Positions 1-45,467 of a DNA stretch of 45,467 nt are shown here, piece by piece (positions within the stretch are counted from its first letter, which is position 1; every line of letters starts with the position of its first letter). The stretch is taken from assembly GCA_902770045.1 (NCBI GenBank), contig CACXRO010000005.1:1-45467 (forward strand), written 5' to 3'. This stretch comes from an uncultured bacterium. Lineage in GTDB: Bacteria; Verrucomicrobiota; Kiritimatiellia; RFP12; UBA1067. The notes beneath the pieces are model-generated. The model was not told the origin of the DNA. It did not search any database and saw only the letters and a list, made by a program, of their open reading frames with translations. Position numbers and translations under genes: made by a program.

Positions 1-158
1 TCGGCGCGCGCGGCGGACATGCGGTCGAGGTGCAGCGCCCCCGCGTTCGCCATGAACTGCCACCGGTCGTAGCGGAACGCGCGCGAGGCCTCGCGCCGCA
101 TCTTCGCCCGTTCCCGGAAGGAAACCAGCGCCCGCTTGAGCCTTCTCAGGAAATCCAT
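1..158 (-). CDS. N-terminal fragment of an uncharacterised protein (capsule-cluster type)
   Basis: Only the first 52 codons are in the window; the gene runs off the left edge. The ATG at 158 overlaps the TGA of the upstream lipoprotein gene as ATGA, so the two are probably translationally coupled. The visible part is basic (it begins MDFLRRLKRALVSFRERAK) and then reads FRYDRWQFMANAGAL. This pattern recalls the start of nitroreductase-like proteins found in exopolysaccharide clusters, where a similar stretch precedes a YHxxEKGL motif. That motif would lie outside the window, so the assignment is only a suggestion. No signal peptide or membrane segment is visible. Confidence 0.6.
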   Translation of the reverse strand, partial: MDFLRRLKRALVSFRERAKMRREASRAFRYDRWQFMANAGALHLDRMSAARA

Positions 159-709
159 CATTCCCCGAGCATCCCCTCGGGCATGTCCCTGCCCCACTGC
201 CGCCGGTAGCGCACCTCGGCCGCGCGGTTCTTGATCGTGTGGATCATCTCCTTCGAGACGAAATCCTCGTCTGGGACTTCCGAGAAGAAGCTCGCCACCA
301 TTCCCTTCCCCTCGAGCCAGTCGGCGTTGTCCTCGGCGTATGCCTTCAGCAGCGCTCCCCCTCGACCCTCGCCGATTAACGCGAACGGTCTGCACGTCTT
401 GTTATGATGCTTCACATACCACTTCACGGCGTTCTCGACATCGTCCTCGTTGGCAATCAGGGGGGAGAACACGCGGGCGAATCCGTCGAGCTTGCCTCTG
501 CCGACGGCGTCCAGCGCAGTCGACTGCATCTTGGGCAGGGCGGTCAGGTCGACATACAACTGGTCCTGGACGTAGATCACGTCGACCGGAACCGAGAAGG
601 CCCGCACCGCGTCCTCGCGCACCAGCCAGTTCTCCATGTAGTCATACGGCGAACGGCAGCCGGACAACACGGCAGCGGCGACAAGCAGGGCTGGGATCGG
701 ATTCTTCAT
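158..709 (-). CDS. DUF3089-like lipoprotein lacking the expected nucleophile
   Basis: A 183-residue exported lipoprotein: a short basic start, a hydrophobic stretch and the lipobox LSGC at residues 15-18. The body resembles DUF3089, an alpha/beta-hydrolase-like family. A VDVIYVQ strand precedes a conserved tyrosine region, and VKWYVKHHNKTCRPFALIGE matches the family's helix-turn before the nucleophile elbow. In DUF3089 the elbow reads GHSQG; here it is GEGRG, so the catalytic serine is absent and hydrolase activity is unlikely. The family match rests on motif resemblance. The start overlaps the stop of the SUMF1-like gene upstream (ATGA), and the stop overlaps the next start in the same way. 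A binding or structural role in the envelope is possible. Confidence 0.7.
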   Translation of the reverse strand: MKNPIPALLVAAAVLSGCRSPYDYMENWLVREDAVRAFSVPVDVIYVQDQLYVDLTALPKMQSTALDAVGRGKLDGFARVFSPLIANEDDVENAVKWYVKHHNKTCRPFALIGEGRGGALLKAYAEDNADWLEGKGMVASFFSEVPDEDFVSKEMIHTIKNRAAEVRYRRQWGRDMPEGMLGE

Positions 710-1539
710 TTCTGCTGGGCGAGCGGCATCGAGGACATGGCGTCAGAATCGGAGCAGGCGAGGCGAAAGCCGAAGATGCAGTTGCGCAGGGTGGGCTCGC
801 GCTTGAGCCTGTAGGCGCAGCGGCAGTCGGTGCCGAGGAAGAACCAGCAGCCGCCGCGCAGCATCTTGAACGACCCGGAAGGAGGGCCCTTGGGGTTGAC
901 CGCGTCGCTCTTCGGATTGGAGAACCAGTCCGAGCACCACTCCAGGACGTTTCCGTGCATGTCGTAGAAGCCCCACGCGTTCGGCTTGTTTTCCCCCACC
1001 TCGTGCGTGTGGTGCTCGCTGTTCTCGTCGTACCACGCCATCTCCGACACCACTCCGCTGCCCGCGAACGGCGCATCGCTGCCGGCGCGGCAGGCGTATT
1101 CCCACTCCGCCTCGGTCGGAAGGCGCGCCTTGCCGCCGAACGCCGGGTTCACGCGCTTGACAAACGCCTCGCAGTCGTACCACGAGACGTTCTCTACGGG
1201 ACTGTCTCCGTTTCTGAAGCGGGAGTGGTTGCTCCGCATCACGCTCTCCCACTGGCTCTGGGTGACCTCGTACTTGCCGAGCCAAAATCCCTTCGTGAGC
1301 GTCACCGAGTGAAGCGGCTCGTTCGAGATGTGCCCGTGCTCGTCGTCCGGGCTGCCCATCCTGAACGACCCGGGCGCACACCATATCATCTCCATCTTCG
1401 CGCCGCCGGGAAGCGTCACGACCCGCGTTTCGCCGGTCTTGCGCGTCTCGCCGGCGGCCGGCGGGGAATCGCCCCGCGCGCCGGAAAACGCCGTTGTCGC
1501 CAGCGTCGCCAGCACCAGAATGTAGATTCGTGCTTTCAT
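706..1539 (-). CDS. Exported SUMF1/FGE-sulfatase-fold protein
   Basis: 277 residues with an N-terminal signal sequence (about 1-23), then one formylglycine-generating-enzyme-type domain (about 45-265). Family hallmarks are MIWCAPGSFRMGS, KGFWLGKYEVTQSQWE, PVENVSWYDCEAF, RLPTEAEWEYACR, NAWGFYDMHGNVLEWC and a closing FGFRLA. True FGE has two active-site cysteines in the segment after RGGS. Here the segment reads RGGCWFFLGTDC, so only the second position is clearly a cysteine. Most bacterial members with this pattern are not sulfatase activators, and no sulfatase is in the window. It heads a run of three coupled minus-strand genes. An extended -10 box lies 8 nt before its ATG, so the transcript may be leaderless. 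Confidence 0.9.
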   Translation of the reverse strand: MKARIYILVLATLATTAFSGARGDSPPAAGETRKTGETRVVTLPGGAKMEMIWCAPGSFRMGSPDDEHGHISNEPLHSVTLTKGFWLGKYEVTQSQWESVMRSNHSRFRNGDSPVENVSWYDCEAFVKRVNPAFGGKARLPTEAEWEYACRAGSDAPFAGSGVVSEMAWYDENSEHHTHEVGENKPNAWGFYDMHGNVLEWCSDWFSNPKSDAVNPKGPPSGSFKMLRGGCWFFLGTDCRCAYRLKREPTLRNCIFGFRLACSDSDAMSSMPLAQQK

Positions 1540-1547
1540 AGAAGCGG

Positions 1548-1558
1548 ATTATAGCATA
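1548..1558 (-). promoter_or_regulatory. Extended -10 promoter for the SUMF1-like gene
   Basis: On the minus strand the sequence reads TATGCTATAAT, a perfect -10 with the TG extension, 8 nt before the ATG at 1539. No convincing -35 lies 16-18 nt further upstream, as is usual when an extended -10 is present. A start site 6-8 nt after the box would fall on or next to the ATG, giving a leaderless mRNA. Confidence 0.65.
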
Positions 1559-1714
1559 TCTCGGACGAAAATGGTATAACCAGCGGCAACAAAAAAAACG
1601 CCTTCCAACTTTCAACTTTTCATGCGCAGAGCGCTGCGAAAGTCGCTGGCGGCAGGCAATGATTCCAAAAGTAGAATAAGTCGCAATATCTGACGGCGGC
1701 CTTGGGCCGTCTGC

Positions 1715-1752
1715 TTCGGGGCGTTCCGGCGGTTTCGCCGGAACGCCCCGAA
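1715..1752. terminator. Perfect 17-bp hairpin followed by a T tract
   Basis: The arms 1715-1731 and 1736-1752 are exact inverted repeats (TTCGGGGCGTTCCGGCG and its complement) around the loop GTTT. The plus strand continues with AAC and seven T residues (1755-1761). This fits a rho-independent terminator or a structured end of the adjacent insertion sequence, insulating it from outside transcription. It lies 30 bp before the IS promoter. No plus-strand gene ends just before it, which favours the IS-associated reading. Confidence 0.6.
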
Positions 1753-1783
1753 AACTTTTTTTGAAAAAATGTCGTCTACCCCC

Positions 1784-1812
1784 TTGACTTTCCACGAAAA
1801 TATAAGTATAAT
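1784..1812 (+). promoter_or_regulatory. Consensus sigma-70 promoter of the insertion sequence
   Basis: TTGACT (1784-1789), a 17-nt spacer and TATAAT (1807-1812). The ATG of the first IS ORF follows after only 7 nt (1820), so the transcript should start at or near the start codon. This is the best -35/-10 pair in the window. Confidence 0.75.
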
Positions 1813-1819
1813 TACGCCT

Positions 1820-2191
1820 ATGATTAAAAAAACGAGAAAGACGGCCGCCTACAGGCGGGTGGCGAGCAGGCTGAAGAGGCTGCTCGGGGAAGGACAGGTG
1901 ATCGAGGGCTCGCTCTCCCGCGTGACGGCGGGCTCTGCGGCCCACTGGCACCTGACGCGGAAGGTCAACGGGAGGACGCAGACGCTCTACGTGCCCATGT
2001 CCTCGGTGGAGGAGGTGCGGGGCTGGATCCGGCGCTGGAAGGAGGCGAAGGGCCTTTTGAAGGAGCTGGGCGACTGTTCAAGGTCAATCCTCGCGTCCTC
2101 TGCGCCGAGAAAGGCGGCGACTGGGGGCAGCACAAGTTCAAGTTCTTCGGCAGGCCCCCGGCCGCGCAGCCGGACTGGGCGGAAGCGCTGA
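1820..2191 (+). CDS. DUF6788-like IS accessory ORF (N-terminal transposase part)
   Basis: The ATG at 1820 is chosen because the -10 box at 1807-1812 excludes the earlier in-frame ATG at 1769. Residues about 1-90 are a basic region (MIKKTRKTAAYRRVASRLKR) followed by EGSLSRVTAGSAAHWHLTRK and LYVPMSSVEEVRGWIRRWKE. This is the pattern of DUF6788 proteins, which accompany or precede transposases. After about residue 88 the sequence becomes a low-complexity serine/arginine tail. That tail is the out-of-frame reading of the transposase frame that opens at the same place, so the natural product probably switches frame near 2074 or ends there. Confidence 0.65.
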   Translation: MIKKTRKTAAYRRVASRLKRLLGEGQVIEGSLSRVTAGSAAHWHLTRKVNGRTQTLYVPMSSVEEVRGWIRRWKEAKGLLKELGDCSRSILASSAPRKAATGGSTSSSSSAGPRPRSRTGRKR

Positions 2192-3495
2192 AGGCCCTCA
2201 GGGGCTTCGTCGAGCCGTTCCGGCAGGTCCTGAACCCGCTTCTCGTCGGCCTCGTCGGGAGGCGGAGGGACGAGGACTGCGCCTACACGGGGCTTACCCT
2301 GCACTGGACGGTGATCCTCGGGTTCTTCCAGCACCTGAGGAGCCGCAACCAGATGGACATGACGCGCAACGCCCGCGCCTACTCGAAGAGCGTGTTCGCG
2401 CTTTCTGGCCAGCGCTACGACGACGGCCCCGACCTCCACACCGCCTGTTCGCAGACGTGCCGCAACTTCCTTGCGCAGGTCGAGACAGCGGCCCTGGAGC
2501 GGGTCCTCGTGCAGCTCGTCAGGTACCTGATCCGCTCGAGGTGGTTCAGGGACGCCATGCTCTGGGGATGCCTCTGCGTGGCGGTGGACGGCACGCTCTG
2601 CGAGCGCAAGCGCGGTTCGGGCCTGTCCGACAGGGAGAAGCGCAGGTACGCCCTCGAGGCGCGGATCATAACGCCGTGGGGATGGAACATCCCGCTTCTC
2701 ACGGAGGCCGTGGAGGCGTACGACTCCGAGAAGGAGAAGCAGGACTGCGAGTACAGGGCGTTCGAACGCCTCGCGGCGAGGCTCAGGAAGCTCTTTCCGA
2801 GGCAGGCGTTCTGCATCGTCGGGGACGCGCTCTACTGCAGCCATCCCATAATGGACATCTGCAGCAGGAACAAGTGGGAGTTCATACTCACCTTCAAGGA
2901 GGGCGCGATGCCCAAGGTGTACAAGGCGGTGCAGTCTGCGAAGCTGCGCGTCGGAGGGCGGGACTGGGTGAAGGCCAAGGACGAGTCCGGCGCAGGGAAG
3001 ACCGTCGGCGTCGTCTCGTGGGTGGATGCGATGGAGTGCGCGTACGACCTCGGCGAGGGGGAGGACTTCCGCGTCGTGACGTACTTCGGCCGGGAGGCGT
3101 CCGAGGACGGCGGGCGCTACGACGGGGCGTTCGCGACGAGCTTCGAGGTGTCGGACGCCAAGCGCGCGCTCGTCGTCGCGGCGTGGGGGCGGCGGCGCTG
3201 GAACATTGAGGCCGGCTTCCGCGTCGAAAAGCACGGCGGGTTCGGCCTCGAGCACACCTTCTGCAACGACGACACGGCGGGGCGGAACTACCACGTCCTC
3301 ATGCAGATCGCCTACACGCTGTGGCAGGTGTTCGACACGGGCGTCCTCTCGCGCCTCTCGGACGGCTGCCGCAAGCCCTCTCAGGAGATGTGGGCCAAGA
3401 TGCTCTTCGTGGCGATCCTCGTCCTTGGCCTTGCGTCGGTGCCGCGCGTCGCGGTCGGCGCGTTCCGGATGCGGCGTTTCCACCTCGTAGCCTGA
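2074..3495 (+). pseudogene. IS4-superfamily DDE transposase, out of frame with its N-terminal part
   Basis: This frame becomes protein-like at LFKVNPRVLCAEKGGDWGQ (from 2074) and stays open to the TGA at 3493. Its first usual start codon is a GTG at 2311, well inside the conserved region. Transposase features are AVDGT (first Asp), a second Asp in FCIVGDALYCSH, and WNIEAGFRVEK with the candidate Glu. These fit a DDE_Tnp_1/IS4-type catalytic domain, about 473 residues in this frame. Joining it to the ORF at 1820 needs a -1 shift around 2068-2076, where I see no classical slippery heptamer. A frameshift mutation, a sequencing indel or an unusual programmed shift are all possible. The catalytic residues look intact. 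Confidence 0.7.
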
Positions 3496-3540
3496 AACGC
3501 GACGGGAAACGGCGTCCCGAGCTCCATGCCGCTACGATGC

Positions 3541-3622
3541 CTCTCCCGCAGCCTGCGGGGGAAAGGGGGAGACTTGTCTCAATTCGCCACCTCTGCGCTC
3601 TCTGCGCCTCTGCGTGAGACAA
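3541..3622. repeat. Dispersed repeat cluster (CGCAGAG type and a GC palindrome)
   Basis: The 241-bp gap between the transposase and the glycosyltransferase holds the palindrome CCCGCAGCCTGCGGG (3545-3559) and GAGAC/GTCTC inverted motifs. It also has a degenerate CTCTGCG tandem (CTCTGCGCTCTCTGCGCCTC) ending in TGAGAC. The same vocabulary (GTCTCGCGCAGAGACGCAAAG) recurs at 27299-27330, so this is a dispersed family. No gene is visible in the gap. Confidence 0.55.
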
Positions 3623-3695
3623 TCCACCCCCGCGGCGGACGCGACGGGGCGCGTCCCTCCCCAAATTTGGAATCTTTGGGCGGCAGGGCGCGGAT

Positions 3696-3725
3696 TTGAC
3701 ACGCTGCGCCATTTTATGGTAATAT
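3696..3725 (+). promoter_or_regulatory. Promoter of the family 2 glycosyltransferase gene
   Basis: TTGACA (3696-3701), an 18-nt spacer and TAATAT (3720-3725) preceded by TATGG. The ATG follows 11 nt after the box, leaving a leader of only a few bases and no room for a ribosome-binding site. Confidence 0.6.
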
Positions 3726-3736
3726 TCGCGCAGACA

Positions 3737-4822
3737 ATGACGAAAGAAAAGACAGAACCGTTTTTCTCGATAATAGTTCCATGCTGCGACGTGGAGCCGT
3801 ATGTGCGCGAATGCCTTGACTCCGTGCTGAGGCAGGACTTTAGGGACTGGGAGTGCCTGCTCGGGGTCGAAACATCCAAGGACAGGACGGAGGAGGTGGT
3901 GCGCGAATACGCGGCGAAGGACCCGCGCTTCAAGGTCTTCACCGGTCCGCGCTCCGGCTCCTGCTCCGCCTCGCGCAACGCCGGCATCGACCGGGCGACC
4001 GGCGAATACCTCATCTTCCTCGACGGCGACGACACCATCGCCGACGGCTCGCTCCAGCGCCTCCACGACAAGATCGCCGCCCGCCCCGGGGCCGACATCT
4101 ACCCCTGCGCAATGCCGGTCATCGACGAGGTGCACGGCGGCGAGGCGCCGCTCAGGGACAACTACCCAGCAGGCTTCTCGGACGAGCTGACCGGCCCCGA
4201 GGCGATGCTCAAGATCTACGCCGCCCACCGCGAACCATGTCCGATGCTCCAGCTCTCGGTGTTCCGGCGAGAGCACCTGGTCGCCAACGATCTCAAGTGC
4301 CTGTACGGCATGAAACGGCAGGACAGCGAGTTCGCGCCGCGCGCGCTCTACCTCGCGAAACGCGTCGTGCCGATCCACGAGCCGTTCTACCTCTACAGGA
4401 TCAGGACCGGGTCGGTGTCGACGCTCGCGAAGAAGACGGACTACTTCCTGAAGGACTATGCCGCCATCCTGAAGTCGCTCCTGGCGTTCCATGCCAAGGT
4501 GTCGGCGGAGCCCGGCTTCGACCGGCGGATCTCGGCATACTGGGCCCGCCACTGGCTGACGTGGATATTCTACTACTGGTTCTCTCCGCGCGCCATGCGT
4601 GGGGCGCCGCGCTCGTCCAGGTGCGAGACGCTCGGGAAGGTATTCGCGGACGGCACTGGAGACTTCGACGCGCTCGTCCGCGCCGCGTCGCGCCCGCGCC
4701 GCATCGCCGCGCGGTTCGTGAAGCTCTTCGCGCGGCATCCATCGCTGGCGTGGCTCGCCGACGCCTTCTTCCTGTGCGTCTACAACCCGCTCACGAGCGC
4801 GAGGGACGCGCTTGGCAAATAG
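3737..4822 (+). CDS. Family 2 glycosyltransferase (GT-A fold)
   Basis: 361 residues from the ATG at 3737. Upstream in-frame codons are rejected because they precede the promoter and encode nothing family-like. The enzyme would transfer a sugar from a nucleotide donor in the cytoplasm. The N-terminal GT2 domain shows FFSIIVPCCDVEPYVRECLD (about 9-28), SASRNAGID (78-86) and the metal/nucleotide-binding motif FLDGDD (94-99). A C-terminal helical region follows, about 280-361, with WIFYYWFSP. No membrane anchor is obvious. It faces the large minus-strand polysaccharide locus and is convergent with the Stealth gene, so it probably adds to the same polymer although it has its own promoter. The sugar cannot be predicted. 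Confidence 0.88.
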   Translation: MTKEKTEPFFSIIVPCCDVEPYVRECLDSVLRQDFRDWECLLGVETSKDRTEEVVREYAAKDPRFKVFTGPRSGSCSASRNAGIDRATGEYLIFLDGDDTIADGSLQRLHDKIAARPGADIYPCAMPVIDEVHGGEAPLRDNYPAGFSDELTGPEAMLKIYAAHREPCPMLQLSVFRREHLVANDLKCLYGMKRQDSEFAPRALYLAKRVVPIHEPFYLYRIRTGSVSTLAKKTDYFLKDYAAILKSLLAFHAKVSAEPGFDRRISAYWARHWLTWIFYYWFSPRAMRGAPRSSRCETLGKVFADGTGDFDALVRAASRPRRIAARFVKLFARHPSLAWLADAFFLCVYNPLTSARDALGK

Positions 4823-4873
4823 GTTGAAAAGTTGAAAGGTTGAAAGGTTGAAAAGTTGAGAGGTTGAAAGGTT
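4823..4873. repeat. Tandem GTTGAAAG repeats between convergent genes
   Basis: The whole 51-bp gap between the convergent glycosyltransferase and Stealth genes is about five imperfect copies of a 9-10 bp unit (GTTGAAAGGTTGAAAAGTTG type). A short related stretch, CCAACTTTCAACTTTTCA, lies at 1604-1621. No terminator hairpin is obvious beyond a short AGCC/GGCT stem at the end of the Stealth gene. Confidence 0.75.
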
Positions 4874-5914
4874 TCAGCCTTTCGGCTTTTCAAAGGACGA
4901 CTTCTCGGGGAGGACGGACTCGAAGGCACTGGCGATCTCCGCGAAGCAGCGCTCGGGGGTGACGTCGTCGCCGCGGTCGTTGAGGCAGAGCTGCGGACAG
5001 CCCTGCCTGCGCACGATTCCGCACACGCCGGCGAGCGTCTTTTCGTCGAAGGAAACGAACTCGCCGCGACGCTTCTCGTTGGCCGGACAGAACCGCCCGG
5101 ACACCGCATTCCACGCGCTTGCCAGCCAGTGGTTCACGCCGTCGTCGATGCGGAAGCGGCTGCGCGAGGTCCTGTCCATGACCCGTGGCTGCGAGCGCCA
5201 GATCTCCTCGAACGTCGACTTGAGGTGCGGCATCGGCAGGTGCCCGAAGGTGCCGGGGATCCACACCCGGTTGACCGCGAACGAAGCCACGTTCTTGACC
5301 GCACGGGCGAGGCCAAGGGCGCGCACGTTGGCGAACTTCCAGAGGTTCTTCCGCACAAGCCGCTCCACGTCCAGTCCCCGCTTCAGCACGCCGGCGTTGT
5401 TGACCACGACGCGGCTGATGTTGCTACAGCCGATCCAGCGCGGAATCCCGAGGTCGCAGGGGATCACCGGCAGACCCTTCCTGAAGAAGAAGCCTGGGGC
5501 GACCGGGCGCAGCAGGAAAGTGTCGTCGTTGAAGAGCACGAACCGTTCGGAGAGGTCGGGGAGGCGGTGGAGGTTCATTTCGATGGTGTCGGAATGGAAC
5601 GTCGGCAGATATTCCGCGGGGATGTATTCGGCGTGGTTCACGAGCCGCAGCTTCGGGTTCGACTCGTCCAGCCAGTCCGGCTTCTGTCCGCAGGTGACGA
5701 AGAACACGCGGTTCACCCACGGCGCGAACTTCTCCACGGCGCGGAACCAATACTTCAGCAGTCCGCTGTCGCGGTAGCGGCATTCGGCGTTGGCCTCGCC
5801 GCCGGCGCACGGCACGGCCACGCCGCCGCTTGCGTACCGGCGCTTCTCGGCGAGCCACGCTGGATCGGAGCCGTCGACCCACGGCAGCACGAAGTCTATC
5901 TTTTCCATGTTCAT
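4874..5914 (-). CDS. Stealth-family capsular sugar-phosphate transferase
   Basis: 346 residues. Stealth proteins are D-hexose-1-phosphate transferases that build phosphodiester-linked capsules. Conserved region 1 is IDFVLPWVDGSDPAW (6-20). Region 2 includes LLKYWFRAVEKFAPWVNRVF and later FHSDTIEMNLHRLPDLSERF, FVLFNDDTFLL. Further conserved blocks include VWIPGTFGHLPMPHLKSTFE, and the length matches the family. The ATG at 5914 is 1 nt after the TGA of the upstream permease-kinase (TGA-T-ATG), so translation is coupled. The protein is predicted to be cytoplasmic or membrane-associated. It is the last gene of the minus-strand polysaccharide locus and suggests that the polymer contains sugar-phosphate linkages. 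Confidence 0.92.
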   Translation of the reverse strand: MNMEKIDFVLPWVDGSDPAWLAEKRRYASGGVAVPCAGGEANAECRYRDSGLLKYWFRAVEKFAPWVNRVFFVTCGQKPDWLDESNPKLRLVNHAEYIPAEYLPTFHSDTIEMNLHRLPDLSERFVLFNDDTFLLRPVAPGFFFRKGLPVIPCDLGIPRWIGCSNISRVVVNNAGVLKRGLDVERLVRKNLWKFANVRALGLARAVKNVASFAVNRVWIPGTFGHLPMPHLKSTFEEIWRSQPRVMDRTSRSRFRIDDGVNHWLASAWNAVSGRFCPANEKRRGEFVSFDEKTLAGVCGIVRRQGCPQLCLNDRGDDVTPERCFAEIASAFESVLPEKSSFEKPKG

Positions 5915-5915
5915 A

Positions 5916-8873
5916 TCAGCAACGGCCGGTGATCGAGGGCGATGCCGGCGTCTCTGCAGGCTGGCGGCCCGAGAGGACGAAAAGCGGTCTCAGGAGCGCG
6001 AGCGTGACCGGCTTCAGGATGATGCTGTCGAACCCCTTCTCGGCGAACGTCTCCTGCAGCTCGACGTCGGCGGTGATGACGTGGACTGGCAGCTTCGCCA
6101 GCCGCGGATCGGCGCGGATCGCCGCGACGAGGCCGGCGCCGTCGAGCTCCGGCATCCACATGTCGGTTAGGACCGCGTCAAACGCCGGCAGGTCGGGATT
6201 CTGGAGCCGCGCAAGCGCCTCTTTGCCGTCCATCGCGGTTTCGAGCTCGAAGGTCCCGAGCTTCTTCATGAGCGCCTTGAGGACGGTGAGGTTCATCTTG
6301 GCGTCGTCGACGAGAAGGACGCGTGGGTGCGTGGTCGGGTGGTTAGATGGCTGGGCGGCTGGGTGGTTGGGCTTGTCCGCCGCAGCCTTGGCGAAGGCGG
6401 ATGGCTTGGTGGGGGCGCCCTCGGTCTGCGCCACCCTCACCCCCGGAACCGTGATGCGGAAGGTCGAGCCCTTGCCGAGCTCCGACTCGAAGGTCATCGA
6501 GCCGCCCATCGCCTCGGCGAACTGTCGGCAGACGGCGAGGCCGAGGCCCGTGCCACCGTTGCGCGAGATTTTCGAGGCCGTCTGAACGTAGGGCGAGTCG
6601 ATCTTGAGCTTGTCCTCGTCGCTGATGCCGACGCCGGTGTCCTCGATCTCGATGACGAGCGTTCCCATGTCGCCGGTGGCGTCGACGCGGTCGAAGCCGG
6701 CGCGCAGCTCGACATAGCCGCGCTCCGTGAACTTGACGGCGTTCGCGACGAGATTGAACACGATGTGCCTCAGGCGCAGGGAGTCCACCATGAGCGACGG
6801 GATGTCGCCGGTCGCGTCGCGGATGTCGACGCCGGGCTTGGACGCCCCCACCCTGAACGCCTCCTCGATCTCGTGGAGGAGCGCATGGCAGTCGGTCGGC
6901 GAAAGCGAGACCTCGGCATGGCGCGAGTCGCGCCGGGAGAGGTCGAGGATGTCGTTGACGAGCGAAAGGAGCGACCTGCTGCTCGTGAGGATGGACTGCA
7001 CCGCCTCGTCGGCCTCCTCCTTGGTCCTGAAGCCCATCTGCAGCATCTGGGAGAACCCCACGATGGCGTTGAGGGGAGTTCTGATGTCGTGGCTTATGGT
7101 CGAGAAGAAATATCCCTTCGCCTTCGCGGCCTCCTTCTCCCGGCTGGAGACGACGGAGTAGATGCTGTACATCATGACGAGCGCGATGAGCGCGAAGACT
7201 ATCTGCACGAGGTTGTTGCGCGTAAGCGTATCGTCGACCCACTCCTTCTGGCGTTCGAGGAAGCCCGCCGCCTCGGCCTCCTCGGACGTGACGTTCCCGT
7301 CCCTGTCGACAGGCGCGTAGCGTTCGTGGATCTCCGTGACGACGGCGTTGGTGACGTCGCGCTCCTTCTGGCGGCTCCACATGTGTCCGAAGAACAGGAT
7401 GAAGAAGAGGAGCACGACCCAGGCAATGGTCGAAGTGCCGATTTTGCCGTTGCGGTCGCGCCCGAACACAACGCGGAAGACGACGATGCCGACAATGCTC
7501 CAGGCGGAGAGGATGAGGTACGACTCCGGCGCGAGCGCGTCCACCACCCAGAAGTTTGGCACGAGGAAATACACCAGGAACGCAGCGGAGATGGCGAGTC
7601 CCGCGCATCCGCTCGCCATCACGAAGAGGCGCCTTTCCCCCTTCGCGACCACGAACGTGCAGAAGGAGGTGTATCCGTAGGCGATGCTCGCGCCGATGGT
7701 CGTGACGTCCACGATCCAGCCGACCGCCGTGCGCCCGACGAAGGGAACGAGGCACGAGACGGCGATTATGGCGAGGATGGCGTTGCGCGGGCTTCCGTCG
7801 CGGTCCAGCTTCGCGAAAGCGCCCCAGAGCAGTCCGTCGCGCGACATCGCGTAGAGGAGACGGCTCGCGGCGACGACGTGGCCGACGATGCCGGTCGCAA
7901 TCGCGGCGATCGCGGTGAGGCAGAGGAGGACAAGAGCGGGCCTGCCGACCGCGGCGGCGACGGCATTGAACACGGGCAGCGCCGCCAGGCCGTCGAGTCC
8001 GCCGCGCGCGGCCATGTAGTCGCGCCAGCCGTTGAAGCCCGGCGGGCAGGAGGAGGCGGCCACGAGGGTGAGCAGGATGTAGGCCGCGGCCGCCGCGAGC
8101 AGGGAAATGACGATGACGCGCACCGTGCGCCAGCGCGGAAAGGCGAACTCCTCGGCAGAGTGGGAGATCGACTCGAACCCGACGAACGCCCAGGGCGCGA
8201 GCGCCACCACCGCGACGATCTGGAGGATCGGCGGCCTGCCGCCGGCGAACGCGGGGGCGAAGGACGCGAGCCCGCCCTGGTGCTTCGCCATCACGGCCGC
8301 CGCGCACACCGCGATGCCGGCGGCGAGGACGAGCGCGAAGAAGGTCTGGACGCGGGCGGCGAGGCGCTTGCCGCAGAGGAACAGGCCGCCGACGAGAAGA
8401 AGCGCCGCGGTCGAAAGGAGAATCTCGCCGGCGTAGACATCGTAGCCGGAAATCTCGTACCTGAAGCCGAAGCTGAAGAATCCGCCGAGGAGATGGCGGC
8501 CAATGAGCGCGAGCGCGGTGGCGTTGGCCCAGGCGATGGCGACGTAGGTGAGGATGAGGAACCAGCCGCAGATGTAGCCGTGGTCGCCGCCGCAGACGCG
8601 CTTCACGTAGCCGTAGGCGCCGCCGGCGTCGGGGAAGTTCTGGATGAGGTAGTGGTAGTTCCGCCCGATGACGAACATGACCAGCGCGCCGACGCCGAGC
8701 CCGATGACGCTGCCAAGCGGCCCCGCGACCGGCAGGAAGGCCGTCCCCGGCATCACGAACGCGCCCCAGCCGACGGCGCACCCGAACGAAAGCGCCCACG
8801 CCTGAAGCGTCGTCAGATATCTTCTCTGCGCGCCGCCGTCCGCCGCATTCCCACCTTTTTTGGCATCGCCCAT
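5916..8873 (-). CDS. APC permease-hybrid histidine kinase fusion 1
   Basis: 985 residues. About 1-470 form an APC-type amino acid permease: about 12 hydrophobic helices, with FGCAVGWGAFVMPG in helix 1 and GYICGWFLILTYVAIAWA near 100. Another helix follows (482-496), then an extracytoplasmic segment (about 498-553) and a last helix (554-574). The kinase has HisKA with STISHDIRTPLN (His595), an N box around Asn711, DTGVGI (746-750), GGTGLGL (773-779), and a receiver domain (851-965; Asp904, Lys954). The permease probably acts as sensor, transporter or both, as CbrA does with a different carrier family. There is no DNA-binding output, so phosphate must pass to another protein. The HATPase-receiver linker (824-850) is made of a dispersed repeat. 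The ATG at 8873 has GGAG 10 nt upstream and an extended -10 at 8901-8911. Confidence 0.9.
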   Translation of the reverse strand: MGDAKKGGNAADGGAQRRYLTTLQAWALSFGCAVGWGAFVMPGTAFLPVAGPLGSVIGLGVGALVMFVIGRNYHYLIQNFPDAGGAYGYVKRVCGGDHGYICGWFLILTYVAIAWANATALALIGRHLLGGFFSFGFRYEISGYDVYAGEILLSTAALLLVGGLFLCGKRLAARVQTFFALVLAAGIAVCAAAVMAKHQGGLASFAPAFAGGRPPILQIVAVVALAPWAFVGFESISHSAEEFAFPRWRTVRVIVISLLAAAAAYILLTLVAASSCPPGFNGWRDYMAARGGLDGLAALPVFNAVAAAVGRPALVLLCLTAIAAIATGIVGHVVAASRLLYAMSRDGLLWGAFAKLDRDGSPRNAILAIIAVSCLVPFVGRTAVGWIVDVTTIGASIAYGYTSFCTFVVAKGERRLFVMASGCAGLAISAAFLVYFLVPNFWVVDALAPESYLILSAWSIVGIVVFRVVFGRDRNGKIGTSTIAWVVLLFFILFFGHMWSRQKERDVTNAVVTEIHERYAPVDRDGNVTSEEAEAAGFLERQKEWVDDTLTRNNLVQIVFALIALVMMYSIYSVVSSREKEAAKAKGYFFSTISHDIRTPLNAIVGFSQMLQMGFRTKEEADEAVQSILTSSRSLLSLVNDILDLSRRDSRHAEVSLSPTDCHALLHEIEEAFRVGASKPGVDIRDATGDIPSLMVDSLRLRHIVFNLVANAVKFTERGYVELRAGFDRVDATGDMGTLVIEIEDTGVGISDEDKLKIDSPYVQTASKISRNGGTGLGLAVCRQFAEAMGGSMTFESELGKGSTFRITVPGVRVAQTEGAPTKPSAFAKAAADKPNHPAAQPSNHPTTHPRVLLVDDAKMNLTVLKALMKKLGTFELETAMDGKEALARLQNPDLPAFDAVLTDMWMPELDGAGLVAAIRADPRLAKLPVHVITADVELQETFAEKGFDSIILKPVTLALLRPLFVLSGRQPAETPASPSITGRC
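6324..6404 (-). repeat. In-frame proline/asparagine-rich repeat in the kinase linker
   Basis: This stretch encodes residues 824-850 of permease-kinase 1 (FAKAAADKPNHPAAQPSNHP type). It combines a GGTGGTTGGG-type unit with a block running GGTTGGGCTTGTCCGCCGCA. The latter recurs with one difference in the first 25 nt at 18345-18369, in the GT4 gene. Paralogue 2 has an unrelated linker here, which supports insertion. Confidence 0.65.
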
Positions 8874-8900
8874 TGCGTCTGCTCCGGTTTACTTGCGGGT

Positions 8901-8911
8901 ATTATACCATA
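8901..8911 (-). promoter_or_regulatory. Internal extended -10 promoter for permease-kinase 1
   Basis: The minus strand reads TATGGTATAAT and overlaps the TAA stop of the flippase gene (8902-8904). The ATG at 8873 is 27 nt downstream, leaving a leader of about 20 nt with a GGAG ribosome-binding site. It would allow the kinase and Stealth gene to be expressed independently of the upstream operon. Confidence 0.65.
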
Positions 8912-10323
8912 AATGCCGACAGAACGGCACGGCAGGCGTACCACGCCGCCGTGCAGAGCGCGAACGCGAGCGCTGCGAACGCCGCCTGCTGGCGCCAGTA
9001 GGCGCGGGACTCGCTCCTGCCGAAGAAAGCCGTGAAGACGACGTGCGACTCCCACGGAATCTGGATGAGCACGAAGCCGATGATGGTGGAGAGGATGACG
9101 CCGTCGAGCTTGTACGCGTCGGGCAGGAAGACGACGAAGAGGATGTTCGTCGCGAGGTTGACGGCGCCGGCAACAATCGGCTTCCAGCGGTCCTGGCGCC
9201 AGATGGCGGCGGCGGACTTGAACGAGAGCAGCACCTGACGCGACTCCATGACGTAGAAGTAGAGCACCATCAGGATGGGAGTCATCGCGTGGCGCACCAA
9301 GACGGGGTCGTTCTTCGTCCAGACGCGCATGAACGGCTGGTATAGTCCGGCCATCGCCGCCGAGCACAGGACGACGACCGCCAGGGAGAGCCGGTTCATC
9401 TTCATGAAGAGGCGGAAGTTCTCCTCCTTCGACTCGGTGTGGATCTTGTTGCCGAAGCCGCCGGTCATGGAGGAGTAGACCACCGACACGAGCCCGGTGA
9501 CCGCCGTGACCACGTAGTAGTAGTTGCCGTAGGCGGCGACGGCGACAAGGCCGAGAAACGCGGAGACGACGAGGTTGTCGGTCGAATGGGTGATGACGCC
9601 GCCGACCTTGTGCATGAAGATGGACTTCACATCCGAGACGACGCGGCGGCGGAGCTCCGGCGAAAGCCGCCCGCGCGGCTCGATGTCGGGGAAGAGCCGG
9701 CGCGAGGCCTTCACGAGCAGCACGTTCTGCAGGACGGTGAAGACGACGGTGGCGAGGACGTAGTGGTAGTAGTTGCGCGTGACGAGCAGGATGAGGAACA
9801 CCGCTACATACTGGGCGACCGAGACGCCGGTGCGGATGTTGGTGATGACGTCGTTGCGGTGGTGGGCGCCAAGCACGACGCCGCGGTACGCGAAGAGGAA
9901 GTAGCTCGCCGCCGTGTTGACGAGGTGGATGACGTAGAGGACCCTCAGGTCGATGTCCGGCGGGACGCTGCCGTGGACGAGGCTGTCGAGGAACGGAAGA
10001 AGCGCGAGCCCGCCAACGAAGATGACAGTGCCGACCCAGCGGTAGACGGAGCGGTAGAACTTCAGGTACGCGCACAAAAGCTCGCGGTCGTCGTCCGCGA
10101 CCGGCTTGTACATCGAGCAGACGACGGCAGTGCCGAATCCGAGCTCGGCGAGCATGAGGACGCCGAGGATCGAGCCGAAGAGCCCGTTCAGGCCAAGGTA
10201 CGCCGGCCCGAGGAGCCAGAGGAAGAGCGTGCGGTTGAGGAACGGGAAGAGGAGGCGGATTCCGCTCGAAAGCGCATTCGCCGCCATGTTCCTTTTTACA
10301 TTCTTCTTGAAGTCGAGCTTCAT
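8902..10323 (-). CDS. Wzx-type polysaccharide flippase
   Basis: 473 residues, mostly hydrophobic, about 12-14 helices, of the oligosaccharide-flippase (MVF/MATE-like) class that moves lipid-linked repeat units across the inner membrane. The N-terminus MKLDFKKNVKRNMAANALSS is followed by FPFLNRTLFLWLLGPAYLGL, typical of polysaccharide biosynthesis flippases. A loop carries HKVGGVITHSTDNLVVSAFL, a segment conserved in the family. The ATG at 10323 is chosen because it overlaps the TGA of the upstream glycosyltransferase (ATGA); longer readings give arginine/alanine-rich nonsense. Together with the Wzy-, Wzz- and Wza-like genes it makes a complete Wzx/Wzy-type export route. Confidence 0.88.
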   Translation of the reverse strand: MKLDFKKNVKRNMAANALSSGIRLLFPFLNRTLFLWLLGPAYLGLNGLFGSILGVLMLAELGFGTAVVCSMYKPVADDDRELLCAYLKFYRSVYRWVGTVIFVGGLALLPFLDSLVHGSVPPDIDLRVLYVIHLVNTAASYFLFAYRGVVLGAHHRNDVITNIRTGVSVAQYVAVFLILLVTRNYYHYVLATVVFTVLQNVLLVKASRRLFPDIEPRGRLSPELRRRVVSDVKSIFMHKVGGVITHSTDNLVVSAFLGLVAVAAYGNYYYVVTAVTGLVSVVYSSMTGGFGNKIHTESKEENFRLFMKMNRLSLAVVVLCSAAMAGLYQPFMRVWTKNDPVLVRHAMTPILMVLYFYVMESRQVLLSFKSAAAIWRQDRWKPIVAGAVNLATNILFVVFLPDAYKLDGVILSTIIGFVLIQIPWESHVVFTAFFGRSESRAYWRQQAAFAALAFALCTAAWYACRAVLSAFMV

Positions 10324-11246
10324 GCCTTGAACAGCTTCCTTTTGAGCTTGATCCCGCGCCAGACCCATGGGGCGAGCGGCGCGGTGGCGCGGCAGAGCGG
10401 CCACCAGCCCCGGCGCAGCGGCAGCGGCAGGTCGGCGGGCCTGACAACGCCATTCTCCACCAGCCAGTCCGCCACGGGCATGACGACGTCGCGCCACTTC
10501 AGCGAATACGAGTTCCACATCTGCCACGGCTTCGGGTTGTAGGCGAAGTGGGCGAAGTAGCGGGTTTTGTCGACGCTGCCGTTGGCCTTGTAGCTCTCGG
10601 TCACCTTCGGCGCGCCGGGGTCAAAGCAGAGGAGGCTCCCGAGGACGCTCTCGTCGGTCTGGAAATACGGCGAGCCGTGCTTCATGATGATCGCGACGTC
10701 CGCGGGAAGGACGCAGCCGATCTGCCGCTGCCAGCGCTCGAGGAACGGCCGCCACTTGCGGTGAAGGACGATGAACGGCGCGTTCATGCGCGTCGGATAG
10801 CGACTCTCCTCCAGCGCGACGCCGCAGTGCTTCTCCACGTCGCGCCGCCACGTCTCCAGCGTCGCGCCAGTGAAGTCGTCCGGCGGCGGGCTGTACTTGC
10901 GGATGACGATCTCGTCGGGGCTGTCCCCTTCCAGCCACTCGGAGCAGTCGCCGACGAACGCGCCGTCCGAGTCTGCCCAGCAGACCCAGTCGGTCCCGAT
11001 CTCGTCGAGGTTCATCAGCATCGGCTTCTGGCAGGTCACGCACTGGCGCGAAGGCGGCAGCTCCCTGAGCGTGACGCCGCCGAGCGAGGCGACGCGGGAC
11101 TTCTGGTCGTCGGTCCAGCCGGTCGTGCCGACGACGACCGGGTGCATCATGCCGTTTCTGCGCATGCTCGCCACGAGCAGCAGCGAACCCCAGGCAAACG
11201 CCCGGTCGCCCGCAGTAACCACTGTTGTATTGATTGCTTTGTCCAT
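10320..11246 (-). CDS. Putative GT-A type glycosyltransferase
   Basis: About 308 residues, soluble, without signal peptide. The N-terminal third looks like a nucleotide-sugar-binding fold: TVVTAGDRAFAWGSLLLVAS, then HPVVVGTTGW. A likely DxD metal site follows in WVCWADSDGAFVGD. Later parts contain DEIVIRKYSPPPDD and DVAIIMKHGSPYFQTDESVL. I do not recognise the exact family; the arrangement and place among polysaccharide genes suggest a sugar transferase of the GT8-like or related GT-A classes. ATG 11246 is preferred over an in-frame ATG at 11267, because the upstream codons lie in a repeat; neither has a strong ribosome-binding site. The stop overlaps the flippase start. Confidence 0.75.
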   Translation of the reverse strand: MDKAINTTVVTAGDRAFAWGSLLLVASMRRNGMMHPVVVGTTGWTDDQKSRVASLGGVTLRELPPSRQCVTCQKPMLMNLDEIGTDWVCWADSDGAFVGDCSEWLEGDSPDEIVIRKYSPPPDDFTGATLETWRRDVEKHCGVALEESRYPTRMNAPFIVLHRKWRPFLERWQRQIGCVLPADVAIIMKHGSPYFQTDESVLGSLLCFDPGAPKVTESYKANGSVDKTRYFAHFAYNPKPWQMWNSYSLKWRDVVMPVADWLVENGVVRPADLPLPLRRGWWPLCRATAPLAPWVWRGIKLKRKLFKA

Positions 11247-11262
11247 GTTGTTCTTTGCCTTT

Positions 11263-11290
11263 GACATTCGACATTCGACGGCCGACATCC
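11263..11290. repeat. Short dispersed repeat (GACATTCGACATTCGAC)
   Basis: It fills most of the 50-bp gap between the GH9 stop and the glycosyltransferase start: GACATTCGACATTCGACGG followed by CCGACATCC. The motif looks like the dispersed repeats elsewhere in the window, but only this copy is present here. Confidence 0.4.
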
Positions 11291-11296
11291 ACATGG

Positions 11297-13420
11297 CTAC
11301 GGCATCGTCCAGTAGCCGGGAAGCTTCCTCACGTCGTCCGCCGGCGCGGGACGCACGGGCGGAGGCGTTCCGGTGGCGGAAAGCAGGTATCCGCACACCG
11401 ACGCGGCCGGCGCGATCGTCTCCCAGACGGTATACTCGCTCGCGGCGACCGTCTGGTTCTCGAGATTGCCCCAGCGGCGCCAGATCGGGCACTTCGTCGC
11501 GAGCGCCTTGTCGCCGCCGTATACCATCTCCACCGCCTTCGCCGGCATGCCGTAGTTCCAGCGGTACGGCGTTATCCCCGGTACGTACTCGGCTATGCCA
11601 TCGACATACGAGGGCAGGTCGAGGAACGAAACGGGATAGACGCGCCCGAGGCCGCTCGTGAGCGTCGTCCCCTGCGGATTGCATCCGTTGTGGAAGTCGA
11701 GCGCGGCAAAGGCGGCGTCAAGGTATTTCGCCTTCCCCGAAAGCGCGTGTGCGGCGATCAGCGTCTGCGCGCGGCGGAGCGGATGGCTCTGTCCCCAGCT
11801 CATCGCGTGGCACCAGCCTTTTCCGGGAAAGTACCACGGGCACCGGTAGGCGTAGGCGCCCTCCACTTCCTTCACCATGTCGTTGGCGCGGTTCTCGACC
11901 TTGCGCCGCCACTCCTTCTCCAGCCACTTCGCCTCGGACGGCAAACCCAACGCGATCTCGCCGGAGAAGGAAAGCGCGCCCCATCTCCATTCGTTCTTTT
12001 TGAAATCCGCCAGCGCCTCCTGCTGCCGCCGCGCGAGCTCGTCGAGATACGACTTCTCGCCGGTGAGCGCGGCAAGATTCACCGCCGCCTTGACGAGCAT
12101 GTTCGCCGGCAGCGTCTTCGGCTCCTCCCATTCGACGGCGCGGTTTTCGGTGGAGAACAGGCCCTTCTTCCTCGTCAGGTAGAACGTCCCATTCGACGGC
12201 GGCTGGCGCAGGAAGGATTCCCAGGCGCGCTTCGCGGAGTCGAGGTACTTCGCGCGGAACGACTCGTGGCAGCGCGCGAGGAGCGCGGCGTGCGCGGCGT
12301 AGGCGAGGGTGCTCGAGCGCGTCGCGCGAGAGACGGCGTACTTGAGCGCATCGTCCTCGGCGGATTCGCCGGGGCGCGGATGACGCGTCGTCTCGATCCA
12401 GGTGCCGACGCGGCCGTCCTTCCACTGGACGGCGAGGAGATGCCGAAGTCCCCACTCCGCCTCGTCGAGAATGTCGGGGATGCCGTTCGCGTTCTCGGGG
12501 ATCGCGAGCTGTCCGTCGCGGAAATTGTCCGGCTTCATCAGATAGACGGCGCAGAGGTCGTTCACGATCGCGAGGTGCGCGGGGCGACGGTCGAAGTCTG
12601 CCGCGTCGTGCCATCCGCCGGAGACTGCGATGCGCTCGCCGTTGGCCCAGTCCGTGTTCTGCGCGATGATGTCGAACCAGCGGACGTCCTTGGGGAGCTT
12701 CCCCTCCTCCGGCGCGAAATAGCCGCGCACGACGCTGGTGTGGCACGCGCCGGATGTCCAGTGGGTGTACGGCTCGGTCTTCGCGATGCCGCAGCGCTTC
12801 TGGTAGAGGCCGCCCATGTGGACGCGGAAAGCGTCCTCGACCGCGCCGCTTGAGATGCGGAAGTCGTCGCTCCTGCCGACGCCGTCGACGCGGATGAAGA
12901 AGGTGCCTTCGTTGGTGACGGACGAGAAGTCCAGCTCGTAGGTGTACTCGCCGGTGAAGGGAGCGCCCTCCTTGTTGGCGGCGTCGTCGACGCGGTGGCG
13001 GGGCGGTGCAAACGGGACGGCAGGGACGACCGGCGCAAGCGTGGCGGAGTCCACCAGTTCCCACTTGCCCATTACTTCATGCGGCTTCCACGCGCCGAGC
13101 TTCGGGCCGAGCCATGCGCCCATGTAGGCGAACTTCGGCTGGTCCGGGGCGTAGCCGACCTGGTTCAGCTTGAATAGCGGGCTCGGCTTCGCGGGGTCGT
13201 ATTCCGGAAACGGCTTTTCGCTCGCGCGGAACACGTTGTACATTATCCTCGCCTCGGGATTCTTCGCGAGCGGGTCCTTCTGTCCGTTCGCGGACTTCCA
13301 GAACCCCGGCTCCGCGGCAAGCGCGCGCCCCTCGCGGTCGTCGTCGGTCTGGTAGAGCGACGTATACGGGTCGAGGAAGCGCAGCATCGACGCGGCGACG
13401 AGGACTGCGAGGCTATGCAT
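11297..13420 (-). CDS. Glycoside hydrolase family 9 (endoglucanase-like)
   Basis: 707 residues. A short hydrophobic start (MHSLAVLVAASMLRFL) suggests export, though the signal is atypical. Residues about 82-195 are the CelD-type N-terminal Ig-like domain (LFKLNQVGYAPDQPKFAYM to DDFRISSG). The GH9 catalytic barrel follows: GGWHDAADFDRR (268-279) carries the catalytic-base aspartates, and the C-terminal part has LDLPSYVDGIAEYVPG and SEYTVWETIAP, where the proton-donor Glu is expected. GH9 enzymes cut beta-1,4 glucans. Inside a polysaccharide locus it may trim or release the polymer, as cellulases do in cellulose synthase operons. The ATG at 13420 overlaps the upstream stop by 8 nt and has GGGGAGG 6 nt upstream. 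Confidence 0.9.
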   Translation of the reverse strand: MHSLAVLVAASMLRFLDPYTSLYQTDDDREGRALAAEPGFWKSANGQKDPLAKNPEARIMYNVFRASEKPFPEYDPAKPSPLFKLNQVGYAPDQPKFAYMGAWLGPKLGAWKPHEVMGKWELVDSATLAPVVPAVPFAPPRHRVDDAANKEGAPFTGEYTYELDFSSVTNEGTFFIRVDGVGRSDDFRISSGAVEDAFRVHMGGLYQKRCGIAKTEPYTHWTSGACHTSVVRGYFAPEEGKLPKDVRWFDIIAQNTDWANGERIAVSGGWHDAADFDRRPAHLAIVNDLCAVYLMKPDNFRDGQLAIPENANGIPDILDEAEWGLRHLLAVQWKDGRVGTWIETTRHPRPGESAEDDALKYAVSRATRSSTLAYAAHAALLARCHESFRAKYLDSAKRAWESFLRQPPSNGTFYLTRKKGLFSTENRAVEWEEPKTLPANMLVKAAVNLAALTGEKSYLDELARRQQEALADFKKNEWRWGALSFSGEIALGLPSEAKWLEKEWRRKVENRANDMVKEVEGAYAYRCPWYFPGKGWCHAMSWGQSHPLRRAQTLIAAHALSGKAKYLDAAFAALDFHNGCNPQGTTLTSGLGRVYPVSFLDLPSYVDGIAEYVPGITPYRWNYGMPAKAVEMVYGGDKALATKCPIWRRWGNLENQTVAASEYTVWETIAPAASVCGYLLSATGTPPPVRPAPADDVRKLPGYWTMP

Positions 13421-14750
13421 GGCCGCCTCCCCGCGCTTCGGCCGCGATTCGCGCGGCGTTCTTGTTCAGGTGGTCGAGAACGGCGAAGAAGATCATGAGG
13501 AGGATGAGGTTCATCTGCTGCCTGAGCACCCATTCGAGGCAGCTTTGCAGGTAGCAGGCGACAAGGCCGCCCGCAAGCCCCGCCGGTATCGCGGCGTATG
13601 GCGTGCCCTTCAGCTTCTTCACCAGCCGGCACGCGATGAGGAGGTAGTAGAAGAACCACACGAGCATCGCCGCGAGCGCGGGGATGCCGCACTCGGCGCC
13701 GACGAGCAGGTAGACGGTCTCGACGATGCCGTCGCGGAATTCCTCGTCGCGGTTGGTGTTGCGCCCGGCGCGCTCGGCGTATTCGTAGGGCGGGTTGATC
13801 TTGATGCCCCAGTTGTTGATGCCCACTCCCCGCCACGGCTCGTCGTCGATCATCTCCTTGGCGCAGAGGGCCAGTTCCAGACGCGTGTTCTTCGACGCCT
13901 CCGGCGCGCTTTCGAAGCGCTCGATGATGCGCGGCAGCATGGCGGCGAGCCCGATGAAGCCGACGGCTGCGATCGGCAGGATCCGCATGAAGACACGGCG
14001 CTTCGGGACGTCGAGCCCGGCGAAGAGCATGAGCGCGAAGGTGACCGCGAACGACGGGGGGATCATCGCGAGCGCGCCGCGGGAATACGTCCTGACGATG
14101 CAGGCGGACGCCGCTATGAACGCGAAAGTGTTCAGCAACGGCCCGCGCCAGCCCCGGGCGAGGAAGCAGGCGAAGAAGAGGTTGGCGAAGAGGTGCATCC
14201 CCATCGCCAGGCCGTTCTGGTGGGGAAAGACGCCGTGCGGCTGGTAGACGCCGGAGAAATGGTCCTTGACGATCAGCAGGAAGTTGAAGACCGCGAACAC
14301 GGCAAGGCCCTTCATCAGCGCCTTGACGTCGTCCGTGAGGCCGAGATACGCCCGGACGGAAAGATAGGTCATGTAGAGCATGATCATCTTCCAGATCTCC
14401 ATCCACGCGAAGAGCTTGCTCTCGGCGGTCGACCAGGACGGCAGGCAGAGGAGGAAGTAGACGACGAAAAGCGCCGCGCCGACGGAGGGGACGAGCTTCG
14501 GCAGCCGGCGCTTGATCGCGGCCGTGATCAGCATCGCGGCGGCGAAGAGGTAGATGACGCTCACCTCCATGCCGCGCGAGGTGCCGCGGTACCACTCGTT
14601 GGAGAAGAAGTTGATCGCCGTGGCCTGGTACGCCGCGAGCGCCGCGATCATCGCCCAGATCGCGTACTTCGTCCACGAGCGGTTGAGCGAGATGATGAAG
14701 GCGAGCGGAGGCACGCCCATCATGGCTATGGCGAAGACCGCGTACTTCAT
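13413..14750 (-). CDS. O-antigen ligase/Wzy-like polymerase
   Basis: 445 residues with about 11-12 membrane helices. It shows the features of the O-antigen ligase/polymerase superfamily (Wzy_C): the TYSRGALA motif in the first half, a large periplasmic loop (about 275-335) containing EPWRGVGINNWG, and further helices near the C-terminus. It probably polymerises repeat units on the periplasmic face after Wzx export. A ligase cannot be excluded from sequence, but the neighbouring chain-length regulator and Wza-like exporter favour polymerase. The ATG lies 4 nt after the stop of the Wza-like gene; its stop overlaps the GH9 start. Confidence 0.85.
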   Translation of the reverse strand: MKYAVFAIAMMGVPPLAFIISLNRSWTKYAIWAMIAALAAYQATAINFFSNEWYRGTSRGMEVSVIYLFAAAMLITAAIKRRLPKLVPSVGAALFVVYFLLCLPSWSTAESKLFAWMEIWKMIMLYMTYLSVRAYLGLTDDVKALMKGLAVFAVFNFLLIVKDHFSGVYQPHGVFPHQNGLAMGMHLFANLFFACFLARGWRGPLLNTFAFIAASACIVRTYSRGALAMIPPSFAVTFALMLFAGLDVPKRRVFMRILPIAAVGFIGLAAMLPRIIERFESAPEASKNTRLELALCAKEMIDDEPWRGVGINNWGIKINPPYEYAERAGRNTNRDEEFRDGIVETVYLLVGAECGIPALAAMLVWFFYYLLIACRLVKKLKGTPYAAIPAGLAGGLVACYLQSCLEWVLRQQMNLILLMIFFAVLDHLNKNAARIAAEARGGGHA

Positions 14751-14754
14751 GCCG

Positions 14755-15813
14755 TCAGTTGCTCGGGCTTAGGCCGACCGCGGAGGCCCGGCCGGCGACG
14801 AGGCTGAATATCTGCGCCGACGGCATGAGCTTGTTGACGAACACGTTGTACTCCGACATGGTGTCCTTCGGCACGTAGACGATGTCGCCGGCCTTGAGCG
14901 GGACGTTGCGGCACTTCCCGGCGAGGATTCCGTCCACGTCGACCTTGTAGAGCTTCGGGTGCGCGAGGCCGTCCCTGATTATGATGACATGGCTCCAGTG
15001 GGTGTCCTTCATCCACCCTGCCGCCGTAAGGGTCTCTATGAGCCCCATTCCGGCCTCGAACAGGCGCTTGTGCGGATTCTTGACCTCGCCGCAGATTATG
15101 ACCGACGCCTCCATGCGCTGGGCGATGAAAACGTAGTCGCCCTTGCGGACGCGGATGTTGTGGAGCATGTCGCCCTTGCTGATCGCCTTGACGAAGTCCA
15201 CCGGCAGCAGCTCGCCCTTCCGGACGAACAGCGAGTGCTCGAGGTCCGCGACATCGACGTCGACGCCGTTGAAGAGCCTTTCGGCGCTCGACCCGGCCAT
15301 CGCGTAGAAGTCGGCGAGGCGCGTCGAGTTCGAGATGCCGTAGACCCCCGGCTTCGCGCAGGCGCCGGCGATCGTCGCCGTCTCGCTCTGCACGTCGAGG
15401 ATGGTTATGCTCACGACCGGGTTCTTGACGTACGGGGCGAGCCCCTCGCGTATGCACTCGGAGCCCTGGGCGATCGTCTGCCCACTCAGCTTCACCTGGC
15501 CCATGAACGCCATGCCGACCATTCCGTCCGGTCCGATGCGCGTCCTCATTCCGAGGTCTGGGTGGTCGTAGACGCGGATCTCGATCTGGTCGCCGGCGTT
15601 CATGTGGTAGGCGGGCTCCTCCTCCATCTCGAGCTCCATGAGGCGCTTCCTGACCCGCGCCTCGTCCTCCGCCGTGCGTCCGCTCTCGTCGATCACGGCG
15701 TTGTCGTCGTCGGTGTTGGTGATCTCGAACACGTCGTTGTAGTTCGTCGTCATCCGGTCGAAGTAGCAGCCGGCCAGCAGCGCGGCGGCGAGGATCGCGG
15801 CGATTCGCTTCAC
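14755..15813 (-). CDS. Wza-type outer-membrane polysaccharide export lipoprotein
   Basis: 352 residues, signal peptide with lipobox LAGC (Cys16). After an acidic linker, the Poly_export domain starts at YHMNAGDQIEIRVYDHPDLG, and two SLBB-like segments follow (ATIAGACAKPGVYGI; VIICGEVKNPHKRLFEAGMG). The C-terminus has PLKAGDIVYVPKDTM, followed by a possible amphipathic helix as in Wza, which forms an octameric channel through the outer membrane. The GTG start at 15813 overlaps the TGA of the Wzz-like gene (GTGA) and has GGAGG 8 nt upstream. The gene directly precedes the polymerase gene, a typical export-operon order. Confidence 0.92.
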   Translation of the reverse strand: MKRIAAILAAALLAGCYFDRMTTNYNDVFEITNTDDDNAVIDESGRTAEDEARVRKRLMELEMEEEPAYHMNAGDQIEIRVYDHPDLGMRTRIGPDGMVGMAFMGQVKLSGQTIAQGSECIREGLAPYVKNPVVSITILDVQSETATIAGACAKPGVYGISNSTRLADFYAMAGSSAERLFNGVDVDVADLEHSLFVRKGELLPVDFVKAISKGDMLHNIRVRKGDYVFIAQRMEASVIICGEVKNPHKRLFEAGMGLIETLTAAGWMKDTHWSHVIIIRDGLAHPKLYKVDVDGILAGKCRNVPLKAGDIVYVPKDTMSEYNVFVNKLMPSAQIFSLVAGRASAVGLSPSN

Positions 15814-17780
15814 AGCCTGGCCTCCATTTCCCTTCTGACGGTCTTGACGTCGCCGCCGGAGGCCATCGCCATGATCGCCTTGCCGGAGTTGGCGACGTGC
15901 CGGCGCACGTAGCCGAACACCGAGCGCGGCGTCTGGCCGGCGCCGACGTGGAGGATGACGGCGTCGCAGAGCCCGAGCAGCTGGTCGAAGAAGGTGCCGC
16001 CGATGCGGACGCCGCCTTCCATCCTGACGAAGATGTTGCCGTAGGAGTTCTTCAGCTCCGCGAGGTCCGCCTGCAGTATCTGCAGCTCCGTCGGAGCCAT
16101 CGCAAACCGGTTGGCCGTCGGGAACCAGCCGTGCGCGCCGCTGCGCATGACGCCGATCATCTGCTCGGCGTCCTTGGGCGGGTCGAAGTTAGCGCTGGAG
16201 ACGACGTCGAGCATGAAGGAGTTCACGCCCGACATCAGCGCGGTGGAGTCCACGATGTGCGAGAAGTCCTCGCGGATTTCCACGCCGGGCAGCCGGCACA
16301 CAAGCACGACGGGGGTCTTTTCGGCGGAAAGGAGCATCTTCAGCGCCACCACGCCCATAACCTCGCGGTCCTCGTCCTCCGGCATGGCTCCGGGAATCGG
16401 CAGCGAGCCAAGGAACGAAATGGCGGGATACGCCTCGATCTCCCGTCCGCCGCGCACCTTGCCGAACACCAGCTCCAGCGCGACGACCCACAGCATGGCG
16501 ACGAACAGGCACACCCCGGCGGCGCCGAGGGACAGGACGAGCTGCTTCGTGCCGAACGGACCCTTGTCGCTCGACCCGCCCGCATGCTCGATCTGCCTGA
16601 GGTCGTTTTTCAGCGCGCCGGAGAGGTAGGTGATGTTGCTGAGCTTCTCCTCCAGCTCGCGGATCGACGCGGCGATGTCCGACCGGTGCGTCTGGAGCCG
16701 CTCGTATTCGGGAATCAGCGCCGCCAGCTCCGCCGCGCGCTTGTCGTTGTCGGCAAGCTCCTGCTCCACCGCGCGGCGCTTTTCGGCGAGCGCGGACATG
16801 CGCGTGAGGCACTCGGCGAGCTCGCCGGCAGACTTCTCCAGCTGGTCGAGATCGTCGAGGTTCAGGTCCTCCACGCCCTTGGCCTTCAGGAACTCCTGCA
16901 TCTCCCTGACGTACTGCTCGCGCTCCTCCAGCTTGCCCGCCACCTTCGGGTTGATGTCGGTGTACTTCTCGCGCAGCGACTTCAGCTCCTTTTCGACCGC
17001 CGCTATCGCCTCCGCGCGCTTGCGGATCGCCTGCGCATTCTCGGTGATCACGGTCCCGGCCGTGCCTACGATCTGCTCCAGCCGCTTCTTCTTCAGCTCC
17101 TCGTTCGCCAGCTCCACGCCGATGGCCGAAGCGTTCTTGCGCTGGTCGGACATGAGCGCGTTGATGGCGACAAGGGCGTCCTGCGGAGCCATGACGCTCG
17201 TCTTAGCCTTGAGCTTGGTCTCGGCGGCCTCGATCTCGGAAAGTTCCTCCAGGAGCTTCGCCTTGCGGTCCCGGATCGACGCGCCCCAGGCCTCGAGGTC
17301 TTTCGCGCGGTATGCCGCGTATTCGTTGATCAGCGCCTCGGCGTAGGCGTTCACCTTCTTGACCGCCCCCTTCCACGACTGCGACGCGGCGGTCAGGGTG
17401 AAGAGGTTGGTCGGCTTCTTCTCCTGCTTGATCGTGATGTCGAAGGCAAGGCACTCCTTCTCCGCCTGCGGCATGTCGACCTTGCCGGCGATGCCGCGTT
17501 TGAGCGAGGCGCGGTCGAGAATGGACATGATCTGCTTGTCGCTGATGATCTCGATGTCCGCCACCTTCCGCGGATTGTAGAGGAGCCGCGTGGTCGCCGT
17601 GAAGCGGCCGACGCTTTTAGCCCCCCTGAAGGTAAGATACGCGGCAAAAGCGCCGAAGAGAAAGACGAAAAGCAGCGCGAACAGCCACGCCCACTTGAGC
17701 ACGATGACAAACACCACCTTCTGCAGCGTCATCAGCCGCTGCATCTGTTCGCGTTCGGTCTCTGTCAGTTCTTCGCTCAA
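15810..17780 (-). CDS. Wzz/Wzc-like polysaccharide co-polymerase with a degenerate kinase-like domain
   Basis: 656 residues: a cytoplasmic N-tail, TM1 (about 30-52), a long periplasmic region rich in coiled coil (about 150-410), TM2 (about 425-448) and a cytoplasmic C-terminal domain of ~200 residues. This is the PCP-2/Wzc plan for chain-length control with Wza. The C-domain has the beta-alpha rhythm of BY-kinases (VVLVCRLPGVEIREDFSHI; LGLCDAVILHVGAG), but the Walker A GKT/S loop and a tyrosine-rich tail are missing, so kinase activity is unlikely. The start appears to be TTG at 17780: an in-frame stop lies just upstream and no ATG is close. No clear ribosome-binding site is seen; ATG 17744 (residue 13) is an alternative. 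Confidence 0.85.
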   Translation of the reverse strand: MSEELTETEREQMQRLMTLQKVVFVIVLKWAWLFALLFVFLFGAFAAYLTFRGAKSVGRFTATTRLLYNPRKVADIEIISDKQIMSILDRASLKRGIAGKVDMPQAEKECLAFDITIKQEKKPTNLFTLTAASQSWKGAVKKVNAYAEALINEYAAYRAKDLEAWGASIRDRKAKLLEELSEIEAAETKLKAKTSVMAPQDALVAINALMSDQRKNASAIGVELANEELKKKRLEQIVGTAGTVITENAQAIRKRAEAIAAVEKELKSLREKYTDINPKVAGKLEEREQYVREMQEFLKAKGVEDLNLDDLDQLEKSAGELAECLTRMSALAEKRRAVEQELADNDKRAAELAALIPEYERLQTHRSDIAASIRELEEKLSNITYLSGALKNDLRQIEHAGGSSDKGPFGTKQLVLSLGAAGVCLFVAMLWVVALELVFGKVRGGREIEAYPAISFLGSLPIPGAMPEDEDREVMGVVALKMLLSAEKTPVVLVCRLPGVEIREDFSHIVDSTALMSGVNSFMLDVVSSANFDPPKDAEQMIGVMRSGAHGWFPTANRFAMAPTELQILQADLAELKNSYGNIFVRMEGGVRIGGTFFDQLLGLCDAVILHVGAGQTPRSVFGYVRRHVANSGKAIMAMASGGDVKTVRREMEARL

Positions 17781-17809
17781 GGGCGTGAGATGTTCTTAAA
17801 ATAAGGAGA

Positions 17810-17820
17810 ATTTTAGCATA
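17810..17820 (-). promoter_or_regulatory. Extended -10-like box before the Wzz-like gene
   Basis: The minus strand reads TATGCTAAAAT, differing at one position from the TATGCTATAAT found before other genes here. It overlaps the stop of the GT4 gene and lies 29 nt before the TTG start. It could start an export-gene transcript of Wzz, Wza, Wzy and GH9. Confidence 0.45.
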
Positions 17821-19090
17821 TATTGGCGTAGAAATCAACCAGCCTGGCGGCGAGGACAGCCCAGTCGTACTCATGCGCGGCGGCAAGCCCCGCCTCCACG
17901 AGCCGATGCGCATTCCCCAACGCCGCGTCGACCGCCGCGTCGAGCGCGGCGGAGTCGCCAGACGGGAACACCTCCGCCGCGCCGGGATGCGCCGCGCAGA
18001 GCCGCCCGAGCCCGCCCACGTCGCTTGCCGCCACCGGCAGCCCCGCCGCCCAGGCCTCGAGGACGACGATGCCGAACGGCTCGTGGCGGCTCGGCAACAC
18101 GAAAATGTCGGCGGCACGGTACTCGGCGAGCAGCTCTGGGCTGCCCGGCTTCAGTGCGCCGACGAACGCAACGCGGTCGGCGACACCCAGCTCGGCGGCG
18201 CGGCGCTCAAGCTCTTCGCGGTAGTCGGGCTGGGTGACTGGACCTACCAGACGGAGCTTTCGCCCGGGATGGCGCGACAGATGCTCGACAAGCGCCAGCT
18301 GGTTTTTCTGGCGGTCGATCCGCGCCACGCAGAGTATGGTTAGGTGGTTGGGCTTGTCCGCCGTAGCCACTTGTCCTCCGAACAGCGCTGTGTCCACTCC
18401 GTTGGGCAGGAACATCACATGGGGATGCTTCGCGCGGTAGCGCTCGTACTCGTCTTCGCCAACGCAGACGATGCCGCCGAAATCCTCGGGTATGCGACGC
18501 GTCCAACCGAACGCATAGTCGAGCAGCTTTCCCCACGGAAGACGTCCGCGCGTCGGCGCCTTGAGGCTCTTCGCCTCGACCGTCGGCACATTCGCGCCGC
18601 CGCCATGAAGTGAGATGACGGTTTGGGGTTCGGTAGTTTGGTGGTTGGGTGGTTGGGTGGTTGAGTGGGCAACCCTAAGGCACAGTTCCGCTATGCGCGC
18701 CATCGCGTGGCAGTGGATTACGTCGGGCCGCCATTCGACGAGCGCCTTGCCCAGTCCCGGCACAAACGGGTTTCCGCCCTTGCGGTCGAGCTCGGCGACA
18801 AGCTTCTTCGGCATCGGCCACCACGGATAGATGGGCCTGAACCGAAGGATTTCAATGCCTTCTACGGTTTCGGTGCGTGGCTCGTTTTTTTGCCACAAAG
18901 AACACAAAGGACACAAAGACTTTGTGCTCTCTGTGTTCTTTGTGGCTGAAAATCTCCACAGCGCGGTCGTTGCGAAGAGCCGCACATCGTGCCCCGCGGC
19001 CTTCTGCGCCTTCGCGAGGTTCCAGACGACCTGCTCCGTGCCGCCCCAATCGTCGAACGAGAGCCGCCTCAGGACGTGCGCGATTCTCAT
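17813..19090 (-). CDS. Family 4 glycosyltransferase with embedded repeats
   Basis: 425 residues, GT-B fold. The N-terminal acceptor domain starts MRIAHVLRRLSFDDWGGTEQ; the donor domain contains ILCVARIDRQKNQ (252-264), FVGALKPGS, and the retaining-GT signature ADIFVLPSRHEPFGIVVLEA (327-346) with the conserved EPFG...E. The ATG at 19090 overlaps the stop of permease-kinase 2 (ATGA). Three stretches look foreign to the fold and are encoded by dispersed DNA repeats. Residues 47-69 come from a CACAAAG palindrome; 143-157 (STTQPPNHQTTEPQT) and about 240-249 (QVATADKPNH) come from GGTTGGG-type units. The two catalytic half-domains are otherwise intact, so activity is plausible. Confidence 0.88.
   Translation of the reverse strand: MRIAHVLRRLSFDDWGGTEQVVWNLAKAQKAAGHDVRLFATTALWRFSATKNTESTKSLCPLCSLWQKNEPRTETVEGIEILRFRPIYPWWPMPKKLVAELDRKGGNPFVPGLGKALVEWRPDVIHCHAMARIAELCLRVAHSTTQPPNHQTTEPQTVISLHGGGANVPTVEAKSLKAPTRGRLPWGKLLDYAFGWTRRIPEDFGGIVCVGEDEYERYRAKHPHVMFLPNGVDTALFGGQVATADKPNHLTILCVARIDRQKNQLALVEHLSRHPGRKLRLVGPVTQPDYREELERRAAELGVADRVAFVGALKPGSPELLAEYRAADIFVLPSRHEPFGIVVLEAWAAGLPVAASDVGGLGRLCAAHPGAAEVFPSGDSAALDAAVDAALGNAHRLVEAGLAAAHEYDWAVLAARLVDFYANIC
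18342..18373 (-). repeat. In-frame repeat in GT4 (ADKPNH unit)
   Basis: It encodes residues 240-249 at the junction of the two GT-B domains. The 25 nt at 18345-18369 match 6360-6384 in the permease-kinase 1 linker except for one T/C difference (GTGGTTGGGCTTGTCCGCCG plus five more bases). Confidence 0.6.
18620..18664 (-). repeat. In-frame GGTTGGGT tandem repeat in GT4
   Basis: The plus strand shows TTTGGTGGTTGGGTGGTTGG followed by GTGGTTGAG. The minus strand encodes STTQPPNHQTTEPQT (residues 143-157) in a loop just before the conserved strand TVISLHGGG. Confidence 0.65.
18892..18946. repeat. CACAAAG palindromic repeat inside the GT4 gene
   Basis: An inverted repeat with 27-nt arms around one unpaired base. 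The left arm begins GCCACAAAGAACACAAAGGA and the right arm is its complement with three mismatches. It lies in frame within the GT4 gene, encoding residues 49-66. A sister copy sits between pdxS and pdxT (37640-37695). Confidence 0.8.
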
Positions 19091-21951
19091 CTTCCCTCCA
19101 TCGCCAGCGCCTCGGCAAGGCTGGCTTTTGTTATCGGCTTGAGGAGAAGACTGTCAAACCCGATCTCCGCGAACTTCGCCCGGAACTCCACATCCGCCGT
19201 GACGACGACGACGCGCATATCCGAGAGCGTGGGATCGGCCCGGATGGCCTTTACGAGTCCCGAACCGTCAAGCCGCGGCATCCACATGTCCGTGAGCACC
19301 AGGTCGAACCGTCCCGCCCCCGGCGACCTGAGGGTCTCGAGCGCCTCCTGTCCGTCCCCGGCCGAGACGACCTCGAACTTTCCGAGGTTCTTGAGCTGCG
19401 CCTTGAGGACCATGATGTTCATCTTCGAATCGTCCACGATCAGGATGCGGCGGGGGGAGCCCGACTCGGACGCCGGATGGACCGGCGCGACATGCGCGGG
19501 CATGCCATCGGCCTTCAGCCCTTCGGCCTCGCACGTCTTCACCCCCGGTATCGTTACCGAGAACATCGAGCCCTTCCCGAGTTCCGATTCGACGTTGAGT
19601 CTCCCGCCCATCGCCGCGGAAAGCTGCTTGCAGATTGCAAGGCCGAGCCCCGTTCCCCCGTTGCGCGACAGCTTGGATCCGACCTGGACGTAGGCCGAGC
19701 CGATGCGCGCGAGGTCCTCCTTGCTTATGCCGCATCCGGTGTCCGCCACCTCGATGCGCAGCGTGCCCGACTGCTCGTCCGCCCTCATGAACGACGCGCG
19801 TATCTCGACATAGCCCTCGTGGGTGAACTTGACGGCATTGCCGACGAGGTTGAACAGCATCTGCCGGATCCGCTGCGGATCGACCATCATCGGTGGCATC
19901 TCGTCGACACGGCACCGGACTTCGATTCCGGCTTTCCCGCTCGCAACCTTAAAGGCGTCGGTCACCTCGCGCAGCAGCTTCGTGCAGTCAGTCGGCTCCG
20001 GCAGTATCTCCATCTTGCCGGACTCGAGCTTGGAAAGATCCAGGACATCGTTGACGAGCCCGAGGAGAGTCTTGCCGCTGGCGATGATGGCGTCTTCCGC
20101 CTGGACGCGCTCCGCCTCGGTGCTGAAGCCCGACTTCAGCATCTCGGAGAACCCGATTATCGCGTTGAGCGGCGTCCTGATGTCGTGGCTCACGGTCGAG
20201 AAGAAATAGCTCTTGGCCTTCGCCTTCTCCTTCTCCATATCGAGCTCGCGCCGGCGGAAGAGCATGTATACGGCGATCATCAGCACGAGCGCGAGGACGG
20301 TAAGGACGCTCTGCACGTCGCTGTTCCGGATTATCGTCTCGCGGACGACCTGCAGGTCGCGGCGGAGGCGGCCGTGCCAAGACTTCTCGCGGGCGATCCC
20401 GACCTCGTCTTCTGCGCCGGCCCGGCGGAAGACCTCGCCGTGGCTTTCCACGATGCCACAGTACGCCTGGCGCACGGTCTCGCCCGCCGTCTGGCGCGCC
20501 CAGACGTGCGAAAGCGCCACGATCACCAGGAAAAGCGAGACCCACACGACCGAGGAACGCCCGAACCGATGCGATTCGTCCCGGTGGAACGCGAACAGGA
20601 AGAACACGAGTCCCGCGATGCACAACAGCACCAGCGCGAGATACGAAACCGTCCCCATCGAAACCGAAAAGGCGGGAAGGAGGAAAAGTACCGCTATCAC
20701 GGCGGAGAAGAGAAGTCCGACTATCCCGGTGGCCGCAGAGAAGCGGTCGCCTTCGCCTTTCGCCAGCTTGAAGGCGGCGGCTGACGTGTAGGCGTACGCC
20801 ACCGCCGTGCCGACGAGCGCAACGTCGACTATGATGTCGACCACGGTCAGGCCAAGGGTAGACGATGCGACGGCGACGGCGGCAATGACGAACCCGGCGT
20901 TCCTCGCTGAAAGCGCGCCCTTCTCCCTGCCGAGCCAGAGCGGCATCGCCCCGTCGTCCGCCATCGCCGCGAGAAGCCTGCTGGCGACGATAGTGTTCCC
21001 CAGGAGATTGGTGAACAGGGAGCAAAGAAGCGTAATCGCGAGCACCGCCGGTCCCGCTCCGCCGAGGACGCCCTTGACCATGTCGAAGGCGCGGAAGTTC
21101 GCGTTGCCGGACTGCGAGACCGCGGCGAACCATCCCGCGCCGTCGCCACCCGCCGCCAGAACCGGGATCAGCATGGCCATGACATACGCGGCGACGGACG
21201 CGGCGATTGCCGCCGCCATTATCCAGAAGGACCTCCGGACCGGAAACCGGAACTCCGCGGATATGCAGGATATGGATTCGATCCCCACGAAAAGCCAGGG
21301 GGAGATCATGAGTATGCCGAGGATCTGGACAAGGGGCGGGCCGCCGGAGGGGGAGAAGAACGGACGCATCGACGCGAGCCCCCCCTCGTTGCACGCCACT
21401 GCGGCTCCGAAGCAGGCGACCAGCCCCGCAGCCAAGACCAGGGCTGCCGCGATCTGCACCGCCGCCGCGACCCGCCGCCTGGCAATGAGCGCGGCGACGA
21501 TGCCCATGGCCACCGTTACCATGGCTATGTCGCCAAGGCAGACCCTGAACCCGGAGACATGGTACTTGAATCCGAAATGAATCGGATTTCCCCCGAGCAG
21601 ATAGCGGACGATGACGGTAAGCATCTCCGCATCGGCCCAGACTATCGCCGCGTAGGCGAGGCACAGAAACCATCCGCAGATGTATCCGTGGTCGTGCCCG
21701 AACGCCTTTTTCGCGTAGGAATACACCCCGCCGGGACCGGGACACTTCACCATCATATAATGGAAATTCCACGCGATCACCACCATGGCGAGCGCGGCGA
21801 CGGCAAGCCCCAGAACCGTTCCGGCGGGACCGGCCTTGGGCAGGAACTCCGTCAGGGGCAGGGAAAGCACGTCCCAGCCCACGGCGCACCCGAACGCAAC
21901 CGCCCATGCCCCCAGCGCGGAGAAATGGGCAAGACCACTCCTGTTGTTCAT
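19087..21951 (-). CDS. APC permease-hybrid histidine kinase fusion 2
   Basis: 954 residues, same architecture as the protein at 5916-8873. The APC-type permease covers about 1-455 (FGCAVGWDVLSLPLTEF; GYICGWFLCLAYAAIVWADA). Then come a helix (about 466-482), an extracytoplasmic loop to about 545, a helix (about 546-565), HisKA (STVSHDIRTPLN, His589), HATPase (Asn704, DTGCGI at 737-742, GGTGLGL at 765-771) and a receiver (834-948; Asp888, Lys938). The domains align throughout with paralogue 1, so the pair arose by duplication. The linker before the receiver here is ordinary and lacks the repeat seen in paralogue 1. ATG 21951 directly abuts the TAA of the GT4-GT26 gene, and the TGA overlaps the next GT4 start. 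The substrate is unknown; an amino acid is likely from the family. Confidence 0.9.
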   Translation of the reverse strand: MNNRSGLAHFSALGAWAVAFGCAVGWDVLSLPLTEFLPKAGPAGTVLGLAVAALAMVVIAWNFHYMMVKCPGPGGVYSYAKKAFGHDHGYICGWFLCLAYAAIVWADAEMLTVIVRYLLGGNPIHFGFKYHVSGFRVCLGDIAMVTVAMGIVAALIARRRVAAAVQIAAALVLAAGLVACFGAAVACNEGGLASMRPFFSPSGGPPLVQILGILMISPWLFVGIESISCISAEFRFPVRRSFWIMAAAIAASVAAYVMAMLIPVLAAGGDGAGWFAAVSQSGNANFRAFDMVKGVLGGAGPAVLAITLLCSLFTNLLGNTIVASRLLAAMADDGAMPLWLGREKGALSARNAGFVIAAVAVASSTLGLTVVDIIVDVALVGTAVAYAYTSAAAFKLAKGEGDRFSAATGIVGLLFSAVIAVLFLLPAFSVSMGTVSYLALVLLCIAGLVFFLFAFHRDESHRFGRSSVVWVSLFLVIVALSHVWARQTAGETVRQAYCGIVESHGEVFRRAGAEDEVGIAREKSWHGRLRRDLQVVRETIIRNSDVQSVLTVLALVLMIAVYMLFRRRELDMEKEKAKAKSYFFSTVSHDIRTPLNAIIGFSEMLKSGFSTEAERVQAEDAIIASGKTLLGLVNDVLDLSKLESGKMEILPEPTDCTKLLREVTDAFKVASGKAGIEVRCRVDEMPPMMVDPQRIRQMLFNLVGNAVKFTHEGYVEIRASFMRADEQSGTLRIEVADTGCGISKEDLARIGSAYVQVGSKLSRNGGTGLGLAICKQLSAAMGGRLNVESELGKGSMFSVTIPGVKTCEAEGLKADGMPAHVAPVHPASESGSPRRILIVDDSKMNIMVLKAQLKNLGKFEVVSAGDGQEALETLRSPGAGRFDLVLTDMWMPRLDGSGLVKAIRADPTLSDMRVVVVTADVEFRAKFAEIGFDSLLLKPITKASLAEALAMEGR

Positions 21952-24024
21952 TTACCTGTAGCCTCCTATCAAAGAACGAAACGACAGCCACGAGTATTTC
22001 ACGAGGCCGTAGGCGTAGCGACGCCACAGACGGCCAGGCTCCTGGACGATGCGGTACACCCACTCGAGGCCCGACTTCTGCATCCATCTCGGCGCGCGCC
22101 TCACGCGGCCGGCGAGAAAGTTGAACGTGCCGCCGACACCGATCATCGCGCCGACGTCGAGCTTCGCCTTGTTGCGGCCCATCCACAGTTCCTGCTTGGG
22201 GTTGCCGAGCGCGACGAAGAGGATATCTGGCTTCGCGGCGTTGATGCGCTCGACGATCTCGGGCTGTGGCTCGTCCAGCTTCACGAAGGCCGGGTCGATG
22301 CCGGCGATGCGGAGCGGCTGTTTCAGACTTGAGACGTCAGACGCGGGACGCGAGGATTCTTCACGTCTCCCATCTGACATCTCGCGTCCAAGGCATCCCG
22401 ACTTCTCTAACGCCTCTTCGACCGCGTCCCTGTCGCCGCCCAGCACATACACCGACAACCCCTCCTCCGCGCATCGGCGCAGAATCGCCGGCACCATGTC
22501 CGCCCCGGTGACGCGCTCCGGCAGCGGCTGGCGCAAAATCCGCGAGAGCGCGACGATCGGCATGCCGTCGGCGGTGACGAGGTCGGCGTCCTTCAGGTAG
22601 CCCCAGAGCTCGTCGTTGCCGCCGAACGGCCAGCCGCTCACCGCGTTGGCGACGAAGTCCACGTTCAGGGTGGCGACGAACGCAGCACCCTGTCGCCTCT
22701 TGGCAAACTCGACGATTCTCTCGACGGCTTCGGACTGGGTCACCTTCGCGACCGAAATTCCGAAGAGACGAGAGACTTCTTGACATGAGACGCGAGACGC
22801 GAGACGTGCTGGTTGCTCTCGTCCATCGTCCATTGTCTCATGCCCCAAAGTCCCTCCTATCAGCTCCACGATTCCCTTCGCATGGTCTTCCCAGGAGAAG
22901 CGCTTGATCCACTCGAACCCGCGTTTTATCCGTGCCTCGCGCTCCGCGGCGGATTCATCGAGGAGCCGCGCAAGCGCCGCGGCGATTTCGTCGACGCTCC
23001 CGGGGTCGAAGGTGAGCGCGACGTCCCCCGCGATCTCGCCCAGGGAGCCGTTGTTCGAGCAGGCGCACGGAATTCCCTGCGCCATTGCCTCAATGAGCGA
23101 AAGCCCGAATCCCTCGAAGAGGCTGGGGAAGACATAAAACCCCGCCTCGGCCCAGACCTCGGCGAGTTTCTCGCCGGTGACGAAACCGGTGAAGCGGATG
23201 AACGCGGCGTTCGGCGACCTCTTCGCCGCCTCGTGCACGATTTCGGCGTCCTTCCAGTCCGCGCCGGCGAGGACGAGCGGATGCGCCGCGGCGGTTTCGC
23301 GCGGCAGGCGCGAATACGCCTCGATGAGCCGCACGTGGTTCTTGCCCGGATGCTCGATGCGGGAGATGTAGAGGAGACTTCCGGGGCGTGAGGCGCGAGA
23401 CGCGGGACGCGAATCTCCCTCACGTCTCGCGTCCAACGTCTCACGTCCACTCAGCCCATTGTACAGCACCGTCACCTGGTCCGCGCGGCAGTGCCAGAAC
23501 TTCACCATGTCGGCCTTGGTCGCGCCGCTCACCGCGACGAGATGCTGCGCCTTCTTCGCATAGTGGGGGAGGACATGCGCGAGGTAGAACATCCTGAGGC
23601 GCGAATACTTGCCGGGGATGTGGAAATTCGCGAGGTCATGCACCGTCGCCGCCGTCGGCAGCGGGTAGAACGCGCAGACGCGGCGGTTGGCGGCGCAGAT
23701 GAAGAAGCCGTCGAAGTCGCCGCGGTGCCGGCGGATCCAGAACGGCAGCACGAAGAGGTGCCAGAGCATCGACAGCGCCGGACGCCGCGTCCAGCGCGGG
23801 GCGGAAATCGATGGTATCTGACATGGGACATCAGACGCGAGACGAGAGGTTTTCCCGCGTCTATCGTCTAACGTCTCACGCCCAAGACGGAGTTCTTCTC
23901 CCGGTTCGCAAAGGAGCGTCAGTTCGTGCCCCTGCGCGGCGAGGGCGGCGACAACCTCGCGCACGTAGACCGAAATGCCGCTCTTGCCGCCGTCGTAGGG
24001 GACGCATGAGACGAGCAGTCTCAC
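21952..24024 (-). CDS. GT4-GT26 (WecG/TagA/CpsF) fusion glycosyltransferase with four embedded repeats
   Basis: 690 residues from a GTG at 24024 that overlaps the TGA of the hybrid kinase (GTGA); the longer upstream reading is out-of-frame kinase sequence. Residues 1-390 are a GT4 enzyme: GGKSGISVYVREVVAAL, LLYISRIEHPGKNHVRLIEA, and the retaining signature FYVFPSLFEGFGLSLIEAMA (296-315). Residues about 415-690 are a GT26 WecG/TagA/CpsF enzyme: ATLNVDFVANA, DADLVTADGMPIVALSR, VTGADMVP, GNPKQELWMGRN and GVGGTFNFLAG with RRAP. GT26 enzymes add a sugar such as ManNAc to a lipid-linked acceptor. Four copies of a ~66-bp palindromic repeat lie in frame at residues 47-68, 192-213, 393-414 and 544-567; the third forms the linker between the two enzymes. 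Fusion of these families is unusual. Confidence 0.88.
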   Translation of the reverse strand: MRLLVSCVPYDGGKSGISVYVREVVAALAAQGHELTLLCEPGEELRLGRETLDDRRGKTSRLASDVPCQIPSISAPRWTRRPALSMLWHLFVLPFWIRRHRGDFDGFFICAANRRVCAFYPLPTAATVHDLANFHIPGKYSRLRMFYLAHVLPHYAKKAQHLVAVSGATKADMVKFWHCRADQVTVLYNGLSGRETLDARREGDSRPASRASRPGSLLYISRIEHPGKNHVRLIEAYSRLPRETAAAHPLVLAGADWKDAEIVHEAAKRSPNAAFIRFTGFVTGEKLAEVWAEAGFYVFPSLFEGFGLSLIEAMAQGIPCACSNNGSLGEIAGDVALTFDPGSVDEIAAALARLLDESAAEREARIKRGFEWIKRFSWEDHAKGIVELIGGTLGHETMDDGREQPARLASRVSCQEVSRLFGISVAKVTQSEAVERIVEFAKRRQGAAFVATLNVDFVANAVSGWPFGGNDELWGYLKDADLVTADGMPIVALSRILRQPLPERVTGADMVPAILRRCAEEGLSVYVLGGDRDAVEEALEKSGCLGREMSDGRREESSRPASDVSSLKQPLRIAGIDPAFVKLDEPQPEIVERINAAKPDILFVALGNPKQELWMGRNKAKLDVGAMIGVGGTFNFLAGRVRRAPRWMQKSGLEWVYRIVQEPGRLWRRYAYGLVKYSWLSFRSLIGGYR
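22324..22395 (-). repeat. Palindromic in-frame repeat, copy 1 (GT26 domain)
   Basis: It encodes residues 544-567, containing LGREMSDGRREESSRPASDV, in a loop of the GT26 domain between SGC and the strand LRIAGIDPAF. It shares the G-R-E-x-x-D-x-R-R-E core and R-P-A-S-D-V end with the other copies. Confidence 0.8.
22783..22848 (-). repeat. Palindromic in-frame repeat, copy 2 (GT4/GT26 junction)
   Basis: It encodes residues 393-414 (LGHETMDDGREQPARLASRV and two more) exactly between the end of the GT4 domain (GIVELIGG) and the start of the GT26 domain (RLFGISVAKVTQ). Without it the two enzymes would be separate units. Confidence 0.8.
23386..23451 (-). repeat. Palindromic in-frame repeat, copy 3 (GT4 interdomain)
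   Basis: It encodes residues 192-213 (SGRETLDARREGDSRPASRA and two more) between VTVLYNGL and SLLYISRIEHPGKN, the hinge between the two Rossmann domains. The DNA is an imperfect palindrome: the plus-strand left half GGCGTGAGGCGCGAGACGCG pairs with the right half ending CGTCCAACGTCTCACGTCC. Confidence 0.8.
23821..23886 (-). repeat. Palindromic in-frame repeat, copy 4 (GT4 N-terminal domain)
   Basis: It encodes residues 47-68 (LGRETLDDRRGKTSRLASDV and two more) after LLCEPGEELR, in the N-terminal Rossmann domain. Its length is 22 codons, like copies 2 and 3. Confidence 0.8.
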
Positions 24025-27000
24025 GATGCCGCCACCTCCCCGAATAGGGCGCGCAGCTTGTCGCCCGTCACCGGCTTCGAGATCACCTTCGCGAACAGGC
24101 TCATGTCGTAGGTGGATCCGACGTCGACGTCGGCGGTCACGGCGACAACCGGAATCTCGGCGAGCCTGCGGTCCTTGCGCATCGCCTCGGCGAGCTGGGT
24201 GCCGTCCATCTTCGGCATCCACATGTCGGTCAGCACGAGGTCGGGGATCCACTCGCTCATCACCTCGAGGGCGCGCTCGCCGTTCTCGGCGTAGCGGATG
24301 TCCTTGATCTTCAGGTTGCCGAGGTGGATGCCGAGGATCTTGCGGTTCATCGTCATGTCGTCGACGACCAGCACCCGGTCGGGCATGACGGCGCGGATCG
24401 TCTGCTCGGCGGCGCGCGGTATCATGGAGATGTTCTGGACGAGCACGAGGTCGGGGATGTCGATGACGAAGGTCGTGCCCTTGCCGAGCTCGCTTCTCGC
24501 CGTGATCGTGCCGCCGGCGTTGTCGACCATGCGCTTGACGATCGGCAGCCCTAGCCCGGTGCCCTTGATCTCGCCGGCGCTCGACTGCATGCGGCTGCGG
24601 ATGTCCTGGATGAACGGGTCGAAGAGCCGGTCCATCTTGTCCTGCGAGATGCCGCAGCCGGTATCGCTGACCTCGAGGTGGAGGTTGCACCTCGCGCCGT
24701 CCCACGCCGCCCGGACCACGATCTCGCCGTGCTCGGTGAACTTCGCGGCGTTGCCGACGAGGTTGATGAGGATCTGGCGGACACCCTGCTGCGCCAGTTC
24801 GACGATCGGCAGCTGGTCGGCCGGCGGGGCCTCGATGCGCAGCTTCACGCCGTGGCGGCGGACGCGGTAGCCGAATATCGCCGGCAGCTCCCTGAGGAGC
24901 TGGCCGATGTCGCAGACGCCGGAGCGCATCTGCATCGCGCCGGCCTCGAGCTTGGAGAGGTCGAGGATGTCGTTGATGAGGTCAAGGAGCGCGTTGGAGC
25001 TGAGGAGGATGCCCTCGATGTAATCCTTGCGCTTGGCTTCGTCGAGATCGGGAGCGGACATGAACTCGGCGAAGCCGATGACCGCGTTGAGCGGGGTCCT
25101 GAGCTCGTGAGACATCATCGCGAGGAATCTGGTCTTGGCCTGCGCATGGTCCTCGGCGATCGCGGCCGCCCTGTTCGCGCGCTTCGTCTGCTTGACGAGA
25201 AGCGCTATCATGACGGCGCCGAATATGACGGCGACCAGCAGGATCACGAACACCGTGGCGGCAATCCTGCGAATCAGCTCCTCCCGCGTCAGCCCGAACA
25301 CGCGGTGGACGACCTGGCGTTCGGCGGCGTCGGCCATGAACATCTCCTGGAGCTGGGTCTGGTCGATGCCGGTCATCACCTTGTTGAGGATCGAGACGAG
25401 CTCCTTGGGGACGTTCGGGCGCGCGAACATCTCGAACTCCTGGTACATGTCCTCGGCACCGATCTCCTGCGCGGCACTCTGCGGGACGGGGATCGCGAAC
25501 ACGGACTTCGCGCCGTAGGTCGCGGCGGACGCCTTCACCGGATAGGGTATCCACAGGTCGGTGTCGCCGCGCAGGAACTTGGCCTCGGCGGTGTTGATGT
25601 CGGTCTGCGGCTGGATTGAGAGCGCGAGCCCCGTGCGCTCGTGGATCTCCCGCAGCAGGTCGGCGGCGAACCCGGTCGGCTTGCCGTCGGCGTCAAAGAG
25701 CGGGAACGGCCACGGCGAAAAGTCGACCATCACCGGGCTGTCGTTTTTCAGGCGGCGGTTGAGCCAGCGCGACTCCTCCATCGAGAGCGCGGCCATGTCG
25801 CTGCGCCTGCCGTAGTGGTGCTCGCTGATCATGCGGAGGTACTTCGGGAAGTCGTCGCAGATCTCGTCCATCGCCTGCTCCAGCTCCTCGAAGAGGTCCG
25901 TGCGCCCGAGCGCGGCGCAGATGTACATCGGGTGCGAGGCGTAGAGGTGGAGCGCCTTCTCGTCCTTGAGCTCCGGCATCTCCACGTCCACCACCGCGTC
26001 CACGTCGCCGCGGAAGTACGCCGCGAGCATGTCGCGGTCGGACGAGAACTCGACGCAGGAGATCGACTCGTCGCCGTCGAACTGTCGGCGGGCGCGCTGC
26101 GAGCTGATGGTGCTGGCGAGAAGACCCACCTTCATGCCGTGCCAGGTCTCGGGCTCGCCGGGCATGTAGGGGCTGTTGGGACGCGCCCAGAGGTACACGC
26201 GCAGCATGCCCATCGGCGTGTGCGGGTAGAGGAACTTGTCGCGCCGCTGCGCGGTGAAGCCGATGCCGCCCACGATGTCGAGCCGGCCGTTCATCACGTC
26301 AGCGAGGCTCTCGTCGTAGTCGCCGTAGACGTAGTCGACGTTCCAGTGGGTGTGGCCGACGATCGACTTCATCCACACCTCGAGCGCGCCGGAGCGGTCG
26401 CCGTCCGGCGTCGCCTCGAAGAGGTCGCCGCGGCTGTACGCGGCTACGCGCACGCGCTTCTGCGGCTTCGAGACGCCGAGGAACTGCTCGCGCCATTCGT
26501 CGTACTTGTCGATGTGCGTGATGTAGCACTCGCGGTAGGCCTTGGCGAGCTTCTTCAAGAGCTGCGGCTTCCGCTTGTTGACCGCGAAGTAGACGTTGCG
26601 CGAGCCGATCGGCACCACCTCCACGACACCCTCCGGCCGCTTGCCGAACGGAGTGTAGAGGAAGAGCGCGTCGATCTCGCCGTCGTGCAGCGCCTGCACG
26701 GCGCCGACGCTCGTCGGTATCTCGACGTAGGTCGGCGAAAGACGCGCGTGCTCGAAGTACCTGGTGCGGTCGTTGTTGGATATCTGGCCCTGCGACACCG
26801 GAGAGTAGCCGATGCGCATCCGCGGCCACTCGGTGATCTTGGTGGACATGAGCTCCATCGCGCGCGATGGCGTCGCATAGAGGGCGAAATGCATACGCCC
26901 GAGCGGCTGCTGGGGGAAGTCGAAGTCCTCCAGCAGCTTCTTCGTGCGGAACGCGGAGCAGATGACGTCCGCGTTGGTGACGTCGGCCAGGTGGTCGTCA

Positions 27001-27197
27001 CCGAACCCGATGTTCTCGGTCTCGACGCCGGCGGTCTGGAACACGTCGTTCATTATCGACACGCAGAAGTCGTTGTCGGCGGCAGCCCAGAAGTCGAGCT
27101 TGGGGTCGCGCTCGCAGTCCGCCACCTTCACCGTCTCGGCCGTGGCCGCGAACGCCGCAAGCAGCGCAAAGACAAGACTTGCCGCCCTAGAAGCCAT
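24021..27197 (-). CDS. Hybrid histidine kinase with three periplasmic binding-protein-like domains
   Basis: 1058 residues from the ATG at 27197, chosen because a signal peptide (MASRAASLVFALLAAFAATA) starts there; the longer in-frame reading comes from a repeat element. Three tandem SBP_bac_3/BvgS-type sensor domains seem to follow: about 20-235 (VKVADCERDPKLDFWAAADN), about 248-470 (VRVAAYSRGDLFEATPDGDR) and about 510-690 (PVMVDFSPWPFPLFDADGKP; FAADLLREIHERTGL). BvgS has two. A helix lies at about 708-730, then HisKA (MMSHELRTPLNAVIGF), HATPase (NLVGNAAKF; DTGCGI; GTGLGLPI) and a receiver (VLTDMWMPKMDG; later ISKPV). Expected ligands are small solutes such as amino acids. The TGA overlaps the GTG of the GT4-GT26 gene. 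Like the permease-kinases, it has no output domain. Confidence 0.9.
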   Translation of the reverse strand: MASRAASLVFALLAAFAATAETVKVADCERDPKLDFWAAADNDFCVSIMNDVFQTAGVETENIGFGDDHLADVTNADVICSAFRTKKLLEDFDFPQQPLGRMHFALYATPSRAMELMSTKITEWPRMRIGYSPVSQGQISNNDRTRYFEHARLSPTYVEIPTSVGAVQALHDGEIDALFLYTPFGKRPEGVVEVVPIGSRNVYFAVNKRKPQLLKKLAKAYRECYITHIDKYDEWREQFLGVSKPQKRVRVAAYSRGDLFEATPDGDRSGALEVWMKSIVGHTHWNVDYVYGDYDESLADVMNGRLDIVGGIGFTAQRRDKFLYPHTPMGMLRVYLWARPNSPYMPGEPETWHGMKVGLLASTISSQRARRQFDGDESISCVEFSSDRDMLAAYFRGDVDAVVDVEMPELKDEKALHLYASHPMYICAALGRTDLFEELEQAMDEICDDFPKYLRMISEHHYGRRSDMAALSMEESRWLNRRLKNDSPVMVDFSPWPFPLFDADGKPTGFAADLLREIHERTGLALSIQPQTDINTAEAKFLRGDTDLWIPYPVKASAATYGAKSVFAIPVPQSAAQEIGAEDMYQEFEMFARPNVPKELVSILNKVMTGIDQTQLQEMFMADAAERQVVHRVFGLTREELIRRIAATVFVILLVAVIFGAVMIALLVKQTKRANRAAAIAEDHAQAKTRFLAMMSHELRTPLNAVIGFAEFMSAPDLDEAKRKDYIEGILLSSNALLDLINDILDLSKLEAGAMQMRSGVCDIGQLLRELPAIFGYRVRRHGVKLRIEAPPADQLPIVELAQQGVRQILINLVGNAAKFTEHGEIVVRAAWDGARCNLHLEVSDTGCGISQDKMDRLFDPFIQDIRSRMQSSAGEIKGTGLGLPIVKRMVDNAGGTITARSELGKGTTFVIDIPDLVLVQNISMIPRAAEQTIRAVMPDRVLVVDDMTMNRKILGIHLGNLKIKDIRYAENGERALEVMSEWIPDLVLTDMWMPKMDGTQLAEAMRKDRRLAEIPVVAVTADVDVGSTYDMSLFAKVISKPVTGDKLRALFGEVAAS

Positions 27198-27219
27198 AGA
27201 AGTTCTATTGTGTTGGATT

Positions 27220-27491
27220 GAAACTCCGATGGTTGGGGTTCTCGCTACCGCTTCACTGCTTCGCATCAGACAACCACAATACAGTTCCTCGGCAGATTTG
27301 TCTCGCGCAGAGACGCAAAGACGCAGAGGATTTTTAACTGGGGGCTGCGCCCCCAGACCCCCGAACAAGCCCCCCTGCGGCGAAGCCGCAGATACTAAAC
27401 AAGGCAAGCATGGCCGTGAAGGACGAATGCCATGCACGAAGCAAAGCATATTCTGCGGAGCGGTAGCGAGAGCCCCACGGATCGGAGTTTC
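27220..27491. repeat. MITE-like element with 35-bp imperfect terminal inverted repeats
   Basis: The 374-bp gap between the STAS and hybrid kinase genes contains no gene. Its left arm 27220-27254 begins GAAACTCCGATGGTTGGGGT. The complement of 27457-27491 begins GAAACTCCGATCCGTGGGGC and matches at about 30 of 35 positions. Between the arms are a CGCAGAG-type repeat (27299-27330), the hairpin CTGGGGGCTGCGCCCCCAG (27338-27356) and the hairpin CTGCGGCGAAGCCGCAG (27375-27391). It may be a small non-autonomous element or a composite of dispersed repeats, and may weaken transcription between the neighbouring genes. Confidence 0.6.
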
Positions 27492-27571
27492 ATACACCAC
27501 GCTACCCACGCCTCCACTAAATTCTTTAAAAAACCAAAATTTCTTCATCACTGTTCTTTCTGGTCTAAGTC

Positions 27572-27898
27572 TTAGCTGAACTTCGCGTCTGCCACCGTGG
27601 GCACGATCTCGAAGACGCGGCTCACCTTGGTGATGTCGAAGACGATCTTCGGCCCGGACTGGAGCGCCGCCAGCACCACCTTGCCGCCGCCGGCCTTCGC
27701 CTTCTGCAGCACCTGCACCAGGACGCCGAGGCCGCTCGAGTCGATGTGCACCATGTTCGAGAGGTCGAAAAGCACGTTTGAGCCCTCCGTCATCCTGCCC
27801 ATGACCTCCTCGCGCAGCGCCGGCGCGACCGCCGCGACAAGCCGTCCGTCGACCGCAACCTTGACGACTTTTCCCTCTTCCTTGATTTCCCAGCCCAT
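27572..27898 (-). CDS. STAS-domain anti-sigma factor antagonist (HsbA/SpoIIAA-like)
   Basis: 108 residues, a single STAS domain of the usual length. The phosphorylation loop reads MVHIDSSGLGVLV, with Asp53-Ser54-Ser55-Gly; Ser55 is the expected target of a serine kinase and PP2C phosphatase. Such proteins switch partners, binding an anti-sigma factor or effector only in one phosphorylation state. The ribosome-binding site is strong (AAGGAG, 9 nt before the ATG). The gene is in the same run as the REC-PP2C-HATPase and Hpt genes and three positions downstream of the initiating transferase. I infer it is their target, as HsbA is for HsbR and SypA is for SypE. No sigma factor or FlgM-like partner is in the window. 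Confidence 0.9.
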   Translation of the reverse strand: MGWEIKEEGKVVKVAVDGRLVAAVAPALREEVMGRMTEGSNVLFDLSNMVHIDSSGLGVLVQVLQKAKAGGGKVVLAALQSGPKIVFDITKVSRVFEIVPTVADAKFS

Positions 27899-27922
27899 CT
27901 TTCCGTTCTCCTTCTTGTTGTT

Positions 27923-28861
27923 TTAGTTAAATACCTGCCAGTCGCGCCTCAGGTCCGGCGTGACCGCACCCTTGGCGCGGATCTCCGCGGCGATGCGCCG
28001 CAGCACCCGCACCTCCGGCGGCAGCGCAAAGGTCGAAAGCTCGCCCACCGTCCTCCGCCGCGCCACCCAGCGCAACGCGCTGAAGAGGCTCCGCGAGGCG
28101 TCGGAGAGCGCCGACACCTCGTCGTACGCCTCGAGCCACGCCTCCCGCGCCCGCTCCCAGTTCGCGACCGGCTCGGCCTGCGGGCGGAACTTCCACGCCA
28201 CCGCGGCGGAATAGAGCCCGTCGCCGAGCCGGTCCGCGCGCTCGTCCGCCCGCCACGCGTAGCGCCCGCCGGCGATGAGCCGCGCGTCGCCCGCGCCGAG
28301 CACGCACTTGTTGAGGTTGCGCGCGACGAACCCCCGGTCGCCGGACTCGTCCGCCATGAGCAGCCCCATCCCCCGGTTCATCAAGAGCCGCGCCGCCTCC
28401 ATCCACGGCAGCTCGCCCGGCTTCAGGGCGCGCACCCCGGCGAAGAGCCTCTCGCCCTTCGCGAGCGCCACGTCGACATAGCCGTGGACCAGCTCCTGGA
28501 TCATCAGCCGGTCCTCGTCATGCTTGATCCGCCACGGCGTCTTCACCGCAAAATCCACGTCCACGCCCAGCTGCTGCGTCCACTTCTCGGCGATGGGGTG
28601 CAATGCCTTGCCGATGGCGGCGACAGTCTCCGCCTCCGGCACGCCGTCCTCGGTGATGGCGAAGAAGTCGAGGTCGTTGTAGAGCCGCGGCGCCCCGCCG
28701 CCGAGCAGCGCGCCGCCTTCGCCGCGGCCGTAGCCGCCGCCGAGCACCACGCCCGCGAGACGCGGGATGCGCGCGCGCTCTATCTCGCCGCCCAGCTCGC
28801 GCAGGGCCGACTCCACCGCCTGGTCCAGCTCCGGGCACTCTCCCGCCACGAACCGTCCCAT
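27923..28861 (-). CDS. Nucleotidyltransferase-fold protein of unknown role
   Basis: 312 residues, soluble. The N-terminal part shows a nucleotidyltransferase-like pattern: RLAGVVLGGGYGRGEGG (glycine-rich G-x-x-R-G-E) followed by PRLYNDLDFFAIT, where the two aspartates would bind metal, and DVDFAVKTPW as a possible third acidic strand. The C-terminal half is helical (WEAYDEVSALSDASRSLFSA region) and unassigned. It is not a sugar-1-phosphate nucleotidylyltransferase, which would show a GxGTRL motif. The ATG at 28861 overlaps the stop of the hexapeptide gene (ATGA), so the two products are probably made together. A role in modifying or activating a polymer precursor is only a guess. Confidence 0.7.
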   Translation of the reverse strand: MGRFVAGECPELDQAVESALRELGGEIERARIPRLAGVVLGGGYGRGEGGALLGGGAPRLYNDLDFFAITEDGVPEAETVAAIGKALHPIAEKWTQQLGVDVDFAVKTPWRIKHDEDRLMIQELVHGYVDVALAKGERLFAGVRALKPGELPWMEAARLLMNRGMGLLMADESGDRGFVARNLNKCVLGAGDARLIAGGRYAWRADERADRLGDGLYSAAVAWKFRPQAEPVANWERAREAWLEAYDEVSALSDASRSLFSALRWVARRRTVGELSTFALPPEVRVLRRIAAEIRAKGAVTPDLRRDWQVFN

Positions 28862-29790
28862 CACCCGCGCCTCCCGTACGACCTGCCGCGCAGGAAATGC
28901 CAGAACGAGCGCAGCACCCCGCCGACCGCGCCGAGCCGCCGCGCCACTCCCGGCTCCTCGATGTCCACCCACGCGCCGGTCTCCACGTCGATGACGCGCT
29001 GGCCGATCACGATCTTGTCCTCGAGCTCCAGCCCCGGCCCGATGAAGGTGTTCTCGCCCACCACGGTGCGCGAGAGACGCGCGCCCTCGCTCACGAACGA
29101 GCCGCTGCCGACGATCACGTCGCCCTCGAGGCGCACGTTCCGCGCGAACCAGGTGTTGTCGTTCAGCAGTACCGGCGCCTTGACCTCGGAGCCGTGCTCG
29201 ATAATCACGTTCCGCCCCAGGTAGACGCCGCTCTCCGCCGAGTAGCCGGGGAGCGTGAATTCGCCGGGGTCATGCAGAACCTCGAAGTTCATCCGGTGCC
29301 AGCTCCGAAGGCTGTCCACCTGGCGCGTCGGCGCCTTGAGCCGCTCCCAGCCGCCGCCGGCCCGGCGGTAGATCCCCAGCGGCGTCTCGGCGCGGTCGGC
29401 GGCCGACACCTCCTCGGCCCCGCACTCCTCGAGCTTCAGCGCGAGGCACGGTCCCCACGCCACCACCAGGCCGTCGGACAGCGACTGCGTGAGCGGCGAG
29501 GACGGCTGGCCCGCGAGGTCGTCGAGGCCCCGCGGCAGATCGCCTTCGGCGCGGCTGTAGAAGACGGCGCTGCCCGTCCGCGTCGGGTCGTTGAAATATT
29601 CCTCGAGCCGCTTCGTGTAGTGCCAGTCCAGCACCTCCACCAGCATGGCGCCGGACTTCTGCGCGACCTCGAGGCCGTAGTCCACGATGCGCCGGCCGGC
29701 AACCGGCAGCTCCGCGAGGCTGTAGTCCGGGAAAAGGCCGGAAAGCCACTCCGTGGAGGCGACCGAGGGGACGAACACCACGCTGTCCAT
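28861..29790 (-). CDS. Left-handed beta-helix (hexapeptide) transferase-like protein
   Basis: 309 residues. The N-terminal half (MDSVVFVPSVAS; LFPDYSLAELPVAGRRIVDY) resembles the reduced nucleotidyltransferase domain of GlmU-like proteins but lacks the GxGTR loop. From about residue 185 hexapeptide repeats build a left-handed beta-helix: GVYLGRNVIIEHGSEVKAPV, RNVRLEGDVIVGSGSFVS, TVVGENTFIGPGLELEDKIV. This suggests an acyltransferase or sugar-nucleotide-binding role. The ATG at 29790 overlaps the TGA of the initiating sugar transferase, and its TGA overlaps the next start. The product could modify the first sugar, but no catalytic residue can be named. Confidence 0.75.
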   Translation of the reverse strand: MDSVVFVPSVASTEWLSGLFPDYSLAELPVAGRRIVDYGLEVAQKSGAMLVEVLDWHYTKRLEEYFNDPTRTGSAVFYSRAEGDLPRGLDDLAGQPSSPLTQSLSDGLVVAWGPCLALKLEECGAEEVSAADRAETPLGIYRRAGGGWERLKAPTRQVDSLRSWHRMNFEVLHDPGEFTLPGYSAESGVYLGRNVIIEHGSEVKAPVLLNDNTWFARNVRLEGDVIVGSGSFVSEGARLSRTVVGENTFIGPGLELEDKIVIGQRVIDVETGAWVDIEEPGVARRLGAVGGVLRSFWHFLRGRSYGRRG

Positions 29791-30506
29791 CAGTACGCCC
29801 CCTTCCCGCCGATGATCGCGGGGACCGTCTTCATGAGGATCGCGACGTCCTTCCAGAACCCGCCCGCCATGATGTACTCCTTGTCGAGCCGCACCTGCTC
29901 GTGGAACGGGATCTCGCTCCTGCCCTTGATCTGCCAGAGGCAGGTGATGCCGGGGATCACGTCCAGCCGCTTGCGGTCCTCGAGCGTGTACTGCGCCACC
30001 TCGGAAGGCACCGGCGGACGCGGCCCCACCAGGCTCATGTCGCCGATGAACACGTTCCAGAGCTGCGGCAGCTCGTCGAGGCTCGTGCGCCGCAGGAACC
30101 GCCCCACCCTGGTGATGCGCGGATCGTCCTTCATCTTGAAGATCACGCCGTCCTTCGACTCGTTCTGCGCCATCAGCGCCGCCTTGCACGCCTCGGCGTC
30201 GGTCCGCATGCTGCGGAACTTCCAGAAGCGGAAGTGGCGCCCGTAGCGCCCGACGCGCGTCTGGCTGAAGAACACCGGCCCCGGGCTCGAGAGCTTCACC
30301 GCAGCCGCGATCCCCAGGAAGACGGGCGAGAGGACGAGCATGCCGACGCCGCTGCCGACGATGTCGATGAACCGCTTCGTCGCGTACGAGAGCAGCACCG
30401 TGAAGCGCCACGCCATCAGCCGCAGGCTCCGCCGCCTCACGCCGCGTGTGCGCGCGGCGAGCTCGTGGACGAGTTCGTCCAGCTCCTCTGGCTTCGCCTC
30501 CGCCAT
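29790..30506 (-). CDS. Initiating undecaprenyl-phosphate sugar phosphotransferase (WcaJ/WbaP C-domain type)
   Basis: 238 residues, bacterial sugar transferase family (PF02397). It transfers a sugar-1-phosphate to undecaprenyl phosphate at the inner membrane, starting polymer synthesis. A hydrophobic re-entrant segment lies at about 44-70 (RFIDIVGSGVGMLVLSPVFL), followed by the hallmark SPGPVFFSQTRVGRYGRHF, FRFWKFRSMR, DPRITRVGRFLRRTSLDELP, QLWNVFIGDMSLVGPRPPVP and PGITCLWQIKGR. It is the short monotopic form without the N-terminal CoA-binding-like domain of WcaJ. The stop of the Hpt gene directly precedes its ATG (TAAATG), linking signalling and synthesis in one mRNA. Confidence 0.95.
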   Translation of the reverse strand: MAEAKPEELDELVHELAARTRGVRRRSLRLMAWRFTVLLSYATKRFIDIVGSGVGMLVLSPVFLGIAAAVKLSSPGPVFFSQTRVGRYGRHFRFWKFRSMRTDAEACKAALMAQNESKDGVIFKMKDDPRITRVGRFLRRTSLDELPQLWNVFIGDMSLVGPRPPVPSEVAQYTLEDRKRLDVIPGITCLWQIKGRSEIPFHEQVRLDKEYIMAGGFWKDVAILMKTVPAIIGGKGAY

Positions 30507-30815
30507 TTAGAGCGCCGCCGTCAGCTCCTTCAGCCGCGCGATCAGCCGGCCCGACTCGCCGGCGTCGTGGAGCTTCGCCGCCTGGCGGAGCGAAATCCCG
30601 ATCTCCGCCGTCTCGCTGTCGCCAGCCGCCAGGGCATTCCCCTTCACCGTGTGCGCGATCTTGTCCAGCGCATCCCAATCGCCGGCCGAGAGCGCGGCCT
30701 CGGCCTCGCCGGTCTTCTCCTTGGCGGACGAGGCGTACTCGCCGTAGATTTCGTTGACGACGTCGGCGTCGCCGCCGAACTGCTCGTTCAGGTATGTGGC
30801 GCAGCATTCCTTCAT
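30507..30815 (-). CDS. Free-standing Hpt phosphotransfer protein
   Basis: 102 residues, all helical, one histidine phosphotransfer domain. The active site is IAHTVKGNALAAG, with His55 and the conserved Lys-Gly that follow in HPt domains. It carries phosphate from a hybrid kinase's receiver to a second receiver. Three hybrid kinases with terminal receivers lie in the same locus, and the REC-PP2C protein is encoded just upstream, with ATGA overlap. I infer it links them, as HptB does in Pseudomonas. The N-terminus contains adjacent cysteines (MKECCA), whose meaning is unknown. Confidence 0.9.
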   Translation of the reverse strand: MKECCATYLNEQFGGDADVVNEIYGEYASSAKEKTGEAEAALSAGDWDALDKIAHTVKGNALAAGDSETAEIGISLRQAAKLHDAGESGRLIARLKELTAAL

Positions 30816-32494
30816 TTGACTTCCCCCTTGAAGTTGGCTTGCCCCCCGACCGCTTCCAGGTTCAGGGGGATGTGGTAGATGGTCTCGTTCAACTTGCCAT
30901 AGCGGTTGCGCTCGATGCCGTCGCAGAGCTCGCGCACCATCATCCGGCCGCGCCCGCGCCCGCTCATCTCGCGGTTGGCAAGTTCGAAACCGGTGTCGGT
31001 CGAACCGGCGGCGACGGCAAGGCTCGGCTCGGGCGAGCCGCAGTCCCACACCGTCAGCTCCGCCGTCTTGTTCACCAGCCGGAGCCGGATGCTCACCACC
31101 TCGTGCAGTCGCTCGCGGTCGGTGAGGCCGTGGTCGTGGATGTTCATCAGCTTCTCCTCGAGGACGAGCTGGATGCGGTCGACGAGCGACTGGTCCCAGC
31201 CCTCGCCGGCGCACCAGGCCGCCACATCCTGCGACATCTGGTCCACCTCCGCCGGCGAGACCGGCGAGGTCGCCTCGAAGACGCCGGGCAGGTTCGCGCG
31301 CTTGCCGAAGACGAGGATGGTCACGTCGTCGTGCAGGGTGCCGTAGCCGATCTCCGCCGCCGCGCGCATGAACTTGTAGGGCTCGACCATGATCGAGCCG
31401 TCCGCGCGGCCATCGGTGATGAGCTCGTTGCGCAGCTTGGCCACCATCGCCGCCGGCATCTGCTCCATGCCCTCCGTGTCGCGCGACATGTCGAGGAGCC
31501 CGTCGGTGTAGGCCACCACCACCGAGTCGTCGAAGAGCGGAGTCGTCACCACGTCCTTCTCGGAGTAGACCGTGTCGGCCATCAGCCCGATCGGCAGCCC
31601 GCCGCGCTTCTCTGGGTTGACCTCGCACACCACGCCGTCGGACACCACCACCGGGTCCGGCGCGCCGCAGTTGAGCCAGACGACGTCGTTCCGAAGCGGA
31701 CGGTGCAGGCAGAGGAGCGCGGTCATGTAGGAGACCTCCGCCAGGTTGTTCCGGAAGAAGCGCTGCAGGCGGTTCGCGATGTCGTAGATCTGCACCGAGC
31801 TCTGCAGCTTGCGGTTGGAGAGCTGCTTGATGAACGTCTGCACCGCCGTCATCGCGAGCGCCGCGCTGGTGCCGTGGCCCTGGATGTCGCCGAGCAGGTA
31901 GAGGTAGCACCCCTCGCCGAACGGCATCGCCTCGTAGAGGTCGCCGCTGACCATGTCCTTCGCCTTCCAGAACGCCGTGTAGAAGCCGCGCTCCGTCATC
32001 ATCGCGCGCACCGGCAGCATGCTGCTCTGGATCTGGGCTGCGAGCGCCATCGACTGCCTCTGCTCCTCGATCTGACGCTCGATGAACTGCTCGATCCGGC
32101 GCGAGGCGATGGTGCGCTGCACACGCTGGAGGAGGACGTCGGTGTCGACCGACTTCGGCAGGTAGTAGCTCAGCGGCTCGGAGACGATCTTCTTCAGGAA
32201 CCCGCTCCCCTCCTCCGGATCGAGCGCCGTCAGGAAGAAGATCGGCATCGACCGGTCGATGCCGCGCACGATGTCGCGGAACACGAAGCCGTCCATCTCG
32301 CCCATCACGATGTCGGAGATGATCGCGCCGAAGTGCTTGTGGTCCTTCTTCAGGACCGCCACCGCCTCCTCCACCGTCCCGACCGCGACCGGCTCGTACC
32401 CCACGCGCTTCAGCCGCGCGCTCATCGTGAGCCGAATCAGCTTCTCGTCGTCGACCACGAGAATCTTCGGCATTGTTTCCACATGCCCTGCCAT
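30812..32494 (-). CDS. REC-PP2C(SpoIIE)-HATPase response regulator (HsbR-like)
   Basis: 560 residues, three domains. The receiver (about 9-130) has the acidic pair VVDDE, Asp61 in IISDIVMGEMDG and Lys114 in LPKSVD. A short coiled segment precedes a SpoIIE/PP2C phosphatase (about 155-405): SGDLYEAMPFGEG, LLGDIQGHGTSAALAM (metal-binding Asp185 and Asp203) and HDDVTILVFG. The C-terminal HATPase_c_2 domain (about 415-545) resembles RsbW: LVLEEKLMNIHDHGL, VWDCGSPE, GRGRMMVRELCDGIERN. A protein with both phosphatase and kinase modules can set the phosphorylation state of a STAS partner, probably the one at 27572. The ATG at 32494 has GGAG 10 nt upstream. A -35/-10 promoter lies at 32571-32599, so this gene starts the locus. 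Confidence 0.93.
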   Translation of the reverse strand: MAGHVETMPKILVVDDEKLIRLTMSARLKRVGYEPVAVGTVEEAVAVLKKDHKHFGAIISDIVMGEMDGFVFRDIVRGIDRSMPIFFLTALDPEEGSGFLKKIVSEPLSYYLPKSVDTDVLLQRVQRTIASRRIEQFIERQIEEQRQSMALAAQIQSSMLPVRAMMTERGFYTAFWKAKDMVSGDLYEAMPFGEGCYLYLLGDIQGHGTSAALAMTAVQTFIKQLSNRKLQSSVQIYDIANRLQRFFRNNLAEVSYMTALLCLHRPLRNDVVWLNCGAPDPVVVSDGVVCEVNPEKRGGLPIGLMADTVYSEKDVVTTPLFDDSVVVAYTDGLLDMSRDTEGMEQMPAAMVAKLRNELITDGRADGSIMVEPYKFMRAAAEIGYGTLHDDVTILVFGKRANLPGVFEATSPVSPAEVDQMSQDVAAWCAGEGWDQSLVDRIQLVLEEKLMNIHDHGLTDRERLHEVVSIRLRLVNKTAELTVWDCGSPEPSLAVAAGSTDTGFELANREMSGRGRGRMMVRELCDGIERNRYGKLNETIYHIPLNLEAVGGQANFKGEVK

Positions 32495-32570
32495 TTTTGC
32501 GATCTCCTGCAGACCTTCCCTCTACCTTCTTTCTTTAGGGATTCCTCTTCCATTACTGAAATTAGCGCGT

Positions 32571-32599
32571 ATTATACCATTTCCAGCGGCTGGAATCAA
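32571..32599 (-). promoter_or_regulatory. Promoter at the head of the polysaccharide/phosphorelay locus
   Basis: On the minus strand: TTGATT (32599-32594), 17 nt, TATAAT (32576-32571), with TGG before the -10 box. The ATG is 76 nt downstream. The -35 region overlaps a small inverted repeat (CAGCGG and CCGCTG), a possible operator. Confidence 0.65.
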
Positions 32600-32657
32600 C
32601 CGCTGATTCGCCGCAAATGGCAACAACTGGCGGAAATCAGCAAGATTCCCGCGCTTA

Positions 32658-32678
32658 GACAGATTCCCGGAATCTGTC
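32658..32678. promoter_or_regulatory. Perfect 10-bp palindrome after the LysR gene
   Basis: GACAGATTCC, one C, then GGAATCTGTC. It sits 6 bp past the stop of the LysR gene and about 60 bp upstream of the -35 of the HsbR-like gene. No T tract follows in either direction, so it is a weak terminator candidate. A binding site for a dimeric regulator, perhaps the adjacent LysR protein, is possible. Confidence 0.45.
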
Positions 32679-32684
32679 ACCGCG

Positions 32685-33587
32685 TCATTTGCCGGCGATG
32701 ATCCTGCGCACGGCGGCGACGAACGCCGCCGCCGCCGGGGAGAACGGTATCCCGGCGCGGCTTACGATGCCGACGCGGATCTTGTCGTCGAGCTCGAGCG
32801 GCACCGACACGATTGCGGGATTGTACGCCTTCGCGTGCGCCCCGGAAGCGACGGTGAACCCGTTGAGCCCCAGGAGAAGGTTGGTCATCGTGGCGCGGTC
32901 GCGGACGCGGATGTTCTTCCGCCGGTCGATGGCCGGCATGACCTCCTCGGCGAAGTAGAGCGCGTTCTCCACCCCCTGCTCGTAGGTGAGGTAGGGGTAG
33001 GCGTCGAGCTCGGCGGGGCGGATCGACCTGCGCCTCGCCAGCGGATGGCCCTTGCCGACGAACACGTGCGGCTTCGCGGCGAAGAGCTCGTCGAACTTCA
33101 GCTCCTCCTTCCGGAGGATCTTGCCGATCGCCCTCTCGTTGCGGCGGGAGAGGTAGAGGATGCCGATCTCGCTGCGGTGCCGCGCGACGTCGTCGATGAT
33201 TTCGCTGGTGACGGTCTCGCGCAGGGTGAAGTCGTAGGACTCCGCGCCGTTCGCCTTCACGACCTCCATGAACGCCTCGGCGGCGAACGCGAAGTGCTGG
33301 CACGAGACGGCGAACTGCGGACGCCGCACGGCCTTGCCGGTGTACTTCTCCGAGATGCGCGCGGCGTCGTCAAGGATCTGCCGCGCCGAGGCGAGGAACT
33401 CCTCGCCCTCGCGGGTCACGCTGACGCCCTTCGGCGAGCGCGTGAACACCGCGATGCGCAGCTCCTCCTCCAGGAGCCTCACCGCCTCGGTGAGCGTCGG
33501 CTGGGTGACGAAGCACCTGCGGGCCGCCTCGCTGATCGAGCCGTACGTCGCCACCGCGTCGGCATACTTGAGCTGCTGAAGTGTCAT
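32685..33587 (-). CDS. LysR-type transcriptional regulator
   Basis: 300 residues, family-typical length. The N-terminal winged HTH is MTLQQLKYADAVATYGSISE, AARRCFVTQPTLTEAVRLLE, with FTRSPKGVSVTREGEEFL completing it. The effector domain (about 90-295) has the two-lobe periplasmic-binding fold, with FAVSCQHFAFAAEAF and GLNGFTVASGAHAKAY. Ligand and targets are unknown. It is the last gene before the polysaccharide locus on the same strand and could act on the promoter at 32571-32599. The ATG at 33587 is only 6 nt after a perfect TATAAT, so the mRNA is probably leaderless. Confidence 0.93.
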   Translation of the reverse strand: MTLQQLKYADAVATYGSISEAARRCFVTQPTLTEAVRLLEEELRIAVFTRSPKGVSVTREGEEFLASARQILDDAARISEKYTGKAVRRPQFAVSCQHFAFAAEAFMEVVKANGAESYDFTLRETVTSEIIDDVARHRSEIGILYLSRRNERAIGKILRKEELKFDELFAAKPHVFVGKGHPLARRRSIRPAELDAYPYLTYEQGVENALYFAEEVMPAIDRRKNIRVRDRATMTNLLLGLNGFTVASGAHAKAYNPAIVSVPLELDDKIRVGIVSRAGIPFSPAAAAFVAAVRRIIAGK

Positions 33588-33593
33588 GGCGGT

Positions 33594-33604
33594 ATTATAT
33601 CATT
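33594..33604 (-). promoter_or_regulatory. Extended -10 promoter of the LysR gene
   Basis: The minus strand reads AATGATATAAT, 6 nt from the ATG at 33587. The predicted start site coincides with the start codon. Confidence 0.6.
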
Positions 33605-33614
33605 TTTCGTGGAT

Positions 33615-36600
33615 TTACGGGGCAACGAGGTTGAACTCCAGGGACGACGGCGTGGAGAACCCGTTTACTCGGCTGGCGTAGAAGAAGGTGCCGGTGGCGA
33701 AAGGCCGCACAATCTGGTCTTCGTCGCCGCATCCGCAGTCGAGCCACCCCGGCGTCACGACCCCCTTGAACGTCGCTACCACGGTACGACGGTCAATGAC
33801 GGTCTTCGCCTTGCCGGTCAGGACTCCGGTCGCCTCGTTGAATTTCCAGGTTGCCTGCACCTCCTCGCCGTCGATCGTCGCCACAAGCGCATCCTCCGTT
33901 CCCAGCTCGAAGAGCGAAAGCCAGTCGGCGATTTCGTTGCCAGGCGCATAGTAGCCGCCATAGACGTTCATCGTCGCCACGAGTGCGTTGTCGGCCGCGC
34001 CCGTCGTACGCTTCCATGTCGCGCTGACGCCCGCCGGGGCCAAGACGACGCGGACCGTTTCGCTGTCTCCGTAGTACTGCTCTCCGTTCGCCCTTATGCG
34101 GAGCACCGCCGCGAGATCGTCCTTGGCCGCATACTTCTTCTTCCCGTCCGAAAGCTTGCGGGAGGATCGCTTGTAGATCGGGAGAAGCGCGTATTCCGCG
34201 TCGTTCGAGTCGACACCAAGATAGGCCGAGCCGCTGACAGCGATTCCGTTTGGAAGCGAACCCGCGTACGTGACGAGCCCCTTGCTCGCGTTCATAGTGC
34301 TGCTCTTGAGGGTCAGGTAGCCCGCGCCAAACGTGTAGTACCACGCCGTCGACTCGACGACGGGCATCGAGACCGTGTACGCACCGGCAAAGCGTTCGTA
34401 GCCGGAGGCGATTGACACGGCGCCCATCGCGCTGCCGATCGACACGGAGAGCAGTCCGTCCAGGGCCAGCGTCGCCTTCAACGTCACCTTGCCCGACTTG
34501 ATAGACGTGGAGAGAAGCCCGCTCTCCGGATCGAACTTCGTCCATTTGCCCGAGAACGCCGTGGTCGCACCGTTAAAGCGCTTGGCCGACAGCGCCTTCT
34601 TCGTCGTCTGGGCTACCTGGATGGCCGAGGACAGCGTCGTCACTCCCCATTCGTCCGTGGTGTACAGCGGGACGGACGTCGTAAATGCCGTTGCATAGTG
34701 CGGATTGACCGTCTTGGGAGAGGCAACGGTCAGGACGGCCTTCGTGCTTTCGGTCGAAACGACTTTCTTGCCGTTCGCGCTCTTGACCGTCACCTTGTAG
34801 GTGAAGTTGAAAGTGCCCGTGGCGGTGGTCGTGCCCTTGACCACTACGGACGACGTGGCGGCGTCCCACGCGAGGCTGAGCCCCTTCGGGAGCTTGCCCT
34901 TCGTGATCGTGATGGAGACCTTCTGCCCCTTGGCGACGACGTACGACGACAGCGGCGTCTTCGTGGCGAAATCGGAGTAGACGTACCCGGAGTCGAGCGT
35001 CACGGCCTCGAAGGCGTTCGTGATCGTCGCGTCGAATACAGTGCTCACGCCCTCGAACCGCGTGGCGCCGGACAGCTCCGGAGCCGTAACGCGCAGGACA
35101 AGGCGCCTTGCCGCGACGTCGGCGCGCGTGAACTCCACCTCAAGCGTCCCCGTCGTCGAGTAGGCGATCTCGTCGCCGTCGCGGACGACCGCAAGGCGCA
35201 CCTGGCGTTCCGCCGTCTTGTCGGCGACCGCGAACACGGCCCTGCCGCGCGAAGGCGGCCTGAGCAGGAAGTGGTCCTTGGCGTCGTTGCACTGGAGCGT
35301 GGAGACGGCGAATCCCCCGATTTCCATCGTGTTCGTGGTCGTCGACGCATAGTCCTGCGCCTCGCTCCCCCGGTCCGCGAGCAGGAGCAGGTCGTTGAGG
35401 CGGCCGATGTTCTCCGTGGGCTCGTAGTACTTGTTGCCGAAGGTCTCGTTGGTGTAGACGTTGTTCCGGTCGCGCCAACTGCTGAAGCGCCCCACGACAT
35501 TGTCGTTCCTGTCGATGAGGAGGACCGTGGGGTTGCCGAGGCGGACGGCCGTGGATTCCGGCGCGAGCCACTTCGACGTGGAGTAGCGGGCCGTGCGCTC
35601 GCGGACGGTGACGACGTCCTCGTCGGTGTCGGCAAGGCCGTGCCGCGAAAGGTAGGATGCGCCGGTCACGACGTCCGTGTTGCGGATGTGCTCTACGCTT
35701 CTTATGTAGGTGAGGAGCTGCGAGCCGCCGCCGTTGGCCGGAAGCTGCGCCTGGTCGAACAGGGCGACCTGGACGCGGTTCGAAGTGCACCACTCCCTGA
35801 AGGCGTCGGTCGCGAGGAACGACTCGTCGATGCCGTAGCAATAGGGACACCACATCGTGCCGGAGAACAAGGCGAGCGTGTAGTCGGCATTCCCCGCATT
35901 GACCTTCTCGCGCACGATGTCGTAGTCATGCGTCCACTCGGAAAAGCCGAGCGTGTCGGCCGTGCGCTCCCCTATCCAGTAGGGATTGGTGCAGGAATTC
36001 TCCTTCTGCGCGACAAAGGTGATGCCGTTCGTCGCAACGACCTCCATGGACGCGTCAAGGAGCGAAAGCTCGATGCGCCTGCCCTCCGCCGGGAAACCGA
36101 CTCCGCCGGGAAGCGTCATGTCGATGTCGACGAACTTGTCCGTCTCGAGCGATGCCCACACAAGCGCATTCGTCTCGACTGGCTTGATGCCGTCGGGCCA
36201 CGCCACGACCAGCGAACTCACCGTTGTCCCCGCAATCGCGCCGCTGCGCGCAAGCGGAACACGGACTACAGGCGTCGACGGTTCGGCCTCAAGACGGTCG
36301 TTGCGGTTCGCGAGCCCTATGGTCCCGGCCGAATCCCCGCAGCGGAAGCCGACGGACGCGACCTCGTAGCCGGCAAAATACCTTTCGATGCTCTGCTCGA
36401 ACTGTTCGACAAGCGAAAGCCCCGCGGTCTTGACGGACATCTGGCCGGCACGGCCAACGAACGCCGTGGCCTTGACGCTGCCATTTGCCTGCGGCCAGTA
36501 GAGGCAGATAAACGGAAACTTCGTCAGGGCCTTGGTGGCGGAAAGCTTTCCCGCCGCCGTGCGTGCGAACGTGACGGCCCCGGAACCCGCGTTCGGGGCG

Positions 36601-36929
36601 ACGTCCTTGCTGTTCTTGCCCTGGACGTAGCAGTAGATGTAGTCAGGATGTTCTGCCTGCCAGGCCTTGAAGCCAGCGGTGTTGACCGCCTCCTCGAGCT
36701 TTGCGCATTCAGTGCAGTTCTCGTTTGCCCAGAAAAGCACCATCGGCGCGGACGCGCGCCTCGCAAGGTTCGTCGCGTCGGAGAACTTTTCCATCCAGAA
36801 TCCAGTCCCGATGTTCGGAGACGTCTCAACCGGCAGATCCACCGCTCGAACGGCTTTGACTGGCGCGAATGCGGCAGCGATCATGGCCAAAGCAGCTAAC
36901 GACTCGCGGAGAATTATGCTGTCGTTCAT
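33615..36929 (-). CDS. Very large exported protein with two thioredoxin-like domains and beta-rich repeats
   Basis: 1104 residues from the ATG at 36929, which has AAGGAGGG shortly upstream. A signal peptide covers about 1-28 (LAALAMIAAAFAPVKAVRA). The first thioredoxin-like domain (about 45-190) carries the redox motif NCTEC (Cys72, Cys75). A second (about 345-480) carries TMWCPYCYG (Cys361, Cys364) and VRLGNPTVLLIDRNDNVVGR. From about 600 onward the protein is beta-rich: an Ig-like segment with LSSYVVAKGQKVSITITKGK and LPKGLSLAWDAATSSVVVKG, then several related ~100-residue beta modules. I do not recognise the family as a whole. It is likely secreted or surface-bound; the thioredoxin parts suggest thiol chemistry. 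It stands alone between the LysR and pdxT genes. Confidence 0.85.
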   Translation of the reverse strand: MNDSIILRESLAALAMIAAAFAPVKAVRAVDLPVETSPNIGTGFWMEKFSDATNLARRASAPMVLFWANENCTECAKLEEAVNTAGFKAWQAEHPDYIYCYVQGKNSKDVAPNAGSGAVTFARTAAGKLSATKALTKFPFICLYWPQANGSVKATAFVGRAGQMSVKTAGLSLVEQFEQSIERYFAGYEVASVGFRCGDSAGTIGLANRNDRLEAEPSTPVVRVPLARSGAIAGTTVSSLVVAWPDGIKPVETNALVWASLETDKFVDIDMTLPGGVGFPAEGRRIELSLLDASMEVVATNGITFVAQKENSCTNPYWIGERTADTLGFSEWTHDYDIVREKVNAGNADYTLALFSGTMWCPYCYGIDESFLATDAFREWCTSNRVQVALFDQAQLPANGGGSQLLTYIRSVEHIRNTDVVTGASYLSRHGLADTDEDVVTVRERTARYSTSKWLAPESTAVRLGNPTVLLIDRNDNVVGRFSSWRDRNNVYTNETFGNKYYEPTENIGRLNDLLLLADRGSEAQDYASTTTNTMEIGGFAVSTLQCNDAKDHFLLRPPSRGRAVFAVADKTAERQVRLAVVRDGDEIAYSTTGTLEVEFTRADVAARRLVLRVTAPELSGATRFEGVSTVFDATITNAFEAVTLDSGYVYSDFATKTPLSSYVVAKGQKVSITITKGKLPKGLSLAWDAATSSVVVKGTTTATGTFNFTYKVTVKSANGKKVVSTESTKAVLTVASPKTVNPHYATAFTTSVPLYTTDEWGVTTLSSAIQVAQTTKKALSAKRFNGATTAFSGKWTKFDPESGLLSTSIKSGKVTLKATLALDGLLSVSIGSAMGAVSIASGYERFAGAYTVSMPVVESTAWYYTFGAGYLTLKSSTMNASKGLVTYAGSLPNGIAVSGSAYLGVDSNDAEYALLPIYKRSSRKLSDGKKKYAAKDDLAAVLRIRANGEQYYGDSETVRVVLAPAGVSATWKRTTGAADNALVATMNVYGGYYAPGNEIADWLSLFELGTEDALVATIDGEEVQATWKFNEATGVLTGKAKTVIDRRTVVATFKGVVTPGWLDCGCGDEDQIVRPFATGTFFYASRVNGFSTPSSLEFNLVAP

Positions 36930-36992
36930 ATATGCCCTCCTTAGGTTGTCCTTGTCCGACCGCTGCACCCCGGCAGCCTTTTGAGTGTTTGT

Positions 36993-36998
36993 ATTGTA
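36993..36998 (-). promoter_or_regulatory. Possible -10 box for the large exported protein
   Basis: The minus strand reads TTTTAGTACAATAC, with TACAAT at 36998-36993. A start here would give a leader of about 57 nt carrying the strong ribosome-binding site. No convincing -35 box is seen, so this is a weak call. Confidence 0.35.
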
Positions 36999-37067
36999 CT
37001 AAAATTCAGTTGGCAAATGGTAATAGAAAATTCCTCTGCCCAATCATAGGTCGCCCTTATACATCTT

Positions 37068-37613
37068 CTACCCCAGCTCGGGATGCCAGGTGAACGCGGT
37101 GATGTTGCGCCAGCGGACAGAAGTCGGCCGCCCGTTGAAAGTCGAGAGGGCCTTGACTTCGGGCGACAGGACTTCGGCAATCGCCGGGGCGCGGATGAAC
37201 GTCATCGGAACGTCGGGCCTGCCGTCGAACACACCGACGGTGTGAAAGCTGCCGAGCTGCCGTCCGTAGGCATTGCGCCTGACCGCGACAGGAAGTACGC
37301 CAAACCACCTCTCAGGACGCGTTCCGCCGCGCGCGCCAGGGTCGTCGATCTTCTCCGCCAGCAGTATCAGCCCCGCGCAGGTCGCGAAGACCTGAAGCCC
37401 GCCGACGATGCGCTCCTTGATCGGCGCGAATAGCCCAAGGTCGTTGAGAAGCTTGCCCTGCACCGTCGACTCGCCGCCTGGCAGCGCAAGGAGGTCCATG
37501 CCGCGCTCAAGGTCGGCGCGCTGGCGGATCTCGAAGACGTCCGCGCCCTGCGCGCGCCAGTACGCCTCCATTTCGGCAAACGCCCCCTGTACTGCAAGCA
37601 CACCTACCTTCAT
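37068..37613 (-). CDS. pdxT: PdxT, glutaminase subunit of pyridoxal 5'-phosphate synthase
   Basis: 181 residues from the ATG at 37613 (MKVGVLAVQGAF); the longer reading is repeat sequence. It hydrolyses glutamine and feeds ammonia to PdxS. Class I amidotransferase features are LPGGEST (45-51), the nucleophile in FATCAGLILLA (Cys79) and the His-Glu pair in FTWHPEL (about 177-179). The protein stops one residue after HPEL, so it lacks the roughly 12-15 residue C-terminal tail usual in PdxT, though the catalytic triad is complete. It follows pdxS on the same strand after a 91-bp gap holding a palindromic repeat. Confidence 0.93.
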   Translation of the reverse strand: MKVGVLAVQGAFAEMEAYWRAQGADVFEIRQRADLERGMDLLALPGGESTVQGKLLNDLGLFAPIKERIVGGLQVFATCAGLILLAEKIDDPGARGGTRPERWFGVLPVAVRRNAYGRQLGSFHTVGVFDGRPDVPMTFIRAPAIAEVLSPEVKALSTFNGRPTSVRWRNITAFTWHPELG

Positions 37614-37639
37614 CTTCCCAGCTTCCCCATCATTTTTTT

Positions 37640-37695
37640 GCCACAAAGACCACAAAGGCCACAAAGCAACTATGTGTTCTTTGTGTTCTCTGTGG
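37640..37695. repeat. CACAAAG palindromic repeat between pdxS and pdxT
   Basis: The left arm starts GCCACAAAGACCACAAAGGC and the right arm ends CTTTGTGTTCTCTGTGGC; the arms are imperfect inverted repeats. Flanking T7 (37633-37639) and A7 (37698-37704) can extend the stem. It is the same family as 18892-18946. The hairpin could attenuate transcription or protect the upstream pdxS message. Confidence 0.8.
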
Positions 37696-37704
37696 CTAAA
37701 AAAA

Positions 37705-38577
37705 TTATTTACCTCGTTCTTCCATTATCGTCTCGATCTCGTCGGCGTTGATGCCGACCATCGCGGGACCGAGGTTCTCCGAGAGCTTCGCGAGAAGCTT
37801 CGAGTCCTGCCAGTTGGTGACGGCCTGCACGATCGCCGCCGCGCGCTTCGCGGGGTCGCCGGACTTGAAGATGCCCGAGCCCACGAACACCCCCTCCGCG
37901 CCAAGCTCCATCATCAGCGCGGCGTCCGCCGGCGTCGCGACGCCGCCCGCGGCGAAGTTGACTACCGGCAGCTTGCCGTTCGCGTGCACATACTTCACGA
38001 GATCAAGCGGCGCGGCGAGCTCCTTCGCCGCCTCGTAGAGCTCGTCCTCGCGGAGCGAGACGACCCGGCGGATCTCGCTCTGCATCTTGCGCATGTGGCG
38101 GACAGCCTGGACGACGTCGCCGGTTCCGGGCTCGCCCTTGGTGCGGATCATCGTCGCGCCTTCGCCGATCCGGCGCAGCGCCTCGCCGAGATCGCGCGCG
38201 CCGCAGACGAAGGGGACGTCGAACTTCGTCTTGTCGATGTGCCGCGTGTCGTCGGCGGGGGAAAGCACCTCCGACTCGTCGATGTAGTCGATCTCGATTG
38301 CCTCGAGAATCCGCGCCTCGGCGATGTGTCCAATGCGGCACTTTGCCATCACCGGAATTGAGACGGCGTTTTGAATCCCCTTGATCATCGCGGGGTCGCT
38401 CATGCGCGAGACGCCCCCCGCCGCCCTAATGTCGGCGGGGATGCGCTCCAATGCCATCACCGCGCACGCGCCGGCGGCTTCGGCGATCTTCGCCTGCTCG
38501 GGTGTCGTCACGTCCATGATCACTCCGCCTTTGAGCATTTGCGCGAGGTTGCGGTTAAGTTCCTGTCGGTTGCTCAT
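37705..38577 (-). CDS. pdxS: PdxS, pyridoxal 5'-phosphate synthase lyase subunit
   Basis: 290 residues, close to the usual ~294. It makes PLP from ribose 5-phosphate, glyceraldehyde 3-phosphate and ammonia. The active-site lysines lie in [10 protein letters not shown] (Lys79) and [12 protein letters not shown]; other conserved parts are [60 protein letters not shown] and GVFVGSGIF. The ATG at 38577 is preferred over a GTG at 38604: it has GGAGAGG just upstream, whereas the GTG would lie at the predicted transcript start. It is paired with pdxT downstream. Confidence 0.97.
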
Positions 38578-38609
38578 TTTCCTCTCCTGGTTTGGGTTAG
38601 ACACAGGAT

Positions 38610-38615
38610 AGTATA
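38610..38615 (-). promoter_or_regulatory. -10 box of pdxS
   Basis: The minus strand reads GAGTATACTATCC with TATACT at 38615-38610. The start codon is 32 nt downstream, leaving a leader of about 25 nt with a GGAGAGG ribosome-binding site. The -35 is not clear. Confidence 0.45.
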
Positions 38616-38676
38616 CTCTATGTCGGAGGTATAAGGATAATCGGAATTATCTTTGCCCATCCATAGGAAGAAACTA

Positions 38677-39309
38677 TTAGAGGGAAATGTTCGCCGCGAG
38701 CACCGCGACGACCGCGGCAAGCATGATCGCCGAGACGAGCTTCAGCGCGGCCGTTGCCTTGACGGAGCCGACGAGTCTTTCGCGGAAAAAGTCAGCCGCC
38801 ACGATCGCCGGAAGGTAGATGAAGGGCACGAGCGCGCAGAACAGCGTTCCGAGGAGCAGCGTCTGCACCGCCGGCGACAGCGTCGAATCCGTGCTGGTGA
38901 AGCTCGGCAGAAAGGCGAGGAAGAAGAGAATCGTCAGCGGATTCGACATCGACATCGCGATGCCGCGCAGGAACAGCCGCATGCCCTGTCCGGTCGCGGG
39001 GCGAAGCGCGTCGGGCGAGGCGGCGCGGAAGCTTCGAACCGCGTCGGCGAAGGCGCCGTAGGCGAGATACGCGATATAAGCGGCGCCGGCGACCTGGATC
39101 GCCGCCATTGTCGACGGATGGGCCGTGAAGAACGAGGCGACGCCGGCCGTCAGCAGGAGTATCCATATCCAGCATCCGGCGACAAGCCCGAGCATCAGCG
39201 TGGCGGCGCGGGCCTTGCCGTCCGACAGCGCCGTCGCGATGGTGCAGGTCAGGTCCGGCCCGGGCTTCACTATGAGCGCCAGCGATCCGATGATGTAGGT
39301 GGTCAGCAT
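38677..39309 (-). CDS. LysE/RhtB-family amino acid exporter
   Basis: 210 residues with about six membrane helices. The family signature is at the N-terminus: IIGSLALIVKPGPDLTCTIA, then LSDGKARAATLMLGLVAG. Further motifs are AYIAYLAYGAF and AMSMSNPLTILFFLAFLPSF, typical of the fourth helix. It exports amino acids or related small molecules across the inner membrane; the substrate cannot be told. The ATG at 39309 overlaps the bioB stop by 7 nt, so it is translated from the bioB message. Pairing of a biotin synthase with an exporter is probably incidental. Confidence 0.9.
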   Translation of the reverse strand: MLTTYIIGSLALIVKPGPDLTCTIATALSDGKARAATLMLGLVAGCWIWILLLTAGVASFFTAHPSTMAAIQVAGAAYIAYLAYGAFADAVRSFRAASPDALRPATGQGMRLFLRGIAMSMSNPLTILFFLAFLPSFTSTDSTLSPAVQTLLLGTLFCALVPFIYLPAIVAADFFRERLVGSVKATAALKLVSAIMLAAVVAVLAANISL

Positions 39310-40253
39310 GAGGGGGCCTTGCCGCCGACGGAGTATCCGGCCTGGACGGCGAGATGCCGGTCGTCGTCGAAGTCTGCGCCGGGCGTCGTGAGAAGCGGCC
39401 CCGCGATGCCGGCCGACATTCCGACATAGATGCACTTCGCCGCAGTTTCGTCTGTCATGTCGCGGCGTCCGCCTGCAAAGCGAAGCGGCGTCGACGGATT
39501 GACGAGCCGAAGAAGCGCGACGGAATCGACGACGCGCTCGGGATTGAGGATGCCGCGGTCCGCGAGAGGCGTCCCCTCGATCGGATGCAGCACGTTGACC
39601 GGAATTGAGTCGGGCGCGATCTCCTTCAGTGCGAAGGCGAACTCGACGAGCTGCTCGTCCGTCTCGCCCATTCCGATTATGCCGCCGCAGCAGACCTGGA
39701 AGCCGAGCTTCTTCGCGGCGCGGAGGGTCGCGAGCTTGTCCGCCGGCGTGTGCGTCGTGCAGAGCGACGGAAAAAGCGACGGCGCGGTCTCGAGGTTGCA
39801 GTGGACGCGCTGGAGCCCCGCAGACTTGAGCTTAGCGAGATCGTCTTCCGAGAGCAGTCCGAGCGAGGCGCAGAGTCCGATCTCCGGCGCCGCCTTGCGC
39901 ATCTCCCTCAGCGCCGTGCAGACGTTCTCGACATCCTCGTGCGAGAGAGTGCGTCCGGACGTGACGATGCCGATCCGGTCCGCGCCGTTCGCCGCAGCTT
40001 CCTTCGCCGCCTTGACGCACACCTCGGTTCCGACCCAGCCGTACGTCTCGCATCCGGTCTTCCAGTGCGCGGACTGCGCACACCACTTGCAGTTCTCCGA
40101 ACATCGTCCCGACCGCGCGTTGATTATGGAGCAGAAGTCAAACCGCTTCTCGACGCACCGCTCCGTCACCTCGTGCGCGCGCTCGCGAAGCTCTTCCCTG
40201 CGCTCCGGCTCCAGGAGCGCCAGCGCCTCGTCCCTATCTATTCCCTCAGACAT
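39303..40253 (-). CDS. bioB: Biotin synthase BioB
   Basis: 316 residues, usual length. It is a radical SAM enzyme that inserts sulfur into dethiobiotin. The cluster motif is SGRCSENCKWCAQS (Cys51, Cys55, Cys58). Other family motifs are GADRIGIVTSGR, GLCASLGLLSEDDL, VHCNLETAPSLFPSLCTTHT, CCGGIIGMGET, PVNVLHPIEGTPL and RFAGGRRD with the conserved arginine of the auxiliary cluster. No other biotin gene is near. The ATG at 40253 lies 7 nt after a perfect TATGCTATAAT, so the mRNA is probably leaderless. Confidence 0.97.
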   Translation of the reverse strand: MSEGIDRDEALALLEPERREELRERAHEVTERCVEKRFDFCSIINARSGRCSENCKWCAQSAHWKTGCETYGWVGTEVCVKAAKEAAANGADRIGIVTSGRTLSHEDVENVCTALREMRKAAPEIGLCASLGLLSEDDLAKLKSAGLQRVHCNLETAPSLFPSLCTTHTPADKLATLRAAKKLGFQVCCGGIIGMGETDEQLVEFAFALKEIAPDSIPVNVLHPIEGTPLADRGILNPERVVDSVALLRLVNPSTPLRFAGGRRDMTDETAAKCIYVGMSAGIAGPLLTTPGADFDDDRHLAVQAGYSVGGKAPSC

Positions 40254-40260
40254 GGCGGAT

Positions 40261-40271
40261 ATTATAGCATA
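40261..40271 (-). promoter_or_regulatory. Extended -10 promoter of bioB
   Basis: The minus strand reads TATGCTATAAT, then ATCCGCC and the ATG. The -10 to ATG distance (7 nt) places the transcript start at the start codon. The -35 region (GGAACT) is poor. Confidence 0.7.
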
Positions 40272-40294
40272 TTGGCTTATCGAAGTTCCTCGTC

Positions 40295-41080
40295 CTACAG
40301 CCGCGCGAAGTTCATGTAGACGAAGCGGTAGTCGTCGGGGTTGTAGATGTACTCGTGGCCGTGGGAAGGTCCCTCTCGGACGAATTCGCCGTCCTTTATC
40401 GCAACAAGCCGCGTGAACGGAAGCGGCTTCCAGTCGCCCTGCGAAAGCGGATTCGTCGAGAGCGTCACGGAATCGTCGTCCTTGCGATAGTGGAGCGCAC
40501 CCCTGAAGTTCGTGTGGGCATAGAGGGTCTCTCCGTCGAAGACGAGGAGGTTGAGCTTATTCCCCTTCGCGAGCGCGGCAACCACCGAAGACAGGGTGTC
40601 GAAGCGCTCCTCCTCCGAAAGCGGACGCCCCAACCGTATCTCTGCGCGGTTCACGAGGTCGACCAGGTAGAGGAGAAGCCGCTCCGAGTCCGTCTCGCCG
40701 TACTGTACGCCGATGTAGTCGTTGAGCACCGCGCCGTCGAAGACCGTCCCGTTGTGGGCGAGCGTCCAGACGCGCCCCGAGTTGTCCGTCGCCGTGAACG
40801 GATGGCAGTTCTCGTATTCCATCGTGCCGACTGTCGCGAACCGTATGTGCGCGATGATCGTCCGCTCGTCGATCCTGCTGTCGAGCAGATTCCGCAGGCA
40901 CTCGCTCGTTGTCGCCTTGCGCGGCTCCTTCTCCACGCCAGGGGCAACGAGAGCCCCGTCGTCTCCGAACCGCGCGAGCCCCCAGCCGTGCGGATGCCGC
41001 TCGGCGTGGGAGAAGAACTCGCGCAGCGTGGCGTTTGCCTTGCGGCGGCGCTTTGCCGATATCCCGAGCATCTCACACAT
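40295..41080 (-). CDS. Class II glutamine amidotransferase (YafJ/EgtC-like)
   Basis: 261 residues starting MCEMLG, so Cys2 becomes the N-terminal nucleophile after methionine removal. Class II (Ntn) features are HPHGWGLARFGDDG, RTIIAHIRFATVG, ENCHPFTATD and WTLAHNGTVFDG. It matches the GATase_4/6 group, which includes YafJ and EgtC (gamma-glutamyl amidohydrolase of ergothioneine synthesis). The ATG at 41080 overlaps the stop of the upstream gshA-like gene by 8 nt. Since two glutamate-cysteine ligases precede it, I infer it acts on a gamma-glutamyl thiol product, removing or transferring a gamma-glutamyl group. EgtB and EgtD are not in the window. Confidence 0.88.
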   Translation of the reverse strand: MCEMLGISAKRRRKANATLREFFSHAERHPHGWGLARFGDDGALVAPGVEKEPRKATTSECLRNLLDSRIDERTIIAHIRFATVGTMEYENCHPFTATDNSGRVWTLAHNGTVFDGAVLNDYIGVQYGETDSERLLLYLVDLVNRAEIRLGRPLSEEERFDTLSSVVAALAKGNKLNLLVFDGETLYAHTNFRGALHYRKDDDSVTLSTNPLSQGDWKPLPFTRLVAIKDGEFVREGPSHGHEYIYNPDDYRFVYMNFARL

Positions 41081-42164
41081 GGCACGCCTCCATCCACGCA
41101 TAGCGCATTTCCGGATGATACACCTTCTCCGCCTCGAACGCGAGGATCGCCCGCGCCTCGGGGAACCCCGCAAAGAACTCCTCCATCCGCTCGATGAGCT
41201 CTCCGACCGGCGTCCAGTCGAACTCGAGCAGTGCCGCCGCCTTGAAGTGCCCGACGCACTTCGCCTGCTTTTCCGCGGAAAGCGTCTCGCGTGGCTGCGC
41301 AACGCACCAGAGGAAAAACAGCCGCACGAACTCAATGTCGCGCGCATCGACGAGTCCGCCGACGAGCGGATTCAGGTCCACGCACCTCACCTCGATGTGG
41401 TCGATGCCGTTCTCGACGAGCGTCTGGAGCCGGTTCTGCCCGCGCGGCTTGAGGCGTATCGGGTAGTATAACTCGCTCGGCGCGACGAGCTGTCCGTCCT
41501 GCACGTACCGCGCGATGCTCCGTGCGTAGCCCCTCACGCTCGAGAAGTCGAGGATTGGGATGAACTTGTTCCAGTAGCCGCGCTCCGAGCACCTGACGCT
41601 CGAGTAGCGTCCGCGCGGACTCGCCGCGGTGAGCGCGACAATCGCCCAGCCCCACTTGATGCACTGTGACGCGAGATGGAGATAGAGCGCGTCGCGGTCG
41701 GCTCCAGACGCCTCGACCAGCTTCTCGCCAAACGAGAAGTTGACGTGGATTCCGCAGTACGCCATGAGCGCCTTGCCGTACTTATCCGCAAGGTAGTCGC
41801 GGTAAGTCGACTTCCCGGCGAGCGGCCCGTCGAACTTCGCGGGGACGATTTCGTCCTCTTTGAGACTCGCCGGAGGGTTAGAGTTCGTCCACAGCCGCTC
41901 GCCCCGCGGCAGAATTGCCGCGCGAATCACCGCGTCGATCTCCTTCAGCTCCGCCACAGCCTCGTCTGCCGTCGGCCATGCGCGCGTGTTGATCTCCGTC
42001 TGGTTCTCGCAGAAGTCGCGGACAATGCGCGGATGGTCGGCCGGGAACGGATGCGGCGTATGCGCCATCCGTCCGTCCGCAGTCACGCGCAGCGCCTCGC
42101 GCTCCAGTCCGAAGTTGCCGTCGAAAGCCAGCGGACGCAGTTTATGGTTGCGCACATCAAGCAT
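41073..42164 (-). CDS. gshA: Glutamate-cysteine ligase, GshA type
   Basis: 363 residues. It forms gamma-glutamylcysteine using ATP. The start NFGLEREALRV (18-28) is the family motif; others are FCENQTEINTRAW, RLWTNSNPPASL, GKSTYRDYLADKYGKALMAY, CGIHVNFSFGE and IDHIEVRCVDLNPL. It resembles the ligase half of GshA/GshF proteins; at 363 residues it is shorter than E. coli GshA (518) and has no GshB-like half. The ATG at 42164 overlaps the upstream stop by 8 nt and has GGGGAGG upstream. It lies between an unrelated ligase of the GCS2 family and the amidotransferase. Confidence 0.9.
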   Translation of the reverse strand: MLDVRNHKLRPLAFDGNFGLEREALRVTADGRMAHTPHPFPADHPRIVRDFCENQTEINTRAWPTADEAVAELKEIDAVIRAAILPRGERLWTNSNPPASLKEDEIVPAKFDGPLAGKSTYRDYLADKYGKALMAYCGIHVNFSFGEKLVEASGADRDALYLHLASQCIKWGWAIVALTAASPRGRYSSVRCSERGYWNKFIPILDFSSVRGYARSIARYVQDGQLVAPSELYYPIRLKPRGQNRLQTLVENGIDHIEVRCVDLNPLVGGLVDARDIEFVRLFFLWCVAQPRETLSAEKQAKCVGHFKAAALLEFDWTPVGELIERMEEFFAGFPEARAILAFEAEKVYHPEMRYAWMEACHV

Positions 42165-43566
42165 CGCGACCTCCCCTCAAATCGCCGTAGTCGGCGGCAA
42201 TTGATTCGATCGATTCGCCGCGCTCCAGGCGCTCAACGTGTTCGCGGGCGGGGCTCTCGAGCGTGTCGGCGCGGCGGCGGAGCGGGGCGAGGAGGTGTTC
42301 TTCGCCGAAGCCCCTCGCGGCAAGGCCGTCCTCCGCGATGTCAAGGATGCGGTGGAGCTCAACCGCGAGCGCCTTGCGGTCGACGAACGACGGCCATTCG
42401 CGGCGGATCATGAGGCCCCGCAGCTCCGCCGCGCCGTAGCCGTGTCCGTAGAGGACGGCGTCATGCTCGAGAAGTTCGGAGAGCCTCTCGACGCGCTCCG
42501 CAAGCCCGGCGTGGAACGCGGCGGCGGCGAACGCCTCGCGGACGGGCTGCTCGCATACAGACCGGAACTCGACCGTTCCGCGCTGCGTCAGATCCTCGAA
42601 CTTGAAGGGCCTGAGCCAGGCTACGTCGGCGGGAGACGGCGCAATGAGGCACTTGCGGTGGACCTTCGCCGCGCCGTCCCAGTATTCGCCGACGACCGTG
42701 CCGAGTCCGAGATAGTCGCGGAGCGGAACCGGCGCGAAGTTTATGTAGCGCTCTCCACGCTCAACGCAGTAGACGCTTGTCGACTCGAGGTAGCCATCGA
42801 TGTCCGCAAGGGAGCGAAGGGTCACGCCGTACATCCCGCAGTTGTGCGGATTTATTCCGTGAAGACTTTTGCTCCAGAGCGCGTCACGTCCACACAGCGT
42901 CTCGCTTCGCTCGCCGAACGGGGAGTTGGCGAGAAGAACCGCCTTGAACGGCTCCAGCAGATTGAATGTGTTGATGACCTGGACCAACGTCTCCTCGTCG
43001 GCGTCGACCTGCGTTTGCGACGAGCAGGAGAAGAGCCCGAAGTCGGGGTGGTCGTGGAACTGAGGAGAGCCGCCGTACTTGGAATACGATTTCAGGTGGT
43101 GGAGAAGCATGCGGTAGCGTCCGTTGCCTATCGGTGCCTCCCGGTTCACGCGCCAGCGCGGATTGATCCCCATTCCGGTAAGGGCGTGTCCGCGATGTCC
43201 GAACGCATCCTGAAGCGCCGAGTAGTAGGCGACGAATCGGCGGCTCGTCTCGTTCAGGTCGTCGCCCGGGCCAAAGGAAAGCTCAAGTGTATTGTACGAG
43301 CAGTCGAATGATAGCTCGTCGCGGGTCGCGGGATCCGTCGCGCGGTAGACAGCGCCCTCGTCGTCACGCACATAGTCCGAAAACGGAAAGCGCGAAAGAA
43401 AATCCTCGGTCGCGGCATGGACGGCGGAGAAGTCGGTCGCAGCTCCTGGCACGAGGTTCCACACCGGCAGCTCCAGCTCGACGCCGACGCGCCGCGTGCG
43501 CTTTCGGCGCAGCGGAGCGAAGAACCGCGCCTGAAGCGCGTCGGATATGGGCTTGTTGTCTGGCAT
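42157..43566 (-). CDS. GCS2-family glutamate-cysteine ligase-like enzyme
   Basis: 469 residues. GCS2 (PF04107) includes plant and bacterial glutamate-cysteine ligases and EgtA. Motifs are RVGVELELPVWNL, YNTLELSFGPGDDL, GRYRMLLHHLKSYSKYGG, FHDHPDFGLFSCSSQTQVD, VINTFNLLEPFKAVLLANSP and VEFRSVCEQPV. It is unrelated in sequence to the GshA-type gene next to it, so the two probably use different acceptors or act in different conditions. The ATG at 43566 is chosen; a second ATG at 43584 directly follows a TAGAAT (-10-like) box and would be inside the promoter. Neither has a clear ribosome-binding site. It begins a three-gene operon with 8-nt overlaps. Confidence 0.88.
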   Translation of the reverse strand: MPDNKPISDALQARFFAPLRRKRTRRVGVELELPVWNLVPGAATDFSAVHAATEDFLSRFPFSDYVRDDEGAVYRATDPATRDELSFDCSYNTLELSFGPGDDLNETSRRFVAYYSALQDAFGHRGHALTGMGINPRWRVNREAPIGNGRYRMLLHHLKSYSKYGGSPQFHDHPDFGLFSCSSQTQVDADEETLVQVINTFNLLEPFKAVLLANSPFGERSETLCGRDALWSKSLHGINPHNCGMYGVTLRSLADIDGYLESTSVYCVERGERYINFAPVPLRDYLGLGTVVGEYWDGAAKVHRKCLIAPSPADVAWLRPFKFEDLTQRGTVEFRSVCEQPVREAFAAAAFHAGLAERVERLSELLEHDAVLYGHGYGAAELRGLMIRREWPSFVDRKALAVELHRILDIAEDGLAARGFGEEHLLAPLRRRADTLESPAREHVERLERGESIESIAADYGDLRGGRDA

Positions 43567-43755
43567 GGCTTTAGATGTCCACATATTCTACAACACTTCC
43601 GCCTCCAACGGATAATCGGAAGTTGTTCGCGTGTTCCATAGGCACATCCTATAGTCGCGGCCAAACAACGAAAAGCCAAACTTTGACATTCGTATGACAC
43701 TTCACATTTCTGAATATGCGATAATACGCACCGTCACCTGCGGGGATGGTCTCCG

Positions 43756-43766
43756 TATGGTATAAT
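43756..43766 (+). promoter_or_regulatory. Extended -10 promoter of the cysteine-rich lipoprotein
   Basis: TATGGTATAAT, 21 nt before the ATG at 43788, giving a leader of about 15 nt with AAAGGA. It drives the three plus-strand genes and is divergent from the thiol operon; the 43585-43787 gap has no gene. A sensor-controlled site could lie between them. Confidence 0.7.
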
Positions 43767-43787
43767 ACACAGCGAAAGGACAGAATT

Positions 43788-44048
43788 ATGAAGAAGATGA
43801 TGACGGTTGTCGTGGTGGCTGCGCTTTCAGCGGCGTTTGCCGGATGCTGCTCGTGCGGATCGGACAAGACGGAGTGCTGCAGCAAGGCCAAGTGCGAGTG
43901 CGTCGCCGGGAAGCCCTGCTCCTGCGGCGACAAGTGCAACTGCGCCAAGGAGGCCGCCTGCGCGTGCGACAAGGGCAAGGACTGCACCTGCTGCGCTGAC
44001 CACGCCAAGTGCGCCTGCAAGAAGCCAGGCTGCAAGTGCGTGAAGTGA
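43788..44048 (+). CDS. Cysteine-rich metallothionein-like lipoprotein
   Basis: 86 residues from the ATG at 43788 (AAAGGA upstream); the in-frame ATG at 43746 lies before the promoter. A signal peptide (MKKMMTVVVVAALSAAFAG) ends at Cys20 in FAGC, a near-lipobox. The mature part holds 20 cysteines in about 67 residues, many as C-x-C pairs (KCECVAGKPCSCGDKCNC; CTCCADHAKCAC), with many lysines and one histidine. This is the composition of a metallothionein, but metallothioneins are cytoplasmic, whereas this one would sit in the envelope. It could bind Zn, Cu or Cd outside the cytoplasm. I know no named family with this exact pattern. It precedes a two-component pair on the same strand. Confidence 0.85.
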   Translation: MKKMMTVVVVAALSAAFAGCCSCGSDKTECCSKAKCECVAGKPCSCGDKCNCAKEAACACDKGKDCTCCADHAKCACKKPGCKCVK

Positions 44049-44061
44049 CGGGCGCTGACAC

Positions 44062-44538
44062 ATGAAGCGAACGGCATCCATCGTCGCGCTGATCGTCCTC
44101 CCCTCGCTTCTCATCGCGTGTGGAGGCATTCACCTCGTCCTCCGCGAGCGTGCATCGGTCTGCGCGGCGGTGGAGGGCCATGAGTCCTGCTCGTGCGGGT
44201 GCCAGAGCCTCCGGTCGCACACGAACCTCATGGCCGCCGAAGCCGGCGTGGCGATTCTCCTTCTCCTTGTCCTCGCGCTGTGCGGGGCGGCTGCTGCGTT
44301 CGCGGTCGACGCCAGGCGCACGCGGCGACAGTCCGCCGCGCACAAGGCGTTCGTCGCGGACATCTCCCACCGGCTTCGCACCCCGCTCACTGGAATCTGC
44401 CTCAATGCCGACCTGCTGAAGGAGAAGCGACTTGAGGCCGAGGCGGAGCGCGACGACGCGATAAAGGACATCGCGGACAACTCCGCCCGCCTGACGGGCC
44501 TTGTGGAGCAATTGCTCGACCATGTCGCGAAGTCCTGA
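44062..44538 (+). CDS. Short histidine kinase with HisKA but no ATPase domain
   Basis: 158 residues. A first hydrophobic segment (about 5-22, ending LLIAC) and a second (about 60-82) flank a short periplasmic loop with four cysteines (Cys34, Cys43, Cys45, Cys47; GHESCSCGCQS). A HisKA domain follows: ADISHRLRTPLTGICLNADL with His103, and an antiparallel second helix to the end (SARLTGLVEQLLDHV). The gene then stops; the next gene starts inside it (17-nt overlap), so no HATPase domain is encoded here. It could be phosphorylated by another kinase's ATPase domain, or act as a phosphatase or sensor. The loop's CSCGC resembles the neighbouring cysteine-rich lipoprotein, suggesting metal sensing. 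Confidence 0.85.
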   Translation: MKRTASIVALIVLPSLLIACGGIHLVLRERASVCAAVEGHESCSCGCQSLRSHTNLMAAEAGVAILLLLVLALCGAAAAFAVDARRTRRQSAAHKAFVADISHRLRTPLTGICLNADLLKEKRLEAEAERDDAIKDIADNSARLTGLVEQLLDHVAKS

Positions 44539-45199
44539 CATCCTGATCGCGGAAGACGATCCCGTGATCCGCCGTGCGGTGAAGGCCTCACTGAAGAGCG
44601 AAGGCTATTCCGTGCGCGAGACGGCGGACGGCGCCGACGCGCTCAGGTCGTTCGGCGAAAAGCGGCCCGACCTCGTCCTCCTGGACGTGATGATGCCGAA
44701 CACGGACGGCTTCGAGACATGCAGGCGCATCCGGTCTGCCGACGCCATGGTTCCGATCATCTTCCTCACTGCGCGGTCGAGCGAAGACGACAAGGTAAAG
44801 GGGCTCGGCCTCGGCGCCGACGACTACATCGTAAAGCCTTTCGGCGTCCGCGAACTTCTCGCCCGCGTTGCAGCCGTCCTGCGCCGGACCGAAGCCCGGA
44901 CGCCAGAGTCAATTCCGCTTGGTTCCTCGCGGATCGATCCGCGCAGGGCGGTGCTGACCCGCCCGGACGGAAGCGGGACTCCGCTGACGGCGCGCGAACT
45001 GCGGCTGCTCCTTATCTTCGCCGCGCGCCCCGGCGAAGTGATTTCCCGCGACGAACTCCTTAACATGTGCTGGGGAATCGAATATCTTGGCACCACCCGC
45101 ACACTTGACCAGCACATCTTCGTCCTGCGGAAGAAACTTGCGCAGGACGGCTCACGTCTCGTCTCGGTCCGCTCGCTCGGCTATCGGTTCCAGTTGTAG
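44522..45199 (+). CDS. OmpR/PhoB-type response regulator
   Basis: 225 residues. The ATG at 44522 overlaps the short kinase gene by 17 nt; an upstream in-frame ATG (44501) gives seven extra residues unlike the family. The receiver domain has EDD (11-13), LLDVMMP with Asp55, LTARSSEDD and the conserved Lys in IVKPFG (about 105). A winged-helix DNA-binding domain follows: LTARELRLLLIFAARPGEVI, SRDELLNMCWG, RTLDQHIFVLRKKL and SVRSLGYRF. It would act as a DNA-binding regulator, perhaps of the metal-binding lipoprotein gene and itself. Its partner kinase in the operon lacks an ATPase domain. Confidence 0.95.
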   Translation: MSRSPDILIAEDDPVIRRAVKASLKSEGYSVRETADGADALRSFGEKRPDLVLLDVMMPNTDGFETCRRIRSADAMVPIIFLTARSSEDDKVKGLGLGADDYIVKPFGVRELLARVAAVLRRTEARTPESIPLGSSRIDPRRAVLTRPDGSGTPLTARELRLLLIFAARPGEVISRDELLNMCWGIEYLGTTRTLDQHIFVLRKKLAQDGSRLVSVRSLGYRFQL

Positions 45200-45261
45200 C
45201 GCTCGACAATGTCGGCGAGGCACGCGGGGCGGGAAAAAAACAATAGCTTCGCCTGCGGCCT

Positions 45262-45467
45262 TCACAGCTCCTCGCCCAGCAGCAGGGCGCAGACTGCGTT
45301 GGCCTGGTGCGCGGCGGCGATCATCACGCGCGTCCCGACCGGCGCAAAGCCGTCGCGCACGTCGCGCAACTGGTCGCCGACAAGGACGAGGTTCCGCCCC
45401 ACCTTGCGCGTCTTGATCTCGTTCGACCGCCCCCAGCCCGCCAGCCCAGTCGCCGCGACTACCGGCC
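45262..45467 (-). CDS. thiF: ThiF C-terminal fragment (ThiS adenylyltransferase)
   Basis: Cut by the window edge; about 67 codons and the stop (TGA at 45264-45262) are visible. The translation PVVAATGLAGWGRSNEI, then KVGRNLVLVGDQ and RVMIAAAHQANAVCALLLG, matches the end of the ThiF proteins of anaerobes, which adenylate the sulfur carrier ThiS in thiamine synthesis. The nucleotide-binding N-terminus is outside the window. A MoeB/HesA-type relative cannot be excluded. It is convergent with the response regulator; the 62-bp gap shows no clear terminator. Confidence 0.75.
   Translation of the reverse strand, partial: PVVAATGLAGWGRSNEIKTRKVGRNLVLVGDQLRDVRDGFAPVGTRVMIAAAHQANAVCALLLGEEL

Follow-up and report, generated by a model that had tools for sequence, protein, structure and literature searches.

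A cysteine-rich lipoprotein operon with a HisKA-only membrane sensor in a Kiritimatiellae family

Results

A three-gene operon conserved in ten genomes

The window, the whole 45,467-nt stretch of DNA that we analysed, corresponds to an entire contig, C5, of a draft genome of 2.27 Mb. Near its right end three genes lie on the + strand, encoding a putative Cys-rich lipoprotein that is metallothionein-like in composition (43788..44048; 86 aa), a HisKA-only (DHp) membrane sensor (44062..44538; 158 aa) and a PhoB/OmpR-type response regulator (44522..45199). The lipoprotein and sensor genes are 13 nt apart and the sensor and regulator genes share 17 nt, the spacing one would expect in an operon. An earlier note on this DNA had described a lipoprotein, a membrane kinase and an OmpR-type regulator. 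All three genes were found in place, but the description of the membrane protein as a kinase did not survive the analysis below.

Ten genomes of a single Kiritimatiellae family, the window's among them, carry these three genes in unchanged order wherever the contig extends far enough; in two relatives it breaks off within the regulator gene or ahead of it. Conserved linkage had been set beforehand as a test that could overturn the proposal of a common system, and it holds in these genomes. Six of the nine relatives belong to the same genus and three to another genus of the family, and the four records that name a source give roe deer or goat gut. All three genes are under purifying selection, with dN/dS between the window and one relative of 0.26/0.96 for the lipoprotein, 0.32/0.86 for the sensor and 0.14/0.86 for the regulator, values that are rough with dS near 1; between two relatives the sensor gave 0.005/0.115.

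The DNA flanking the operon differs among the genomes. HD-domain and MarR genes lie upstream in several relatives, and in the window a pair of neighbouring genes of glutamate-cysteine ligase type (GCS2 and Glu_cys_ligase families; 41073-43584, - strand) lies upstream and is divergent from the operon, an arrangement not seen in the relatives. This suggests that the three genes are moved or recombined together as one module. No mobility gene for the module was identified, and a metal-transport gene linked to the operon was not found. A virus or plasmid origin was considered and dropped, since no sensor relative was found in viral contigs or plasmids.

A putative lipoprotein with invariant cysteines

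The first protein contains 20 Cys in 86 residues, lipobox Cys20 included. A generic lipobox pattern ending at Cys20 was found in the window copy and in one representative relative, which makes it a putative lipoprotein, and its -3 residue is Phe rather than the usual Leu. When the window copy was aligned with one representative relative, 18 of 18 aligned Cys were invariant, compared with 35 of 61 other aligned positions. This invariance, together with homologues in nine other genomes at E below 1e-18, argues that the protein is not a chance reading frame. Searches for a known family gave no Pfam match at E<=1, no match among curated metallothionein families (one irrelevant NCBIfam match lay far below its cut-off) and nothing significant in a structure search of the PDB. 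Another member of the genus, in whose genome the three-gene operon was not found, also encodes a secreted Cys-rich protein (L049:1366-1932), in which C-x-C motifs recur (CKAGAPCICG).

The lipoprotein is predicted to be exported, and the number, spacing and conservation of its cysteines suggest that it may bind metal. By thiol chemistry the candidates would be Cu(I), Zn, Cd or Ag, and the sequence cannot name one of them. The same cysteines might instead serve redox chemistry or form disulphides. An envelope redox or thiol-stress system working without metal, in which the lipoprotein and the sensor loop form disulphides and sense oxidants, would agree with the strict conservation of Cys only, with hardly any His, and with the ligase-type genes that adjoin the operon in the window. 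We consider it rather unlikely: metal-thiolate clusters typically show C-x-C and C-C spacing and many Cys, and no such ligase genes were seen next to the operon in relatives.

The membrane sensor has HisKA but no catalytic domain

The sensor has two transmembrane helices, at about residues 5-23 and 63-81, and the loop between them holds Cys34, Cys43, Cys45 and Cys47, so that the four-Cys periplasmic loop pointed out in the earlier note is present. The loop pattern, C-x8-C-x-C-G-C, is invariant among the copies, making it plausible that a common thiol or metal chemistry is used by the lipoprotein and the sensor loop.

Beyond the second helix, HisKA is the sole Pfam domain (PF00512, E 7e-14), and Pfam gave no HATPase_c match in the sensor. 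The frame stops 56 residues from H103, the His counted, so the ATP-binding domain is absent, giving an architecture of transmembrane helix, Cys loop, transmembrane helix and DHp with no CA domain. A hidden ATPase domain was looked for and rejected: the frame holds none, and the last bases of the sensor gene already include the start of the regulator. An AlphaFold2 model, moderately confident overall (mean pLDDT 69) with the DHp part at about 80-85, contained a transmembrane helix, a short loop, a long helix that begins as the second transmembrane segment and continues as DHp helix 1 and, after a turn, DHp helix 2, and nothing else.

Profile alignment of the DHp to HK853 matched H103 with H260, R104 with E261 and T107 with T264. 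The position after the His (H+1) is Arg or Lys in all ten copies, with no acid, and the Thr at H+4 is invariant. In HK853, CrdS and two more HisKA kinases, E-to-A at H+1 kills autokinase but not phosphatase activity, and T/N-to-A at H+4 has the reverse effect (PMC3510030). Taken with these mutant data, the alignment indicates that the sensor keeps the phosphatase residue and is without the catalytic domain and the kinase residue. The label of membrane kinase therefore had to be given up, with both HATPase_c and the acid needed for autophosphorylation missing, and the protein does not qualify as a sensor kinase of the usual kind. The scheme built on that label, a conventional metal-sensing two-component system with the membrane protein as an active sensor kinase, can point to the HisKA domain, the adjoining OmpR-type regulator and the Cys-bearing loop. 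It is nevertheless contradicted by the sequence, which lacks HATPase_c and stops at the same point after the DHp in all ten copies, and we regard it as hardly credible.

The loss of a whole catalytic domain could also mark a degraded kinase on its way out as a pseudogene. This is very improbable. The common end point is kept in two groups that are only 63% identical (relatives' sensor against the window sensor), the loop Cys are invariant, and dN/dS well below 1 does not describe a decaying gene. Two more kinase-less groups with intact overlapping regulator genes, described next, argue in the same direction.

Further kinase-less sensors in the same family

A search with the DHp profile revealed two further HisKA-only membrane groups in the same family, beside OmpR-type regulators; we refer to the operon sensors as type A and to these as types B and C. 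Type B sensors (about 285 aa, seven loci, L147-L153) have secreted proteins upstream that resemble formylglycine-generating enzyme, as judged by eye. Type C sensors (about 225-230 aa, six loci, L146 and L154-L158, from several genera) all read H-R-L-K-T-P and mostly lie beside OmpR-type regulators, the regulator of L156 not having been recovered by the scan. HisKA was the only domain in the four sensors scanned from types B and C.

Over the 23 kinase-less loci H+4 is always T, and H+1 is R or K in 18 and E in five, all of them type B (the other two type B loci have K); these counts are by locus, and the loci are not phylogenetically independent. L159, a 279-aa E-type frame that may be a truncated kinase, was left out. 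Full-length HisKA kinases fetched by homology had E at H+1 in all 20 distinct sequences. Since E is kept in five of 23 loci, loss of the H+1 acid is not strictly tied to loss of the CA domain. In a regulator tree, the regulators paired with types A, B and C and with the full kinases fall into separate groups, which fits either one or several CA losses; the two cannot be told apart from the tree. When 388 genomes of the phylum were searched, the best sensor matches outside the family all lay in longer frames with one exception, a weak match in a 246-aa frame. A DNA pattern scan for HisKA motifs without the H+1 acid was set aside, its hits being mostly chance and about as frequent as in the control.

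The regulator and its putative operator

The best start of the regulator gene is the ATG at 44522 (MSRSPDILIAEDD), and the gene ends at 45199. Its product carries Response_reg (PF00072) and Trans_reg_C (PF00486), both above cut-off, in agreement with the OmpR-type assignment made earlier. The best NCBIfam model was PhoB, at 191 bits under its 296-bit cut-off. Elsewhere on the contig, three large frames at 5991-6785, 19105-19881 and 24048-24788 (-) each contain HATPase_c and receiver domains, and a further receiver domain lies at 32117-32464.

Upstream of the operon, the + strand reads TTTGACATTCGTATGACAC from 43682 and contains two 7-bp repeats at 11 bp spacing, laid out as (T)TTGACAT-TCGT-ATGACAC with an 11-bp period. 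A -10-like GATAAT begins 19 bp past the repeat. The spacing of PhoB-type (Pho) boxes is likewise 11 bp, and we treat this PhoB-box-like tandem direct repeat (43682..43700) as a putative operator. It is kept in the relatives, being identical between the window and all nine save one base (the site is cut by the start of the G060 contig), whereas much of the surrounding DNA diverges. Nine of the ten genomes contain the exact 17-mer a single time, always upstream of this operon. A unique, conserved 11-bp repeat at this place suggests autoregulation, and the simplest reading is that the operon is the single target of a regulator that would bind 43682-43700. One second regulon target was considered, a one-mismatch site in the same genome that precedes a HipB/HipA-like pair; it was rejected because that pair has a TTGACA-TATAAT layout of its own.

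Discussion

Sensor kinases are commonly viewed as kinase and phosphatase in one. In the operon sensor the kinase part has been lost, so it probably removes phosphate from the regulator rather than adding it. Two precedents are consistent with this: the isolated DHp of HK853 shows phosphatase activity (PMC5727384), and EnvZ without its kinase domain is cited as a phosphatase (Zhu 2000, cited in PMC3510030). Nucleotide bound to the CA domain supports the phosphatase activity of HK853 (PMC7005713), and by analogy the DHp alone may be a weak phosphatase, which is a point against.

The explanation that we favour, at a probability of roughly one half, is an autoregulated operon for thiol or metal buffering in the envelope, whose sensor is a phosphatase of its regulator and whose phosphate comes from acetyl phosphate or another kinase. 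The regulator, which the sensor alone could not phosphorylate, would gain phosphate from one of these sources, bind the repeat at 43682-43700 and transcribe its own operon. More of the Cys-rich lipoprotein would then be made, and soft metal ions would be trapped (or oxidants reacted) outside the cytoplasmic membrane. The sensor is envisaged as a DHp-only dimer that takes phosphate off the regulator, with its periplasmic Cys loop binding the same ligand and switching the phosphatase on or off. Dimerisation, phosphatase activity and the direction of the response are all predictions from the sequence.

The main rival to a phosphatase is a split kinase or phosphotransfer module, in which an ATP-binding domain acting in trans would phosphorylate H103 and the phosphate would pass to the regulator. 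H103 is invariant, and its strict conservation fits phosphotransfer as well as phosphatase activity. Split kinases are biochemically established elsewhere (PMC3591291), and this genome encodes several complete kinases as well as a stand-alone 180-aa HATPase_c protein on another contig (G000:C31; L161:2031-2573, -) that is a possible trans partner. Against this, no CA gene belongs to the operon, the stand-alone HATPase is unlinked, and H+1 is Arg or Lys in every type C locus as in all ten operon copies. We therefore judge the split arrangement unlikely.

Types A, B and C may together represent a natural kinase-less lineage of two-component systems, made up of membrane DHp-only sensors with their own OmpR-type regulators, varied inputs and signalling by dephosphorylation only, with one branch in charge of an envelope lipoprotein that traps metal. 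We put this forward more tentatively than the account of the operon itself. What these groups of one family have in common is that the kinase half has apparently gone, while the sensory part, the residue for phosphatase activity and the regulator partner remain. If this is true, it becomes directly testable whether control of a phosphatase suffices for a two-component system to sense. The operon may also represent, in compact form, a metal trap anchored in the envelope and equipped with a dedicated sensor.

Two-component metal sensors are already known. An envelope metallothionein with its own sensor pair had been put forward as undescribed, a view that stands in part. Export as such has a precedent in Csp1, an exported Cys-rich copper store (PMC7558416), so an exported Cys-rich metal protein is not unprecedented, but our limited, open-licence literature search found no paper on a lipoprotein metallothionein with a sensor pair. 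The same search turned up no description of a natural, conserved, membrane-bound HisKA-only sensor with its own regulator, nor of such a sensor together with a Cys-rich lipoprotein.

Among known systems, the operon resembles PhoR/PhoB and EnvZ/OmpR in that the gene for a membrane HisKA protein overlaps the gene for an OmpR/PhoB-type regulator that comes after it, and its upstream 11-bp tandem repeat resembles the Pho box in layout. It differs from them in that the sensor is without CA/ATPase, has no room for HAMP and carries a basic residue at H+1. The engineered DHp-only forms of EnvZ and HK853 are likewise reduced to a DHp in which the His and the H+4 Thr are present, but they are laboratory truncations, whereas the truncation in the window is natural, membrane-bound and conserved. 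The split kinases CheA3/CheA4 of Rhodobacter also have a phospho-acceptor without its own catalytic domain; they are of the CheA type with a known partner, and the window sensor is of the HisKA type with no partner linked. The putative lipoprotein, finally, is small and Cys-rich like the bacterial metallothioneins SmtA and MymT and shares export with Csp1. It is set apart from all three by its lipoprotein signal and by having no known-family match at the thresholds used, and Csp1 itself, unlike the window lipoprotein, is a Tat-exported four-helix bundle.
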